From NCBI RefSeq assembly GCF_000092845.1, contig NC_014150.1, forward strand, positions 186,001 to 250,000: 64,000 nt of DNA. Reading direction: 5' to 3'. Positions 1-64,000 of this stretch are shown one piece after another. Position 1 is the stretch's first letter. Every line of letters starts with the position of its first letter. Source of the DNA: Brachyspira murdochii DSM 12563 (GTDB lineage Bacteria; Spirochaetota; Brachyspiria; Brachyspirales; Brachyspiraceae). The position numbers were made by a program, and so were the translations under genes. Below the pieces are notes generated by a model. The model had not been told where the DNA came from. It worked only from the letters and a program-made list of their open reading frames with translations, and searched no databases.

Positions 1-1
1 G

Positions 2-778
2 GCAATTTATGGTATATTTATATCAAAATATATACAAAAACCTAACTATCCGGATAAATCTCCTACTTATGAGACTTTAATAAGTGATATAGGAGGTCTG
101 CCGCCTGCTTGGAAAGCATTGGCACCAATAGCTGTACCTATTTTATTAATGGCTATTGGAAGTATAGTAAGATTTGATTCTTTTAAAATGTCTGACAGTA
201 TTATAAAAAATATATTTATATTTTTAGGCGAGCCTTCAATGGCATTATTTATAGGATTTTTATTCTCGCTTCTTTTAACACATAAATTTAATACAGAAGA
301 GATATCTATGTGGATAGGAGATGGTATAAAGGCTTCCGGAAGCATACTTGCAATAGTTGGTGCAAGCGGTGCTTTTGCTGAAGTATTAAAATCTACAGAA
401 CTGGCAAAAATTATACCAGAGTTAGGACATATATTTGCTTCATTAAATATGGGCATAATACTTCCGTTTATAATGGCATCTGCTTTAAAAATAATGCTTG
501 GTTCATCTACAATAGCTGTTGTTACAGTAGCGACACTTTTTGCTCCTCTGCTTAATACACTAGGATTTAATACGCCTATATCACAAATACTAGTATTAAT
601 GGCAATCGGGGCTGGTTCTATGATAGCTTCACATGCTAATGACAGTTATTTTTGGATAGTTGTTGAATTATCCGGATTAAAAGTAAAAGATGCATACAAA
701 GCTAGAACTTTAGCTACTTTTGTACAAGGTATTACTGCACTTATAATCATACTGATATTATCTTTCTTATTTAGATAA
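2..778 (+). CDS. GntP-family gluconate/organic acid permease, C-terminal part (5' end outside the window)
   Basis: The reading frame is open from base 2 and ends at a TAA at 776-778, so 258 C-terminal residues are visible and the start lies upstream. The product is an inner-membrane symporter of the GntP family, which imports gluconate or related hydroxy acids with protons. Seen: several hydrophobic segments, a Gly/Ala-rich re-entrant stretch (GASGAFAEVL) and the family-typical SHANDSYFW stretch in the last third. The substrate cannot be told from the sequence. No gluconate kinase or other sugar acid gene is visible downstream; dut follows after about 70 bases. Confidence 0.87.
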   Translation, partial: AIYGIFISKYIQKPNYPDKSPTYETLISDIGGLPPAWKALAPIAVPILLMAIGSIVRFDSFKMSDSIIKNIFIFLGEPSMALFIGFLFSLLLTHKFNTEEISMWIGDGIKASGSILAIVGASGAFAEVLKSTELAKIIPELGHIFASLNMGIILPFIMASALKIMLGSSTIAVVTVATLFAPLLNTLGFNTPISQILVLMAIGAGSMIASHANDSYFWIVVELSGLKVKDAYKARTLATFVQGITALIIILILSFLFR

Positions 779-852
779 TTTATTGTATTTTATTTTTTTC
801 GTTTTGTATATATAATTGTTTTATATAAAAATATAATCCATTGGAGAAAATA

Positions 853-1287
853 ATGCTTAAAATTAAAATTATTAATAAATCTTCTAATCCTCTGCCTAAA
901 TATCAAACTGAAGGCTCATCCGGACTAGATTTACATGCTAATTTGGAGAAACCAATAACATTAAATAAAAATGATATAGTTTTAGTACCAACAGGACTTT
1001 TTATAGAAATACCAGATGGTTATGAGGCTCAAATCAGAAGCAGAAGTTCTCTAGCATTAAAAAATGGTATATTTTGTTTAAACTCTCCTGCTACAATAGA
1101 TAGTGATTATAGGGGAGAATTAAAAATTATATTGGCGTCTCTTACAGATACACCTTTTACAATAAATCATGGCGATAGAATAGCTCAAATGGTTTTTGCT
1201 AAAGTTGAAAAAATAGATTTTGAAGAAGTTGATTCTATTTCGGACACGAAAAGAGGTGAGGGCGGATTTGGAAGCACCAACAAATAA
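853..1287 (+). CDS. dut: Deoxyuridine 5'-triphosphate nucleotidohydrolase (dUTPase)
   Basis: Hydrolyses dUTP to dUMP and pyrophosphate. This keeps uracil out of DNA and supplies dUMP for thymidylate synthase (thyA is at 42196-42996). All five motifs of the trimeric dUTPase family are in order: GSSGLDLHA, RSRSSLALK, the substrate-pocket segment ending IDSDYRGE with the catalytic Asp, NHGDRIAQMVF, and the C-terminal glycine-rich arm RGEGGFGS. I place the start at ATG 853 because GGAG at 843-846 sits 6 bases before it. The upstream TTG at 841 would overlap that ribosome site. The protein is 144 residues, normal for the family. Confidence 0.95.
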   Translation: MLKIKIINKSSNPLPKYQTEGSSGLDLHANLEKPITLNKNDIVLVPTGLFIEIPDGYEAQIRSRSSLALKNGIFCLNSPATIDSDYRGELKIILASLTDTPFTINHGDRIAQMVFAKVEKIDFEEVDSISDTKRGEGGFGSTNK

Positions 1288-1290
1288 ATA

Positions 1291-1318
1291 TTGATATAAT
1301 CGTATTTTATATTATAAT
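1291..1318 (+). promoter_or_regulatory. Candidate sigma-70 promoter directly before the first lipoprotein gene
   Basis: TTGATA at 1291-1296, a 16-base spacer and TATAAT at 1313-1318. The predicted transcription start falls within one or two bases of the ATG at 1326, which would make the message leaderless or nearly so. In such AT-rich DNA a chance match is possible. Confidence 0.45.
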
Positions 1319-1325
1319 AAAAAAC

Positions 1326-2141
1326 ATGAGTATATTAAAGAAACTTTTTATATCTACAATTATGCTGCTCACTATTTCATGCGGACTTCCGGATGTTACA
1401 GGCATCACGCTTGAATTAAATCAGCCGTATATTACTAAGATTATACCTGGACAAAATAAATTAGTAGTAGAGTTTGAAGCACAAAATAATGAACCTTCAT
1501 TCAGCGGATATAATATATATTTTGGAGACAGCACAAATCCAAGAAAATACAGATTGTATAATCAGCAAAAAGCTCTTCCAACTATGTCAGAATTGAGATC
1601 TGAAACTGTAAAAAAATATTCATTTACCATAGAAATTGAAAGTTATTATTCTACTAATAGTTCAACTATAGATACATTAAGAGAAACAGATTTGGCTAAT
1701 GGAATACCTATATATGTTTGGATATCATCATATCAAATAACACCTCAATTAGAAAGCTATTATTACTATGATAATTTTGTAAAAATGGGTACACCTAGAC
1801 CTGAAGCTTTAAATCAAACAATAAATGCAGATCAAAATATATATATGGAAGGAAGAGATTTAGCAACATTAATAAATAGCAATGGAAAATTATATTTTAG
1901 AAATGCGGCTAATGGTTCTATGATGGTTATGGCTGGAAGTTCTTTAGATGATATTGTTGTACCTCCGGAAAATGGATATGGAAGTATTGATTTGGAAGTG
2001 AAAGCAAATAGGTTATACTTAGTAAAAATAACAGATGGAAACAATTCCTATTATGGAAAAATATTTGTAAGGAGTATTAGCGGTACTAGTGTTGTAGCAG
2101 ATTATTGCCGTCAGACAGCTGCTAATATATTGAGTTATTAA
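1326..2141 (+). CDS. Lipoprotein with fibronectin-III-like N-terminal region, function unknown
   Basis: 271 residues. A short basic N-terminus, hydrophobic core and lipobox ending ...LTISC (Cys at residue 19) mark a lipoprotein. After the signal, residues about 35-70 (IIPGQNKLVVEFEAQN, then FSGYNIYFG) resemble the alternating strand pattern of a fibronectin type III domain; this is inference. The middle has a Tyr/Ser-rich stretch (ESYYYYDNFV), and the C-terminal third is glycine-rich and beta-like. No Shine-Dalgarno sequence is seen before the ATG. It lies 3 bases upstream of a second lipoprotein of similar plan, so the two probably form a bicistronic unit and may be paralogues. No enzymatic motif is visible. 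Confidence 0.82.
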   Translation: MSILKKLFISTIMLLTISCGLPDVTGITLELNQPYITKIIPGQNKLVVEFEAQNNEPSFSGYNIYFGDSTNPRKYRLYNQQKALPTMSELRSETVKKYSFTIEIESYYSTNSSTIDTLRETDLANGIPIYVWISSYQITPQLESYYYYDNFVKMGTPRPEALNQTINADQNIYMEGRDLATLINSNGKLYFRNAANGSMMVMAGSSLDDIVVPPENGYGSIDLEVKANRLYLVKITDGNNSYYGKIFVRSISGTSVVADYCRQTAANILSY

Positions 2142-2144
2142 TTT

Positions 2145-2891
2145 ATGAAAAAAATATTAATTTTTATTATACCGGTAATTTTTTTATTATCTTCATGCAA
2201 TGAAGAGCTTATCACTATAGTAGATGAATATAATTCGCCTTATGATATAAAAGCTATAGCAAGTAATAATGCTGTATATATAGATTTTTGGTCTGGTATA
2301 ATAGCATCAGATTTTGCTGGTTTTAACATATATGCTTCTACATCAGATACATTTACTCAGCCAGATAGTGCCATAAAAAATGCAAGTCAAACATACCCCA
2401 CAATATCTGGTTCAAATCATACTAGAACAAATTTTGTAATACAAATTCCTACTATGACTTTTAATAATGGAACCTTATATTATGTAACTGTTACTGCTTA
2501 TGGAACAAATAATTTGGTAGATAAAAAATATATAGAAACACCTATAAGTACAGTATGTCCAGTAATTCCAAGGGAAGAAGGTACTGGAACAGGTACAACA
2601 TTAGCAGCCAATGGTCAAACTTTTGGTAATATTGATATTCCTGGAGGAAAAGTTACTGTAAACACTGGATGGGGAGTTCAGTATTTCGGATATCAAACTA
2701 ATTTTAACAGTATAGTCATTATAACCAATAATACAGATGCATCATTTGATACTGAGGCAGTTTATTCTCTTAATGGACTTTATGTATTCAAACAAACTGG
2801 CGGAAATGGACTGGCTAAAATTTGGATAACTTCAGCTAATGGTTACAGATGGGCATATCAGGCTGATGCTTCTAAGTGGTGGGGAATTTAA
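2145..2891 (+). CDS. Second lipoprotein of the pair, fibronectin-III-like N-terminus, function unknown
   Basis: 248 residues with a signal ending in lipobox LLSSC (Cys 18). The segment after it (YDIKAIASNNAVYIDFWSG, then FAGFNIYAS) matches the upstream lipoprotein in spacing and pattern, suggesting a shared fold and an old duplication. The C-terminal half is rich in Gly, Thr, Asn and Trp (SKWWGI at the end), as in beta-rich surface or periplasmic domains. The gene begins 3 bases after the upstream stop without a clear ribosome site, so translational coupling is likely. No known catalytic or ligand motif is seen. Confidence 0.82.
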   Translation: MKKILIFIIPVIFLLSSCNEELITIVDEYNSPYDIKAIASNNAVYIDFWSGIIASDFAGFNIYASTSDTFTQPDSAIKNASQTYPTISGSNHTRTNFVIQIPTMTFNNGTLYYVTVTAYGTNNLVDKKYIETPISTVCPVIPREEGTGTGTTLAANGQTFGNIDIPGGKVTVNTGWGVQYFGYQTNFNSIVIITNNTDASFDTEAVYSLNGLYVFKQTGGNGLAKIWITSANGYRWAYQADASKWWGI

Positions 2892-3192
2892 TATTATCTT
2901 TATATTTGATAAATAATATTTTCAATTTAATAAATAATTATTTTGATTTTTTATATTAATATCTAGTGAAATTACACTTCTCTCAAAACAAATTTTATTT
3001 ATAATTGTGTGGCGTACAGCGTCAAAAATAACTTGGATTTCGTGCAAACACTCAAAACGATTGGTAAAGCCTCAATTATTAAAATTATAAATATCATTTT
3101 ACACATTAACTATATATGTAAAAAAATAGAGCCTATAAGTTCTAACTATAGACTCTATTTTTACAACAAGGAGAAACAATAAACTTATTTAA
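2892..3192. other. Intergenic region between convergent lipoprotein and giant coiled-coil genes
   Basis: AT-rich spacer without a supported gene. Bases 3001-3070 are locally richer in G/C (TGTGGCGTACAGCGTC and neighbours) and faintly resemble the reverse complement of the stretch near 36490-36560, perhaps a decayed dispersed repeat. The 3' end holds a hairpin, listed separately. An AAGGAG at 3169-3174 has no open frame behind it on the + strand. Confidence 0.5.
3122..3162 (-). terminator. Rho-independent terminator of the giant coiled-coil gene (probably two-way)
   Basis: Inverted repeat: AAAAATAGAG at 3122-3131 pairs with CTCTATTTTT at 3153-3162, with one C/A mismatch, then CTATA pairs with TATAG around a 9-base loop. 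The arms carry A-runs and T-runs, so it would end transcription on either strand. It lies 31 bases past the stop of the giant gene. Confidence 0.78.
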
Positions 3193-6100
3193 TTACATTC
3201 TTGACTGTTTATCTTTCCAAGCCTTTATAGTTCTTTCAACCTCATCTCTTGAATATGAAGTATTTTTTACTATCTCATCTGGTTTCCAGCCTTGCTTATA
3301 CATTTTTATTATAAACTCTTCTTTTTTGCTGTCTACCTTACTATTTTTATCTTTTTTAGCAGAAGTTTTACTGCCTTTATCTGACATATATTTATCAGCA
3401 TTATCAAGTAAAGTTTCTAAATACCTTACAAAATATTCAGCTCTTTCAAGATTTTTAACTATCGTTTTATCATAGTCATCATACTGATTTTTCATACGTA
3501 CAAGATTCTCTCTTTGATTTTGTATCTCATCAATTATAACATCAAGCTCTTCCAATTTTGTTATAAAGATTTGAACTTTTTTATCATTTTTATCTATTTT
3601 AGCAAAATCTCTCTCTAAAGAGTAAATCTTATCCATAAAGTTCTTTCTAGTATCTTCAACATCAACCATAGCAGCTTTTATACTATCAACTCTCTCAAGT
3701 ATAACCTCTGTTTCTATCTCAGCCTTTCTTATTTGCTGTAATACATCATCAGCATACTCTTCTTTATCTCTGATAAATGAAAGTTTATTTTCTATCTGAG
3801 AAGCTATATCTATGACAAGCTGTATGCCTTCTTCTGTATGTTCTATCATAGCATTGTTTTCTGCTATATTGACAAATCTTTCCTGAATCTCTCCAGACAT
3901 ATCCATAAGCATATTGACTTTTTCCTGAGTATCTTTCAAGCTGTCTTTTTCTTTTTTAATACTAGAAGCATAGTCTAATATATCATGATGCATTTTCTTC
4001 AAGTTTTCAAACTCAGACATAGTTTTTGCCATTTCTGCAGTTGCAGCTTTAGTATCTTTTACCAAATCATTTAATTTAGCGACATCACCTCTTATAGACT
4101 CTGCCATTTCTTTAGCATTATCAAATACTTTTACAGTATTCATATACTTTTGAATATCTGCTCCTATAGCATCTATTTTAGATTTCATAGCATCATACTC
4201 TAAAGATATATCATTAGTTTTTGAATCAAGCATTTTATCTATAGATGAAGCAGCATCATTCAATTTTGATTTTAAATCTTCTGTTTTATCTTCAAAATCT
4301 TTAAGTATAACATTTGTTTTCTCATCATAACTCAAATTAATACTTTCTAATCTAGCATCTATTTCTGAAGAATACTTAGTTATATCCTCTTCCAAAGCAG
4401 TAACAATATTTTTCATATTTGTAATTCTCGCATCATACTCATCTAAATTATCTGTATGAGCTTTGATTATTTCTTCTTTAGCATTTTGAACATACTCTTT
4501 AGCATCATTCATCAAAAGCGATAATGTCTGTTCCAAATTAGAATTAAGTCTTGCTATATATTTTTCATATTTTTCATTAGTAGTTTCTTCTATAGCATTA
4601 ACATTTTCTTCTATAATGTTATTGGCATCTGCTATTCTCTCATTAACAGCTTCGGATATAGAATCCTGTAAAGCAGTTAAAGATTCACTTAGACTTTCAT
4701 AATGAGCTTTTAAAGCATCAAATTCAGAACTTTTCTCTTCGAGTAAAGCCTCCATTCTACCTTTAACATTTTCTATTATAGAATCAACCTCTCCAACTTT
4801 AGTTTCTACAGTAGTTTTAGCATTATTTGAAAGCTCTTCCAATCTGGCATTAAACTTCTCACCTTGTTCCTCTATATCTTCAGAGTATGCATTAATTTTA
4901 TCCTGAAGCTCTAAGGCTTTTTCCTCTATAAGAGATTTCAATTTTTCTAAAGAAGGTGCAAACTCATTTTGCAAATTATCCATCTGCTCTTCTACTGCTT
5001 TAAGTTTTTCTTTATTATCTTCTATTGAAATCACAAAATCATCTTTTATATTTAAAGCCTGTTTCAAATCTGCAACAACATCTTCTACAGAAGAAGTTAT
5101 ATTAGATTTAGTGTCATCTAATTCAGCATATAATGCTTCTATTTTTTCATTATATTCTTTATAAGTTTCTAAAAGAAGTTTTGAATAATCTTCCTGATTT
5201 TTATCCTGTCTTTCAGTATAGAACTTCTCAGTAGACAAGTACATTTCTTTTAATTTAGAAACTTCACTATTATGCATAGATTTAAGTTCATCAATAGCCT
5301 TTTCGCCTTCAGTACCTACTGACATTTTTAACTCACCGATAAACTCTTCCTGATAAGTGTCTATTTTCTTTTTAAAGCTTGTAATATTACTTTCAAGCTC
5401 TTTGTTCATATTATTGAAGGCAGCTGTAATTTTATTGTTAATATCATTTTCAATGCCTTCTATAGCACTTTTAACATCAGAAAATTTCTCAAACTTTTTC
5501 ATCTCATTATTAATAAAGTTCTGTACAGCTTTAGTTATATTAGGTGCAAGTTCATTAGTTTCTTTTACAACAGCATCATTAAATGAGGCTACTAAATTAT
5601 TAATAGATTCTTTAGCTTTATTTACATTTTCTGTTGTAAGTTTATTTTCTAAAGACTTAATATAATCTTCAGCATCTTTAACTTTAGTACTGAATGCTGC
5701 TTCTTTTTCTGCTATTTTGGCAGCAGCAACATTAGCAGCCTCCATTACAGCAGATGACAAACTGTCAATCTTATTGCGTATATTTATATCAGAGTTTTTA
5801 ACCATATCCATTAGAGCTTCTCTTTCTCTGCGTACAGTTTCAACTTCCTGAGATATATGTTTTTGAGACTGACTTAGCATTCTAAGTTCATTTTCCTGCT
5901 CTTTAATATTAGCTTTTATAGTTCCAATTAAAGAGTTAATATCATTTTCAGCTTCGTCTATTTTATTTATAATATCTTTTACTTTATTATTTTCTAATTC
6001 ATCTATTTGCTCTTTAGCACTTTCAACCTTATCATTAATATCTACAAGTATATCTACAGCCTCTCCTCTCAAATTATTAACCTCAGCAACTATAGCATCT

Positions 6101-9100
6101 TTATAGAATTCTTTTATTCTATCTGGTGAAGCATAAGCATCTTCAAAATGAACTATTCTAGCTTCAATACGTTTTCTAAACTCTTCATTTGATTCTTCAA
6201 ATACTTTGATAATATCATCTCTGAATGAATCAGTAAGATATCTCAAATCTGTACCTATAGAATCATTTTGTATGCTTTCAAACATATCTATTACTTGTCT
6301 TCTCTCATCTTCAATCATAGAAACAACATCATCTCTGTTTAGAGTATCAAATGATATTTGATTTTTCAAAGCCTCTATACTATCAATAATATCTATTTTC
6401 TCCTGATTAAATCTGCTCATAGTTTCATCTTGCTCTTTTATAAGTTCAACTATAGATTTTCTAAAGTTTATAAACTCATTAACAAGTCTGTCTCTGTCGC
6501 CTTCAATAGAGCTCAAGGCATCACCTGAATAAATAGCACCGCTTTCATATTTGATTCTTATCTCATCTATTTCAGACATTAATCTGTCTCTTTCAGCCTG
6601 CAATGCTTCAGCTAAATCTTTAATATTAGCTATTCTGTCATTAAACTCATTTCTGAACTCTGTCATCTCTTTAGCAATACTTTCTTTGTATCTTTTAATA
6701 CTTTCAGAGAAATCTTGCTCTAATATTTCAAAGTCATCTTTAATTCTAGCCCCATACTGCTGTGCCATATTGGCCAAGTCATTATGTGTAGGAACAGAAC
6801 CTAATATCTCATCTCTTAAAGATACAAATTCATCTCTCAATTCATCTTTAAGACTTTCTTTTTCTTCTACAAATATTTGGCTTACATTATCCAAACTAGG
6901 TATATCTCTAAGAATATCCTCTTTCATCTCTAGTAATTTAGCCTCAACAGCTTCCTGCTCCTTAGATAAAACCTCAGCAACTGCTTCTACAGTAGAGTAG
7001 TTATCCTCTATGTTTTTCTTAAATGCCTCTAAAGTATCGTTTATTCTAACTCTTTCATCTTCTATCAATTTTTCAACATAAGAAGTATCTACCTTTCCAG
7101 CTTCCATATTTTTAGCAACTTCAGCTTTTGTACTTTCTATATCAGCAGTGATATTTGATTTATAGCTGTCTATTAATTTTTCTATATCTTCTTTTGATAC
7201 AGATTTATCTTTTAAGTTATTAATTTCTTTTCTTATCTCATCAAATGAAGATTCTAAATTAACTCTTTCAACATCTAAAAGATTATTCAAATTATCCAAA
7301 TACTCTTTTTTAACAGCCTCAAATCTTTCTTCTGCTGATAAGTATTCAACTCTTACAGCTGATTTGAAATGATCTAGTTCATTTATCAATTTTGCTTTCT
7401 CTTCTTCAAACATTTTAGCAAAATTTCTATTATCTATTTGATTATTAATAATCTCAGCTCTAAACTCTTCAAATTCATTAGCTCTGTCCACTCTTTCAGA
7501 TACAAACAAGTCAGCAAGCTCATCCATATTAGGTACAGAATCTATTATTGTTTTCTTAAAGTCTTCAAAGTCATTCAAAAGCTGATTGTCTTTATGAGAC
7601 ACTTCGCTGCTTATTCTATCATAAACTTCTTTTCTAAACTCATCTAAAATATTTATTAAATCTTTTTTCTCTTTAGCCAATTCATTAGAAAGTTTCAATG
7701 TATTAGTATTAAGTTCATTATTTACTTTGCTTATATAAGATTCTAATGCCTTAATTTTTACATCCACTCCTTTATTAGAACTGTTAATATCCTCTTTTAT
7801 AGATAGAATATTATTTTCCAAGTAATCTATAGTCTGTTTTCCTTCAGTTTTCAAAGCGTCATGAAGATTTACAACTTTAGATTTCACTTTATCCTCATAC
7901 TCATTTAGTATAGAATCTAATTGCTCTCTGTACTTAGCTATATCATCATTTAAAGATCCCTGAATATCTTCTAAATATTTTATTCTGTCATCAAATGTAT
8001 TAACCTGCGATTCTATATTAGAAATGCCTTCTTCCAATTTTGAATCTATTCTATCTTGAAGTTCTAATTGCCTGTCTGATATATTACCTTTTAATTCTTC
8101 TATCATAGACATTATTTCACTATAATGGTCATTGTTCAATACATTATCTTTAGCATTTTCTAAACTGTTTGTAATAGAATCATAGCTAGTATCTTTCCAA
8201 GAATTAAAATCTTTTTCTATAGAATCTATTTTAGTTTTTACTTCCATAAATGAATTATTAAAGTATAATTCTAATTCCTGTTTCAATACTCCGAAACTTG
8301 TAGATATAGTATCTCCGTAAAGCTCAACAACTTTATTTTCATCAGACCATACATCTTCAAAATATTCTACACGTTTTTCAAGCCTGTTTTTAAACTCTTT
8401 AGCATCTTTTTCTATATTGCGTAATAAATCATCTTTTATAGATACTACACTTTCATCAAAGTTATTGAAAATGTTATCTAATCTTCCTTCTAATCTGCTA
8501 AGCTCATCTTTATTGATGTAAGTTTTAGGCAAAGAGTTCATCATATTATTAAACTCTCTGAATATCTCTTCCTTACTTTCTAAAATTCTATCTTCTAATT
8601 TAGTAAAGTTTGACAATTGAGGAATGATATCTTCTTTAAGCTCTTCAAAACTATCACTTAGCTGTTTAAAGTTATCATAGATAATATTCATATCTTCATG
8701 AGTTATAACATCATCAGAATTATTAACAGAACTAATTATTTCCATATTAGCCATGTTATTTTTTAATTCTTCCAATTCTTCAGAAAGTCTTACAACCTCA
8801 TCATTTATGCTGGTATCAACACCTTTTACCTTATCTTTTATTGCAGATAGATCATCTTCCAAATCTCCTATTTTTGAGAAGTCCTCTTTAAGAGTATTGA
8901 AAGACTCTTCCAATCTGTCTCTTTCTTCTATCAAATCATTGTAATTATGATTATCTCTTATAGATATAACTTCGTTTTTAAAATCATCTATGGCATTTGA
9001 TATCATTGATTTATATTCTGACAAAGAAGATTCTAAATTAATAATACTATCTTCATTATTATGTATTCTAGCTGTCAATGTTTCCATCACATCATCTATA

Positions 9101-12100
9101 GAAGACTGTATTCTTGCTTTCTCAGAGTCGAGTAGGGTAGGTACTCTATCATCAGCTGCAGTTAATATATCATCTTTTAATGATTCAAATGATGCCTTTA
9201 AAGCCTCTACTTCCTTTATCAATAACTCTTTCTCATTGATAGAATACTGAAGCATATTATTTTTATCTAATACAGCATCTTTTATTTCATCTATAGATTT
9301 ATCAAAATCCTTACTTAAAGTAAAGTATTTATTATCTATCTCTTCTTTTACATTATTTATTTCATCTATAAGAGATAGTTTAACATTTTCTATATCTTCT
9401 AGTATATCAGTTACAGAAGAAATTTTTTGGCTATATTTACCAAATAATGACAATATATGTTCATTATTTGATATAAAGTCATTAACCTGAGCTTTGAATC
9501 TTTCATCTATATTAGATTTTAAGTCTTCAAATTCTTCTGATAACTTAGATATTGAATTATAAAGCTCTTCTTTCTCTAAATCCATTCTATCTGAGACAAA
9601 TCTAGCCTGAGTCTCTAACTGACCGTTAACTTCAGCTACTGAATTTTCTATAGCTTCCAATTTTTCAGATATATCCATCAAGCCGTTATAATCTATCTTA
9701 TCTTTAAACTCATTATATAAATCGGATAATTCATTTTTAATATTTTCAAATGAAGATTCCTGTTTATCTCTAAGTTCAGTTTCATAAGAAGTTATTCTGC
9801 TTACTATCTCCTCTTCTTTATTTGCAAGTATATCATTAATTTGTACTTCCAAGCTATCAACTACATCTCTTAATTTTGCTTCAGAATCTTCTGCCATTTT
9901 AGATACTGCATTGTTTATGCTTTGATTCAAATTATTAAATGAATCATTTATCATAATATCCAAATTATATTTGTTTTTCTCAAGCTCTTCTAATCTTTCT
10001 CTTATATCGTTTTCTATTTTAGAAGAATACTCATTCAAATAATCATCTATATATGCTTTATTAGTATCAACTCTGGCTTTTTCTATTTCTATTTTTAAAC
10101 TATTAGAATATTCATCCAAAGCATTTCTATTGCTTTCATAAGCAGATTCAAGCATTTTTGAGTAATCTTCATAGTTAGAAACAATATTTCTGCCTACATC
10201 TTCCAAATTTCTCATTATAGACTGAGTTTCATCTAATCTGTAAGATTCTATATGTTTTAATTCATCTTCGTATTTATTAACAGCATCTTCTATCATATTA
10301 TTAAATCTATTAACATCAGAAGTTAATTTATTTTCTAATTCAGAAAGTCTGCTGTTTACAGAAGATAATTTTTCTTCTAAACGATTATTTATTTCACTCT
10401 CTTTTCCTAATATCTCATCTTTAATAGATGCTATCATTTTAGCAATGATTCCATTTTTCTTATCTTTAGAACTTTCTATAAAGCTGTCAATATTTTCTTT
10501 AGCTTCTTTTAGCTGCTCTAAAAGAACTGATAAATTATCATCTTTCCAAACGGATATATTGCTTTCTATTTCATTTACCTGATTTTGAATATTAGAAATA
10601 ATTTCAGATTTAAAATCATCTACCTCAGGTCTTATAGCATTTTCATAAAGTTTCAAAACTTTATTAGGATTTGACCAAGTATCTTCAAAATAAGAAACTC
10701 TCTTATCCATTAAATCTTTGAACTCTTTATTTCCAGATTCTAATTCATCATATAAAGAATATAATTTTTCTCTGTCATCATCAAACAAATCTCTTGAAAC
10801 TGTATTATCTTCAAGCGTATCTAGTTTTTCTTCCAAGCTGTATTTGAAATCTGATAACTCTTCAAACAATTTATCAACATCGCTTCTTAAATTAGAATCA
10901 ACACCATCTAAATTGCTTTTTAATGTATAAACTTCGCTTTCTAAATCATAGAGTCTTTCAAACTCTTCTCTTAAAGAATTAAATGTATCTTCCAATCTCG
11001 CTTTTTCTTCTTCTAAAACTTCTACAGCATCATTATTTTTAAGTTCATCTAATTCATATCTTAATGTTTCTATATTTTCTAATATAGTATTTTTGAACTC
11101 TTCAGTATTATTATTAGAACTGTTAAATTTTTCTAATATTTCATTTGTAAACTGATTAAATGATTCTTCAAATTTTTCTCTCTCTTTATCAAACATAGAA
11201 GGTATATCTTCTCTATTAGATCTTAATATATCATCTTTGAAAGCAATAAAATCATCTCTTAACTTTTGAATCTGATCATTATTTAATACTATAGTCTCAA
11301 GATTAATTAATTTGTCATCAAAGTATTTTCTCAAATTATCATATCTTTCATTAACAGAAGATATTCTTGCATCTATCTTTTCATGCAAGTCCCTTATTCT
11401 ATCTTCAAATATGCTTATATAACTTTGATTATTTTCCAAGTCATATATTTTTCTCTCTAAAGCATCATATTTATCTTCAACATTAAGCAGCTTAGTGTCT
11501 ATTCTTCCATAGAAGTCTTTTACCTTATCTTCAATTTTATGAATATAGTTTTCACCGTAAATAACTTCATCTGCTTTTTTCTCTATTCCTTCTATAGTTT
11601 GAGATAGTTTTTCATTTGAAGTTTCTTCAAACTTACTCATAGATTCATTAAATCTAGTTTCCAAATCATTAAAAGAAGATTTTAATATATTGTTAAGCTC
11701 TTCTTTAGCCTCATTCAATACATTCATCTTATCTGATATTTGATCTTCCAATTTTGAAGAATACTCTTTCAAATAATTATCAATATATTCTCTTTCATTA
11801 GATAGATGTTTATCTTTTATTTCTGATAAAGCATTATCTATTTCTTCTTTAATAGAGTTAGAATACTCTTTTAATGAGTCTAATGAATTATCATAAACTT
11901 CATTTATAAGTTTAGAATAATTTTCATAAGAAGATTTTATCTCTTTACCCACATTATCTATATCATCTAAAAGTTTATTATTCTCATCTAGTCTGTAATG
12001 TTCTATATTCTTTATCTCTTCATCATATTTTTCAACAGCCTCATTTACCATATTATAAAGTTTTTCCAAATTACCACTTATGTCATCATTTAATTTGTTA

Positions 12101-15100
12101 TCCATAATAGATAATCTGTTCTCTATATCATTTACTTTACCTTCTATATTTTCATAGATGTATTTTTCTTTCTCATCTATTTTTGACAATAGATTACTTA
12201 CTATCTCTTCGCCTTTTACTTCAGAATCATTTAAATAATTAGATATGCTTTCTCTAGCCTCATCTAATTGTCTAACTAATTCATCAATCTGACCTTCTTT
12301 CCAGAGAGATATATCATTATCTATAGATTCGATTTTACTTTTTAAATAATTTATAGAATTTTCAAATTTAATCTCGTTATCATTTCTGATATTATCCAAC
12401 TGTTCTCTTATGTCAGTAGAGAAAATACTTTTTAACTTACTGCTGTCTGACCAAGTATCTTCAAAGAAATCTATACGTTTTTCAAGTCTGTATCTGAATT
12501 CTTTATTATCATCTTTTATCTGATTAAATAAATCTGTTAATTTTTCTTTCTCTTTATCAAATAAATATGATACAAACTCATTAACTTCATCTTTTCCAGA
12601 AGCTGAAGATAATTCCTCTTTTATAGAAGATAATTTACTGTCTAATTCTTCTTTTTCAGCAGCGATAATATTTTCTAATTCTGATGACTTAAGAATATTA
12701 TCTTCTATTCTTCCTCTAACATCATCTATACTTGAATCCAATTTATTTACTTGTGAAGTTAAAGTATCCAATTCTAGAGAATATTCATCTAAATCTCTTA
12801 TAATATCATCTTTTATTCGGCTCTCAAAATCAGAAAGTTTATCTGATAAAGCTTTTACTTCATCTTTTAAGAACACATCAGTATCTGACATATTCTCCTT
12901 TAATTGATATAAATTACTTTCTAATTTCTCTAATTTAGCAAAATCATTTTTTATAGCATTAAAGGATTCTTCTAATGCCTTCTTCTCTAAAGATAACTGT
13001 TCTATAGTATTATCTTTTCTAACGGCATCTAGTTCTGCTTCTAAATTATCCAACTTCTCTAGTAAATCTAACTTATCTGATGAAATAATATCTTTTAATC
13101 TGTTCACTTCATCATCTGACGAATCTACTCTTTCTATAACAGCACTAGTAAACTCTTCAAATACATGTTCGATTTCTTTCTTCTTATCTTCAAATATAGC
13201 TGGTACTTCTTCTGTATTAAATCTTAAAGATGCTTCTTTGAAAGTTTCAAAATCTTTTCTCAAAGATTCTAAACTTTCGATTAAATCATTTTTCTCTTTA
13301 TTATGCAGCGTTAATACATTATCTTTTTCTAATATAGAGTTTTTAATTATCTCTACAGCATCATCAAAATCATTACTTAAAGCATCGTACTTATATCTGA
13401 TAGCATTAGTTTCTTCTTCCAATCTATCTGTAACAGATTTTATTTCATCATCTAAAGCAGACATATATTTATTAAATAATACAGATTCTGTTTCTTTCTC
13501 TAACTTATCAATAGCTTCTAAAACTTTTTCATTAGTTTCATATTCAAATCTTGTTACAGCATCATTAAAGCTGTTTTCCAAATTATTGAAAGATTCTCTT
13601 ACCATATTATCTAATTCTTCTTTAGTCTCATCAAGTATTAACATCTTTTCTGATACCTGATTATCTAACTTTAATGAATATTCTCTCAAATACTCATCTA
13701 TATAATTTTTCTCATTAGATAAATGTTTTTCCTCTGATTCTTCTCTTGCTTTCTCTATCTCTTCTTTTACTAGAGATGAATAATCCTTCAAAGAATTAAG
13801 TGAATTAGTATAAACTTCTTCTATTAACTTTGAATAATGTTCATAACCGTTCTTTATATCTTCTAAAAGTTTGCTGTTTTCTTCATCTCTTAAACTCTCT
13901 ATATTTTTTATCTCTTCATCATATTTACTTACAGCATTATTTAACATAGTATGGAGATTTTCTAAATTAACACCTATATCATCACTCAATCTCAAATCTG
14001 CTTCTGATAATCTGTTCTCTATAGAAGATATTTTTTCATCTAATTTAGCATAGATACTCTTCTCTTTGATTTCTATTTTTGACAATATATCTGAAAGTAA
14101 TTCTTCTGCTTTTGAATCTGAATTTTCTATGTAGCTTGATATGCTATTCTTAGCCTCTTCCAACTGTGATAATAATTTATTAATATTATTATCTTTCCAA
14201 GAAGATATATCACTTTCCATAGAATCCATTTTTTCTTTTAGCTCATTAATAGAGTTCTCAAATTTTAATTCTGTATCAGATTTTACATTTTCTATTTCAC
14301 TTCTTATATCTGAAGCAAATAAACTTCTTATTCTAGCACTGTCAGCCCAAGAATCTTCAAAATATTCTATACGTTTCTCAAGTCTATTTCTGAACTCAGT
14401 ATTATCATTATTAACTTTATTGAATAGCTCATCTAATTTTTTTACTTCTTCATTAAATAATGATTCTATTCCTTCATTTTTTCCAGACATAGAAAGCAAA
14501 TTCTCTTTTATAAGAGATAATTTATTTTCTAATTCTTCTCTGTCTTTAGAAATAGCATTTTCTAATTCCTCTGATTTATTTAAAGAATCCTGTATATTTT
14601 CTCTTATAGCTTCTATATAACTATTTAAAGTATCTACATTAGTATTAAGATTGCTCAAATCATTGGAATAATCTTCCAAATCTTTAGAAACATCTTCTCT
14701 GATTCTGTAATCAAGTTCTTCTAATTTAGAAGATAAATCTTTAACTTCATCTCTTAAATTTATATCAACATCTGACATATTATCTTTTAATTGATACAAA
14801 TTAGACTCTAACTCTTCTAATTTAGTAAAGTCATTTTTAATAGCATTAAATGATTCCTCTAATGCTGCCTTTTCTAAAGACAATCTACTTATAGTATCAT
14901 CATCTCTTAAAGCATATAGTTCATCTTTTAAATTTTCTATTTGTTCTAAAATTAAAGTTTTATCTTCATAAAGCAAATCTTTAATATAATTAATATCACT
15001 TTCTGAAGTATTTACTCTATCTAAAAGAGTAGTAGTAAATTCTTCAAAAGCATTTTCTACTTTTTGTTTTTCTTCTTCAAATAATGAAGGTATTACTTCT

Positions 15101-18100
15101 TTAGCTGATTTTAATACTTCCTCTTTGAAACTATCAAAATCATTTTTAATATCATCAATTCTTGAAGATAAAAGCTCTTTTTCTGAAGCCTGAAGTTCTA
15201 TAAGCTCATCTCTATCAAGGATAGATTCTGTTACTTTATCTAATGCTTCAGAAACATTTTTACTATTAGCCTCAATCTTATCTGACATATTTACCAAATC
15301 AGCATCTATTTTCTGATTAATTTGAGATATTTCATTTTCTATTTTTTTGTAAATAATGCCTAACTGTTCTGTTAGATAAGCACTGTATTCATTTTTATCA
15401 AATATGACTGTTTTGGCATCGTTTTCCAACTTTTTGATAACTTCCAAAAGTTTACTGTTAGATTCTTTTTCAAATTTAGATATAGCATTCTGCATATCTG
15501 CCTCTAAATTTCCAAATGAATCTTTAACCATATTTTCCAATTTTTCTTTAGCATTATTTAATACATCGATCTTTTCCGATACTTTATTATCTAATTTAGA
15601 AGAATAATTTTTCAAATATTCATCTATGTAATTTTTTTCATTAGATAAATGTTTTGATTCAGATTCTTCTCTTGCTTTCTCTATCTCTTCTTTTACCAAA
15701 TTAGAATAATCTGTTAAAGAATTAAGAGAATTATTATAAGTTTCATTTATCAAATTAAAATAATTATCATAACTAGCTTTTATATCATCTACAAGTTTTT
15801 TAGAATCCTCTAGAAGTTTATTAGCTTCCAAAGCTCTATAATTTTCTATATTTTTTATCTCTTCATCATATTTGCTTACAGCATTATTTAGCATAGCATG
15901 AAGATTTTCTAAATTAACTTCTATATCATCATGAAGTTTTGAATCAGTTTCAGATAATCTGCTTTCTATAGATGATATTTTCTCATCTAATCTGGCATAA
16001 ATATTTTGTTCTTTTTCTTCAATCTTTGCTAATACTTCAGATACAAGTTTATTTTTACTATCTTCTGTAGTATCTAAATAATCAGATATATCTCTCTTAG
16101 CATTTTCAAGCTGATGTAATAGCTCATTGATATTACCTTCTTTCCAAACAGATATATCATTATTTATAGAATCTATTTTATTATTTAGCTCATTAAGATA
16201 ATTTTCAAATTTAAGTTCTGTTTCTTTCTTAACTTCTTCAAGTTCATTACGCATCTCAGAAGCATATAAACTTCTTATTTTAGTACTGTCTGACCAAGTA
16301 TCTTCAAAATAAGTTATGCGTTTTTCTAATCTGTCTCTGAAATCTATACTGTCTTTTTTGAAATCTTCAAATAATTTATCTAATTTTTTAGCTTCACTTC
16401 CAAATAAGCCTTCTATATCTTTATTATTTCCTAATATGTTAGTTAGGTTTTCTTTTAATGAATCTAATTTATTTTCTAAGTCTTCTCTGTCTTTTAGAAT
16501 ATTATTTTCTAATTCCAATGATTTATCTATAGAGTTTTGTATTTCATTTCTGATATTTTCTATATCACTGCTTAAATTATCATAATTAGATATTATATCT
16601 TTTTCTATATAGTCTTTATCTTCAGATACTCTTTGCTCTAAGCTATCAAAACGGCTGGATAAACTTTTTACTTCATCTTTTAGGCTTATATCAGTATCTT
16701 CCATATTATTTTTTAATTCATACAAATGGTTTTCTAAATCTTCCAATTTTGAAAAATCATTCTTAATAGAATTGAAAGACTCTTCCAATGCCTGTTTTTC
16801 CAAACTAAGCTGACTTATAGTATCATCTTCTCTTAAATTATCTATCTCTTCTTTCAAGCTGTCTATTTTTTCTAATAAAGATAATTTATCTTCTGATAAT
16901 ACATCTTTCAGATAATTTATATCACTTTCTGAAGTATTTACCCTATCTAATAAATTGCTTGTAAATTCTTCAAAGGCATTTTCTATTCTCTCTTTTTCCT
17001 CTTCAAATATGGCAGGAATATCATCTCCATTAAATATAGAGCCTTTTATCATATCCAATGTTTCTTCAAAATCTATATTCAATGATTTGTATTTTTCTTT
17101 TAATTCTGATACTTCTTTATCTAGTCTTGAAGATACATTATATATCTCATTATCTATTTTAGAATTAATAGACTGTAAATGACTGTCTAATTCTGATATG
17201 TATTCTTTATAATTGAATAGTCTGTCAGAAACTTCTGATTCTAATTTAGACATAACACTATCTATTTTACTGTCTGCTTCAGAGTTAAGTTTGGCAATAG
17301 CTTCATTCAAGTTAGTGTTAAGAGCTTCAAACGAATCTCTTATCATATCATCTAATTGAGTTTTACTATCATTTAATATGCCTATCTTTTCATTTATCTG
17401 ATTATTTAATCTATCTGAATACTCTTTTAAATATTCATCTATATAATTTTTGTCAACATTAGAGCCTTTATTTTCTGCTTCTTTTCTAGCTTTTTCTATC
17501 TCTGATTTTATTCTATTAGTATACTCTGATAATGAAGATAAAGAATCTTTATATGTATTATTTATAAGTTTAGAATAATAATCATAGCCTGATTTAATAT
17601 CTTCTAACAGTTTAGAACCTTCCTCTGTTCTATGATGTTCTATATTTTTTATCTCTTCATCATATTTGTTTACAGCATTATTTACTATAGATTGTACTTC
17701 TTCTAATCCTCTGGCTATATCATCTGATACTTTAGTATCTACAATAGACAATCTATTTTCTATCTCTTCTATTTTGCTGTCTATTTTTCCGTAGATAGAG
17801 TTCTCTTTCGCTTCTATTTTTGAAAGTATATCAGAAATTAATTCTTCTTTTTTACCTTCTGTAGAATTTAAATATTCTTCTATATTTTCTCTAGCTGTTT
17901 CTAACTCTTCTAACAAATCATTAATGCGTACATCTTTCCAGCTTGATATATCCTTATCTATACTTTCTATCTTATAGCTTAAATCATTAAGATAGTTTTC
18001 AAATCTTTTTTCTGCTGCATTTTTTACTTCTTCAAGTTCATTACGCATTTCTGACGCATATAAACTTCTTATCTTAGTACTATCTGACCAAGTATCTTCA

Positions 18101-21100
18101 AAATAAGTTATGCGTTTCTCTAATCTGTCTCTGAAATCTATACTATCTTTTTTGAAGTTATTAAATAATTCATCTATTCTTTTTACTTCATTAGAAAATA
18201 AACCTTCTACTGTTTCATTATCGCCTAATATATTTATTAAACTTTCTTTTAGAGAATCAATTTTATTTTCTAAATCTTCTCTATCTTTTAGAATATTATT
18301 TTCTAGTTCTGATGATTTATTTATAGACTCATTTACAGCATTTTTTATTATATCAATATCTTTATTTAAAGCTGATATATTATTGCTTATATTTCTGTCT
18401 ATATAGTCATTATTTTCATTTATTTTATTTTCAATATCTGCAAATTTACTTGACAAATTGGCAACTTCATCTTTCAAATTAACGTCTGTAGTATACATGT
18501 TATTTTTTAATTCATGTAAGTGATTTTCCAAATCTTCTAATTTAGAGAAATCATTTTTTATAACATTAAAAGACTCTTCTAATGCCTGTTTTTCTAATGC
18601 CAATTTATTTACTTTATCCTCTTCTTTTAAAGTTCTTATTTCAGACTTTAAATCATCTATCTTTTCTAATAATGAAAGTTTATCCTCTGACAATGCATCT
18701 TTAAGATAATTAATATCATTTTCAGAATTATTTACTCTGTATAATAAAGCATTAGTAAATTGTTCAAAAGCATTTTCTATTTTTTGTTTTTCTTCATTAA
18801 ATAGAGCAGGTATATCTTCCTTTCCTGCATTAATAGCTTCTTCTTTAAAAGTATTGAAATCATTTTTAATCTCATCTATTTTACTTAATAAAAGTTCTTT
18901 TTCAGATGTATGCAAATCCATAAGTTCATCTCTATCAAGAATAGAACCTTTTATCATATCCAATGATTCTTCAAAATCTATGCTAAGTTCTTTATATCTA
19001 TTTTTTATATCAGATATTTCACTATCTAGTTTTGAAGATACATTGTATATCTCATTATCTATTTTAGAATTAAGAACTCTTAAACTATCTTCCAACTCTG
19101 CAACATAATTATTATAGTCTAATAATTTTTCAGAAGCATCTCTCTCTAATCTTTCAAGAGTAGCATTAATTTTTATATCAGCTTCTTCATTAAACTTAAT
19201 TACAGCTTCATTCAAGTTATTATTAAGAGTATTAAATGATTCTCTTATCATATCATCTAATTGATTTTTAGTATCATTTAATACATTTATTTTTTCATTA
19301 ACCTGATTATCTAATTTTAATGAATATTCTTTTAAATACTCATCTATATAATTTTTTTCATTATTAAGATGTTTAGCTTCTGTTTCTTTTCTAGCTTTTT
19401 CTATTTCTGCTTTTATTCTGTTAGTATACTCTGATAAAGAAGACAAAGAATCTTTATAAGTATTATTTATCAGTTTAGAATAATAATCGTAACCTGATTG
19501 TATATCCTCTAACAGTTTAGAACTTTCTTCAGATCTATGATGTTCTATATTTTTTATCTCTTCATCATATTTATTTACAGCATTATTTACTACAGATTGT
19601 ATTTCTTCTAAACCTCTGGCTATATCATCTGATACTTTGCTGTCTACTACAGACAATCTATTTTCTATCTCTTCTATCTTGCTGTCTATTTTTCCATAAA
19701 GAGAGTTTTCTTTTTCTTCTATTTTTGAAAGTATATCAGATAATAATTCTTCTTTCTTACCTTCAGAAGATTCTAAATAACTATTAATATTTTCTTTAGC
19801 TTTTTCTAACTGTTCTAAAAGCTCATTAATGCGTACATCTTTCCAGCTTGATATATCTTTATCAAGAGCATCAATTTTTTCTTTGAAATCATTGATATAT
19901 TCATCTCTCCAAGAAGCTGCATCATTATTAATAGTTTCTATTCTACTATTCAAATCATTAAGATAATTTTCTAGTTTTACTTCAGTTTCTGCTTTTATGC
20001 TGTCTAATTCATCTCTTAAATCAGCTGCATACAAACTTCTTATCCTGTTGCTATCAGACCATATATCCTCAAAATAATCAATACGTTTTTCTAATCTGCT
20101 TCTAAACTCAGCATTATCAGTTTTGAAGTTATTAAATAATTCATCTAATTTTTTTACTTCTTCAGTAAACATATTTTCTATATTTTCATTTTTACCTAAT
20201 ACAGTAAATACATTATCTTTTATTGAAGTAAATTTATCATCAAGTTCAGAAGATTTACTTATAGAATCTTTTATACTGCTTTTAATATTGTCTATATTTT
20301 CAAATAAATTATCATTGTCTGCAGCAACTTTTAATTGGAAATCTTCAAATCTATCGTTTAAATGATAAAAATTGCTTTCCAAATCGTTCAATTTAGAGAA
20401 ATCATTTTTTATAGCATTAAAAGAATCTTCCAAAGACTGTTTATCTAAAGCAAGCTGAGCTATAGTATTATCTTCTCTTATTGATTCTATATCTCTTTTA
20501 ATATTTTCAACTTTTTCTAGGAAAGAAGCCTTATTTTCAGATATAGCATCTTTTACATTATTAATATCATTTTCAGAATCTACCATTCTATCAAGTATTG
20601 CAGTAGTGAAATCTTCAAATGCCTTTTCTATCTTTTCTTTTTCCTCATTAAATAGGGTAGGGATATCCTCTTCATTAGCCTTCAATAATTCATCTTTGAA
20701 AGTATCGAAATCTGTTCTCAAAGTTTCCATCTGTTCAGATAAAAGTTCTTTTTCTGATGAATGAAGCTCCATAAGCTCATCTCTGTCAAGAATAGAACTT
20801 TTTATCATATCTAAGGCTTCATCAAAATCAGTACTCAAATCTTTATATTTTGTTTTCACATCAGATATTTCACTGTCTAATTTAGAAGAAATATTATAAA
20901 GTTCATTGTCTATTTTTGCACTAATGGCTCTTAATTGTTCTTCCAAGTCTGACATATATTTCTGCTCACTGAACAATCTTGCTGCTGCTTCTCTCTCTAA
21001 TCTTTCAACAACAGAGTATATTTGAGTGTTTGCTTCTTCATTAAATTTAGATATAGTATCATTCAAATTAGCATTAAGAGTGCTGAATGAATCTTTTATC

Positions 21101-24100
21101 ATATCATCTAACTGAGCTTTACTTTCAGTTAATATACTCAATTTATCATTAACATGAGCTTCTATTTTTTCAGAATAATCTAGTAAATAATCATCTATAT
21201 AGTTTTTTTCATTAGCTAAATGTTTCTCTTCGGATTCTGCTCTTGCTCTTTCTATTTCTTTTTTAATATTATCAAGATGAGTTTCTAATTCTGCCACAGC
21301 ATCTTCATAAATTTTATCTATCATTATAGAATATTCTTCATAATCTTCACGTATACTGTTGCCCAAATCTTCCATATCAGATATTAAATCTTCAGCCTCA
21401 TTTGCTCTATGATGTTCTATTCTTTTTATTTCTTCATCATATTTTGCAACAGATTCATTTATTCTATTATGAATACTTTCCAAGCTATTTCCTATAGCAT
21501 TATTTAATTTTTCATCTATATCAGAAAGTTTATTTTCAGCATTTAATATTTTTTCATCTATACGAGAATATATTTCACTTTCTTTATTTTCTATACTGCT
21601 TAGCATATCGATTAAGAATTGATTTTTCTTAGATTCTGAAGTGTCTATAAAGCTTTCTATTCCTTTTCTTGCATCTTCTAACTGAGCAAGTAAAGTATTC
21701 AAATTACCATTTTTCCAATCATATATATCCTCTTCAATTAGTTTCATTTTTTCTTTTAATTGAGCTATATGATTGTCATACTTAACATCAGCTTCTTTTC
21801 TTATGTTTTCAACTTCTTCTCTTATATCTGAAGCATATATACTTTTTATTCTAGTATTATCAGACCATACGTCCTCAAAATAAGATATACGTTTTTCTAA
21901 TCTGTCTTTAAAGTCTTCATTATTAGAAGCTAAACTTTCAAATATAGAGTTTAATCTTTCTTTTTCATTATTGATTAATAACTCAACTTCATTTCTATCC
22001 AACAAGCTGGATATATTATTTTTAACAGTTTCAAAATTTTTATTAAGATTTTCTATATCTTTATATAGACCATTTGAATCTTTTTCTATCTTTTCCTCTA
22101 AATTATCTCTGAAACTTTTTAATTTATCAGATAAATCTTTAACATCATCTTTTAATCCGCTGTCAATTCCTTCCATTCTGTTTTTAAGAGAAACAAAATC
22201 TTTTTCCAAATCCATTATTTTATCAAAATCATCTCTTAAAGCAGTTAAAGAGTTTTCAAGAACAGCCTTTTCTTCAGATAAAACAGTTACAGTATTATCA
22301 TCTTTTATATCATCAACATCTTTTCTTAAAAGTTCTATTTGAGATATTAAATGACTTCTCTCTTCAGATAATACATCTTTTATATAATGTATATCACTTT
22401 CATTATCAGTAAGTCTCATAAGTAGGTTCTTACTAAACTCATCAAACATTCTTTCTATTCTTTCTTTTTCTTCATCAAATAGGGCAGGTATCTCTACTTC
22501 ATTTGTTCTTACTATATTATCTTTAAATAGTTCAAACTCTTCTTTTATATCTTCTATCTGATTTTTAAGAAGTTCTCTTTCGCTGTCATGTAGGTTTATC
22601 AATTCCGCTCTATCTATTATAGAAGATTTAATTTCTTCCATTCTGTTATTAACATCTTCATTACTATCTGAAATATTAGACTTTATCTCATCTATCTGTT
22701 CAGACAATGTTTCTTTTATAGTTTCTATGATATTAGAGATATCATTCATTTTTTCTAGTCTGATTTCATGATCGTCTAATATAGCAAGTACATTTTCATT
22801 ATTAGAAATTAATTTATCTGCCTGTTCTCTTAATCTATCATCAACATTATCTTTTAATGATATAAACTCATTTCTCAAATCTTCTAATGTTAGACCAAGA
22901 CTATCTCTAACTTCAGCTGCTGTATTAGATATAACTTTTTCAGCATGCTTTTTAATTTTAGCAATAGACTGCAATGCTTTCTTATGATTAGCTTTTCTTA
23001 TTTTAGCTAATATTTTAGAAAAACCGCTGTATAAAGTATTGAATGAATCATTAAGCTCTTCATTTAGGCGATTAACCTCATCATCTATTTTTGAAGATGC
23101 TTTATTCAAATAATCATCTATATAATTAGCTTCATTAGTAAGATGTTTAGCTTCAGATTCTTCTCTTGCTTTTTCTATTTCATCTTTCAAAGTATTCACA
23201 TACTCATTTAAAGAAGTTTTTTCTTTATTGCAGAGTTCTTCAAGCATATTAGTATACTGTTCATAATCTTTTCTTATGCCAGCACCTATATTTTCTACAT
23301 CCTCTATAATGCTTTTATTTTCTTCAAGTCTGTAAGTTTCTATTTCTTTTATTTCATCCTGATATTTAGCTATAGCATTATCTATTAATAATTTAAGTTC
23401 ATCTAATTTTTTAGAAGTATCATATTCTATATTTGTAAATATAGTCTCTGTTCTTTTAGCAATTTCATCTTTTTTATCTGCTATATAAGAATTCATTTCT
23501 CCTGTTTTAGCATCAACAACAGACTGCATATTATTAGCATTATCAATTATTTCACTAATTCTCTCGCCTAGATTTTCTATACGCATTTTATATTCATCTG
23601 TCATTAAAGAAGCATGGTGCTTTAATTCTTCATAATCATCTTTTAGATTATTAGAATACTTCTCAAGCATAGCATGATATTCAGCACTTATAGCATTCAA
23701 ATCAGCTCTTCTTTCATCTAATACACCATCAATTTTTTTATCCAAAGAATTATATTTATCTTCTATATCAGACATTAATTCTTTTTCTTTATCTTCAGCA
23801 TTTTCATACACTTTATTTATTGTACGTTCAAAAGCATCTCTTCCATTTTCAACTCTATGCAAGATGTCTTCAATTTCATCTTTTATTTTATTCATACTCT
23901 CTCTTTTTTCATTTAAAAGAGTATCAAATGAATCTGTAGCCTGACGAAGTTCATCATGAAGCATATCAGCTACTTCTTTTTTAGTTTCTTCATTGAATTT
24001 TATATTTTCATCTATAGCAGTGTCTACTTTATTTCTAAAATCATCTAAAGAATTTTCTATACTGCTCATTAAAGCATCATGTCTTTTTTCGCTTTCATCA

Positions 24101-26172
24101 ACCTGACTTATAACAGAATCTATACTGTCAGTTATAGCTTTCATTTTAGTTTGCTCATAATCATCTAAAACAGTTTTTAAATGAGATTTCAAACTATCTA
24201 TATATGCATCGCTGTAGTCAGATATTTCTTTTTTAATACCTTCTATTCTGTCTTCAGCATCTTTCATTCCTATATCCAATTTTTCATTGGCTCTGCTTAC
24301 CAAACCGTTAATTTCTACTGAAGTTTTTTCTAATATTTCCAAACGTTTTTCTATATTATCTTTTATATTAGATTCTGTTTCTTTACTTAAAGTATCTATA
24401 TCAGAAGAGGCTTTATCATACTGCTCTTTTAAACCTGATAATTTTTCGTCTATTGCAGTTAAATCAGAAGATGTATTTTTTATGTATGTATTAATATTTT
24501 CTTCCAACTCATTTTTAACAGTAGCAAATAATTTTTCTATTTCATTTACTCTGTCATTAGCCTGAGTTTCTAAATCTTTATATAAATACTCTTTCTGAAG
24601 ACTTAAAGAGTCAAGTATTTCTTCCTGTTTATTATTAAGTATAGATATTATTTCAGAAGTTTGATAATGAGTTTCATCTATTTTATCTTTTAATATGTTA
24701 GTTTCTGTTTCAACATCATTTCTAAGCTCATTAATTTCCGCTATTAAAGAACTTCTGGCATTATCTATAGAATATTCCATATCATCTTGAGCTCTTGTTA
24801 GAATATCATCTTTTAATTTATCTATATCATTAATAATATCCTCAAATCTGCTTTCAGCTCTAAGCATAGTTTCTTCGCTCATACCATCTATAGATATGAT
24901 TAAATCATTAAGTTCTTTAGTTTTGTTTCTATAAAGAGTTATAACGCCGTCATCTTCATTTTCAAGAACATTTTTTATATGATTGGAGAAATTCTCTACT
25001 TCTGCTATAAATCTGTTATTTATATCATCTTTTAATACTGAAAACTCACTTTCTAACTGATGAGCTTTCTCAGCATAATCTTTGCTTATATAATCAGCTT
25101 TATCTTTTATATCATCTATAGATTTTTCCAAAGAGTGTGCCTTTTGTTCTATTGAATCCAAAAACTCTTCTCTGTCCATACTTATTTTTTCAAGACCTTC
25201 TTTTAGGGTAGAGTAGAGCATCTCTTTAGTTTTTTCCATTTCATCTTGGAACTCTAATACACTGGATTCTGTTATAGAGTTTAATCTGTCATGTATAGTA
25301 TCTCTTAAATTATTTAATTCTGTTTCAAGTCCGTCTTTAGACTGACTTAAAGTTTCATAACGATTTTCTATATCTTTAGATTTAACATCAATTTCATCAG
25401 CAAATGATGAATATTTATTTATAAGTTCATCTCTTCCTTTTTCAAATAATTCTGCAAGCTGTTCTATATTATGACGAGCTGTTCTTTCAGCAAGCTGAGT
25501 AAGCTGATTTGTAAACAATTCTTCTTTTTTAGCAACATGAAGTTTGAATTCCTCTGCAAGAGCAGATATTTTTTCTTTTTCCTGTTCCGCCATAGTACTA
25601 TAATGTGCATCTCTAGCTAATAAATTAGTAGTAAGAGCATCAAATCTCTTATAGAGTTCACTTTCAAACTCATTTAATTTAGAATTATAAGATTCTATTA
25701 ATTTATCCTGTATAGATCCGACATTTTTTTCTAATTCTGACATTTTAGCCTTAACATCAGATATTCTTTTATACGTTTTTTCTATAGTATTACGTTCTTT
25801 TAATACAGTATCTACTTTATTAAGTATCTCCAAATAAGCCTCTTCAAGAGAGTCAACCTGTTCCTGATACTGAGACACTGCTGCTTTATAGTCTTTATAT
25901 GATTCTATTCTTTTATTTAGTTTAGCTATATCCTCTTCCATAGATTTACTTATAAAACCAGCCTTTTTAACTGCTATTTCCAAATCTATAGCATTATCTC
26001 TAACCTCAGAAATTTTCTCTTCTACAATACCTTCTAAAGCAGCTTTCTCTTCAGCAAATATATCGCTAAAATTATTATCGCTATAATTTTTTTTCCTATT
26101 GATTACGCTATAAATACCGATAAATAATAGAGGTACAACAAAAGTTAGTATTAATTGAAGAACAGGGTTCAT
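3193..26172 (-). CDS. Giant membrane-anchored coiled-coil protein, 7,659 residues, function unknown
   Basis: One uninterrupted frame of almost 23 kb. Seen: one N-terminal hydrophobic segment (about residues 3-25) followed by NRKK, then thousands of residues of Glu/Lys/Asp/Leu/Ile/Ser heptad-like sequence with almost no Pro, Cys or Trp outside recurring W-S-D and S-W-K-D motifs. About nine modules of roughly 600-775 residues follow one another from residue ~1,430 on. The last ~45 residues form a compact helix-turn-helix-like tail (FIIKMYKQGWKPDEIVKNTS). The start is ATG 26172: GGAG lies 8 bases upstream, whereas an ATG 11 codons earlier coincides with the predicted transcription start and has no ribosome site. 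By the positive-inside rule the body is cytoplasmic. The plan (one TM, coiled coil, small C-terminal HTH-like tail) recalls SwrB-like proteins on a vastly larger scale. A structural, filament or spacer role is inference. Fully extended as one helix it would exceed 1 micrometre. Confidence 0.93.
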   Translation of the reverse strand: MNPVLQLILTFVVPLLFIGIYSVINRKKNYSDNNFSDIFAEEKAALEGIVEEKISEVRDNAIDLEIAVKKAGFISKSMEEDIAKLNKRIESYKDYKAAVSQYQEQVDSLEEAYLEILNKVDTVLKERNTIEKTYKRISDVKAKMSELEKNVGSIQDKLIESYNSKLNEFESELYKRFDALTTNLLARDAHYSTMAEQEKEKISALAEEFKLHVAKKEELFTNQLTQLAERTARHNIEQLAELFEKGRDELINKYSSFADEIDVKSKDIENRYETLSQSKDGLETELNNLRDTIHDRLNSITESSVLEFQDEMEKTKEMLYSTLKEGLEKISMDREEFLDSIEQKAHSLEKSIDDIKDKADYISKDYAEKAHQLESEFSVLKDDINNRFIAEVENFSNHIKNVLENEDDGVITLYRNKTKELNDLIISIDGMSEETMLRAESRFEDIINDIDKLKDDILTRAQDDMEYSIDNARSSLIAEINELRNDVETETNILKDKIDETHYQTSEIISILNNKQEEILDSLSLQKEYLYKDLETQANDRVNEIEKLFATVKNELEENINTYIKNTSSDLTAIDEKLSGLKEQYDKASSDIDTLSKETESNIKDNIEKRLEILEKTSVEINGLVSRANEKLDIGMKDAEDRIEGIKKEISDYSDAYIDSLKSHLKTVLDDYEQTKMKAITDSIDSVISQVDESEKRHDALMSSIENSLDDFRNKVDTAIDENIKFNEETKKEVADMLHDELRQATDSFDTLLNEKRESMNKIKDEIEDILHRVENGRDAFERTINKVYENAEDKEKELMSDIEDKYNSLDKKIDGVLDERRADLNAISAEYHAMLEKYSNNLKDDYEELKHHASLMTDEYKMRIENLGERISEIIDNANNMQSVVDAKTGEMNSYIADKKDEIAKRTETIFTNIEYDTSKKLDELKLLIDNAIAKYQDEIKEIETYRLEENKSIIEDVENIGAGIRKDYEQYTNMLEELCNKEKTSLNEYVNTLKDEIEKAREESEAKHLTNEANYIDDYLNKASSKIDDEVNRLNEELNDSFNTLYSGFSKILAKIRKANHKKALQSIAKIKKHAEKVISNTAAEVRDSLGLTLEDLRNEFISLKDNVDDRLREQADKLISNNENVLAILDDHEIRLEKMNDISNIIETIKETLSEQIDEIKSNISDSNEDVNNRMEEIKSSIIDRAELINLHDSERELLKNQIEDIKEEFELFKDNIVRTNEVEIPALFDEEKERIERMFDEFSKNLLMRLTDNESDIHYIKDVLSEERSHLISQIELLRKDVDDIKDDNTVTVLSEEKAVLENSLTALRDDFDKIMDLEKDFVSLKNRMEGIDSGLKDDVKDLSDKLKSFRDNLEEKIEKDSNGLYKDIENLNKNFETVKNNISSLLDRNEVELLINNEKERLNSIFESLASNNEDFKDRLEKRISYFEDVWSDNTRIKSIYASDIREEVENIRKEADVKYDNHIAQLKEKMKLIEEDIYDWKNGNLNTLLAQLEDARKGIESFIDTSESKKNQFLIDMLSSIENKESEIYSRIDEKILNAENKLSDIDEKLNNAIGNSLESIHNRINESVAKYDEEIKRIEHHRANEAEDLISDMEDLGNSIREDYEEYSIMIDKIYEDAVAELETHLDNIKKEIERARAESEEKHLANEKNYIDDYLLDYSEKIEAHVNDKLSILTESKAQLDDMIKDSFSTLNANLNDTISKFNEEANTQIYSVVERLEREAAARLFSEQKYMSDLEEQLRAISAKIDNELYNISSKLDSEISDVKTKYKDLSTDFDEALDMIKSSILDRDELMELHSSEKELLSEQMETLRTDFDTFKDELLKANEEDIPTLFNEEKEKIEKAFEDFTTAILDRMVDSENDINNVKDAISENKASFLEKVENIKRDIESIREDNTIAQLALDKQSLEDSFNAIKNDFSKLNDLESNFYHLNDRFEDFQLKVAADNDNLFENIDNIKSSIKDSISKSSELDDKFTSIKDNVFTVLGKNENIENMFTEEVKKLDELFNNFKTDNAEFRSRLEKRIDYFEDIWSDSNRIRSLYAADLRDELDSIKAETEVKLENYLNDLNSRIETINNDAASWRDEYINDFKEKIDALDKDISSWKDVRINELLEQLEKAKENINSYLESSEGKKEELLSDILSKIEEKENSLYGKIDSKIEEIENRLSVVDSKVSDDIARGLEEIQSVVNNAVNKYDEEIKNIEHHRSEESSKLLEDIQSGYDYYSKLINNTYKDSLSSLSEYTNRIKAEIEKARKETEAKHLNNEKNYIDEYLKEYSLKLDNQVNEKINVLNDTKNQLDDMIRESFNTLNNNLNEAVIKFNEEADIKINATLERLERDASEKLLDYNNYVAELEDSLRVLNSKIDNEIYNVSSKLDSEISDIKNRYKELSIDFEESLDMIKGSILDRDELMDLHTSEKELLLSKIDEIKNDFNTFKEEAINAGKEDIPALFNEEKQKIENAFEQFTNALLYRVNNSENDINYLKDALSEDKLSLLEKIDDLKSEIRTLKEEDKVNKLALEKQALEESFNVIKNDFSKLEDLENHLHELKNNMYTTDVNLKDEVANLSSKFADIENKINENNDYIDRNISNNISALNKDIDIIKNAVNESINKSSELENNILKDREDLENKIDSLKESLINILGDNETVEGLFSNEVKRIDELFNNFKKDSIDFRDRLEKRITYFEDTWSDSTKIRSLYASEMRNELEEVKNAAEKRFENYLNDLSYKIESIDKDISSWKDVRINDLLEELETARENIEEYLNSTEGKKEELISDILSKIEAKENSIYGKIDSKIEEIENRLSIVDTKVSDDIARGLEEVQSIVNNAVNKYDEEIKNIEHHRTEEGSKLLEDIKSGYDYYSKLINNTYKDSLSSLSEYTNRIKSEIEKARKEAENKGSNVDKNYIDEYLKEYSDRLNNQINEKIGILNDSKTQLDDMIRDSFEALNTNLNEAIAKLNSEADSKIDSVMSKLESEVSDRLFNYKEYISELDSHLQSINSKIDNEIYNVSSRLDKEVSELKEKYKSLNIDFEETLDMIKGSIFNGDDIPAIFEEEKERIENAFEEFTSNLLDRVNTSESDINYLKDVLSEDKLSLLEKIDSLKEEIDNLREDDTISQLSLEKQALEESFNSIKNDFSKLEDLENHLYELKNNMEDTDISLKDEVKSLSSRFDSLEQRVSEDKDYIEKDIISNYDNLSSDIENIRNEIQNSIDKSLELENNILKDREDLENKLDSLKENLTNILGNNKDIEGLFGSEAKKLDKLFEDFKKDSIDFRDRLEKRITYFEDTWSDSTKIRSLYASEMRNELEEVKKETELKFENYLNELNNKIDSINNDISVWKEGNINELLHQLENAKRDISDYLDTTEDSKNKLVSEVLAKIEEKEQNIYARLDEKISSIESRLSETDSKLHDDIEVNLENLHAMLNNAVSKYDEEIKNIENYRALEANKLLEDSKKLVDDIKASYDNYFNLINETYNNSLNSLTDYSNLVKEEIEKAREESESKHLSNEKNYIDEYLKNYSSKLDNKVSEKIDVLNNAKEKLENMVKDSFGNLEADMQNAISKFEKESNSKLLEVIKKLENDAKTVIFDKNEYSAYLTEQLGIIYKKIENEISQINQKIDADLVNMSDKIEANSKNVSEALDKVTESILDRDELIELQASEKELLSSRIDDIKNDFDSFKEEVLKSAKEVIPSLFEEEKQKVENAFEEFTTTLLDRVNTSESDINYIKDLLYEDKTLILEQIENLKDELYALRDDDTISRLSLEKAALEESFNAIKNDFTKLEELESNLYQLKDNMSDVDINLRDEVKDLSSKLEELDYRIREDVSKDLEDYSNDLSNLNTNVDTLNSYIEAIRENIQDSLNKSEELENAISKDREELENKLSLIKENLLSMSGKNEGIESLFNEEVKKLDELFNKVNNDNTEFRNRLEKRIEYFEDSWADSARIRSLFASDIRSEIENVKSDTELKFENSINELKEKMDSMESDISSWKDNNINKLLSQLEEAKNSISSYIENSDSKAEELLSDILSKIEIKEKSIYAKLDEKISSIENRLSEADLRLSDDIGVNLENLHTMLNNAVSKYDEEIKNIESLRDEENSKLLEDIKNGYEHYSKLIEEVYTNSLNSLKDYSSLVKEEIEKAREESEEKHLSNEKNYIDEYLREYSLKLDNQVSEKMLILDETKEELDNMVRESFNNLENSFNDAVTRFEYETNEKVLEAIDKLEKETESVLFNKYMSALDDEIKSVTDRLEEETNAIRYKYDALSNDFDDAVEIIKNSILEKDNVLTLHNKEKNDLIESLESLRKDFETFKEASLRFNTEEVPAIFEDKKKEIEHVFEEFTSAVIERVDSSDDEVNRLKDIISSDKLDLLEKLDNLEAELDAVRKDNTIEQLSLEKKALEESFNAIKNDFAKLEKLESNLYQLKENMSDTDVFLKDEVKALSDKLSDFESRIKDDIIRDLDEYSLELDTLTSQVNKLDSSIDDVRGRIEDNILKSSELENIIAAEKEELDSKLSSIKEELSSASGKDEVNEFVSYLFDKEKEKLTDLFNQIKDDNKEFRYRLEKRIDFFEDTWSDSSKLKSIFSTDIREQLDNIRNDNEIKFENSINYLKSKIESIDNDISLWKEGQIDELVRQLDEARESISNYLNDSEVKGEEIVSNLLSKIDEKEKYIYENIEGKVNDIENRLSIMDNKLNDDISGNLEKLYNMVNEAVEKYDEEIKNIEHYRLDENNKLLDDIDNVGKEIKSSYENYSKLINEVYDNSLDSLKEYSNSIKEEIDNALSEIKDKHLSNEREYIDNYLKEYSSKLEDQISDKMNVLNEAKEELNNILKSSFNDLETRFNESMSKFEETSNEKLSQTIEGIEKKADEVIYGENYIHKIEDKVKDFYGRIDTKLLNVEDKYDALERKIYDLENNQSYISIFEDRIRDLHEKIDARISSVNERYDNLRKYFDDKLINLETIVLNNDQIQKLRDDFIAFKDDILRSNREDIPSMFDKEREKFEESFNQFTNEILEKFNSSNNNTEEFKNTILENIETLRYELDELKNNDAVEVLEEEKARLEDTFNSLREEFERLYDLESEVYTLKSNLDGVDSNLRSDVDKLFEELSDFKYSLEEKLDTLEDNTVSRDLFDDDREKLYSLYDELESGNKEFKDLMDKRVSYFEDTWSNPNKVLKLYENAIRPEVDDFKSEIISNIQNQVNEIESNISVWKDDNLSVLLEQLKEAKENIDSFIESSKDKKNGIIAKMIASIKDEILGKESEINNRLEEKLSSVNSRLSELENKLTSDVNRFNNMIEDAVNKYEDELKHIESYRLDETQSIMRNLEDVGRNIVSNYEDYSKMLESAYESNRNALDEYSNSLKIEIEKARVDTNKAYIDDYLNEYSSKIENDIRERLEELEKNKYNLDIMINDSFNNLNQSINNAVSKMAEDSEAKLRDVVDSLEVQINDILANKEEEIVSRITSYETELRDKQESSFENIKNELSDLYNEFKDKIDYNGLMDISEKLEAIENSVAEVNGQLETQARFVSDRMDLEKEELYNSISKLSEEFEDLKSNIDERFKAQVNDFISNNEHILSLFGKYSQKISSVTDILEDIENVKLSLIDEINNVKEEIDNKYFTLSKDFDKSIDEIKDAVLDKNNMLQYSINEKELLIKEVEALKASFESLKDDILTAADDRVPTLLDSEKARIQSSIDDVMETLTARIHNNEDSIINLESSLSEYKSMISNAIDDFKNEVISIRDNHNYNDLIEERDRLEESFNTLKEDFSKIGDLEDDLSAIKDKVKGVDTSINDEVVRLSEELEELKNNMANMEIISSVNNSDDVITHEDMNIIYDNFKQLSDSFEELKEDIIPQLSNFTKLEDRILESKEEIFREFNNMMNSLPKTYINKDELSRLEGRLDNIFNNFDESVVSIKDDLLRNIEKDAKEFKNRLEKRVEYFEDVWSDENKVVELYGDTISTSFGVLKQELELYFNNSFMEVKTKIDSIEKDFNSWKDTSYDSITNSLENAKDNVLNNDHYSEIMSMIEELKGNISDRQLELQDRIDSKLEEGISNIESQVNTFDDRIKYLEDIQGSLNDDIAKYREQLDSILNEYEDKVKSKVVNLHDALKTEGKQTIDYLENNILSIKEDINSSNKGVDVKIKALESYISKVNNELNTNTLKLSNELAKEKKDLINILDEFRKEVYDRISSEVSHKDNQLLNDFEDFKKTIIDSVPNMDELADLFVSERVDRANEFEEFRAEIINNQIDNRNFAKMFEEEKAKLINELDHFKSAVRVEYLSAEERFEAVKKEYLDNLNNLLDVERVNLESSFDEIRKEINNLKDKSVSKEDIEKLIDSYKSNITADIESTKAEVAKNMEAGKVDTSYVEKLIEDERVRINDTLEAFKKNIEDNYSTVEAVAEVLSKEQEAVEAKLLEMKEDILRDIPSLDNVSQIFVEEKESLKDELRDEFVSLRDEILGSVPTHNDLANMAQQYGARIKDDFEILEQDFSESIKRYKESIAKEMTEFRNEFNDRIANIKDLAEALQAERDRLMSEIDEIRIKYESGAIYSGDALSSIEGDRDRLVNEFINFRKSIVELIKEQDETMSRFNQEKIDIIDSIEALKNQISFDTLNRDDVVSMIEDERRQVIDMFESIQNDSIGTDLRYLTDSFRDDIIKVFEESNEEFRKRIEARIVHFEDAYASPDRIKEFYKDAIVAEVNNLRGEAVDILVDINDKVESAKEQIDELENNKVKDIINKIDEAENDINSLIGTIKANIKEQENELRMLSQSQKHISQEVETVRREREALMDMVKNSDINIRNKIDSLSSAVMEAANVAAAKIAEKEAAFSTKVKDAEDYIKSLENKLTTENVNKAKESINNLVASFNDAVVKETNELAPNITKAVQNFINNEMKKFEKFSDVKSAIEGIENDINNKITAAFNNMNKELESNITSFKKKIDTYQEEFIGELKMSVGTEGEKAIDELKSMHNSEVSKLKEMYLSTEKFYTERQDKNQEDYSKLLLETYKEYNEKIEALYAELDDTKSNITSSVEDVVADLKQALNIKDDFVISIEDNKEKLKAVEEQMDNLQNEFAPSLEKLKSLIEEKALELQDKINAYSEDIEEQGEKFNARLEELSNNAKTTVETKVGEVDSIIENVKGRMEALLEEKSSEFDALKAHYESLSESLTALQDSISEAVNERIADANNIIEENVNAIEETTNEKYEKYIARLNSNLEQTLSLLMNDAKEYVQNAKEEIIKAHTDNLDEYDARITNMKNIVTALEEDITKYSSEIDARLESINLSYDEKTNVILKDFEDKTEDLKSKLNDAASSIDKMLDSKTNDISLEYDAMKSKIDAIGADIQKYMNTVKVFDNAKEMAESIRGDVAKLNDLVKDTKAATAEMAKTMSEFENLKKMHHDILDYASSIKKEKDSLKDTQEKVNMLMDMSGEIQERFVNIAENNAMIEHTEEGIQLVIDIASQIENKLSFIRDKEEYADDVLQQIRKAEIETEVILERVDSIKAAMVDVEDTRKNFMDKIYSLERDFAKIDKNDKKVQIFITKLEELDVIIDEIQNQRENLVRMKNQYDDYDKTIVKNLERAEYFVRYLETLLDNADKYMSDKGSKTSAKKDKNSKVDSKKEEFIIKMYKQGWKPDEIVKNTSYSRDEVERTIKAWKDKQSRM
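5900..22000 (-). repeat. Array of about nine degenerate ~1.8-2.3 kb coding modules within the giant gene
   Basis: Each module carries the anchor R-[LI]-E-x-R-[IV]-x-[YFH]-F-E-D followed by a W-S-D-like motif. Anchor positions on the + strand are near 21890, 20080, 18110, 16315, 14365, 12475, 10690, 8365 and 6150, so the spacing is about 1.8-2.0 kb for the first seven and 2.2-2.3 kb for the last two. Most modules also carry an E-K-A-R-[EK]-E-[ST]-E segment and a Y-I-D-[ED]-Y-L segment. The modules anchored near 16315 and 18110 are almost identical in DNA around the anchor. Those near 18110 and 20080 are almost identical in the segment after it. The two 3'-most modules are the most divergent. 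Confidence 0.85.
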
Positions 26173-26198
26173 AAGAAAAACTCCGTAAGTATAGTATA

Positions 26199-26223
26199 TT
26201 AACATAATTCTATATTATGTTAA
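26199..26223. promoter_or_regulatory. Perfect 10-bp inverted repeat covering the -10 region of the giant gene
   Basis: TTAACATAAT at 26199-26208, 5 bases, then its exact reverse complement ATTATGTTAA at 26214-26223. The -10 hexamer lies inside it, so a bound protein would block the promoter. The same half-site recurs near 36722-36731 and 38032-38041 and, reversed, at 34311-34320. Operator function is inferred. Confidence 0.5.
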
Positions 26224-26235
26224 TGTATATGTCAA
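26207..26235 (-). promoter_or_regulatory. Consensus sigma-70 promoter of the giant coiled-coil gene
   Basis: Read on the minus strand: perfect TTGACA (26230-26235), a 17-base spacer, and TAGAAT (26207-26212). Transcription should start near 26200, 28 bases before the chosen ATG, leaving a short leader with the GGAG ribosome site. Confidence 0.72.
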
Positions 26236-26725
26236 TAGTATTTGCATGTTTTAATTTCTACGTATAGTAAAATTCTTATAAAAAAATAAATTTTTTTAAT
26301 AAATTGCAATTGCATTCTATTATATTATTGCAATGTATAATATGATACTTATCATTAAAATACAAATCAATAAATATTTACACTGTTTTATTTCTCAGTA
26401 TTTTATTTTATAATTTTACTCATAAGTAAACAGCATAACAAAATTTCTTTTTTCTTTAAAATGAATGAATATTTATATACTGTAATTATAATATATCTAT
26501 AAATCATGAATTTTATATATAATATTAATTACTTTTGAAAGAGATATACTATTTATGATTGGTACACCTAACATAATAATATAAATTAAAATAGTGTATT
26601 TATAATCTAGTTAAGTTTATGAAACAAAAAAAATTATGCAGTTTTAATACGCTAAAATTTAATATATATTATAAAATTATTATATTCCTAATATTAAAAT
26701 AAACTCAAAAATATTTAATAAAAAA
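26236..26725. other. Long AT-rich intergenic region between divergent transcription units
   Basis: About 490 bases of very AT-rich DNA with no open frame having a ribosome site and no strong hairpin. It separates the minus-strand promoter of the giant gene from the plus-strand promoter of the sulfatase operon. I see no RNA gene or mobile element remnant. Confidence 0.5.
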
Positions 26726-26726
26726 A

Positions 26727-26755
26727 TTGACAATTACAGATTTATTTACTATACT
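26727..26755 (+). promoter_or_regulatory. Sigma-70 promoter of the sulfatase-ABC transporter operon
   Basis: TTGACA at 26727-26732, a 17-base spacer, and TATACT at 26750-26755. The expected start near 26762 gives a leader of about 40 bases before the sulfatase ATG. Confidence 0.72.
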
Positions 26756-26801
26756 ATAAATACATATGTTACAGTACACGCAATAATAAAAGAGATTAAA
26801 A

Positions 26802-28223
26802 ATGAATAAAAAACCTAATATTATATTAATAACAGCAGACCAAATGAGGGCTGATTCTATAGGATATATTAATGAAGAAGTAAAAACTCCAGTATTAAAT
26901 GAATTAGCAGAAAATGGAAGTGTATTCACTAATTCTTTTTGTTCGAGTCCTGTATGTACGCCATCAAGAGCATCAATATTTACTGGAAGATATCCTATGA
27001 ATACAGGTGCTTGGAATATAGGTACAGAATTAAACGAAGATGAAATAACACTAGCAGATCATTTAAAGGAAGAAGGTTATTTCAATATAGCTTCAGGAAA
27101 AATGCATTTCAGACCGCAGCTCAAAAACCTTAACTGGGAATTCGAATATGTTCCTAAAAGAGACAGAGTAAGAGAAAAAGACAAAACATATTTCGGATTT
27201 GATATTACACATATAACAGAGGATGATAAACAAGGCGAATATTTAGATTTTGCAAATAGTCATGGATGCAATTTGGAAACTGGTAAAGGACATGATGGTA
27301 TTAACCCTATAAAAGAAGAATTACATCAAACTTATTGGACAGCTCAAAAAGCAATAGATGAAATGGATAATTTTGATTTTGATAAACCGTTATTTATGTG
27401 GGTTAGTTTTGTAGACCCTCATCACCCATTTGACCCTATAAAAAAGTATTATGATATTTATAAAGATATTAAACCTAAAGAACTTAACAGCAAATCAAAA
27501 TTAGATACTAAAAGACCAGAATATCTAACTAAACAAGGAGATAGGGGATATTGGCCGGGGGGAGGTGAAGAACATAACTATTCAGAAAAAGAAATTGAAG
27601 AGATAAAAAAACTATATTATGGTATGATTAGTTTTATAGATGCACAAATAGGACGTATTATAGATAAATTAAAAGAAAAAAATGAATGGGATAATACAAT
27701 AATAATATTTACAAGTGATCATGGAGAATATTTAGGAGATTACGGATTATTAAGAAAAGGACCATTCATGTATGACTGCCTCATAAAAACTCCTTTGCTA
27801 TTTTATGGAAAAGATATTATAAAAAATAAAAGTGATGAGATAATAGAAAATATAGATATAGTACCAACTGTATTAGAATTAATAGGAAAAGAAGTACCGT
27901 ATGGTATACAAGGTCATAGCATAAAAGATATACTTACAGGAAAAGATAAAGAAAAAACATACAAAAAAGGTGCTATTGTTACTTATGATGCTCATGACAG
28001 AGGAATATTTATAAAAACCTACAGAACTAAAAAATACAAACTTTCTATATTTTTGAATGAAGAATACGGTGAATTATATGATTTAGAAAAAGACAGCAAT
28101 GAAACTAATAATTTATTTTTTAGTAGTGAATATAATGATATAAAAAATAAATTACTTCTTGAAATGTGCCATAAAATGATAGAATGCAGTGATCCATTAA
28201 ATGAGAGATATGCTAGTTGGTAA
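26802..28223 (+). CDS. Cys-type sulfatase (sulfuric ester hydrolase), cytoplasmic
   Basis: 473 residues of the alkaline phosphatase/sulfatase superfamily. The N-terminal metal site is ITADQMR with Asp 13. The catalytic signature is CTPSR (Cys 52 to Arg 56) followed by ASIFTGRYP, in which the Cys becomes formylglycine. A second metal-site segment is SDHGE (residues 305-309). There is no signal peptide, so the enzyme should act in the cytoplasm on an imported sulfate ester. As Cys-type it needs a maturase; in an anaerobe this would be a radical-SAM anSME enzyme, which is not in this window. It is the first gene of an operon with a complete ABC importer, as in choline-O-sulfate or aryl/sugar sulfate use. 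The substrate cannot be assigned. Confidence 0.9.
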   Translation: MNKKPNIILITADQMRADSIGYINEEVKTPVLNELAENGSVFTNSFCSSPVCTPSRASIFTGRYPMNTGAWNIGTELNEDEITLADHLKEEGYFNIASGKMHFRPQLKNLNWEFEYVPKRDRVREKDKTYFGFDITHITEDDKQGEYLDFANSHGCNLETGKGHDGINPIKEELHQTYWTAQKAIDEMDNFDFDKPLFMWVSFVDPHHPFDPIKKYYDIYKDIKPKELNSKSKLDTKRPEYLTKQGDRGYWPGGGEEHNYSEKEIEEIKKLYYGMISFIDAQIGRIIDKLKEKNEWDNTIIIFTSDHGEYLGDYGLLRKGPFMYDCLIKTPLLFYGKDIIKNKSDEIIENIDIVPTVLELIGKEVPYGIQGHSIKDILTGKDKEKTYKKGAIVTYDAHDRGIFIKTYRTKKYKLSIFLNEEYGELYDLEKDSNETNNLFFSSEYNDIKNKLLLEMCHKMIECSDPLNERYASW

Positions 28224-28264
28224 TTTTCATTTAAAATATATATTATAAAAAAGGAGATAATAAA

Positions 28265-29308
28265 ATGAAAAAAACATTAAAACTTATTATTACGCTATTA
28301 ATTGCAGTTACAAGTTTGTTCATATTAGCCTCATGTGCTAATAAAGGCGGAGCATCTTCTGGAGATGCCAAAACATTAAAAGTAGCTGTAATGCCGTTTT
28401 TAAACTCTGTACCTATTGAGTATATGATAAATAACAAATTGGATCAAAAATATGGTTTTACAATAGAAACTGTATATTTCCCATCAGGCGGTCCTATGAA
28501 TGAAGCATTAGGTGCTGGTTTATGGGAAGTTGGTACTTTGAGTGCTGCTTCTGTTTATTCTTTAGCTAATTATAATGCTCATGTTGTTGCTGATATAGGT
28601 CACTCTGAAGGCGGAATAGAAGTATTAGTTAATCCTGACTCTGACATTTTAACTGTAAAAGGTGTTAATAAAGACTTTCCAGAAGTTTATGGAGATGCTG
28701 CTACATTAAAAGGAAAAACTATAGCTGTACCTACTGGAACAATATCACATTTAAATGTTATACATTGGTTAAGAGCTATAAATGTTGATCCTAATACAGT
28801 TAATATAGTTCATATGGAATTCCCTCAGGCATATCAGGCATTAAAAGCAAAAAAAATAGATGCAGCAGCTTTAAATCCTCCTACTTCTTTCTCTGCTGAA
28901 GCTGACGGAATGAAAATAGTTTCAAGTTTAACTACATTAAATATACCTCAGTTTGACTCAATAATAGTTTCAGATGAAGCATATAATAATAAAAAAGATA
29001 CTATAGTTTTATATATTAAAGCATTCTTAGAAGCATGCGATGCTTTGCAGGCAGATACTAATATGGCAGCAGAAGAATTATTAAATTGGTATACAAAAAA
29101 CGGCTCAAGCTCTACTATAGAGGCATGTCAGTCTGAAGTATCTACTCGTCCTTTTGTTACTACAGAAGAAATTAAAAATATAAAAACAGGTGATTCTGTA
29201 AGAATAACAGCTGACTTCTTTGCAAGCCAATCACTTATTACAGAAGATAAATTGCCTATTGTTGATAAAAATGTAGATACTGAATTATTAAATAAAGCAT
29301 TGAATTAA
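28265..29308 (+). CDS. ABC transporter substrate-binding lipoprotein, SsuA/TauA/NMT1-like
   Basis: 347 residues. A signal with lipobox ILASC (Cys near residue 24) anchors it to the outer face of the inner membrane. The mature part starts with a strand typical of this group (LKVAVMPFLNSVPIEYMI) and contains LKGKTIAVPTGTISH and ALKAKKIDAAALNPP, the two hinge-flanking regions of SsuA/TauA/ThiY-type binding proteins for sulfonates, taurine, nitrate or thiamine precursors. AAGGAG lies 9 bases before the ATG. It follows the sulfatase by 41 bases and is followed by two permeases and two ATPases, so it is the only receptor of this importer. A sulfated or sulfonated ligand is plausible by context only. 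Confidence 0.88.
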   Translation: MKKTLKLIITLLIAVTSLFILASCANKGGASSGDAKTLKVAVMPFLNSVPIEYMINNKLDQKYGFTIETVYFPSGGPMNEALGAGLWEVGTLSAASVYSLANYNAHVVADIGHSEGGIEVLVNPDSDILTVKGVNKDFPEVYGDAATLKGKTIAVPTGTISHLNVIHWLRAINVDPNTVNIVHMEFPQAYQALKAKKIDAAALNPPTSFSAEADGMKIVSSLTTLNIPQFDSIIVSDEAYNNKKDTIVLYIKAFLEACDALQADTNMAAEELLNWYTKNGSSSTIEACQSEVSTRPFVTTEEIKNIKTGDSVRITADFFASQSLITEDKLPIVDKNVDTELLNKALN

Positions 29309-29341
29309 TAATAATTATATAATTGTAAAGGACTTTATATT

Positions 29342-30175
29342 ATGGAAGAGAATATAATAATTAATTCCTCACTTAAAGAAAAAGAAAAAATCGTCATAGC
29401 CAATAAAAAAAGAGAGAGAAATAAATTTTTTATTATATCTGTAATATCTGTTGTAATATTTCTTATAATATGGCAGTTAATAACAGATGTATTTAAATTA
29501 TTTCCTTCATATTCTCTTCCAAGTCCTTATACAGTTTTTAAATCTTTTATTTATAAACTTACAAACAAAGCACCAGATAATGGTACATTATTCCAACATA
29601 TATTAGCTTCTTTGCAAGTAGCATTAACTGGTTATTTTTTAGGTGCTGCCATAGGAATACCGCTTGGAATATGTATGGCTTGGTTTAAAAAATTCAATTT
29701 AGTAGCAACTCCATTATTCGACCTTATAAGACCAATACCTACTATAGCATGGATACCTATGATGATATTATGGTTCGGTATAGGATTAGGAGCAAAATCA
29801 GCAATAGTATTTATGTCAGCATTTGTACCTTGTGTTATTAACACATACAGCGGAATAAAAGCTACTACACAGGTACATTTATGGGTTGCTCAGACTTTTG
29901 GAGCTTCAAGAGGGCAAATGCTTAAAGAAGTTGCAATACCTACAGCTTTACCTTATATATTTACAGGACTTAGAGTATCATTGGGGGCTTCTTGGACTTC
30001 TTTATGTGCTGCTGAAATGCTTGCAGCAAGCAGAGGTTTGGGATTTATGATACAGTTAAATAGGCAATTAGCTAGGGCTGATTTAATAATAGTTGGTATG
30101 CTCACAATAGGTGCAGTAGGTGCTATTCTATCAGTGGGATTAGGATATTTAGAGAAAAAATTTGTTAAGAGATGA
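29342..30175 (+). CDS. ABC transporter permease 1, SsuC/TauC-like
   Basis: 277 residues with about six membrane segments after a basic cytoplasmic N-terminus (KKRERNK). The coupling-helix region (VAQTFGASRGQMLKEVAIPTALPYIFTGLR) is the EAA-loop motif contacting the ATPase. FDLIRPIPTIAWIPMMILWFGIG is a hallmark stretch of the SsuC/TauC/NrtB permeases. Ribosome site AAGGA is 10 bases upstream. A paralogue lies 12 bases downstream, so the channel is most likely a heterodimer, unlike the homodimer of typical SsuC systems. Confidence 0.9.
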   Translation: MEENIIINSSLKEKEKIVIANKKRERNKFFIISVISVVIFLIIWQLITDVFKLFPSYSLPSPYTVFKSFIYKLTNKAPDNGTLFQHILASLQVALTGYFLGAAIGIPLGICMAWFKKFNLVATPLFDLIRPIPTIAWIPMMILWFGIGLGAKSAIVFMSAFVPCVINTYSGIKATTQVHLWVAQTFGASRGQMLKEVAIPTALPYIFTGLRVSLGASWTSLCAAEMLAASRGLGFMIQLNRQLARADLIIVGMLTIGAVGAILSVGLGYLEKKFVKR

Positions 30176-30187
30176 TAAGGGGCATTT

Positions 30188-30982
30188 ATGAAAGATAAAA
30201 AAAGAATTAAATTATCTGATTTTGAGAAACCTATTTGGGCAATCATATCCATAGCAGGATTTTTAATTGTATGGCAATTATTAACAACTTATACCCCTAT
30301 AAAAATAACAACACCTAAACCGTTAGAAGTATTTAAATTTCTACTATGGAGTATAAATCATAATATAGGACAGCAAACCATATTAGGGCATGTACTAATA
30401 AGTATATTCAGAGTATTAGCAGGATTTGCAATAGGTGCTGTAACAGGAATTATACTTGGTATATCTATGGGAGTAAATAAATATGTAAGAGCTGTAGTGA
30501 GACCATTTTTTGAAGTATTCAGACAAATACCTCCTATAGCTTGGATACCTATGGCTATACTTTGGTTCGGAATAGGGGAGGTTCCAAAAATATTTATAAT
30601 ATTTATTGGTACTTTTGTTAATGTTACTTTAAACGCTTATGCAGGAAGTTCTCAGGTTAATCCTACTCTAATAGGTGCAGCTAAAATGCTTGGCTCAAAT
30701 GATAGAGATATATTTTTGCATGTTATACTTCCAGCTTCAGTACCTCAAATATTTAATGGTATGCAGGTAGGATTTTCAGTAAGCTGGATGGGTGTATTAG
30801 CTGCTGAAATGGTGAGTTCATTTGCTGGTGTAGGCTGGGTTATAATAAGAGGGTCTGATACAGCAAATATTCCTCAGGTTTTGGCTGGTATGATAACTAT
30901 AGGTATAGTTGGTTTATTATTATCTTCTTTAATGAGATATATAGAGAAAAGATTAACTATTTGGAATTCTACAGGAATATAA
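30188..30982 (+). CDS. ABC transporter permease 2, SsuC/TauC-like
   Basis: 264 residues, about six membrane segments, with the same hallmarks as permease 1: FFEVFRQIPPIAWIPMAILWFGIG and an EAA-type loop (GAAKMLGSNDRDIFLHVILPASVPQIF). AAGGGG just before the start gives a good ribosome site. It is clearly a paralogue of the preceding gene but well diverged, which points to a stable heteromeric channel rather than a recent duplication. Confidence 0.9.
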   Translation: MKDKKRIKLSDFEKPIWAIISIAGFLIVWQLLTTYTPIKITTPKPLEVFKFLLWSINHNIGQQTILGHVLISIFRVLAGFAIGAVTGIILGISMGVNKYVRAVVRPFFEVFRQIPPIAWIPMAILWFGIGEVPKIFIIFIGTFVNVTLNAYAGSSQVNPTLIGAAKMLGSNDRDIFLHVILPASVPQIFNGMQVGFSVSWMGVLAAEMVSSFAGVGWVIIRGSDTANIPQVLAGMITIGIVGLLLSSLMRYIEKRLTIWNSTGI

Positions 30983-31001
30983 AATTAATTTAGGTTGTGT
31001 T

Positions 31002-31760
31002 ATGGAAAATAAAACTATTATAAAAATGAATCATGTAAATAAAGTATTTTTCAGCGAACATGGATATAAAGAGGTTATAAAAGATATTAATCTTGAAGTT
31101 AAAGAAAATGAATTTGTAGTATTATTCGGACCAGGTCAATGTGGAAAAACTACATTAATAAATTTAATAGCAGGATTAGAAACATCTGAAGACTCTGACA
31201 TAGTAGTTAATGGCAAAAAGGTAACAGCACCGCACCCTGAAAGAGGAGTTGTATATCAGACTACAGCTTTATTTCCATTTTTAACTGTTATGGAAAATGT
31301 AGAGTTCGGTCCTAGAGCAAGAGGCATACCAAAAAAAGAAAGAAGAGAAAAAGCCAAATATTATATAGATTTAGTAGGTCTTAACGGATTTGAAAATAGT
31401 TACCCTAATCAGTTATCAGGAGGTATGAGGCAGAGAGTGGGTATAGCTAGAGCTTACTGCAATGAACCTGTTGTAATGCTTCTTGATGAGCCTTTCGGAC
31501 ATTTGGATGCCCAAACAAGGTATATGATGGAAGAAGAAATTGAAAAAATTTGGCAGAAAGAAAAAAGAACTGTTGTATTTGTTACTAATAATATTGAAGA
31601 GGCTGTATATTTAGGTGATAGAATAATACTTCTTACAAATTGTCCTACAGTTGTAAAAAAAGAATATATTATAGATTTGCCTAGACCTAGAAAATTAACA
31701 GACCCTAATTTCTTAAAAATTAGAAATGAAATAAATGACAATATGGATATAACTTTATAA
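31002..31760 (+). CDS. ABC transporter ATPase 1, SsuB/TauB-like, with degenerate ATP-site residues
   Basis: 252 residues. Walker A is GPGQCGKT (43-50), where the usual second Gly is Gln. The signature is a normal LSGGM (138-142). Walker B is VVMLLDE (157-163). The H-loop histidine, normally T-H-[DN], is Asn 196 (TNNIEEA). This subunit therefore offers a good signature motif but a poor nucleotide-binding face. The next gene encodes the complementary half. It energises uptake by the two permeases. Its stop is followed after 19 bases by ATPase 2. Confidence 0.9.
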   Translation: MENKTIIKMNHVNKVFFSEHGYKEVIKDINLEVKENEFVVLFGPGQCGKTTLINLIAGLETSEDSDIVVNGKKVTAPHPERGVVYQTTALFPFLTVMENVEFGPRARGIPKKERREKAKYYIDLVGLNGFENSYPNQLSGGMRQRVGIARAYCNEPVVMLLDEPFGHLDAQTRYMMEEEIEKIWQKEKRTVVFVTNNIEEAVYLGDRIILLTNCPTVVKKEYIIDLPRPRKLTDPNFLKIRNEINDNMDITL

Positions 31761-31779
31761 CATTAAAAAGGATATACTT

Positions 31780-32532
31780 ATGACAAATGATACTAGAGAA
31801 GTTAAAGTAAAAGTTTCAAGACTTACAAAAAAATTCGGCGATTTATTGGTTTTAAATGATATATCATTTGATGTTATGAAAGGTGAGTTTTTATGCATAG
31901 TAGGTCCTACAGGATGCGGTAAAACTACATTCTTAAACAGCCTTACTAAACTATATAAACCAACTTATGGAGCTATACGAATAGATGGTGAACATGTAGA
32001 TTTGAAAAAACATGATATAGCATATATATTTCAGGAATATTCTACTATGCCTTGGCTCAAAGTAGAAGAAAATATTAAATTCGGATTAAAAATAAAAAAA
32101 CTGCCTCAGGATATAATAAATGAAAGGGCTGATAAGGTTATAAAAATGGTAGGGCTTGAAAAGTTTAGAAATTTTTATCCAAGCGAACTATCTGCTAGTA
32201 TGCTTCAAAGAGTTGTTATAGCTAGGGCATTTGCTGTAGAACCAGAACTTCTTTTAATGGATGAGCCTTATGGACAATTAGATGTATCTTTAAGGTTTAA
32301 ATTAGAAGATGAGCTTTTAAATATATGGAAAACTTTAGGAACTACAATAATATTCATTACTCATAATATTGAGGAAGCAGTTTATTTGGGAGAAAGAGTT
32401 TTGGTATTGACTAATAAGCCTACATCCATAAAAAAAGAAATACATATAGATTTGCAGCATCCAAGAAATATTGCTGACCCTAAATTTGTTGAATACAGAG
32501 AAGAGATAACTGAACTTATAAAGTGGTGGTAA
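31780..32532 (+). CDS. ABC transporter ATPase 2, SsuB/TauB-like, with degenerate signature motif
   Basis: 250 residues. Walker A GPTGCGKT (42-49), Walker B LLLMDE (157-162) and H-loop His 195 (THNIEEA) are intact. The signature motif is LSASM (137-141) instead of LSGGQ/M. AAGGAT before the ATG serves as ribosome site. It is the last gene of the operon; no clear terminator lies in the 45 bases before the convergent LacI gene. Paired with ATPase 1 it should form one competent and one degenerate ATP site. Confidence 0.9.
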   Translation: MTNDTREVKVKVSRLTKKFGDLLVLNDISFDVMKGEFLCIVGPTGCGKTTFLNSLTKLYKPTYGAIRIDGEHVDLKKHDIAYIFQEYSTMPWLKVEENIKFGLKIKKLPQDIINERADKVIKMVGLEKFRNFYPSELSASMLQRVVIARAFAVEPELLLMDEPYGQLDVSLRFKLEDELLNIWKTLGTTIIFITHNIEEAVYLGERVLVLTNKPTSIKKEIHIDLQHPRNIADPKFVEYREEITELIKWW

Positions 32533-32577
32533 AATATTTATTAATACATAACTAAAAATAAATAATTAATATAATTA

Positions 32578-33612
32578 CTATAATAAATTTTCTCTGAATA
32601 TCACCTGTGTTTCTATATATGTATATCTTTTATCTGGTATAGTTTTTGTGAGTAAATATTCAAATAAAACTTTTATTGCTCTGTAACCTTGTTCTTTAGG
32701 GTTTTGTGTTATTGAAGCTATAATACCTCTGTCCAAAAGTCCATCTTGTACAACCTCTGAAAAATCATAAGTAATAATTTTTATTTTATTATAAAGTCCT
32801 AATTCTTTAATAGCATTTATAACATATTTACTAGTTTCAGCCCCCGGACATATAACAACATCTGTATTACTATATTTTAATAAACAATCTTTACTTTTAT
32901 TAAAATTAAGATTATTGTCTTTTTCCATTTCTATTACAGATTGAAGCCTAACATTTTGATAGTCTGTTTTGAGTCTGTACGACAAACTATCAACACGTTT
33001 TTTATTACCTAGCATTTTATTAAAATTGTTAGAAAATACAAGTAAATTAATAGGACTCCCATTAGATATAATATTTAAAAGAGAAGCTGCTATCTCTCCT
33101 GCCAAATCATAATTACATCCAACATATGCTATACAATCATTACTATTTACAAAAGAGTTTAAAAGCACTATAGGAAAATTATTATGATGAAGCTCTGATA
33201 TTTTTTTTATAACTCTATTATCATTTATAGCAACTATTGCCATAGCATTAGCACCTTCTTTTACAGCATCATCTATAAGTTCTAACTGATTATCTGCATC
33301 AAAATCTTTACAGCGTTTTATAATAATAGACATTCCAAACTCTTCTATTTCTTTTCCTGCAATCTCTATGCCTTTTATAACATCTTCAAAAAACACATTA
33401 TTATAAGTATTGAGTACAGCAGCTATTTTGAATTTCTTTTTTCTTATGGCAAGAGATTTAGCTATTTTATCTGGCTTGTAGTTTAATGATTTAGCAATAT
33501 CAAGTATTTTTTGTTCAACTTCAGGATCAATACGTCCTCTATTATTTAAAGCCCTATCTACAGTTCCTATTGAAACTCCTGCAAGTTTGGCTATTTCTCT
33601 TATAGTGGCCAT
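32578..33612 (-). CDS. LacI-family transcriptional regulator
   Basis: 344 residues. The N-terminal ~50 residues form the LacI DNA-binding domain (TIREIAKLAGVSIGTVDRALN, then a hinge helix region ending KIAKSLA). The rest is a periplasmic-binding-protein-like effector domain (Peripla_BP type, with VCPGAETSKYVINAIKELG and ITQNPKEQGYRAI), which binds a small ligand, often a sugar. AGGA lies 8 bases before the ATG. It is convergent with the sulfatase/ABC operon and may control it, but no matching operator could be picked out at that promoter. It could equally regulate a distant locus. Confidence 0.9.
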   Translation of the reverse strand: MATIREIAKLAGVSIGTVDRALNNRGRIDPEVEQKILDIAKSLNYKPDKIAKSLAIRKKKFKIAAVLNTYNNVFFEDVIKGIEIAGKEIEEFGMSIIIKRCKDFDADNQLELIDDAVKEGANAMAIVAINDNRVIKKISELHHNNFPIVLLNSFVNSNDCIAYVGCNYDLAGEIAASLLNIISNGSPINLLVFSNNFNKMLGNKKRVDSLSYRLKTDYQNVRLQSVIEMEKDNNLNFNKSKDCLLKYSNTDVVICPGAETSKYVINAIKELGLYNKIKIITYDFSEVVQDGLLDRGIIASITQNPKEQGYRAIKVLFEYLLTKTIPDKRYTYIETQVIFRENLL

Positions 33613-33646
33613 GTTAAAATCCTGTTTTATTTAGTTTTATAAACAT

Positions 33647-33675
33647 AATATAATGATTTTATTTTTTTATGTCAA
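33647..33675 (-). promoter_or_regulatory. Sigma-70 promoter of the LacI-family regulator gene
   Basis: Minus strand: TTGACA at 33670-33675, a 17-base spacer, TATATT at 33647-33652. The start should fall near 33640, about 28 bases before the ATG. Confidence 0.7.
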
Positions 33676-34487
33676 ATATTTTTATTATAATTTTTAATTA
33701 TATACAAAAATATAATATTAAAAAAATAATAAAAAATTGAATACCACGCTTAATAAAAATCATAGCAAAATATAACTTGATAAAAGTAGGCTAGGGGAAT
33801 ATATTTATTTTTTAACATACCTAGTGATGTAGTAAAGAAAAAAAAGGCAGTATATATTCGTTATTATCTTACATTAAAATAAATGATAATATAGTGTTTA
33901 AAAATACTTTAGAAAATTCTAATTGTATAGCATAAAATTACATATTTAAAATATAAAACGCAGTTCTTTCTCACAACAAATTTATTATACAAATACAATC
34001 TAAAGATATTTACTTCATAGATACATAAAATAACTTGAGTTCAAGACTAAGCCATGATATAATATATAAAAAATTGCTTTTTGACAAACTGTGTTGTTTG
34101 AGTATATATTGGCTAATATTTCTTTATAATACATAAGATGATATGATTACATAATCTCAATTTGTATTTATCCAGCATAAAATTCAAACTATGATTTACC
34201 TTCTAATACTGCAGAAAAATTATTATAAATGATATATAGTAAAATTATTAATTAATATTTGTATTAAATAAATGATAAAAAAAGTTAAAATTTATATTCC
34301 GATAATGTATATTATGTTAACTTATGCATGTTATTTTTTTATAGACTTTATTATGATATTGATAATAAACCCAATAATAAAGAATATAGTTATCATCGAT
34401 TTTCCATTTTTTAATCCTTAAAGTTATTATGTTTTTATAATAAATAAAAAAATTAAAAAGTATATAACAAGCAATTTTCGTTAACAA
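33676..34487. other. Gene-poor AT-rich region of about 0.8 kb
   Basis: No frame here has both a ribosome site and protein-like composition. A minus-strand frame at 34317-34523 is rejected because it runs through the promoter of the next gene. A TTGACA (from about 34082) with an AT-rich hexamer 16 bases on looks promoter-like but precedes no gene; a small RNA cannot be excluded. The stretch TAGGCTAGGGGA at 33787-33798 recurs inverted near 35551-35563. ATTATGTTAA at 34311-34320 matches the half-site at the giant gene promoter. Confidence 0.4.
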
Positions 34488-34516
34488 TTGAACTTTTTTA
34501 TATATTATAGTATAAT
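34488..34516 (+). promoter_or_regulatory. Sigma-70 promoter of the 34558 lipoprotein gene
   Basis: TTGAAC at 34488-34493, a 17-base spacer and perfect TATAAT at 34511-34516. The leader to the ATG is about 35 bases. Confidence 0.68.
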
Positions 34517-34557
34517 CTGTCATTAATAAAGAAAAATAAAATTACGGATATGCACTA

Positions 34558-35085
34558 ATGAAAAAAATAACACTTTTTTTAATATTAAGTTTAATAATTA
34601 TATCATGTAAAAATGACGGCGGATCTATATACGCTATGGAGAAAAGATATAAAAATTTCTTGAATATACTTCCAACTGATATAAGGAGCGACTATACATT
34701 AGAATCTGATAAATACGGTAATATGTACAAAGAATGGATTAATGAGTTTAATGCATGGACTGAAAATACATTAAATACAGAAGTACAAAGAGAACAAGAA
34801 ATATCATCAAGAATAACACCAGACAAGATAGAATACGCACTCGAAACTTTAACGAGCAAAGACTATGAGAGAAATCTTCCTGTAGAACTTATGTCTAAAG
34901 TAAAGGCACATACAGATGAATTATCATCAAAAATAGAAGCATTAGAAAAAGATGAGGCTTTTTCTAATGCTATGATAAAACTAAAAAAGGATGAGGCTGT
35001 AGAAAACTTTACTACAAAAGATACTATATTTTACTATGTTTGGAACTATTTAATAACAATAGACAGACCAAGACGTTTTCAGTAA
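34558..35085 (+). CDS. Small lipoprotein, function unknown
   Basis: 175 residues. A hydrophobic signal with lipobox IIISC (Cys 17) marks a lipoprotein. The mature part is charged and mostly helical, with no Cys, a Trp-containing stretch (YKEWINEFNAWTENT), and a Lys/Glu-rich helix before the C-terminal DTIFYYVWNYL. I do not recognise the family. It stands alone in a gene-poor region with its own promoter. The ribosome site is weak (CGGA). Confidence 0.8.
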   Translation: MKKITLFLILSLIIISCKNDGGSIYAMEKRYKNFLNILPTDIRSDYTLESDKYGNMYKEWINEFNAWTENTLNTEVQREQEISSRITPDKIEYALETLTSKDYERNLPVELMSKVKAHTDELSSKIEALEKDEAFSNAMIKLKKDEAVENFTTKDTIFYYVWNYLITIDRPRRFQ

Positions 35086-35626
35086 TATTGCTTTTAATTA
35101 TTTAAACCTAATTTCCAATCTAATAAGTTTAGGGAGTATTATATTGTACAAATTTTACTGGAATAATTATATGCTGTTATGAAAATAATAAAAAATATAT
35201 TCTCTGATATCAGATGATAATAAATATTTATAGTAAAAAATCATATTAATATATAAATATTGAGTATTTATATGAATGGCATCAAAAATAATCTTGCTGT
35301 GCAGATAATATAAACTTAAAATATAGTACAAACAATTATAAATAAAATTAGTTTATCATTTCTTTAAGCATATCTTTTAAAAATATTATCCTAAATATCA
35401 ATATGACTTTTATATGAATTCAATTTATCTGTATTTAATATTGAACTAGCATTTATTTTACCACCGATATTTGGTAATAAATTTCTGTAGATATATAATA
35501 GTTTGCAACAAGACTTCATAAAATTTTATTATTAAAATATTTTACTATATCCCCTAGCCTAACTTCCTGCCATTCTTTTTGATTTTTTACCATTATTTAA
35601 AACCTCTAATTACATTATAAAAATAT
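35086..35626. other. Intergenic region of about 0.54 kb
   Basis: AT-rich with no supported gene. Near the right end (35546-35575) lies TATATCCCCTAGCCTA followed by a C-rich stretch. Its core is the reverse complement of bases 33787-33803, perhaps copies of a short dispersed repeat. No transposase remnant was recognised in any frame. Confidence 0.4.
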
Positions 35627-36322
35627 TCAGGAATTTCCTAAAAAGCTGCTGCCTATTCTAACCATATTTGAACCATGTTTTATAGCTAGTTCATAGTCAG
35701 ATGACATACCCATTGAAAGAATTGATAAAGTATTATTATATTTTTTATTTATTTCCTTATATATTAGGTTAAGATGCTCGAATTCTTCCTCTATAACATA
35801 ACTATCTTCTGTATCTTTTCCTATAGCCATTAATCCTTTTACTGATATATTAGGCATTTTCATAATATTCTCATATACACCTATATAGTCATCTGCTGTA
35901 AATCCGCCCTTCTGAACTTCATCACTTATATTAAACTGAAGAAGTATATCCTGTACCTTATTATTTTTTAATGCCTCTTTATTTATACATTCGGCTATCT
36001 CTATAGAATCTACACTCTGTATCAAATCTGCGTATTTTACTATATATTTTACTTTATTGCTTTGTATGCGTCCTATAAAGTGCCATTTTACATTATCTTT
36101 TATTTTACCTATCTCCCCTACCCTATCTCTCAAACTCTGTGCCTTACTCTCTCCCAATGGCAAGTCTATATTTAATGACAAAAACTCTTTTATTGTTTCA
36201 ATAGAAGAATATTTACTTACCGCTACTAAACTTACATCATAATTTATATTATACTTCTCTTTTATTCTGTTAATATTATCTTCTATCAAATTATATCTTT
36301 TTAAAATTTCATCTCTGTTCAT
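35627..36322 (-). CDS. YggS/PROSC-family pyridoxal phosphate homeostasis protein
   Basis: 231 residues, the normal size for YggS. It binds PLP on a single alanine-racemase-like barrel, has no known catalytic reaction, and buffers vitamin B6. Seen: the PLP lysine in VSLVAVSKYSS (Lys 37), WHFIGRIQSNKVKYI, and the C-terminal phosphate-binding segment SMGMSSDYELAIKHGSNMVRIGS. The open frame extends 65 codons further upstream, but that part is Tyr/Leu/Lys-rich and unlike YggS. Homology places the start at ATG 36322. It is a single gene here, often next to division genes elsewhere. Confidence 0.92.
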   Translation of the reverse strand: MNRDEILKRYNLIEDNINRIKEKYNINYDVSLVAVSKYSSIETIKEFLSLNIDLPLGESKAQSLRDRVGEIGKIKDNVKWHFIGRIQSNKVKYIVKYADLIQSVDSIEIAECINKEALKNNKVQDILLQFNISDEVQKGGFTADDYIGVYENIMKMPNISVKGLMAIGKDTEDSYVIEEEFEHLNLIYKEINKKYNNTLSILSMGMSSDYELAIKHGSNMVRIGSSFLGNS

Positions 36323-36713
36323 AATAAAACGCCTGCAAATAAAACCTTGCTTTATTATAAATCTTTTTATTTTTTTTTCAATAAAGTACAATTTTATAAG
36401 AACACTATATAACAATACATATATTAAATTATTTTGATAATTTAATATATAATGTTTTAAATTTTGTAGCTGGGCTTTGTCCCTAACGAAGTACACATTT
36501 TGGTGTAGGCAAACCAAGTTTTTTTACAACTTGTGAATTGCCGCACCATACACAGTATGCATGTATCTAAGAACTCATTTTGTATATTGAATATATAATT
36601 TAGCATCACATAAAATTGATTGTCAAGCACTTTTGAAACAGCTCTAATAAATAAAATAGTAAAGCAAAATTATAAAAATACGATTTATAGTATATTGATA
36701 TTTTATTGATTTC
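36323..36713. other. Intergenic region with a possible decayed dispersed repeat
   Basis: Bases about 36465-36580 are richer in G/C than other spacers and contain small stems such as GGGCTTTGTCCC and TTGGTGTAGGCAAACCAA. From memory this kind of sequence is common between Brachyspira genes, but I could not check it. No coding gene is supported. Confidence 0.35.
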
Positions 36714-36733
36714 ATGTTAAGTTAACATAATAT
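36706..36733 (+). promoter_or_regulatory. Promoter with overlapping palindrome before the yaaR-tsaB pair
   Basis: TTGATT at 36706-36711, a 16-base spacer and TAATAT at 36728-36733. The palindrome ATGTTAA-G-TTAACAT at 36714-36728 fills the spacer and touches the -10. It contains the same TTAACATAAT half-site seen at the giant gene promoter. Operator function is inferred. Confidence 0.45.
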
Positions 36734-36773
36734 ATTTAATTAATTTAATTTTGAAATTATGGAGAAAAAATAA

Positions 36774-37241
36774 ATGAGAGTTCAAGACAGAAGAAACAGA
36801 GAGATGAATTTAAACAGTATACTTATGACTTCTCAAGATGCTTCAATGGCTTCATCTATGAAAGTAGCTGTATCATCATCTCCATTTGCAACGATGCTTG
36901 AAGAAGAAAAAGAAATAAAAAAATACTCTTATGAATTAGACGAATTAAAAAGACAAATATACGATGCCGGGAACCTACTAGAAAAAAGTGCTAATATAAA
37001 AGACTTTCAAAAATTTAGAGACTTAATAAGATCATTAACTGACAAATTAGTAAAAGATGCATATAGGATAAGAATAGTATCATCATATATGAGAAGAGGA
37101 CGCGAATATCAGGTTGTTTCAAAAATCAATGAAGAACTTGATTCATTATATAAATTAATTATGACAGAACAGAAAAACCACATAGCTATAGCAAATAAGG
37201 TAATGCGTCTTAAGGGCTTGGTATTAGATTTAATGTCATGA
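36774..37241 (+). CDS. YaaR/DUF327-family protein
   Basis: 155 residues. The C-terminal ~90 residues fit the DUF327/YaaR family: DFQKFRDLIRSLTDKLVKDA, a basic MRRGREYQVVSKIN, then a helix ending MRLKGLVLDLMS, as in B. subtilis YaaR. The N-terminal ~45 residues are Ser/Met-rich and probably disordered. The molecular function of the family is not established. GGAG lies 9 bases before the ATG. It overlaps tsaB by four bases (ATGA), so the two are translationally coupled. Confidence 0.82.
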   Translation: MRVQDRRNREMNLNSILMTSQDASMASSMKVAVSSSPFATMLEEEKEIKKYSYELDELKRQIYDAGNLLEKSANIKDFQKFRDLIRSLTDKLVKDAYRIRIVSSYMRRGREYQVVSKINEELDSLYKLIMTEQKNHIAIANKVMRLKGLVLDLMS

Positions 37242-37918
37242 GTAATATACTAGCATTCGATACAGTATCCGCTAGCTTTTCTATAGCTATTAAAAAAGAA
37301 GACGGTTCTATAATAGAATACAATAAAGAAAATGTAAAAAATCATAATGAAGAGCTGCTCCCAGTACTTCGCAATTTTTTAACTGATAACAATTTAACAT
37401 TGGATAATATATCATATATAGCATTAGGCATAGGTCCGGGTTCATTTACAGCCTTGAGAATAGCATTTGCCACAATAAAAACTATATGCTATGCAAAAAA
37501 AATACCTATAATAGGTATTTCAAGCCTAGATACTCTATATGAAAATATTGCAGAAAAAGAAGGTATAAAAGCGGCTATGATAGATGCTAGAAAAGGCAGT
37601 GTCTATGCCAATATATACAATGATAACGAAAAAATAACAGAAAATGCCGACCTAACCTATCAGCAATTCATAGACATAATTAACTCCATTGAAACTTCAA
37701 ATAAAAACATCACTTTATGCGGAGACGGATTTTCAAAAAATTCTGACTTTTTTATAGAAAACTTAAAAAATTATAATATAAACAAATTAGATAATTCATA
37801 CAATATAATAAAAGCGTTAAACACTATCAAATTATCAGCAAATAAAAAATTCGACGATGTATTTTCTCTTCTGCCCCTATATGTAAGAAAAAGCGAAGCC
37901 GAATACAAAAAAATGTAA
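37238..37918 (+). CDS. tsaB: tRNA threonylcarbamoyladenosine biosynthesis protein TsaB
   Basis: 226 residues. TsaB is the inactive partner of TsaD and scaffolds the TsaB-TsaD-TsaE complex that makes t6A37 in ANN-decoding tRNAs. Seen: N-terminal ILAFDTVSASFSIAI of the ASKHA fold, HNEELLPVL, and the typical ALGIGPGSFTALRIA followed by AKKIPIIGISSLD. Its length fits the family. The start ATG lies inside the yaaR stop (ATGA overlap). tsaD and tsaE are not in the window. Confidence 0.93.
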   Translation: MSNILAFDTVSASFSIAIKKEDGSIIEYNKENVKNHNEELLPVLRNFLTDNNLTLDNISYIALGIGPGSFTALRIAFATIKTICYAKKIPIIGISSLDTLYENIAEKEGIKAAMIDARKGSVYANIYNDNEKITENADLTYQQFIDIINSIETSNKNITLCGDGFSKNSDFFIENLKNYNINKLDNSYNIIKALNTIKLSANKKFDDVFSLLPLYVRKSEAEYKKM

Positions 37919-38013
37919 TTTTTTTTAAAAAATAAGTATAATTTTCACGATAATTTATATGCTATGTAAAAAATATATCTTGACTTCATAAAAAATATTG
38001 TTATTATATAAGA

Positions 38014-38041
38014 ATGTTAATATATTATTTTTTAACATAAT
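38014..38041. promoter_or_regulatory. Inverted repeat upstream of the chemoreceptor gene
   Basis: ATGTTAA at 38014-38020 and TTAACAT at 38032-38038, spaced by 11 bases, the right half extending to TTAACATAAT. It lies just before the ribosome site of the receptor gene and downstream of a possible TTGACT -35 at 37980. The half-sites match those at 26199-26223 and 36714-36731. Confidence 0.4.
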
Positions 38042-38064
38042 CGAAAAATCGTTGGAGTTTGAAA

Positions 38065-40203
38065 GTGAGAAAATTGCAATCCTTGAAGGTGAAAATACCT
38101 TTTTTCGTAATGCTGCTTGTTACTGTAATGACAATTATATTGGTTACTCTTCTTATTAGAATAGGTTCTCAAGGTATTAGAAGTTCTGCCATATTTGGTT
38201 TTGAATCTACCACAAAAGTGTATGCGAGAATGATAAATGTATGGTTAGAGCAGTCAATATACACATCTGAAGCAATAAGCAGAGGATATCCACAATTAAT
38301 TACATTTCTTCAAGATAGAACCGCAGAAAATAGAGTTCTTCTTGAAACAAGTCTTAAAAATGTTGTCGAAAACAATAGTAATATACAAGGTATTGTAGTG
38401 TTAGATTCTACTGGTAATGTTGTAGCTGATAGTTTAGATGGAAAGGTAGTTAATTCTTCAAGTACAAGAAATTTTGGAGGAACACCATTATGGCAAAAAG
38501 TTATGTCTGGTCAGTCTGCAGTACTTTCTACAGTAGATCCTTCACCTGCTGACAACACAAAATATGTAGTAAAAATTTTCTCTCCTATAAAAAACTCTGC
38601 CGGAAGTGTAGTTGGTGCTATATCAACAATGATAGATTGGCTAGGATTTATAGATAAAGAATTAAATCTTGTAAAATTTGGAAATACTGGACACCCATTT
38701 ATTGTAGACCCTGAAAGATGGATTATAGCTGACCCTGTCCCTTCACATGTAAGAAGCGAAGTTTTAAGAAATGCTGATTATATACAATATGCTGTTGCAA
38801 ATGAATCTGGATATTACGAGTTTAAATCTCCTTTCAATGGAAAAGACTCTATAGCTACTTTTTATAAAGAACCTGTATCAGGCTGGACTGTTGTTATGAG
38901 TATAGAATCTGATGAACTATTCTCACATATAAATACTATGAAAAAATACGCAATTATAGGTACAATAGCAATACTTATTATAGCTTCTATAGTTATAGTA
39001 TTCTACATAAGCAGAATAACTAACATATTACACCTTCTTGCTGTAGATTTAACAATACTTTCAAAAGGAGATCTTAGTTGGTCTACTCCTCCGGGATTTG
39101 AAAATAGAAAAGATGAGTTTGGTGAAATTGCTGTTGCTTTGATAAATATATTGGATCAATTAAATGAAAAAGTAAGAATAGTATATGACAGTGCTTATAC
39201 TGTAAAAGCATCTGCCAATGAGGTAGCACAAGGAAATATAGATTTATCTAACAGAACAGAAAATCAGGCTTCAGGGCTTGAAGAAACTGCTTCATCTATG
39301 GAAGAGATTGCTTCTACAATAAAATCTTCTGCCGAGCATACTTTAGAAGGTAACAATATGATGATTAATTCTAAAAAGGCTATTGAAGAAGCTGGAAGAA
39401 TTATTGAAGAAAGTACTCAAAATATTGAAGCTGTGTATGAATCCAGTTCAAAAATCAGTGCTATTACAAAAATAATTGAAGATATAGCATTCCAAACTAA
39501 TATACTTGCCCTTAATGCTGCAGTTGAGGCTGCACGTGCAGGAGAACAAGGAAGAGGTTTTGCAGTTGTTGCTTCTGAAGTTAGAAACTTAGCTCAAACT
39601 ACTCAAACTTCTGTTAAAGATATTACTAGCTTGGTTGCTGATTCTGAAGAGAAAATTGCTGCTGCTACAGAAACTGCTAGAGAATCAAAAGAAATATTCC
39701 AAAACTTAAGAGCTCAAATAGAAGAGACTGCTAAAATTATGCAGGATTTAAGTTCTACAGCTATGGAACAACAGGCAGGTGTTGACCAAGTTAATATAGC
39801 TATTACTCAAATGGATATGACTACTCAGCAAAATGCTGCTTTAGTAGAAGAATCTACAGCTGCTTCTGAGGCTTTATTCTCACAAGCTGAAGAATTGGTA
39901 ACTGCTATGGAATTCTTTAAATTAAGAGGAAGCAATGTTAAAAAGAATATCACAAAAGTAGAAAGAAAGAAATCTTCCCCTACTACTGATTCTAAAGCTG
40001 TTCAGGAAAATAAGCCTGCTGCCGCACAAAAATCAAGTTCTGCTCCTAAAGCTCCAAAAAAACCAGAATTAAAAAGCCCTATCAAAAAACACCATGAAGA
40101 AAAAATAACACCTCAAGTTTCTTCAAGAACTGTAAAAGATAATGAATTTGGAAATACTTTTGATACTTCTAAAGATACTTCAGATGGGTTTGAATCATTT
40201 TAA
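38065..40203 (+). CDS. Methyl-accepting chemotaxis protein with Cache-type sensor
   Basis: 712 residues. Order: short basic N-terminus, TM1 (about 12-34), a periplasmic double-Cache-like domain of about 250 residues (containing FGNTGHPFIVDPERWIIADP), TM2 near residues 295-317, HAMP, then the long signalling coiled coil. Its tip, DIAFQTNILALNAAVEAARAGEQGRGFAVVASEVR, is the CheA/CheW-binding hairpin. A Lys/Pro/Ser-rich tail ends DGFESF, with no NWETF-type CheR-binding pentapeptide. I choose GTG 38065 because GGAG at 38054-38057 lies 7 bases before it. The TTG two codons earlier is only 1 base from that site. The ligand is unknown. Confidence 0.93.
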   Translation: MRKLQSLKVKIPFFVMLLVTVMTIILVTLLIRIGSQGIRSSAIFGFESTTKVYARMINVWLEQSIYTSEAISRGYPQLITFLQDRTAENRVLLETSLKNVVENNSNIQGIVVLDSTGNVVADSLDGKVVNSSSTRNFGGTPLWQKVMSGQSAVLSTVDPSPADNTKYVVKIFSPIKNSAGSVVGAISTMIDWLGFIDKELNLVKFGNTGHPFIVDPERWIIADPVPSHVRSEVLRNADYIQYAVANESGYYEFKSPFNGKDSIATFYKEPVSGWTVVMSIESDELFSHINTMKKYAIIGTIAILIIASIVIVFYISRITNILHLLAVDLTILSKGDLSWSTPPGFENRKDEFGEIAVALINILDQLNEKVRIVYDSAYTVKASANEVAQGNIDLSNRTENQASGLEETASSMEEIASTIKSSAEHTLEGNNMMINSKKAIEEAGRIIEESTQNIEAVYESSSKISAITKIIEDIAFQTNILALNAAVEAARAGEQGRGFAVVASEVRNLAQTTQTSVKDITSLVADSEEKIAAATETARESKEIFQNLRAQIEETAKIMQDLSSTAMEQQAGVDQVNIAITQMDMTTQQNAALVEESTAASEALFSQAEELVTAMEFFKLRGSNVKKNITKVERKKSSPTTDSKAVQENKPAAAQKSSSAPKAPKKPELKSPIKKHHEEKITPQVSSRTVKDNEFGNTFDTSKDTSDGFESF

Positions 40204-40224
40204 TCTTTAATACTTATAAAATTG

Positions 40225-40258
40225 AAAGCGAAAGATTAAAAATCTTTCGCTTTTTTAT
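40225..40258. terminator. Two-way Rho-independent terminator between the chemoreceptor and TPR genes
   Basis: AAAGCGAAAGATT (40225-40237), a 3-base loop, then the exact complement AATCTTTCGCTTT (40241-40253) running into a T-tract. The A-rich left arm gives a U-tract on the other strand. It ends the + strand receptor message and overlaps the last codons of the minus-strand TPR gene. Confidence 0.88.
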
Positions 40259-41325
40259 TTTTTTAATACAGCTCTGATTTTTGAAATCATTTTTAATATG
40301 CTAGCCTTAATATTATTATTAACTTTATCAAAATCTTTTACTGCGTTTTTATAATCTGATAATTTATATTTGGCAAATCCTCTATTAAAATATACATCAT
40401 CTGATACATTATTACAGTCTATGTATTTATCATAATATTCTATTGCTTCTTCATACATCTTTAATTTTAATTTGACATAAGCTAATCTAAAATAAGCATT
40501 AAAATTTTGGGGTTCTAACTCTATAACCTTATAAAAATCATTTACAGCCTCATCATATAATTTTAAATTAACTTTTGAAACTCCCCTATTATAATAGGAC
40601 TTTGAATAATTATTATCCAATTCTAATGCCTTATCAAAATATTCTAAAGCCTCTTTATATTTTCCTAAATCATGTTTTACTATACCTATATTATTATATG
40701 TATAAGCAGAATTATTATCCAACTCCAAAGCCTTATTAAAATATTCTATAGACTCATCATACATTTTTAGATTATATTTAGAAAGACCTATATTATAATA
40801 AGCCTTAAAATAATTTTTATCCAATTCAAGGACTTTATTAAAATCCTTTATTGCATCTTCATAAAGTCCCAAGTCATTCTTTACCAAACCTATGTTATTA
40901 TATGTATGTACATTAGGAGATATCTCTATAGCTTTTATATAATTTTTTATAGCTTCTTCATAATTACCTAAATTATGATTAGCTAAACCTATATTATTAT
41001 AAACCTGAATACAATTATTATCTAATTCCAAAGCCTTACTATAATACTTAATAGCCTCTTTATAATTACCTAAATTATGATTAACCAATCCTATATTGTT
41101 ATAAGCATGAACATAGTTTGGGTCTATACTTATCACTTTTTCAAAATCTCTAATAGCTTCTTCGTACATTCTTAATCCGCTCTTTGATAATCCTCTATTA
41201 TTGTAAAGTTCGGCAATATCCCCATAATAAAAAATTAGTTTGTCAAAATATTCTATAGAATTTTTATAATCGCCGCAATTAAAAGCATCATTTGCTAATT
41301 GTAGTAAATCATCGAGATTACTCAT
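40255..41325 (-). CDS. Tetratricopeptide-repeat protein
   Basis: 356 residues made almost entirely of about nine to ten 34-residue TPR units, with the recurring pattern AYNNIGLxxxxLGxYEEAIxxYxKALELDxN. There is no signal peptide or membrane segment, so it is probably a cytoplasmic protein-protein interaction scaffold. Several units are nearly alike, suggesting recent internal amplification; the C-terminal two are more divergent and lead into a Lys-rich end. AGGAG lies 8 bases before the ATG. Brachyspira-type genomes carry many TPR genes. The partner here is unknown. Confidence 0.9.
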   Translation of the reverse strand: MSNLDDLLQLANDAFNCGDYKNSIEYFDKLIFYYGDIAELYNNRGLSKSGLRMYEEAIRDFEKVISIDPNYVHAYNNIGLVNHNLGNYKEAIKYYSKALELDNNCIQVYNNIGLANHNLGNYEEAIKNYIKAIEISPNVHTYNNIGLVKNDLGLYEDAIKDFNKVLELDKNYFKAYYNIGLSKYNLKMYDESIEYFNKALELDNNSAYTYNNIGIVKHDLGKYKEALEYFDKALELDNNYSKSYYNRGVSKVNLKLYDEAVNDFYKVIELEPQNFNAYFRLAYVKLKLKMYEEAIEYYDKYIDCNNVSDDVYFNRGFAKYKLSDYKNAVKDFDKVNNNIKASILKMISKIRAVLKK

Positions 41326-41701
41326 AACAAATAACTCCTAAATAAAATCACTAGATTTATTAAATACTAATAATTTTTTGTACTATATACAAAAAATTTA
41401 CATATGTTCAAAATTGTATAGTAATTTATAATTTTTGCAACAATATTACTATAAATAACATTGCTGCAAAACTATTTTACTAATGATTTATATTTATTTT
41501 TATCTATTATATTGTACACATATCTGCTATAGAAAATTTATTTTGAAAAGTTATAATTTTCTATTTTATAATTATAATTGAAATATATTTTTAATAAAAA
41601 TTAAGAATACTTATAAAACATATCTATAAAATAATTAAGTTTATAAAAATAATCATATAAAACAAAATTATATTTAATACTAGTATTAAATATAATAACA
41701 A
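41326..41701. other. AT-rich intergenic region
   Basis: 376 bases between the TPR gene start and the 3' end of folA, both on the minus strand. No frame, tRNA or strong hairpin is seen. It should contain the TPR gene promoter, but several equally weak AT-rich matches prevent a choice. Confidence 0.4.
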
Positions 41702-42199
41702 CTATTTTAATCTGCTGTATTCTATAATATCAATATTAATATTATCATAAATAAAACTTTTTAGCTTATTTGAATTAAATAAAGTTTTATCTACTTCCGG
41801 GAAAAATCTATCGCAGTTATAATTTTTGTTTATGTGAGTAAGATATATTATATCAGCATAATCTAATGCTTTTTTGTATATGGATTCTCCGCCTATAATA
41901 AATATTTGATTATGCTTTTCTAATAATAATTTAGACAAAGCATTTTCAAATGAAGTATCAAAAAAAAGATTATCATATTGAAATTCATTGTTTATACTAG
42001 AAGATATAACAATATTCTTTCTTTTTGGGAGAGGTTTACACCCTAAAGACTCAAAAGTTACACGCCCCATAATAACAGGATATCCAGTAGTGGTGCTTCT
42101 AAAAAACTGCATATCTTCTTTAATATGTCCCCAAGGCATAACTCCATTCAAACCTATACCATTTTTTGAATCGACCGCAGCAATTAATGAAACTATCAA
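41702..42199 (-). CDS. folA: Dihydrofolate reductase
   Basis: 165 residues. Reduces dihydrofolate to tetrahydrofolate with NADPH, regenerating the cofactor oxidised by thymidylate synthase. Seen: N-terminal SLIAAVDSKNGIGLNGVMPW (substrate/NADPH loop), the HIKEDMQFFR helix whose acidic residue contacts the pterin, PVIMGRVTFESLG, PLPKRKNIVIS, and IFIIGGESIYKKAL. It starts within the stop of thyA (4-base overlap), the usual thyA-folA coupling. Confidence 0.95.
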   Translation of the reverse strand: MIVSLIAAVDSKNGIGLNGVMPWGHIKEDMQFFRSTTTGYPVIMGRVTFESLGCKPLPKRKNIVISSSINNEFQYDNLFFDTSFENALSKLLLEKHNQIFIIGGESIYKKALDYADIIYLTHINKNYNCDRFFPEVDKTLFNSNKLKSFIYDNINIDIIEYSRLK

Positions 42200-42996
42200 A
42201 CAGCTACCTCCCCTTTTATAGTTGGGTAATATTTATACCCTTCTAGCCTAAAATCTTCATAAACATGACTGAATATATTAGGACGGTTTTCTATAAATAA
42301 TTCTGTAGTATTCTCATAAGGCTCTCTTGAAAGCTGAAGTTTTACCTGTTCTATATGATTATTATAAATATGAGCATCACCAAAAGTCATGATGAGTTCT
42401 GAAGCATGAAGTCCGCTATGCATAGCCAAAAGCCTTGTAAGTATAGCATAAGAACTTATATTAAAAGGAACACCCAAAAATAAATCGGCAGAACGCTGAT
42501 ATAAATGTGCTATAATACCTCCTTTATTATTAACAGAAAACTGACACATCATATGACAAGGAGGAAGATGCATTTTATCAATCTCCCCTACATTCCAAGC
42601 ATTTAAAATATTTCTTCTGCTTGTAGGATTATTTCGTAATGTATTTACTATATTTGATATCTGATCTATTTTATTTCCTTCTTTAGTTTCCCAAGCTCTC
42701 CACTGTTTACCGTATACAGGTCCAAGCTCTCCCATATCATCTGCCCATTCGTCCCATATATGCACATTGTTTTCAAGTAAAAATTTTATATTAGTAGAAC
42801 CTTGTAAAAACCATAATAATTCTATAATAACACCTTTCATAAATACTCTTTTTGTAGTTATAATAGGTATTTTATTCCCTTCAAATTTAAATCTTAATTG
42901 AGGAGCGAATATTCTTCTTGTACCAACTCCAGTTCTGTCTAAAGTTTCCTCGCCTTCTTCCAATACTTTTTTTAATAATTCTAAATAGTTTTTCAT
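42196..42996 (-). CDS. thyA: Thymidylate synthase
   Basis: 266 residues. Converts dUMP and methylene-tetrahydrofolate to dTMP and dihydrofolate. Seen: RTGVGTRRIF near the N-terminus (phosphate-binding Arg), LLWFLQGSTN, the active-site segment LPPCHMMCQF with catalytic Cys 147, QRSADLFLGVPFNI and the C-terminal IKGEVAV. AGGA lies 6 bases before the ATG. It is upstream of and overlaps folA. With dut at 853-1287 this completes dUTP to dTMP within the window. Confidence 0.96.
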   Translation of the reverse strand: MKNYLELLKKVLEEGEETLDRTGVGTRRIFAPQLRFKFEGNKIPIITTKRVFMKGVIIELLWFLQGSTNIKFLLENNVHIWDEWADDMGELGPVYGKQWRAWETKEGNKIDQISNIVNTLRNNPTSRRNILNAWNVGEIDKMHLPPCHMMCQFSVNNKGGIIAHLYQRSADLFLGVPFNISSYAILTRLLAMHSGLHASELIMTFGDAHIYNNHIEQVKLQLSREPYENTTELFIENRPNIFSHVYEDFRLEGYKYYPTIKGEVAV

Positions 42997-43093
42997 ACAA
43001 AATCCTAGTTTATAAGTTCTGATTGATTATATTTATAATAGGAAATAATTATACATGTTTAATAGATTTAATCAATATATATAAAATAACATG

Positions 43094-43137
43094 TTATTAT
43101 TAAGCAAGAGCAATTAAAACCTCCTGCTTAATAATAA
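43094..43137 (-). terminator. Long hairpin between pepT and thyA, likely terminator of the abgT-pepT unit
   Basis: Two 17-base arms (43094-43110 and 43121-43137) around a 10-base loop. They are perfect except for one position, which becomes a G-U pair on the minus-strand RNA, so the structure fits transcription from pepT. The following sequence is T/A-rich but has no long pure T-run. Confidence 0.65.
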
Positions 43138-43152
43138 TTATACAAATTAAGT

Positions 43153-44397
43153 TTATTTTGATTTAGAAGATATTATTCTTATTATTTCAAGTGTTGTTTG
43201 TAAACTTTTATGAAATGAAGATATAGGCAAAAACTCATATATAGAGTGGAAATTATGAGCACCTGTAAAATAATTAGGCGTTAAAAGCCCCTTAACTGAT
43301 AATGCAGAACCATCTGTACCGCCACGCATTGATATAGTTTTAGGTTCTATATTAAGATTTTTCATAGCCTCATAAATAACATCTATAGGAAGTCTATCAT
43401 CTTTAATAGAATCTGAAATATTAGCGTACACATCTTCTATAGTTAATGATATTTTTGCTCTAGGTTCTAATTTCTGATATTTTTCAACTGCTTCTTTTAT
43501 TTTGTTTTTTTTCTGTTCATAAAGTTCTTTGCTGTGATCTCTTATATTAAGCTTTAATGATGCATTTCTTTGATTTCCGCTTATTCCCTGAACCCAAATA
43601 TAGCCTTCTTTTTTCTCGGTACATTCAGGAGTAGATTTTCTGTCAAACTCATTAGCTATATCTATGGCTATAAGTATAGGATTCACCAAAACACCCTTAG
43701 CACTCATAGGGTGAGCAGTTACTCCCTCTATATCTATAGAAGCACTTCCAGCATTAAATGTTTCATATACAACCTCCCCTATCTCACAGGAATCTATAGT
43801 ATAAGCAAAATCAGGCTTAAACACATTCAAATCCAATGCCTTAGAACCAATTAATCCTATTTCTTCATCTGGTACAAAAGCTATATGTATATCACCATGC
43901 TCAATGTTATTATCTTTTATATATTTTAATGCTGACATAACTGTAGCTATTGCCGCCTTATTATCAGCACCTAATACACTAGTACCATCAGAAAATATAA
44001 TATCATCATTAATGTATTTTTTTATTTCAGGGTGTTCTGAAACCCTAAACATTATATTTTTTTCTTTATTTAAACATAAATCATTGCCTTCAAATTTTAG
44101 TATCTGAGGGTGAACATCTCCTGTAAGTCCAACATCCACGGTATCAAGATGAGCAACAAAACCTATAGAATGTATATTATCTTTATTTTTTTCAAGCAAA
44201 GCTGTAACTATAGCGTTATCATTTACAATTACATCTTTTAATCCCAAAGCCTTTAAATCCTCTGCTAGTACTTTAGCAAGTTTCCTCTGACCTTCTGAAC
44301 TTGGAATTGTATTCGCTCCTGCAACACTCTGACTTGGTATTGAAGCATATTTAAAAAAGCTATCTATTTGAAATTTTTTAATATCATCATTTAACAT
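43153..44397 (-). CDS. pepT: Peptidase T (M20-family tripeptidase)
   Basis: 414 residues, usual length. A cytoplasmic two-zinc aminotripeptidase that releases the N-terminal residue of tripeptides. Seen: metal ligands in FVAHLDTVD (His 83, Asp 85), GADNKAAIA (Asp), the catalytic PDEEIG, and MRGGTDGSAL in the C-terminal lobe. AGAGGT precedes the ATG. It is the second gene after abgT, 43 bases apart. In enteric bacteria AbgT imports p-aminobenzoyl-glutamate that M20 hydrolases AbgAB cleave. Here the M20 partner is PepT-like, so a di/tripeptide route is also possible. Confidence 0.92.
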   Translation of the reverse strand: MLNDDIKKFQIDSFFKYASIPSQSVAGANTIPSSEGQRKLAKVLAEDLKALGLKDVIVNDNAIVTALLEKNKDNIHSIGFVAHLDTVDVGLTGDVHPQILKFEGNDLCLNKEKNIMFRVSEHPEIKKYINDDIIFSDGTSVLGADNKAAIATVMSALKYIKDNNIEHGDIHIAFVPDEEIGLIGSKALDLNVFKPDFAYTIDSCEIGEVVYETFNAGSASIDIEGVTAHPMSAKGVLVNPILIAIDIANEFDRKSTPECTEKKEGYIWVQGISGNQRNASLKLNIRDHSKELYEQKKNKIKEAVEKYQKLEPRAKISLTIEDVYANISDSIKDDRLPIDVIYEAMKNLNIEPKTISMRGGTDGSALSVKGLLTPNYFTGAHNFHSIYEFLPISSFHKSLQTTLEIIRIISSKSK

Positions 44398-44440
44398 ATT
44401 GATTTTACCTCTTATTTATAAATTTATAATTTGAAATATT

Positions 44441-46003
44441 TTAATTAACTGGCGGATACACATAACCGCTGTTAAAACCTATAGGTATATTTAATGCCCA
44501 GAATATATAAAGCATTATCATAAGCACAACAAGCAAACCTATACTAAATGGAAGCATCATAGAAGATAATGTTCCTACACCTGTTTTTTTACAATATTTC
44601 TGACAATAAGATATTATCAAGGGATAAAAAGCAAACATCGGAGTAACAACATTAATAGCCGAATCGCTAACTCTAAATGCTGCCTGAGTAAGTTCTGGAG
44701 ATATACCTACAGCCATAAGCATTGGAACAAATATAGGTGCTAATATAGCCCATTTTGATGAAGCTGAAGTTATTAACAAATTCAATATAGCTGTAAGCAA
44801 AGTTATACCTGCTATAGTTATTTGAGGAGCCATATTTAATGATTTGAGAAATTCGGCACCTGCTATGGCTATTAATGTACCTACATTAGAGTTACCGAAA
44901 ACATATAAGAATTGAGCACAGAAAAATGAGAAAGTTAAAAATGAAGCTAAGTTCTTAACACTTCCAGCCATAGCCAAACTAAAATCTTTTGTTGTTTTAA
45001 ATTTATTAGTGAGTTTGCCATATATATATCCGGGTATAACCAAAAATAAGAAAAGTATAGGTACTATTGCCTGCATAACTGGAGCATCTGGAGTTGTCAA
45101 GCTGCCATTTGGAGATCTTAGTAAAGACGTCTTAGGTACAAGCAGAACTATCAAAATGATAAACATAAATATCAAAACTGCAAATGCTATTTTAAAAGCC
45201 CTGTTTTCTTCTTTTGTTATTGAAGAAATACTAGTGTCTTCCGGCATAACTCCTTCATCAATAGGCATAGTTTTCCATAAGAAAGGCTCTACTATTTTAT
45301 CAGTAATAAACCAGCATACCAAAATAACCGCAAACGTAGATGATACGCTTAAAAAATAATTGCATAAAACATTAACAGTATATGTAGGGTCTATAAGCCT
45401 TGCTGCTCCTTGAGTAAATCCCTGCATTATAGGGTCTATTGTAGAAGGGGTATAGCTTGCAGAAAAACCTCCTGCAAGTCCTGCAAATGATGCTGCAATT
45501 CCTGCCAAAGGATGTCTTCCCACAGCAAAAAACATTACAGAAGCTATAGGCATCAATATAACATAAGAAGAATCTGAAGTTATATGGCTTACTACAGATA
45601 TAAATATTATAGCTGGTGCTATTGCTTTTTTGGGTATTATTGCTAGTAGTTTAATAAGTATCATTCTAATAAATCCGCTGCCCTCTGCTGCTCCTATACC
45701 TAGTGTAGCAACAACAGTAATTCCTAAAGGAGGAAAGCTCACAAAATTAGCTGTCATTTTAGTTATAAATTTAGTAAGCTCTGAAGGTGCAAGCATATTT
45801 ATAATCTTTATCTGCTCGCCTGTTGTAGGGTGAAAATAATTAAAAGTAAAATGAGATAATATCCATGATACTATCAGCATTATAAAAAATGCTATTAAAA
45901 ATAAAATAGTTATGTCTGGAAGTTTATTACCTACTGCCTCAATAATATTCAAAAAACTTTCAAACTTATTAGATTTTTTTACTGCCTTCCCATCACTTTG
46001 CAT
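44441..46003 (-). CDS. AbgT-family transporter (p-aminobenzoyl-glutamate type)
   Basis: 520 residues and about 11-12 membrane segments. Seen: the family stretches GIGAAEGSGFIRMIL, SHITSDSSYVILMP, the AGGFSASYTPSTIDPIMQGFT re-entrant loop, and the C-terminal TSASSKWAILAPIFVPM and AINVVTPMFAFYP loops. AbgT proteins import p-aminobenzoyl-glutamate in E. coli, and some relatives export sulfonamides. The substrate here is inferred only. AGGAG lies 6 bases before the ATG. It is first in a two-gene unit with pepT and near thyA-folA, a folate-related setting. Confidence 0.92.
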   Translation of the reverse strand: MQSDGKAVKKSNKFESFLNIIEAVGNKLPDITILFLIAFFIMLIVSWILSHFTFNYFHPTTGEQIKIINMLAPSELTKFITKMTANFVSFPPLGITVVATLGIGAAEGSGFIRMILIKLLAIIPKKAIAPAIIFISVVSHITSDSSYVILMPIASVMFFAVGRHPLAGIAASFAGLAGGFSASYTPSTIDPIMQGFTQGAARLIDPTYTVNVLCNYFLSVSSTFAVILVCWFITDKIVEPFLWKTMPIDEGVMPEDTSISSITKEENRAFKIAFAVLIFMFIILIVLLVPKTSLLRSPNGSLTTPDAPVMQAIVPILFLFLVIPGYIYGKLTNKFKTTKDFSLAMAGSVKNLASFLTFSFFCAQFLYVFGNSNVGTLIAIAGAEFLKSLNMAPQITIAGITLLTAILNLLITSASSKWAILAPIFVPMLMAVGISPELTQAAFRVSDSAINVVTPMFAFYPLIISYCQKYCKKTGVGTLSSMMLPFSIGLLVVLMIMLYIFWALNIPIGFNSGYVYPPVN

Positions 46004-46366
46004 AAAAAACTCCTATTAAATAAAAAATATTTCTGTTATCATTTAGAAAAATAATTTTACAATATTTATTTTATAAAAATTATTTCTTAATACTAATTCA
46101 TATAAAAAGCAATAAAAAATAATTGCCCGTATACATAAAAAATAGTTTTAGAATAAAAAACTGTAAATAAAAAAATAATTTCTAAAAATAAACAGACTTA
46201 AATATTATATAATAAAAAAGATATTCATCAATACATATTATAAAAATAAAAAATAATAACTATAATTTAACCAATTAAAATAAAAGATACAAAGCATAAA
46301 CATAATATTTTTATTTTATAATTTTTATTACGATATTATAGAGTATATCATATTAAAGAGGTATAT
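46004..46366. other. Divergent AT-rich intergenic region
   Basis: 363 bases between the minus-strand abgT and the plus-strand lipoprotein gene. It is extremely A/T-rich with no open frame. It must hold both promoters, but hexamer matches are too many and too weak to assign. Confidence 0.4.
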
Positions 46367-46738
46367 ATGCACAAACTTTATATATTTACATTGTTGATTT
46401 TATCAGCACTTTTATTTTCATGCCATAAAAAAGAAATAATAAGTACAGAAAAAGGAGTTGTAGATTATAGATTTATCGGCACTTGGGAATTTATTAATGC
46501 AACAAATAAAGAAAAGTATACATTCTTTAACAATAATAAAATAGTCTACAGCAATAATGACAAAAATACGCCAGATAATAATAAAGTTTATACATATGAA
46601 TGGAAAAAAGAAGGAGATAATTATTATTATAGATTATGGGATAATGAACTAGATAACTGGTCAGATTTTCCTATAAAATATATTAATACAAATACAATAA
46701 AAATATACTCTGACTTCTTTAAAAAATCATACATTTAA
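46367..46738 (+). CDS. Small lipoprotein, lipocalin-like, function unknown
   Basis: 123 residues. A signal with lipobox LLFSC (Cys 19), then a Lys/Glu linker and a beta-strand pattern (FIGTWEF, KYTFFNNNKIVY, YTYEWKKEGDNYYYRLWDN, TIKIYS) like small lipocalin-type beta barrels that start with a G-T-W motif. The family assignment is tentative. AGAGG lies 6 bases before the ATG. It has no operon partner of known role; the next gene starts 40 bases downstream. Confidence 0.78.
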   Translation: MHKLYIFTLLILSALLFSCHKKEIISTEKGVVDYRFIGTWEFINATNKEKYTFFNNNKIVYSNNDKNTPDNNKVYTYEWKKEGDNYYYRLWDNELDNWSDFPIKYINTNTIKIYSDFFKKSYI

Positions 46739-46778
46739 CATATAATAATAAAAATACTATTAATGGAATTTCTGAAAA

Positions 46779-47051
46779 GTGGACTTATTAGTTATTATAT
46801 TTTTTATAATTATTATCATTATATTTATTTTAATGTTTGGGATATTATTTTTTGTTTCTGGAATAAGTAAAATTGTAGATTTAATATCTATGATTATATT
46901 TAGAAATCATGAAGACTGTCCGTTTTGCAATTGTAAAAATTCTATGAGAATAATAAAAACTTCAAACGGATATAAAAAAGTATGCAGCAAATGTAAATAC
47001 TCAATAGAAATAAAAGATGATAATACTAATGAGGAAAAAAAAGATGAGTAA
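46779..47051 (+). CDS. Small membrane protein with C-terminal zinc ribbon
   Basis: 90 residues from a GTG start. An Ile/Phe-rich hydrophobic helix (about residues 4-32) is followed by a cytoplasmic-type domain with two C-x2-C knuckles (CPFC near residue 48 and CSKC near 72), a zinc-ribbon pattern, and an acidic Glu/Asp/Lys tail. The start is uncertain: only GGA about 11 bases upstream could serve as ribosome site. It ends 7 bases before the 3' end of the convergent tRNA-Leu gene. Function unknown. Confidence 0.6.
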   Translation: MDLLVIIFFIIIIIIFILMFGILFFVSGISKIVDLISMIIFRNHEDCPFCNCKNSMRIIKTSNGYKKVCSKCKYSIEIKDDNTNEEKKDE

Positions 47052-47058
47052 AAAAATT

Positions 47059-47138
47059 GCGAGGGGAGGGAATCGAACCCTCATGCCTAGGGCGCTAGAT
47101 CCTAAGTCTAGTGCGTCTGCCAGTTCCGCCACCCTCGC
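47059..47138 (-). tRNA. tRNA-Leu (anticodon UAG)
   Basis: Read on the minus strand: acceptor GCGAGGG pairs with CCCTCGC. The anticodon arm CTAGA-CTTAGGA-TCTAG has TAG at the centre. The T arm is GAGGG-TTCGATT-CCCTC. An extended variable region fits a class II leucine tRNA. CCA is not encoded; the sequence runs into a T-rich trailer. It reads CUA and other CUN codons. Confidence 0.95.
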
Positions 47139-47155
47139 TTAATTTTTATTTGTAT

Positions 47156-47183
47156 ATTATACATTATATATTTTTTTTTGCAA
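47156..47183 (-). promoter_or_regulatory. Promoter of the tRNA-Leu gene
   Basis: Minus strand: TTGCAA at 47178-47183, a 16-base spacer, TATAAT at 47156-47161, ending 17 bases before the mature tRNA 5' end. It partly overlaps the leader of the divergent BrkB gene. Confidence 0.6.
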
Positions 47184-47193
47184 GAAGTGTTAT

Positions 47194-48945
47194 ATGACTA
47201 AAATTCAAAAAATTAACAAATTTTTAAATAAAGTGAAAAAATTTCTGGTTGAAGACATATATTTCATAGATCAAAACACATTTAACCCTATACAAAAGTT
47301 TTTAGTAAACACATATAGGGTCATCACATTTGCTATTACAGACTTTTTCAAAGATGACTGCACCATAAGAGCTGCTGCTTTAACATATTTGGTAACATTA
47401 TCATTCATACCAGCATTGATAGTTGGATTATTTATATTGAGAATTTTTAATATATATCAAAACATATTTCTTGTTATATTTGATTGGATGGAAAAAAATG
47501 CACCTTTTTATGAACCTATGGTAAGGCAGATATTAAATATAGCTGATAATACCAATTTGGCAAGTTTCGGCATTATTGGTATTATATCAACTATAGTAAG
47601 TACAGCATTAATACTCCATAGCATACAAAAATCTTTAATAAAAATATGGCGTGTAAAAATAACTACTTCAATACCTAGAGTTGTAGCTAATTATATAGCT
47701 TTACTTTTCTTAATTCCCATATTAATTGGTATATCATTTACATTAATAACTTATACCTCTATAAACTTACATAATCTTCCAGCATTAATAAAAATACTCT
47801 TATCTTGGGTTACTCCTATAATATCAACTTCTATATTAATATTATTTTCTTATGTATTAGTTCCGCAGACAAAAGTAAATTGGTCTAATGCTGCTATATC
47901 TTCTATATTGGTAGCTATAGCAATAATAACACTTTTCAGCGTATATTTTAAACTTAATATAGATGTAAAAAATTATAAACAAATATTTGACAGCGACAGA
48001 TATAAAATTGAATACATTGTAAAAGAAATTAATACCGAAGCTACAGAAAATACTATAAATAATAAAAATAATTACTACTATAATGATACATTAAATGAAA
48101 ATATAATAACCAATGAAACCGCCGCAACTAATGAAAACATACTGCAAAAAAATCAAAAAATTGATGTTGAAAATATTACTAGCATAAAAATAGAAAGAAT
48201 AAGTTATGTTATTATGGAAAATGTAGGAAATGGAATAAGCGGAATAACCTATGAAAAAAAACCTATAGAAACGAATATGCTTGATTTTAAAAGTTTTTCA
48301 CCGAATGTAGGAGAACAGCTTGTAAAATATAATTTTAGAATAGATGATGTAGTTACCATAAACAGCGAAAATAATATGCTCACGAGTATCAGCCCAGCAG
48401 AATTATCATCAGCAAGTTCTTTTGCTCAAATACCAGTACTATTATTGCTTTTATATATAGTTTGGATTATTATATTATTTGGTGCTGAGCTCACCTACTC
48501 TATACAATACTTCAGATCTTACGGAATTGACAAAAGTAATATAAGATTATCATTTGCAGAAAAAGAAGCTATAGCATTAGAATTTATGTATATAGTAACT
48601 TACAGGTTTATTAATAGGAAAAAAGCTATAACTATGTATGAACTTGCAAAAGAATTAAGAACAGCCCCAAATACAATAACAGAAATATCCAATGCTTTAG
48701 AAAAATCTATGTTTGTAATAAAAATAGTTAATGGCTCAAATATTTCATACTCTTTAGGCTCTCAGCCTGAATCCATTACTATAGGAGATATTTTATATTC
48801 TTTAAGAATGGATGGAGGATTCAGAAGCAAGAATATAAACTCTAGTGATAAATATAAAAGTATGATATATAAAAATAAGGCAATATCAATTAAAGATTAT
48901 AATACAAATTTACTGCATTTAGTTTATTATAAAAATAAAAAATAA
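47194..48945 (+). CDS. YihY/BrkB-family membrane protein with large loop insertion and C-terminal winged-helix-like domain
   Basis: 583 residues, much longer than the usual 280-440. The core has about six membrane segments. The family hallmark is near the N-terminus (DDCTIRAAALTYLVTLSFIPAL) and the last TM is followed by LFGAELTYSIQYF. Between TM5 and TM6 (about residues 270-400) lies an Asn/Glu/Tyr-rich hydrophilic insert of roughly 130 residues. After the last TM a soluble domain (YELAKELRTAPNTITEISNALEKS) looks like a winged helix. The family was once called RNase BN; that activity is not accepted now and the role is unknown. The ribosome site is weak. Confidence 0.88.
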   Translation: MTKIQKINKFLNKVKKFLVEDIYFIDQNTFNPIQKFLVNTYRVITFAITDFFKDDCTIRAAALTYLVTLSFIPALIVGLFILRIFNIYQNIFLVIFDWMEKNAPFYEPMVRQILNIADNTNLASFGIIGIISTIVSTALILHSIQKSLIKIWRVKITTSIPRVVANYIALLFLIPILIGISFTLITYTSINLHNLPALIKILLSWVTPIISTSILILFSYVLVPQTKVNWSNAAISSILVAIAIITLFSVYFKLNIDVKNYKQIFDSDRYKIEYIVKEINTEATENTINNKNNYYYNDTLNENIITNETAATNENILQKNQKIDVENITSIKIERISYVIMENVGNGISGITYEKKPIETNMLDFKSFSPNVGEQLVKYNFRIDDVVTINSENNMLTSISPAELSSASSFAQIPVLLLLLYIVWIIILFGAELTYSIQYFRSYGIDKSNIRLSFAEKEAIALEFMYIVTYRFINRKKAITMYELAKELRTAPNTITEISNALEKSMFVIKIVNGSNISYSLGSQPESITIGDILYSLRMDGGFRSKNINSSDKYKSMIYKNKAISIKDYNTNLLHLVYYKNKK

Positions 48946-48946
48946 A

Positions 48947-48966
48947 GCACATATATAAATATGTGC
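48947..48966 (-). terminator. Terminator of homoserine dehydrogenase gene
   Basis: GCACATA (48947-48953) and TATGTGC (48960-48966) with a 6-base loop. On the minus strand the hairpin is followed by a T-rich run, so it ends the hom message 27 bases after its stop. Confidence 0.72.
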
Positions 48967-48992
48967 CGTTATAATAAATTTAAAAATATATA

Positions 48993-50246
48993 TTATTTTA
49001 TTTTAGCTATAAATATATTTTCTATTTTTTCAACTTTTTCTATAGCTTCAATTATAGTGTTTATGCTGACATCTTTAAGTACATACATAAAATATCCGTT
49101 TCTTTCAATACTTTTTTCAATATTAATATCATAAAAAGCCTCATTAAATGCAAGCAAATTATTATTATTTGATGTAAATCTCACATAAAAAGTCTCATTT
49201 TTATCTTTAAAATCTTTTAGTTTGACATTTTTATTCTCATTAACAAAACCAAGTATAGGCACTCTAAGTTCATCAGTAATAAGACTGTTTCTAGCCAAAG
49301 TAACAGCATCAGAAACTATAGCACTGCTTGTAGGTCTTCCGCCTGCACCTGAACCATAAAATACTGTGTCTCCAGAACGATCACCTACGACTGTTATAGC
49401 ATTAAAAGCATAATCTACCTTTGAAAGCATATTACTATCATTGAGCAGTGTAGGTATTACGTATATATAAGCATTATCATTTTCATCTAAAGCTGCCTCT
49501 GCTATCAACTTAATAGTAAAACCAAGCTCAGATGCAAATACAATATCATCTAATATAATATTCCTTATTCCTCTAATAAATATCCTATCAAAACTTATAA
49601 CATTGCAAAAAGCAATAGAAGAAAGTATACAAAGTTTATGAGCAGTATCTATTCCGTCAATATCAAATGTAGGGTCAGCCTCAGCATACCCCTTTTCCTG
49701 AGCATCTTTAAGCACAACATTGAAATCTAAATTATTTTTAGTCATGTTTGTTAATATATAATTACAAGTACCATTCAATATTCCGTAAACTCCCTCCATT
49801 CTGTCAGAAACCAAACTCTCTTTCATAGCTTTTATTATAGGTATAGCACCAGCAACAGATGCTTCAAATGCTATGTCAGTTTTTCTGTTTTTTATAAGCT
49901 CTCCAAAGCAGTTGGCAAGTAATGCCTTATTTGCTGTAACAACTGGTTTTTTTATTTTCATTAATAGTTCTTTAGCAGTATCCATACCGCCTAAAACCTC
50001 TATTACTATATCAATATCATCATCATTTAATATATCATTCAAATCTTTAGTTTTTATTTCTACTTTATCCAAAAATTTATCATTTTGTACTTTGTCAATA
50101 TTTCTGCTAAAAATGGTTTTTACGGTTAATTTTATTCTAGTTCTGTTTTCCATTATAGAATTATTCTCAATGATAGTTTTTACTGTATCCTTACCTACAT
50201 GCCCATAACCTGCTACTGCCACTTTAAATTCTTTTTTTTTGTCCAT
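48993..50246 (-). CDS. hom: Homoserine dehydrogenase
   Basis: 417 residues. Reduces aspartate semialdehyde to homoserine for threonine, methionine and (in some bacteria) isoleucine synthesis. Seen: NAD(P)-binding KVAVAGYGHVGKDTV, KKPVVTANKALLA with the conserved Lys, the GILNGTCNYILTNM and YAEADPTFDIDGIDTAHKL catalytic signatures, YGSGAGGRPTSSAIVSD, and a C-terminal ACT-like regulatory domain of about 75 residues. AAGGAG lies 6 bases before the ATG. It stands alone; no thrB or thrC is nearby. Confidence 0.95.
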   Translation of the reverse strand: MDKKKEFKVAVAGYGHVGKDTVKTIIENNSIMENRTRIKLTVKTIFSRNIDKVQNDKFLDKVEIKTKDLNDILNDDDIDIVIEVLGGMDTAKELLMKIKKPVVTANKALLANCFGELIKNRKTDIAFEASVAGAIPIIKAMKESLVSDRMEGVYGILNGTCNYILTNMTKNNLDFNVVLKDAQEKGYAEADPTFDIDGIDTAHKLCILSSIAFCNVISFDRIFIRGIRNIILDDIVFASELGFTIKLIAEAALDENDNAYIYVIPTLLNDSNMLSKVDYAFNAITVVGDRSGDTVFYGSGAGGRPTSSAIVSDAVTLARNSLITDELRVPILGFVNENKNVKLKDFKDKNETFYVRFTSNNNNLLAFNEAFYDINIEKSIERNGYFMYVLKDVSINTIIEAIEKVEKIENIFIAKIK

Positions 50247-50519
50247 TTTTAACTCCTTAAAATTTGATTAAATATAAATTTGTTTTAATAAAATTAACCT
50301 TAATTATTACAAAAGTTAGTAATATTATATTTTTATGATTTCTAAAAATGATATTACTGTATTAAGTTATATTATAACATCTATTGAATAATTTTACAAG
50401 GAAATTTATGATTTTTTCAATGTTAATATTAATAATTCAATATAAAGTTAAATAGTAAAAACATATGTTAGATTGATACAAAAATATATTAGAATATATT
50501 GATAGTAGAATTATAGATA
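50247..50519. other. Divergent AT-rich intergenic region
   Basis: Between the minus-strand hom and the plus-strand ferredoxin. No frame or strong structure was found apart from the ferredoxin promoter just downstream. Confidence 0.4.
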
Positions 50520-50548
50520 TTGATTTCGTTATTAATTTATGTTATAAT
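50520..50548 (+). promoter_or_regulatory. Sigma-70 promoter of the ferredoxin gene
   Basis: TTGATT at 50520-50525, a 17-base spacer, perfect TATAAT at 50543-50548. The leader to the ATG is about 28 bases and holds a strong GGAGG. Confidence 0.7.
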
Positions 50549-50582
50549 GTATCCAGTTTAATTAATTATATGGAGGTAAATT

Positions 50583-50750
50583 ATGCCACGTGTTATAAAT
50601 AACGATTGTGTAGCTTGCGGTTCTTGTAAACCAGAATGTGCATTTGATGCTATTAGCGAAGGAGATATCTACGTGATTGACCCAGACAAATGTACTGACT
50701 GTGGTGCTTGCGAGCCAGTTTGCCCAAGCAATGCTATTCATCAAGCTTAA
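50583..50750 (+). CDS. 2[4Fe-4S] clostridial-type ferredoxin
   Basis: 55 residues. An electron carrier for anaerobic metabolism (pyruvate:ferredoxin oxidoreductase, hydrogenase and similar partners). The two cluster motifs are Cys 9-12-15-19 (CVACGSCKPEC) and Cys 37-40-43-47 (CTDCGACEPVC), the last followed by Pro-Ser. After Cys 19 the usual Pro is Ala. The strong GGAGG 6 bases before the ATG, own promoter and own terminator suggest high expression as a single gene. Codon choice here is less A/T-biased than in neighbours (TGC, CCA, GAC), as in highly expressed genes. Confidence 0.96.
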   Translation: MPRVINNDCVACGSCKPECAFDAISEGDIYVIDPDKCTDCGACEPVCPSNAIHQA

Positions 50751-50770
50751 TAGCTTAACGGCATAGTGTG

Positions 50771-50808
50771 GGGCGGGTTTCTTTTATTGATTCCTGCCCT
50801 ATTTTTAT
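50771..50808 (+). terminator. Terminator of the ferredoxin gene
   Basis: GGGCGGG (50771-50777) pairs with CCTGCCC (50793-50799) with one G-U pair, a 15-base loop, then TATTTTTAT. It is GC-rich against an AT-rich background and clearly a Rho-independent terminator. Confidence 0.88.
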
Positions 50809-50832
50809 ATTGTATACCTATAAGGAATAATA

Positions 50833-51621
50833 TTGATAAAAAATACTCAGGCATTTATACTATCATACAATCAATATAAAACTTCATCTATAATAGCTTC
50901 TTTTTTAACTAATAACTCTATAATTCAGGCGATATGCTATAAAGCAAAAAAATCTTCAAAATCATTCGGTTCTGATTTGGAAAGCATTTCAAAATTAAAT
51001 ATAAACATATACGAAAAAAAACAGCCTCAATTATCTATATTAAAAGAATCAAGTATTACAAAAAATTATTCATCATTAGAAAAATCAATATATTCATCAC
51101 TTCTAGTATTTTATATTAGGGAAGTACTGCTATACTGTGCAAGAGATTTTGATGAAAGATATTTTATTTTGATGGAAAAATCTTTAAATGCATTGGAAGA
51201 ATTAGAAGAAGCTGAAAGTTTAAAAGATGATGATAAAATAAAAAAAATGTATATCAATATTTTAATGAGAGCATTTGAGATGAAAACTCTCCATATAGCT
51301 GGAATATCACCTCATTTGGACAGATGTATATTATGCGAAAATAATAATGCATCATTTTACTCTATAACAGAAGGAGGACTTATATGCTCGAAATGCAAAG
51401 CAATTATAAAAGATGCATTTGAAATAACAGAAGATGATAAAAATTTTATGAGAATTATAAAGCACACATCATTAATAGATATAGTAAACAGTAAAAATAT
51501 CATTAACTTGTATAATAATTCAATAGGCAATGTAAGAGATATAATGAACAAATCATTATTTTATCACATAAACAGAAATATAAAAAGTAAAAAAGTATTA
51601 GAAGAAATTTTATTTTTTTAA
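50833..51621 (+). CDS. recO: DNA repair protein RecO
   Basis: 262 residues. RecO binds RecR and single-stranded DNA and loads RecA at gaps. Seen: N-terminal OB-fold segment (TQAFILSYNQYKTSSIIASFLT), a helical centre, and a zinc finger of two C-x2-C pairs (CILC near residue 165 and CSKC near 182) in the order found in RecO. The start is TTG 50833, with AGGA 6 bases upstream; no better ATG exists. Its last 12 bases overlap the 3' end of the convergent HAD gene. Confidence 0.88.
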   Translation: MIKNTQAFILSYNQYKTSSIIASFLTNNSIIQAICYKAKKSSKSFGSDLESISKLNINIYEKKQPQLSILKESSITKNYSSLEKSIYSSLLVFYIREVLLYCARDFDERYFILMEKSLNALEELEEAESLKDDDKIKKMYINILMRAFEMKTLHIAGISPHLDRCILCENNNASFYSITEGGLICSKCKAIIKDAFEITEDDKNFMRIIKHTSLIDIVNSKNIINLYNNSIGNVRDIMNKSLFYHINRNIKSKKVLEEILFF

Positions 51622-52275
51622 TATATTAAATATTTCTTTAGTATTATTAGCTATATAAACAGCATTTTTAAACTCGTCATCATTTCCAAATCCATAACGT
51701 ACAGCAATAGAATCAATACCTACATTTTTAGCGGCATCTATATCATCTATTCTATCGCCTATCATAACAGTTTTATCTTTTTCAAAATTTTCTTTTTCTA
51801 ATGCTTCTTTCAATACATCTAATTTATTTTTTATTTTTCCGCCTAAAATAGGAGCATAAAATCCAGTAAAAAATTTCTCCATTCCAAAATGTTCTATTAT
51901 TCTTAAAGCAGATTCTTTTGGTTTGGCAGTTGCTAAAAATACTTTATAATTATTTTCTGAAAGATTTTTTAGCAAATCATATATGCCGTCATAAAGAGAA
52001 CAATTAAAAAGCCCATTATTGCCATTATAATCTTCTCTATAAAACTTTATAAACTCAAGAGATAATTTTTCATCATCATAACAATAATTTCTAAAACTAG
52101 CATCTAAAGGAGGACCTATAAATTTTCTTAATGTTTCACTATCTGGAATATCTATATCTAAATTACATGTTTCATTAATTTTTTTTATACCATACAAAAT
52201 ACCATTCATTATTCCCAAAGAAGAATCAATAATCGTTCCGTCAAGATCAAACAATATATTATAATATTTACTCAT
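51610..52275 (-). CDS. HAD-superfamily phosphatase, phosphoglycolate phosphatase-like
   Basis: 221 residues. The HAD motifs are present: nucleophile Asp in LFDLDGTIIDSS near the N-terminus, motif II Thr in VFLATAKP, Lys in GGKIKNKLDVL, and motif IV GDRIDDIDAA. A helical C1 cap sits between motifs I and II. Phosphoglycolate phosphatase (Gph) and the ppaX-type pyrophosphatase both look like this; the substrate is not determinable. It is the last gene of the minus-strand block downstream of the NIF3 gene (23 bases). Confidence 0.87.
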   Translation of the reverse strand: MSKYYNILFDLDGTIIDSSLGIMNGILYGIKKINETCNLDIDIPDSETLRKFIGPPLDASFRNYCYDDEKLSLEFIKFYREDYNGNNGLFNCSLYDGIYDLLKNLSENNYKVFLATAKPKESALRIIEHFGMEKFFTGFYAPILGGKIKNKLDVLKEALEKENFEKDKTVMIGDRIDDIDAAKNVGIDSIAVRYGFGNDDEFKNAVYIANNTKEIFNILKK

Positions 52276-52298
52276 TTTTTATTACCACACATAAACAA

Positions 52299-53264
52299 CT
52301 ATTTAGAAACAAAAATATAACCTGAAGCAGGTATTATTTCAAAATCTTCTTTAGTTTTTTCTTTTATAGCTTTAAATAACAAATTAAGCCCCAAACTATC
52401 GCTTGACATATGACCAGCACAAATAACATTTATATAATGTTTTTTGCATTCATCTAAAAGTCTGTCAGATATATTCATAACTATAATAGTAGAAATACCC
52501 GCTTTAGAAAGAGCATCTATCATAGCAGAGTCAAATGAAGCTCCTCCAGTCATATCAACAATAATGCTGCCGACTTTAGATTTATTAGTTCCATTAAATA
52601 TTTTAGGAGGATTATAACGCTTAGCGGATATTTTATATTCTTCTATCGTGTATAAAATATCAATTATATCTGATAATGTATTAGGATTTTCTAATTTCAT
52701 TTTTTCAGTTAAAAAACTCTCTACAAAATTATCAGCAACCGTATGCATACACATATAATTAAGTTTAAGAAGTTTAGCAGTTTCAACATCTCTATAATGA
52801 TTGGCTCCGTATACAGAACGGCTTACCTCATTAAGCCTTTTATTAGTTAAAGCCTCAGATACATTTATAGGCACATTATGCAAAGCATTTTTTTCAGCCT
52901 GCATTTCTATAACATCATAAAAATTAACAAAACCATAACCATTAGGGTGATGAGTTATAACCAAATCTATATAGGCATTTTTTTCATTAAGTCTGTCAGC
53001 AAGTAAAAGCTCTGAAGTCTGCATATCTATACCGCAGAAAATTTTTTTTATATCTTTATCCTCTGCAATATTAAGAACTCTTGTATCAGCATAAGGATTA
53101 AATATTGTGTCTTTATCAAAATATTCTTTTTTATTTTCATCTAAATTATTATAAATATCTTTTGTATTTTCAAGCTCTTTTTCTACGCATTCTCTGCCTC
53201 TAGGGTCAGCATCAATGCCGCATTCAACAGCAGCCATATATAATTCATTTATTTTTAAAGACAT
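52299..53264 (-). CDS. NIF3-like (NGG1p-interacting factor 3) protein
   Basis: 321 residues. It fits the NIF3/YbgI-like group with a dinuclear metal site: GIDMQTSELLLADRL, ITHHPNGYGF (paired His), MCMHTVADNF and the C-terminal ICAGHMSSDSLGLNLL. The cellular role of the family is not settled; members of this subtype bind metals and are called putative GTP cyclohydrolase I type 2 by annotation habit only. It follows fapA by 8-30 bases in the flagellar block. A flagellar role is not implied by sequence. Confidence 0.85.
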   Translation of the reverse strand: MSLKINELYMAAVECGIDADPRGRECVEKELENTKDIYNNLDENKKEYFDKDTIFNPYADTRVLNIAEDKDIKKIFCGIDMQTSELLLADRLNEKNAYIDLVITHHPNGYGFVNFYDVIEMQAEKNALHNVPINVSEALTNKRLNEVSRSVYGANHYRDVETAKLLKLNYMCMHTVADNFVESFLTEKMKLENPNTLSDIIDILYTIEEYKISAKRYNPPKIFNGTNKSKVGSIIVDMTGGASFDSAMIDALSKAGISTIIVMNISDRLLDECKKHYINVICAGHMSSDSLGLNLLFKAIKEKTKEDFEIIPASGYIFVSK

Positions 53265-53289
53265 ATATTTTTTAACCTCTTATTTAAGA

Positions 53290-55272
53290 TTATTCATCAT
53301 CTTCATTTTTTTTACTATCATTTTTAGGTTCGCCTCTATATTTTTCTGTTTGTATCATTCCGCCTTCTTCAAAGAAAGTAATAGACTTATAACTTTGTCT
53401 TATTGTAAACTCAGCACTTCCTATAACTAATTTAACTCCCGGAAGCATCTCTTTACCAGCACTAACTGTAGATTCTACTTTTTCTACTTCTATATCCTGA
53501 TTTAATGCTTCTCTTTCCAAAACTACCTCTTCTCTTCTGCTGTTTGCTTGTGCTAACTGATCTTTATAACTCTGAAGCTGTTCTTTTTTCTCATCATCAA
53601 GTTTTTTGAGTTTAGCGGCCTGTTCAAGAGATTTAATATTTCTTTCTGTTTCTTCTATAGAATTGTCTAATTCTTCTTTTTCTTTATCCAAATCATCAAT
53701 AGCACGTCTTTTAGCAGGAGATATGCCTGTTTCTATCAATGTTACAGCACCAGCCTGAGAACCCAAAACTTTACCATTAACTTCTCTTAAGGCTCTTAAT
53801 CTTCCTCCGCTTGCAGAAGCTCTTTTACCTATAAGTATAATTCTATTATCTGCATCAATATTTGAATTAAGTATTGCTTCAGTAACAACTACATTGTTTC
53901 CAGCCTGAACATTAGAGAACTGTATAAACTTAGCAATAACATCGCCGCCTGCTTTTACAGAGCTATTTTCATTACCCTGAATGCCAAGTTTAACCATAAT
54001 ATCACCCTTAGCCTCAAGATCGCATTTTCCAACAGTACCATGTACATCAATATTACCCTCTGCTTTTATAGAATAATTATCGCTTACACTTCCTTTAACA
54101 ACAACACTTCCAATAAAATTGATATTTCCAGTTTCAGGTCCAACATCTCCAGAAACCTCAAATATAGGCTCAACATTAAGTGATTTTCCTCTAAGTACCA
54201 CCTGTCCGTTTATAGATGATATTATATATTCTCCGTCATCAGACATTTCAACATTATCACCTAATATTTCTTTTATATCAATATCTTTTCCGCTTTTAGT
54301 TTCTATTTTTACTCCAAGTACAGTTCTTCCTACCTCACCGTCAGTTGCTGGTATTTTTCTAGCCAATTTCTGACCCTGTTCAACATTTTCTACTATACTT
54401 AAATCCTTGTAGTCAATACTTTGATCCTCTCCTATATATTTAGGTATAACCTTTTTATTAACATTAACTAAATATTCAACTTTAGCATTCTTACCATTTA
54501 CTGGAGGACGTCCTTCAGCTGCAAGTATAGGTATATTAAAAGTACCATCTTCTAAGCACTTAACAACATTTTCTTCCTGAAATCCAAAAGTAATACCGTT
54601 GTTTTCCATTATCTCTTTTACGTCCTGTAAATCCATTTCTCTTCCGCCCTTATTAGGTTTTGTTACAGTAACATAAGCACGCATTTTATCATCACTAATG
54701 CTATAACTAATCTTAGCATTATTTCCAGATCTTCCAACGTCCCATTCAGCAACTTTGGCATATTGTCCAGTCTGCTCATGAAGCATTTTTTTAGCCAAAT
54801 GAGAATCATATTCTTTTATTCCGGCATCTATTAACTTGCCTTCCAAAGCAGTCATATCTTCAATTCTTTTTCCATCAGCAACAGGAGGATTAACTTTCAA
54901 AAATACTCCGTCTCTTTTTACCCTTACAATTATTTCCGTATCTTTATTAAATACTACTTTTTCTTGATTATAATCCTGCACATTTCCAACAGTATAATCA
55001 GAACCAACAGCAAGACCTATATTAGACTTATCATAAGTAATATGAGTATATCTTACCAAAAATGGTTTAGCCCCTATATTAAAGAATCCTTTGCTTCCCT
55101 CTTCCAAAACCTTATAACTTAATTCATAAATCGGACATTGAAATATAGCAGCAGCCTCCTGCATACCGCGTTCTAAAGACGCTACAGATAATTCAACAGA
55201 ACGTGTATTTTTATTATTATAAACTTCTTTGTAAAAATCGCTTTGCAATATTTTTCTTTTTAACTCATTCAT
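53290..55272 (-). CDS. FapA-like DUF342 protein with N-terminal Jag-N-like domain
   Basis: 660 residues. The N-terminal region (SVASLERGMQEAAAIFQCP, then GSKGFFNIGAKPFLVRY) resembles the Jag N-terminal domain. The central part is the DUF342/FapA beta-helix (PVNGKNAKVEYLV, EVSGDVGPETGNINFIGSVVVKGSV, then repeated turns). A C-terminal coiled coil (about residues 545-620) follows. DUF342 proteins are often found with flagellar or polysaccharide genes and are called flagellar assembly protein A. I start at ATG 55272 because AGGTGA lies just upstream; GTG 55281 would overlap it. It lies 15 bases downstream of the sigma-28 gene. Confidence 0.86.
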   Translation of the reverse strand: MNELKRKILQSDFYKEVYNNKNTRSVELSVASLERGMQEAAAIFQCPIYELSYKVLEEGSKGFFNIGAKPFLVRYTHITYDKSNIGLAVGSDYTVGNVQDYNQEKVVFNKDTEIIVRVKRDGVFLKVNPPVADGKRIEDMTALEGKLIDAGIKEYDSHLAKKMLHEQTGQYAKVAEWDVGRSGNNAKISYSISDDKMRAYVTVTKPNKGGREMDLQDVKEIMENNGITFGFQEENVVKCLEDGTFNIPILAAEGRPPVNGKNAKVEYLVNVNKKVIPKYIGEDQSIDYKDLSIVENVEQGQKLARKIPATDGEVGRTVLGVKIETKSGKDIDIKEILGDNVEMSDDGEYIISSINGQVVLRGKSLNVEPIFEVSGDVGPETGNINFIGSVVVKGSVSDNYSIKAEGNIDVHGTVGKCDLEAKGDIMVKLGIQGNENSSVKAGGDVIAKFIQFSNVQAGNNVVVTEAILNSNIDADNRIILIGKRASASGGRLRALREVNGKVLGSQAGAVTLIETGISPAKRRAIDDLDKEKEELDNSIEETERNIKSLEQAAKLKKLDDEKKEQLQSYKDQLAQANSRREEVVLEREALNQDIEVEKVESTVSAGKEMLPGVKLVIGSAEFTIRQSYKSITFFEEGGMIQTEKYRGEPKNDSKKNEDDE

Positions 55273-55287
55273 AAAAATCACCTATTT

Positions 55288-56106
55288 TTATAATAATTGT
55301 TTTTTTATTTCTGAAAGACTATATCTTAATTGCTGTATAGCTTTTGTATGCAGCTGAGATATTCTGCTCTCTGATACTTCTAAAACTTTTCCAATCTCTT
55401 TTAATGTAAGATCATCATAATAATATAATATAAGCACCTGCTTTTCTTTTTCTGGAAGTTTTTTCAAAGCAGCTACTATTTTATTTTTTACATCTTCTCT
55501 TTCGGCCAAATATTCCGGATTAGTTTTATCATTAGATTTTAATGTATCTATTACAGATATTTCATCAGAATCATCACCAACATACCAAACATCGCTAAGT
55601 GAAGTAGGAGAAGCCTCTATATATCTTTTCATAGTTTCATTATATTTGCTTATAGGTATTCCAAGCATATCTGCTATCTCCTGAGGCTTTATATTTCTGC
55701 TTAATCTTGCCTCTAATATTTCTCTTGCCTTCTCTATTTCTTTAACATCTTTACGTATAGACCTAGGAAGATAATCCAACTTTCTAAGTTCATCATATAT
55801 AGCTCCTCTAATTCTAGTAACAGCATATGTTTTGAACTTAATATCTCTATTAGGGTTATATTTATCAATAGCGTCCATAAGTCCGAAAGATCCGAAACCT
55901 ACCAAATCCTGAAATTCTATATGTTTATGAGAACCCATATTAACAGATATTTTGCTTGCAACATACTTTACCAATGGAGAATATTTAATAATTAAAGCTT
56001 CTCTTATATAAGGTGACTGCGTATTTTTAAACTCCTGCCAATATTCCTGTTCATTGTCATTAGTAATATTTGGTATTTTACCTTTTTCTTTTTTGTTCAT
56101 CTTCAT
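55288..56106 (-). CDS. fliA: RNA polymerase sigma factor for flagellar genes (FliA/WhiG, sigma-28)
   Basis: 272 residues. Directs transcription of late flagellar and chemotaxis genes. Seen: region 2 (YSPLVKYVASKI, then FQDLVGFGSFGLMDAIDKYNP and FKTYAVTRIRGAIYDELR), region 3 (PQEIADMLGI), and region 4 helix-turn-helix (LTLKEIGKVLEVSESRISQLHTKA). The start is ATG 56106. Its upstream sequence (TAGAGTGAATATT) is repeated before the decayed copy at 56315, where the ATG is preceded by AGGGTG, which supports this start over GTG 56115. No anti-sigma gene (flgM) is seen in the window. Confidence 0.93.
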   Translation of the reverse strand: MKMNKKEKGKIPNITNDNEQEYWQEFKNTQSPYIREALIIKYSPLVKYVASKISVNMGSHKHIEFQDLVGFGSFGLMDAIDKYNPNRDIKFKTYAVTRIRGAIYDELRKLDYLPRSIRKDVKEIEKAREILEARLSRNIKPQEIADMLGIPISKYNETMKRYIEASPTSLSDVWYVGDDSDEISVIDTLKSNDKTNPEYLAEREDVKNKIVAALKKLPEKEKQVLILYYYDDLTLKEIGKVLEVSESRISQLHTKAIQQLRYSLSEIKKQLL

Positions 56107-56231
56107 AATATTCACTCTAGTTATTAATTTTTTACTATATAATTTTTCTAAATAATTTCTTATTTATTATTATCTATATTTATCTTTGTATAATTATTAT
56201 CACAGCCTTAGTAACTTTTCAGGCATTTTTA

Positions 56232-56315
56232 TCAGAACTTCGTGTCTTTAAACTCCTGCCAATACTCCTCTCTATTCTAATCAGCAATATTTGGTATTTT
56301 ATTTTTACCTTTCAT
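56232..56315 (-). pseudogene. Decayed duplicate of the 5' end of the sigma-28 gene
   Basis: Translating the minus strand from ATG 56315 gives M-K-G-K-N-K-I-P-N-I-A-D, a stop at 56277-56279, then N-R-E-E-Y-W-Q-E-F-K-D-T-K-F. This matches the fliA start (KGKIPNIT...QEYWQEFKNTQ). The similarity continues upstream into the ribosome-site region. It lies 209 bases from the intact start in the same orientation, so it is a partial tandem duplication left between fliA and its upstream neighbour. Confidence 0.82.
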
Positions 56316-56355
56316 AATATTCACCCTAACTATTAAATTTTTATTTTAACATATT

Positions 56356-56949
56356 TTACTTATCATCTTTTTCATCTTTGGCTATCATTGTTCTAACAGC
56401 TTTAGCCACTTTTTCTGGGTCTTCTCTAACCTCTCTTTCCATCTCTTCACTTGTAACCTTTTTATCAGGGAACATGCTGCTGCTTGAAGTATAGCTTGCA
56501 GTACTAGGCTTACTGAATACTATATCTCCAATATCATCTCCTGAACTTTGATAAGTTGGCTTATTAGCAGTTTTATCAGTATTTAAAGGTTTTGGAGATG
56601 ATGTATCCAAGTTCAAATCTGGAGTAAAAGGAATATTATCATTATCAGCAGATGTATTATTAGTACTATTATCATCTATAGCATTATAGTCTATATCCAT
56701 ATTAGAATTAGTATCTGCTTCATCTATCACATCACCTAAATATTTTTTCAATATTGTACCCAATAAAAACAATATGACAATAGTTATAATAGCTGAAAAA
56801 ATTGCTTTTAATAAAGAAATATCAATTCTATTTTTATAAGAAACTGATAATATAAGCGTTATAACAAAAGAAAGTCCAGCTATAATTGATGCTAATTTTC
56901 CAAAATTAGATGAAAAATATTGTTTTACTTTTTCAACTATATTATTCAT
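56356..56949 (-). CDS. Two-TM flagellar-operon protein with FliF-like C-terminal tail
   Basis: 197 residues. Two membrane helices (about 18-36 and 46-66) are followed by a ~90-residue Asp/Asn/Thr/Ser-rich linker and a C-terminal helix (SEEMEREVREDPEKVAKAVRTMIAKDE). The P-E-K-V-A-x-x-[VI]-R-T pattern resembles the FliG-binding tail of the MS-ring protein FliF. The rest shows no FliF domain. It sits between flhG and fliA, with GAGGT before the ATG. A role linking something to FliG is inference; otherwise it is an unknown spirochaetal protein. Confidence 0.8.
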   Translation of the reverse strand: MNNIVEKVKQYFSSNFGKLASIIAGLSFVITLILSVSYKNRIDISLLKAIFSAIITIVILFLLGTILKKYLGDVIDEADTNSNMDIDYNAIDDNSTNNTSADNDNIPFTPDLNLDTSSPKPLNTDKTANKPTYQSSGDDIGDIVFSKPSTASYTSSSSMFPDKKVTSEEMEREVREDPEKVAKAVRTMIAKDEKDDK

Positions 56950-56983
56950 AAATTACCTCTAAGTATTAATTTATTACTAATTT

Positions 56984-57847
56984 TTATTTTTTACTAACAA
57001 AGGATAAAAGAGATTCCATAAATCCGCCCAAACCTTTTACTTCTCTGTCATCATCATATTCCATATCAACTATTTTTTTAGCAATATTATATATAGACAT
57101 AGAGGCATGACATTTATTATCATATTGATAAAAAGGAAGCTGCTGAGACACTGCATAAGGAATAGTTTTATCTTCCAAAATATGACCTAAATATTTTACA
57201 TCCATATCCAAATATTTTTTGCTCGTCATAATAATTTTATCTCCAACTTCTTTACCTTCAGAAGCCTTTGTAACTCTATTAACCAATATTTTTATATCAG
57301 CATTAGAATTTTCAGGGGCTATAGATTTTATTACACCATAAGCATCAAGTATAGCAGTAAGTTCTGGAGTTGTAACAACAATACTTTCATCTGATGATAA
57401 TAAAAAATATAAAACTGTATCAGATATTCCAGCACCTGTATCTACTATAATGATATCAGCATCATTTAAAGAATCCATACTATTAACCAATTTAGTTAAA
57501 GCTCTTCCAGAAAGATTTGCAAGAGAAGAGAATCCTGAAGCTCCTGCAATATACCTTATGCCGTAATCAGTTTCAAGCACAACCTCATGAAGTTTTTTTA
57601 CCCCTTTTATAACATGGTAAAGATTATACTCCGGCATATTACCAAGTATAACATTAACATTTCCAAGTCCAAGATCAGCGTCTATTAAAAGCACATTCTG
57701 ACCCAATTCCTGCAATGCTATGGATAGATTAATAGCTATATTAGTTTTGCCTACGCCGCCTTTGCCGCTGGCTATGCTTATTATACGCTGAGGGCGTTTA
57801 TCTTTTACGCCCATCATCTTTCTTAATTCATCTGCTTGATCTTTCAT
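56984..57847 (-). CDS. flhG: FlhG/FleN, MinD-like ATPase controlling flagellar number
   Basis: 287 residues. Deviant Walker A SGKGGVGKT (about residues 27-35), switch segment LLIDADLGLGNVNVILG, IIIVDTGAGIS and TTPELTAILDAYG are typical of FlhG. It acts with the SRP-type GTPase FlhF at the cell poles; FlhG stimulates FlhF GTPase through its N-terminus (here KDQADELRKMM, which fits the usual FlhG N-terminal motif containing D-Q-A). It follows flhF by 35 bases. In spirochaetes the pair would set the number and place of periplasmic flagella. Confidence 0.94.
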   Translation of the reverse strand: MKDQADELRKMMGVKDKRPQRIISIASGKGGVGKTNIAINLSIALQELGQNVLLIDADLGLGNVNVILGNMPEYNLYHVIKGVKKLHEVVLETDYGIRYIAGASGFSSLANLSGRALTKLVNSMDSLNDADIIIVDTGAGISDTVLYFLLSSDESIVVTTPELTAILDAYGVIKSIAPENSNADIKILVNRVTKASEGKEVGDKIIMTSKKYLDMDVKYLGHILEDKTIPYAVSQQLPFYQYDNKCHASMSIYNIAKKIVDMEYDDDREVKGLGGFMESLLSFVSKK

Positions 57848-57882
57848 AATATATACTTAATTTCCTGTTTTTATAATTATCT

Positions 57883-59856
57883 TTATTTTGAAGAACCAAA
57901 TAATCCTTCCATTATTTTATAACCATATTTCTTAGCTGTAGATATATCTTTAGGAACTCCCTGACCATGTGTTATATAGGTAATAGGCAGTTTCTTTCTT
58001 GTAATAGCACAAATTGAAGAAGCCAAATAATCAGTTTCATCAACTTTTGTAAGTATTACTCCCTTATAATTAGTAGGCTTAAAACCATTAAGTATTTTTA
58101 CAGCATCTTTATATTTAGCAGTGGCACTCATAACAAGCTGAATATCCATGTCAAATCTTCCAACTGTAGTGAAATATTTTGACATAGCAACTATTTCTTC
58201 AGCACTTTTTGGAGAACGTCCCATAGTATCAATAAATAAAAGCGATGAATTATCCATCTTTCTAATTTCTGCCCTTAAAGCCTCTGGGGTACTTGCACTA
58301 GTAAATGGAACTTTCATAATACTAGCATATCTTTGCAGCTGGTCAACTGCTGCTATTCTATAATTATCTATTGTAACAAAAGAAACTTTTTTTCCAGATT
58401 TCATATGCTGAGCTGCTATTTTAGGTATAGTTGTTGTTTTTCCAACTCCTGTAGGTCCTACAAATACTATAATTTTCTTTTTGGCTCCTACATCTATACC
58501 ATTAGCTAATATTAATTTGTCAGAAAAATATTTTTCAACCTCCTCTCTAATTACATCTTTAGACTGAAAAAATCTTGCATTACTTGAAGTTAATAAATAT
58601 TCTCTTAATTCTAAAAGCACTTCCTCTGGAAACTCTCTGTCTCTTAAATAATTAAAACTCTCCTCCATTCCGTCAGCAGGACTATTATCAGAGCTTTCAT
58701 CATTATTATTATAATCATCAGAAATTTCATCAGTATCTTCAAAATAATCTCTAATGTTAGTTTTCTTTTCTTTATGTTCTCTAGTGAGATTATTTTCTTC
58801 TCTGTATTCTTTTATTTCTTCTATGGCATTATTAATTTCTTCATCTTCAGTATCTGTAAATGCATTTTTATTATTAGAAGAATTACTATTATTTTGAGAA
58901 CTATATTTATTTTTATTAATATTTGGTAAACTTCCTTCCAAATATTCTTTTACCATATCTCTTATCTGCTCTTGAACTAATTTTTTTACATTTTCATCTA
59001 TAGCATTAGCAGCATTAACCGAATTATTATTATGATTATTTGAAGTGTTAATATGATTAGGTATAACATTGCTATTAAAATTATTCATATTGCTGTTCAT
59101 ACCATTCATAAAACTATTATTAGCAAAATTACTATAATTATTTATTGGAGAAAAACTATTATTTGTATTATAGTCAGAAAGTATTGAACCTTTTACATTA
59201 GTAAATGTAGAAGATGAAAAATTAGAATATGGAGAATTATTAAAATGAGGCAATGGAGTAAAATTATCTGTGCTATTATTATTTATCTCTCTAGCAGATA
59301 TATTTTCATTTTTTTCTTCGATATATGAATGATTATTGCTTTCCAAAGTTTCATTAACAAGTTCTTCGTTGATACTACTAATACCATCTCTGCTGTCATC
59401 ATCAAAACTGTCAGAATGAACAGATTGAGAAGAAGAGTTTAAACTATTTTTTATAGCTGAAGAACTGCTTGTTCTATTGGCATTTCTTTCTCTTGAAGCC
59501 TCTTTTAAAGCCTTAGTTACTGCAACTATTCTATCAGCCATTTCGCTTGCATCAATAGTTTCAGTTGTATGCTTTTTCATCTCTATTCTGTCGCTTAGAA
59601 GTTTGCTTCTATGCATATCATCATCTTCTGTACTGCTGTCATAAGAATTTTTTTCTTCTGAATTATTTTTTCTATCATATATAGAGTTATTAAGCATTAT
59701 TCTAAGTTCATGCTCTGTTTTCATTCCAAGACCTAAGAAACCGCCTACTTTGACATCTTTGCTTGTCAGTATAACAAAATTTCCGCCGTATTCCACTCTA
59801 GCTTTGGCAAAGGCGTCAGTTTTATCCTTCCCTCTTATAGTACGTATATCTACCAT
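57883..59856 (-). CDS. flhF: FlhF, SRP-type GTPase for flagellar placement, with long Asn/Ser-rich linker
   Basis: 657 residues, longer than the usual 370-500. The N-terminal basic domain (about 1-65) contains FAKARVEYGGNFVILTSKD and GGFLGLGMK. Residues about 120-390 are Asn/Ser/Asp-rich and low in complexity. The C-terminal NG GTPase domain has FVGPTGVGKTTTIPK (about 463-477), TIDNYRIAAVDQLQRYA, LLFIDTMGRSPKS and GVILTKVDETDY. It locates the first flagellar components at the pole. GAGGAG lies 7 bases before the ATG. flhG follows, and a tiny FlhF-N-like gene precedes it. Confidence 0.94.
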   Translation of the reverse strand: MVDIRTIRGKDKTDAFAKARVEYGGNFVILTSKDVKVGGFLGLGMKTEHELRIMLNNSIYDRKNNSEEKNSYDSSTEDDDMHRSKLLSDRIEMKKHTTETIDASEMADRIVAVTKALKEASRERNANRTSSSSAIKNSLNSSSQSVHSDSFDDDSRDGISSINEELVNETLESNNHSYIEEKNENISAREINNNSTDNFTPLPHFNNSPYSNFSSSTFTNVKGSILSDYNTNNSFSPINNYSNFANNSFMNGMNSNMNNFNSNVIPNHINTSNNHNNNSVNAANAIDENVKKLVQEQIRDMVKEYLEGSLPNINKNKYSSQNNSNSSNNKNAFTDTEDEEINNAIEEIKEYREENNLTREHKEKKTNIRDYFEDTDEISDDYNNNDESSDNSPADGMEESFNYLRDREFPEEVLLELREYLLTSSNARFFQSKDVIREEVEKYFSDKLILANGIDVGAKKKIIVFVGPTGVGKTTTIPKIAAQHMKSGKKVSFVTIDNYRIAAVDQLQRYASIMKVPFTSASTPEALRAEIRKMDNSSLLFIDTMGRSPKSAEEIVAMSKYFTTVGRFDMDIQLVMSATAKYKDAVKILNGFKPTNYKGVILTKVDETDYLASSICAITRKKLPITYITHGQGVPKDISTAKKYGYKIMEGLFGSSK

Positions 59857-59933
59857 AGTATAACTCCTCTAATCATCTTAAAAACTCCTCGATTATAAAT
59901 ATTTATATCTTAATAATTTATCTTAATTTTTTA

Positions 59934-60107
59934 TTAATATTGTTCTAATATACCAATAGAAACTTCAAACTCTTTTTTAATCATACCAAATATGTTTTTT
60001 CTTTTACTTTCTCTAACACTGATAATAAAGTAACTTTCGCCATATTTATCTCTGGCTTGTTTTTCAATTTCTTCCCTATTTTTACCAAAAATTTTTATAG
60101 TTTTCAT
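59934..60107 (-). CDS. 57-residue protein resembling the FlhF N-terminal domain alone
   Basis: Found by reading the gap between flhA and flhF. ATG 60107 with GGAG 7 bases upstream, TAA at 59934-59936. The product starts MKTIKIFGKNREEIEKQARD, continues KYGESYFIISVRESKR and NIFGMIKKEFEVSIGI, and ends EQY. The order (strand with K-x-F-x-G, an E/K helix, a Y-G-x-x-[FV]-I-[IL] strand, basic loop, G-[LM]-[FI]-K-K turn, E-x-x-[VI] strand) is that of the FlhF N-terminal domain (compare FAKARVEYGGNFVILTSKD in flhF). It carries no GTPase part. It sits 64 bases after flhA and 77 before flhF in the same operon, so co-expression is expected. Function unknown; partner or regulator of FlhF/FlhG is a guess. 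Confidence 0.8.
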   Translation of the reverse strand: MKTIKIFGKNREEIEKQARDKYGESYFIISVRESKRKNIFGMIKKEFEVSIGILEQY

Positions 60108-60171
60108 TGTTTTACTCCAAATAATTATATTTATATCTTAAAAATACTCTTTTACAGAGCTTTGTATTTTA

Positions 60172-62292
60172 TTATTTTATACTAGCAACTCCCTGTACAT
60201 TATACCCCTGTGCTATTTCGGTAGTTGCTATGACCTTATACTTACCAATATTTTTGGCTATAAATTGATATAAAGGTCTTCTTATGATAGGAGAAGTTAA
60301 AAATACTATATCATCAACTCCAGAATCACTAACAAGTTTAACAGCATCTTTTATATTTTTAATCAAGTTCTGCATACTTTCAAAACTCATAGCTATCATT
60401 TGAGAGCCTTGTAAATTTCCAGTATTTGCAAGGTTTTGAGCTATATTATTTTGCAATTGCTGACTTAAAGTGATAACTCTAATATTTCTGTCTTGGTCTG
60501 CAACCATCTGTGATATTTGAGATGCAAGTCTGCTTCTTACAAGTTCAGTAGCCTGTTCGCTTCCCATAATAGATATAGCATCAGCAACACCCTCTAATAT
60601 AGCAACACTGTTTCTGATAGGCACTTCCTCCTGAAGAAGATTCTGCAACACTTTTTGTATATAACCAAGAGGACTTTCATTATGAGGTTTAGCAGCAAGT
60701 ACTTCGGATACAAGAGCTTTATGGTCATCTTTAATAAGATCGAGCATATTCTGTACCTCTTCACGTCCGATAAGAAGATTAGCATTTCTTTTAATAGTTT
60801 CGCTAAAGTGGGTAGCAATAACTGATGTAGGCTGAAACAGCATAAATCCTTTTTTCTCAGCCATATCTTTTTCATCAACTTTAATCCAATAAGCTGGAAG
60901 CCCAAATGCAGGCTCTCTTACTTTCTCACAATCTGGTGAAGGTCCGTCTGGAGAATTTGCATTCAAAGCTAAAAGCATATTAGGACGTACGAATCCTTTA
61001 GCCATCTCTGTACCATTAATACTTACAGTATATTCGTCTGGCTCTATTACACTATTATCTACAATACGTACTGGAGGTACAACCAATCCCACTTCCAAAG
61101 CAAGCTCTCTACGTATCTGACTTATTCTGTTAATTAAATCTCCGCCCTCAGACTCTAATGCCAAAGGTATGAGCGAAGCACCAACAGAAAGTTCTATCTT
61201 TTCCACTTTTAAGAAAGGAGTAACATCTAAAGGACCTTGATGCACCTGCTCTCCTGCATCTGTTTTTGTACCGTCTTCATTAAGTCCAAGCTCCTGCTGT
61301 TCTTTTTTCAAAGCATAACCTGCTAAAAATAATGCTAATGCTATAACAAACAAAGCTATCTTTGGAAAACCCGGTAAAAGCATTAAAAAGAAAGCAAAAC
61401 CAGCACCTATAAATAAGTTTTTAGGTTTAGCAAAAATCTGCACTGCAATTTGAGTAGACAAATTATCTTCGCTGCTGCTTCTGGTTACTAATAAACCAGT
61501 AGCAAAACTCATAAAGAAAGAAGGTATCTGACTTACCAAACCATCACCTACTGTAAAGCGTGTATAAGCATTAACAGCTTGAGCAAAAGGCTCTCCTCTC
61601 ATAGTCATTCCTATGATGAGTCCGCCTACTATATTTATAACTGTGATTATGATACCTGCTATAACGTCTCCTTGTACAAACTTTGAAGCACCGTCCATAG
61701 TACCGTAAAAATCACTCTCTCCTCTGATCTTTTTTCTCTTCTCTTCTGCCTCTTTATCAGTAATAGCACCAGCCTGAAGTTCGCTTTCAACAGCCATCAT
61801 TTTTGAAGGCATACTATCTAATGCAAATCTTGCTGCTACTTCTGATACCCTTGTAGCACCTTTAGTGATAACTACAAACTGTACTATAATAAGTATGATA
61901 AATATTACCACACCCACAACTATATTTCCGCCTACTACAAAATCAGCAAATGATGTGATAACTTTACCATTAAAATTAGCACCCTCTGTAAGAATAGCTC
62001 TTGTAGTGGATACGTTTAGAGCAAGTCTGAAAGCTGTCATAACAAGAAGTACAGAAGGAAATACACTGAAATCATTGGCACTTTTTATACTAAGCACCAT
62101 AAGTAATATTAATAATGATACTATAATATTTACTATAAGCAAAAAGTCTAATACAAAGGAAGGTAATGGTATAATGAGCATCATTATTACCATAACCGCA
62201 CCTACAGCAAACATTATATCGCTGTGTCTGCTCATATTAGCAGGCAGTTTTATATTATCTAATATTGATTTAGCACCATTCATTGTTGCCAC
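60172..62292 (-). CDS. flhA: Flagellar biosynthesis protein FlhA
   Basis: 706 residues, family length. Export-gate subunit of the flagellar type III system: an N-terminal eight-helix membrane half with FALDSMPSKMMAVESELQAGAI and RGESDFYGTMDGASKFVQGDVIAG (the conserved cytoplasmic loop), and a C-terminal cytoplasmic half (about 340-706) that binds late chaperone-substrate complexes. The start is GTG 62292, since GGAGG lies 8 bases before it; the ATG three codons later would be 17 away. It follows flhB by 12 bases. Confidence 0.96.
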   Translation of the reverse strand: MATMNGAKSILDNIKLPANMSRHSDIMFAVGAVMVIMMLIIPLPSFVLDFLLIVNIIVSLLILLMVLSIKSANDFSVFPSVLLVMTAFRLALNVSTTRAILTEGANFNGKVITSFADFVVGGNIVVGVVIFIILIIVQFVVITKGATRVSEVAARFALDSMPSKMMAVESELQAGAITDKEAEEKRKKIRGESDFYGTMDGASKFVQGDVIAGIIITVINIVGGLIIGMTMRGEPFAQAVNAYTRFTVGDGLVSQIPSFFMSFATGLLVTRSSSEDNLSTQIAVQIFAKPKNLFIGAGFAFFLMLLPGFPKIALFVIALALFLAGYALKKEQQELGLNEDGTKTDAGEQVHQGPLDVTPFLKVEKIELSVGASLIPLALESEGGDLINRISQIRRELALEVGLVVPPVRIVDNSVIEPDEYTVSINGTEMAKGFVRPNMLLALNANSPDGPSPDCEKVREPAFGLPAYWIKVDEKDMAEKKGFMLFQPTSVIATHFSETIKRNANLLIGREEVQNMLDLIKDDHKALVSEVLAAKPHNESPLGYIQKVLQNLLQEEVPIRNSVAILEGVADAISIMGSEQATELVRSRLASQISQMVADQDRNIRVITLSQQLQNNIAQNLANTGNLQGSQMIAMSFESMQNLIKNIKDAVKLVSDSGVDDIVFLTSPIIRRPLYQFIAKNIGKYKVIATTEIAQGYNVQGVASIK

Positions 62293-62304
62293 TTTTTATT
62301 CCTC

Positions 62305-63504
62305 CTATATAGCCCTTGCCATTTTTTCATTACGTATTCTATATACTTCGCCAAGTATTCTTGAAACAACATGGAACAGTTTTTCTGGTATATACTGCCC
62401 TATTTCAACATTAAAATATAATTCACGGGCTAAAGGTTTATTCTCTACTATTTGTACATCATTTTCTTTAGCTATTTCTTTTATTCTTAAAGCTATATGA
62501 TCCGCTCCCTTAGCTGTTACTACTGGAGCATAATCGCCATTTTCATATTTTAAAGCAACTGCAAAGTGAGTCGGGTTTGTAATAACTACATCAGCCTCTG
62601 GTACAGCTTTAAGCATCGTTCTGCTTACAATCTTTCTAGCCATATCCTGCAATTGACTTTTTACCAAAGGATCTCCTTCCATCTCTTTGAACTCTTCTTT
62701 CATCTCATGCTTTGTCATTTTCAAGCTGTTAATATACTGCCTTCTTTGAAAGAAATAGTCGAAAGCAGATACTATTATCATAAATACTATTACCTTAGCA
62801 AGCATCTCCAAAACTATAAAAAAGAAAAGATGCATAGCCTGAGGAAGCTCCATATTAGTCATATTAAATAGTTCAGTGCTTTTTCCATATATGGTAGTAA
62901 AAGTAAGAAATGATATAACTACCATTTTAAACAAAATTTTTGCCAAGTTCATTAAGTTTTGTGAAGAAACAAATACCCTCTCTTTAAAGTTTGACCAAGT
63001 AGGAGCTATTCTTTTAAAATTAGGTTTTAATTTTTTAGTCGTAAATAGGAATTTAGTTTGTGCTAGATTAATACCCACACCTACAACCAAAGCTACTGCC
63101 AAAACTATACCTGCAGTTTTTGCTATTAAAACTACTATCTCCAAAAACATATCCGGCAGAGACAATACATTCATAGTGGCGTCTGCTGTTGATATTTTAT
63201 TTAATATTGTCATAAAGAATTTAGACACTGTATCAGTTAAATATGTTGTAAGAAGTGCTATTACTGCTATTGTAACTGCTAAAACAAGAGTTTGATTTAT
63301 TTCTGCAGAGTTTACGACACGTCCTTCTTCTTCTCTTGCTTTTCTTTTCTTTCTCTCTGTAGGAAGCTCTGTTCTGCCTTCATCTTCAGGAGATGCAAAT
63401 AATGTTAACACATAGCCTTTTTTTGTAATACGTAAATATTTTCTGTATAGCTTGGCTTTAAATATTATTAATAGTTCAAGTACGGAAGATATTATATTTT
63501 TCAT
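62305..63504 (-). CDS. flhB: Flagellar biosynthesis protein FlhB with N-terminal extension
   Basis: 399 residues. Export-switch protein: four membrane helices, then a cytoplasmic domain with the autocleavage site NPTH (near residue 310, ITNPTHFAVALKY) and VENKPLARELY. The family normally begins close to the T-E-x-P-T-x-[KR]-[KR] motif. Here TELPTERKKRKAREEEGRV is preceded by about 45 extra residues with a hydrophobic/basic helix. This start is well supported: GGGAGG lies 6 bases before ATG 63504, which overlaps the fliR stop by four bases. Cleavage at NPTH changes export from hook to filament proteins. Confidence 0.95.
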   Translation of the reverse strand: MKNIISSVLELLIIFKAKLYRKYLRITKKGYVLTLFASPEDEGRTELPTERKKRKAREEEGRVVNSAEINQTLVLAVTIAVIALLTTYLTDTVSKFFMTILNKISTADATMNVLSLPDMFLEIVVLIAKTAGIVLAVALVVGVGINLAQTKFLFTTKKLKPNFKRIAPTWSNFKERVFVSSQNLMNLAKILFKMVVISFLTFTTIYGKSTELFNMTNMELPQAMHLFFFIVLEMLAKVIVFMIIVSAFDYFFQRRQYINSLKMTKHEMKEEFKEMEGDPLVKSQLQDMARKIVSRTMLKAVPEADVVITNPTHFAVALKYENGDYAPVVTAKGADHIALRIKEIAKENDVQIVENKPLARELYFNVEIGQYIPEKLFHVVSRILGEVYRIRNEKMARAI

Positions 63505-64000
63505 ATAGTACCTCCCGATAAGAAAGTTATTATATTATTAACATCTGATATAGTATATTCTAATATTCTCATAAAGTTAGAAACAAGTACTGGTATTAGT
63601 ATATAATAAGAAACAATACCAACTCCTATTTGCATAGGAAAACCTAACATTAAAATATTCATCTGAGGAGCTGCTTTTGCCAACAAACCCAAACTTAGCG
63701 ATAATAAAAATAAAGTAAGCATTATAGGCAAAGCAAGTGAAAGAGCTATAGAAAATAATGAACTCATATAATATATCATTCTATCTATAACACCATTAAA
63801 TGATGAAGCAAATACAGCCTTTGAGGCATCACTTAATACCGGCATAGCTTTGAAGCTGTAAAATAAAGTTCTAACCACCCAGCTTGGTCCGTCTATAGCT
63901 ATAAATATTAATACCACTACCAAAGACTGAAGCTGACCTAATACTGGAACTGTAACCTGTGATATTGGGTCAACTGTTTCTGATATACCAAATCCCATTT
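63501..64000 (-). CDS. fliR: Flagellar biosynthesis protein FliR, C-terminal part (5' end outside the window)
   Basis: About 166 C-terminal residues are visible; the frame is still open at the right edge. FliR is a core membrane subunit of the export gate with FliP and FliQ. Seen: hydrophobic helices, LALPIMLTLFLLSLSLGLLAKAAPQMNILMLGFPMQIGVG, the hallmark stretch of FliR/SctT, and a short polar end. It overlaps flhB by four bases (ATGA). fliP and fliQ presumably lie upstream outside the window. Confidence 0.93.
   Translation of the reverse strand, partial: MGFGISETVDPISQVTVPVLGQLQSLVVVLIFIAIDGPSWVVRTLFYSFKAMPVLSDASKAVFASSFNGVIDRMIYYMSSLFSIALSLALPIMLTLFLLSLSLGLLAKAAPQMNILMLGFPMQIGVGIVSYYILIPVLVSNFMRILEYTISDVNNIITFLSGGTI

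Follow-up and report, generated by a model that had tools for sequence, protein, structure and literature searches.

The window analysed here, a stretch of 64,000 nucleotides from the genome of Brachyspira murdochii DSM 12563, contains a set of flagellar genes that lie on the same strand in the order flhB-flhA-small gene-flhF-flhG (Table 1). The gene upstream of the small one is taken to be flhA from knowledge of that family; except for FlhF and the MinD-like FlhG, the genes are all named here by our reading of the sequences. The small gene, which begins 64 nt past the flhA stop codon and ends 77 nt short of the flhF ATG, encodes a protein of 57 amino acids, MKTIKIFGKNREEIEKQARDKYGESYFIISVRESKRKNIFGMIKKEFEVSIGILEQY. 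The original prediction of a 57-codon frame with a good ribosome-binding site at this position is borne out: a GGAG stands 7 nt ahead of the ATG, and GGAG or GAGG is retained 5' of the gene in those related species whose upstream stretches were inspected. The flhF gene that follows is complete and encodes its own copy of the N-terminal domain of FlhF, the FliG-interacting domain or FID (PMC11236974). In FlhG, the sequence DQADELR fits the DQAxxLR motif described as the activator of FlhF (PMC11236974).

Table 1. Features of the flhA-flhG region, in window coordinates
Feature	Position	Strand	Basis
Small gene, stand-alone FID-like, 57 aa (free FlhF N-terminal domain)	59934..60107	-	ORF (ATG at 60107, stop at 59934), conservation, profile and fold matches
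Shine-Dalgarno GGAG	60115..60118	-	7 nt ahead of the small-gene ATG
flhA (presumed), 5' neighbour of the small gene, same direction	60172..62292	-	sequence and gene order
flhF, 657 aa	57883..59856	-	own FID (residues about 1-56), long linker, SRP-type GTPase domain
flhG (MinD-like ATPase)	56984..57847	-	DQADELR close to the N-terminus
14-base motif TTAAGATATAAATA	60128..60141	-	in the small-gene leader
14-base motif, second copy	59900..59913	-	in the flhF leader
8-codon frame ATGATTAGAGGAGTTATACTATGGTAG	59850..59876	-	own ATG, overlaps the flhF start
197-aa protein, possible FlgV relative	56356..56949	-	3' of flhG

A 14-base motif, TTAAGATATAAATA, stands in the small-gene leader and again in that of flhF. 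The 3.24-Mb genome has four exact copies of it, these two included; the copy ahead of the small gene is retained in many Brachyspira. Comparable in position to the 8-codon frame that overlaps the flhF start in B. murdochii (ATGATTAGAGGAGTTATACTATGGTAG), short leader frames opening with ATG or GTG are found 5' of flhF in several Brachyspira, and such a frame could possibly serve translational coupling. A search for promoters and terminators between these genes returned none above chance.

The small gene is conserved in relatives, one of two findings on which the initial reading had been made to depend. Protein searches recovered it in 26/26 Brachyspira genomes, among them those of B. hampsonii, B. 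innocens, B. alvinipulli, B. pilosicoli and B. catarrhinii, and in all 31 genomes of the sampled order, which comprises Brachyspira, two sister genera and a second family, with identities from 100% down to 35%; at every locus of the order for which the flanks were read, it lies between flhA and flhF. An identical protein is found in 12 Brachyspira species, encoded by 12 different DNA sequences, and among these 40 of the 57 codons vary, in every case synonymously, with 40 of the 41 variable bases at third positions. One pair differs by 25 synonymous and 0 non-synonymous changes in the small gene. Across 23 species the mean pN is 0.032, compared with 0.068 over the opening 56 codons of FlhF itself and 0.067 over the closing 56 of flhA, with pS of the small gene similar or higher, and the small gene is thus more constrained than the N-terminus of FlhF. 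The frame is broken in a single genome, that of Brachyspira sp. G79, by two one-base losses within runs of A that are probably sequencing errors. Conservation across the order and exclusively silent variation in 12 species place the frame beyond chance and confirm a genuine gene under strong purifying selection.

The small protein is convincingly a homologue of the FID of FlhF when sequence and predicted fold are taken together. Compared by BLASTP with FlhF of the same genome, it has 30% identity over 47 residues at the N-terminus (E 8e-4), and a profile-profile comparison (hhalign) of its family with the FlhF N-termini of the order gives E 4.7e-9. The B. murdochii protein matches positions 1-52 of the NCBI FlhF model TIGR03499 with E 1.5e-4, a score similar to that of the N-terminus of FlhF itself (E 1.9e-5); 9/10 family members match this model, the best with E 8.6e-8, and no other NCBI family is matched. 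At 57 residues the protein lacks the linker and the SRP-type NG GTPase domain and is therefore not a member of the whole-FlhF family, its bit score being 21.8 against a cut-off of 174. A Pfam search returned no family at its cut-off. In the reverse direction, a profile of the small-gene family recovers probable FlhF starts in other families of spirochaetes, down to E 1.7e-9, the FlhF identity of which was checked by the P-loop at 13 loci. These matches uphold the proposal of a stand-alone domain resembling the N-terminus of FlhF.

Structure prediction, suggested at the outset as a check, agrees in pointing to a related fold. AlphaFold2, run on the one sequence without an alignment, predicts strand-helix-strand-strand (E2-8, H11-22, E26-37, E43-53) with a pLDDT of 87.9, two of the five models falling below 65; the predicted model has the three antiparallel strands and one helix of the FID. 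In a Foldseek search of 350,542 PDB chains the top match was 9en1, the FID of Shewanella putrefaciens FlhF (probability 1.00, TM 0.65/0.76, E 0.03), followed by further chains of the same entry, all with E-values above 0.01. Searched directly against PDB sequences, the small-gene profile failed to find 9en1, and a library of viral structures returned generic small alpha/beta proteins only, including those of the Cse60/DUF1737 type. For the FID of B. murdochii FlhF itself, the model was poor (pLDDT 49). Since the small strand-helix-strand-strand fold is common, the fold comparison is weak when taken by itself.

In a tree of 34 FIDs, the free genes, together with a second copy described below, cluster apart from the FIDs of FlhF (SH-aLRT 91, UFBoot 94), while the FlhF FIDs of the order form another clade with one extra frame (97/96); because the alignment has just 61 columns, the inner details of the tree are uncertain. 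On these sequences, the simplest reading is that the free gene would be an ancient copy of the FID of FlhF, derived from one duplication that predates the diversification of the order. The second copy is found in genome G019, where another free FID-like gene of 56 amino acids lies in tandem with the first (L037:754-924). The extra frame, of 84 amino acids, separates the small gene from flhF in G006 and is apparently an altered copy of the start of that genome's own flhF (L039:351-605); in G004 and G005 the same position holds a gap of comparable size. As these two genomes, G019 and G006, show, the copying of FIDs is a recurrent process in the order.

Outside the order, the gene was sought in a sample of 296 genomes from the phylum. 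A single-sequence search at E 0.05 returned weaker matches only, nearly all inside frames of 225 to 610 amino acids, and a profile search gave the same pattern among its stronger matches, with weak matches to short frames further down. The best of these short frames inspected, in G160, faces a long unrelated ORF on the other strand, and none of the short frames was confirmed as a stand-alone FID. Of 20 stretches from other families that were inspected, 19 are at expected flhF starts, and in 13 of these flhF was recognised by its P-loop. At ten of the 13, an upstream frame identified as FlhA by its C-terminus stops no more than about 50 nt from where the flhF frame opens, usually overlapping it; at L050 there is a gap of 189 nt with no matching small frame in it, and at the other two (L052 and L062) the frame upstream cannot be clearly assigned to FlhA. 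No free FID gene was thus confirmed elsewhere in the 296-genome sample, with flhA abutting flhF at most of the loci inspected. The free FID gene therefore looks like an innovation of the order of Brachyspira among the genomes sampled.

As to function, it had been suggested from the sequence that the small protein might act as a competitor, regulator or adaptor of FlhF, which is plausible. The FID was first defined in 2024, and since the N-terminal domain of FlhF is a FliG-interacting domain (PMC11236974), this suggestion has to be recast in terms of FliG. In Shewanella, FlhF needs its residues 1-60 to bind FliG, and these residues suffice for it; contact is mainly with the M and C domains, and FliG bound by FlhF can still engage FliF but cannot take up FliM/FliN (PMC11236974). 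By analogy, we infer that the free FID is a putative ligand of the M and C domains of FliG. A single FliG is encoded in 29/30 genomes of the order with a match to FliG_C; in the exception, G162, one full FliG is accompanied by two partial FliG_C matches located in another frame. In this respect Brachyspira and the sister genera differ from many other spirochaetes, which have two or more FliG proteins. With one FliG_C match in 29/30 genomes, a second FliG is ruled out as a separate target, and the free FID and that of FlhF would share one partner.

The reading that we favour, tentatively, is that the free FID competes with FlhF for FliG and so tunes the number of flagella that are started. It would bind the middle and C-terminal part of the sole FliG at the site used by FlhF and, like the FID of Shewanella FlhF, would prevent premature uptake of FliM/FliN by FliG, so that completion of the C-ring would be delayed. 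Having no GTPase part, it would be neither tethered to the pole nor switched by FlhG, and its amount would therefore set how much FliG is available for starting basal bodies at the two poles, limiting flagellar starts. It is a more speculative proposal, possible but held with some reserve, that a dedicated free-FID regulator, conserved in this order of spirochaetes, sets the number of periplasmic flagella per pole through competition for FliG and so adds a third component to the FlhF-FlhG counting switch.

The free FID and that of FlhF differ at many positions, so that the partner of the free one may have changed. A division of labour after the duplication, in which the free FID took over FliG binding and that of FlhF another partner, or the reverse, would keep both in the same pathway without competition. 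It would fit the grouping of the two kinds of FID into separate clades throughout the order (UFBoot 94 for splitting off the small genes and 96 for the FlhF clade), the distinct invariant residues of each group and the tighter constraint on the free copy; however, both groups match the same stretch of the FlhF model, positions 1-52, and score alike there, and FID profiles from other spirochaetes score the two about equally. We regard this division as somewhat unlikely. Alternatively, pairing with the FID of FlhF, or between its own copies, could make the free FID a subunit or a brake of FlhF rather than a ligand of FliG. The two FIDs share a predicted fold and are encoded by neighbouring genes, the open strand edges of a small three-stranded sheet would fit such pairing, and the FID crystal 9en1 contains 12 chains, but several chains in a crystal are no proof of an oligomer in solution, and we judge pairing to be improbable.

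It is more doubtful still that the protein has an unrelated role, such as nucleic-acid binding, and has only a common small alpha/beta fold in common with the N-terminus of FlhF. There are weaker fold matches to Alba-type DNA-binding proteins, dodecins and ribosomal S6, but these are fold matches only, for which the small protein has no Pfam or NCBIfam counterpart; FlhF is the one NCBI family that its relatives match, and the gene adjoins flhF. It is scarcely credible that the gene is what remains of a partial flhF duplication in decay, or that the frame is non-coding. The flhF start is indeed copied in part elsewhere, as the 84-aa frame shows, and two one-base losses disrupt the frame in one genome, but this explanation is refuted by the silent-only variation in 12 species, and the gene is present in two families of the order. 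The gene bears on how FlhF and FlhG count flagella, which is an open question, especially in spirochaetes with many periplasmic flagella at both poles. A naturally free and near-invariant FID would uncouple FliG binding from the GTPase part and would offer a direct genetic means of telling which of them determines flagellar number.

The closest known counterpart, the FID of S. putrefaciens FlhF (9en1), shares with the small protein the predicted fold, a size of about 45-60 amino acids, a start at residue 1, the match to FlhF-model positions 1-52 and a flagellar neighbourhood. The small protein, known here from its sequence and a model, differs in being a separate product of 57 residues without linker or GTPase domain, encoded beside a complete flhF with an FID of its own. 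The FlhF of B. murdochii carries the linker and the SRP-type GTPase domain, and its FID, a member of the other clade, is less well conserved. Judged by their titles and abstracts, the papers found on Brachyspira and flhF, or on the FliG interaction domain and FlhF, do not treat a free FID as a topic. Another small flagellar protein, FlgV (bb0268), has its gene next to flhF/flhG in spirochaetes as well as in other bacteria (PMC10802407). Both are small, overlooked genes in the flhF-flhG part of a flagellar cluster, but FlgV has two transmembrane segments and is encoded 3' of flhG, whereas the gene described here is 5' of flhF and its product, which belongs to the FID family, is without an evident membrane segment. 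In B. murdochii, the flgV position 3' of flhG is occupied by a gene for a 197-aa protein with a hydrophobic N-terminal part and a tail rich in Ser, Asn and Asp, possibly a relative of FlgV.
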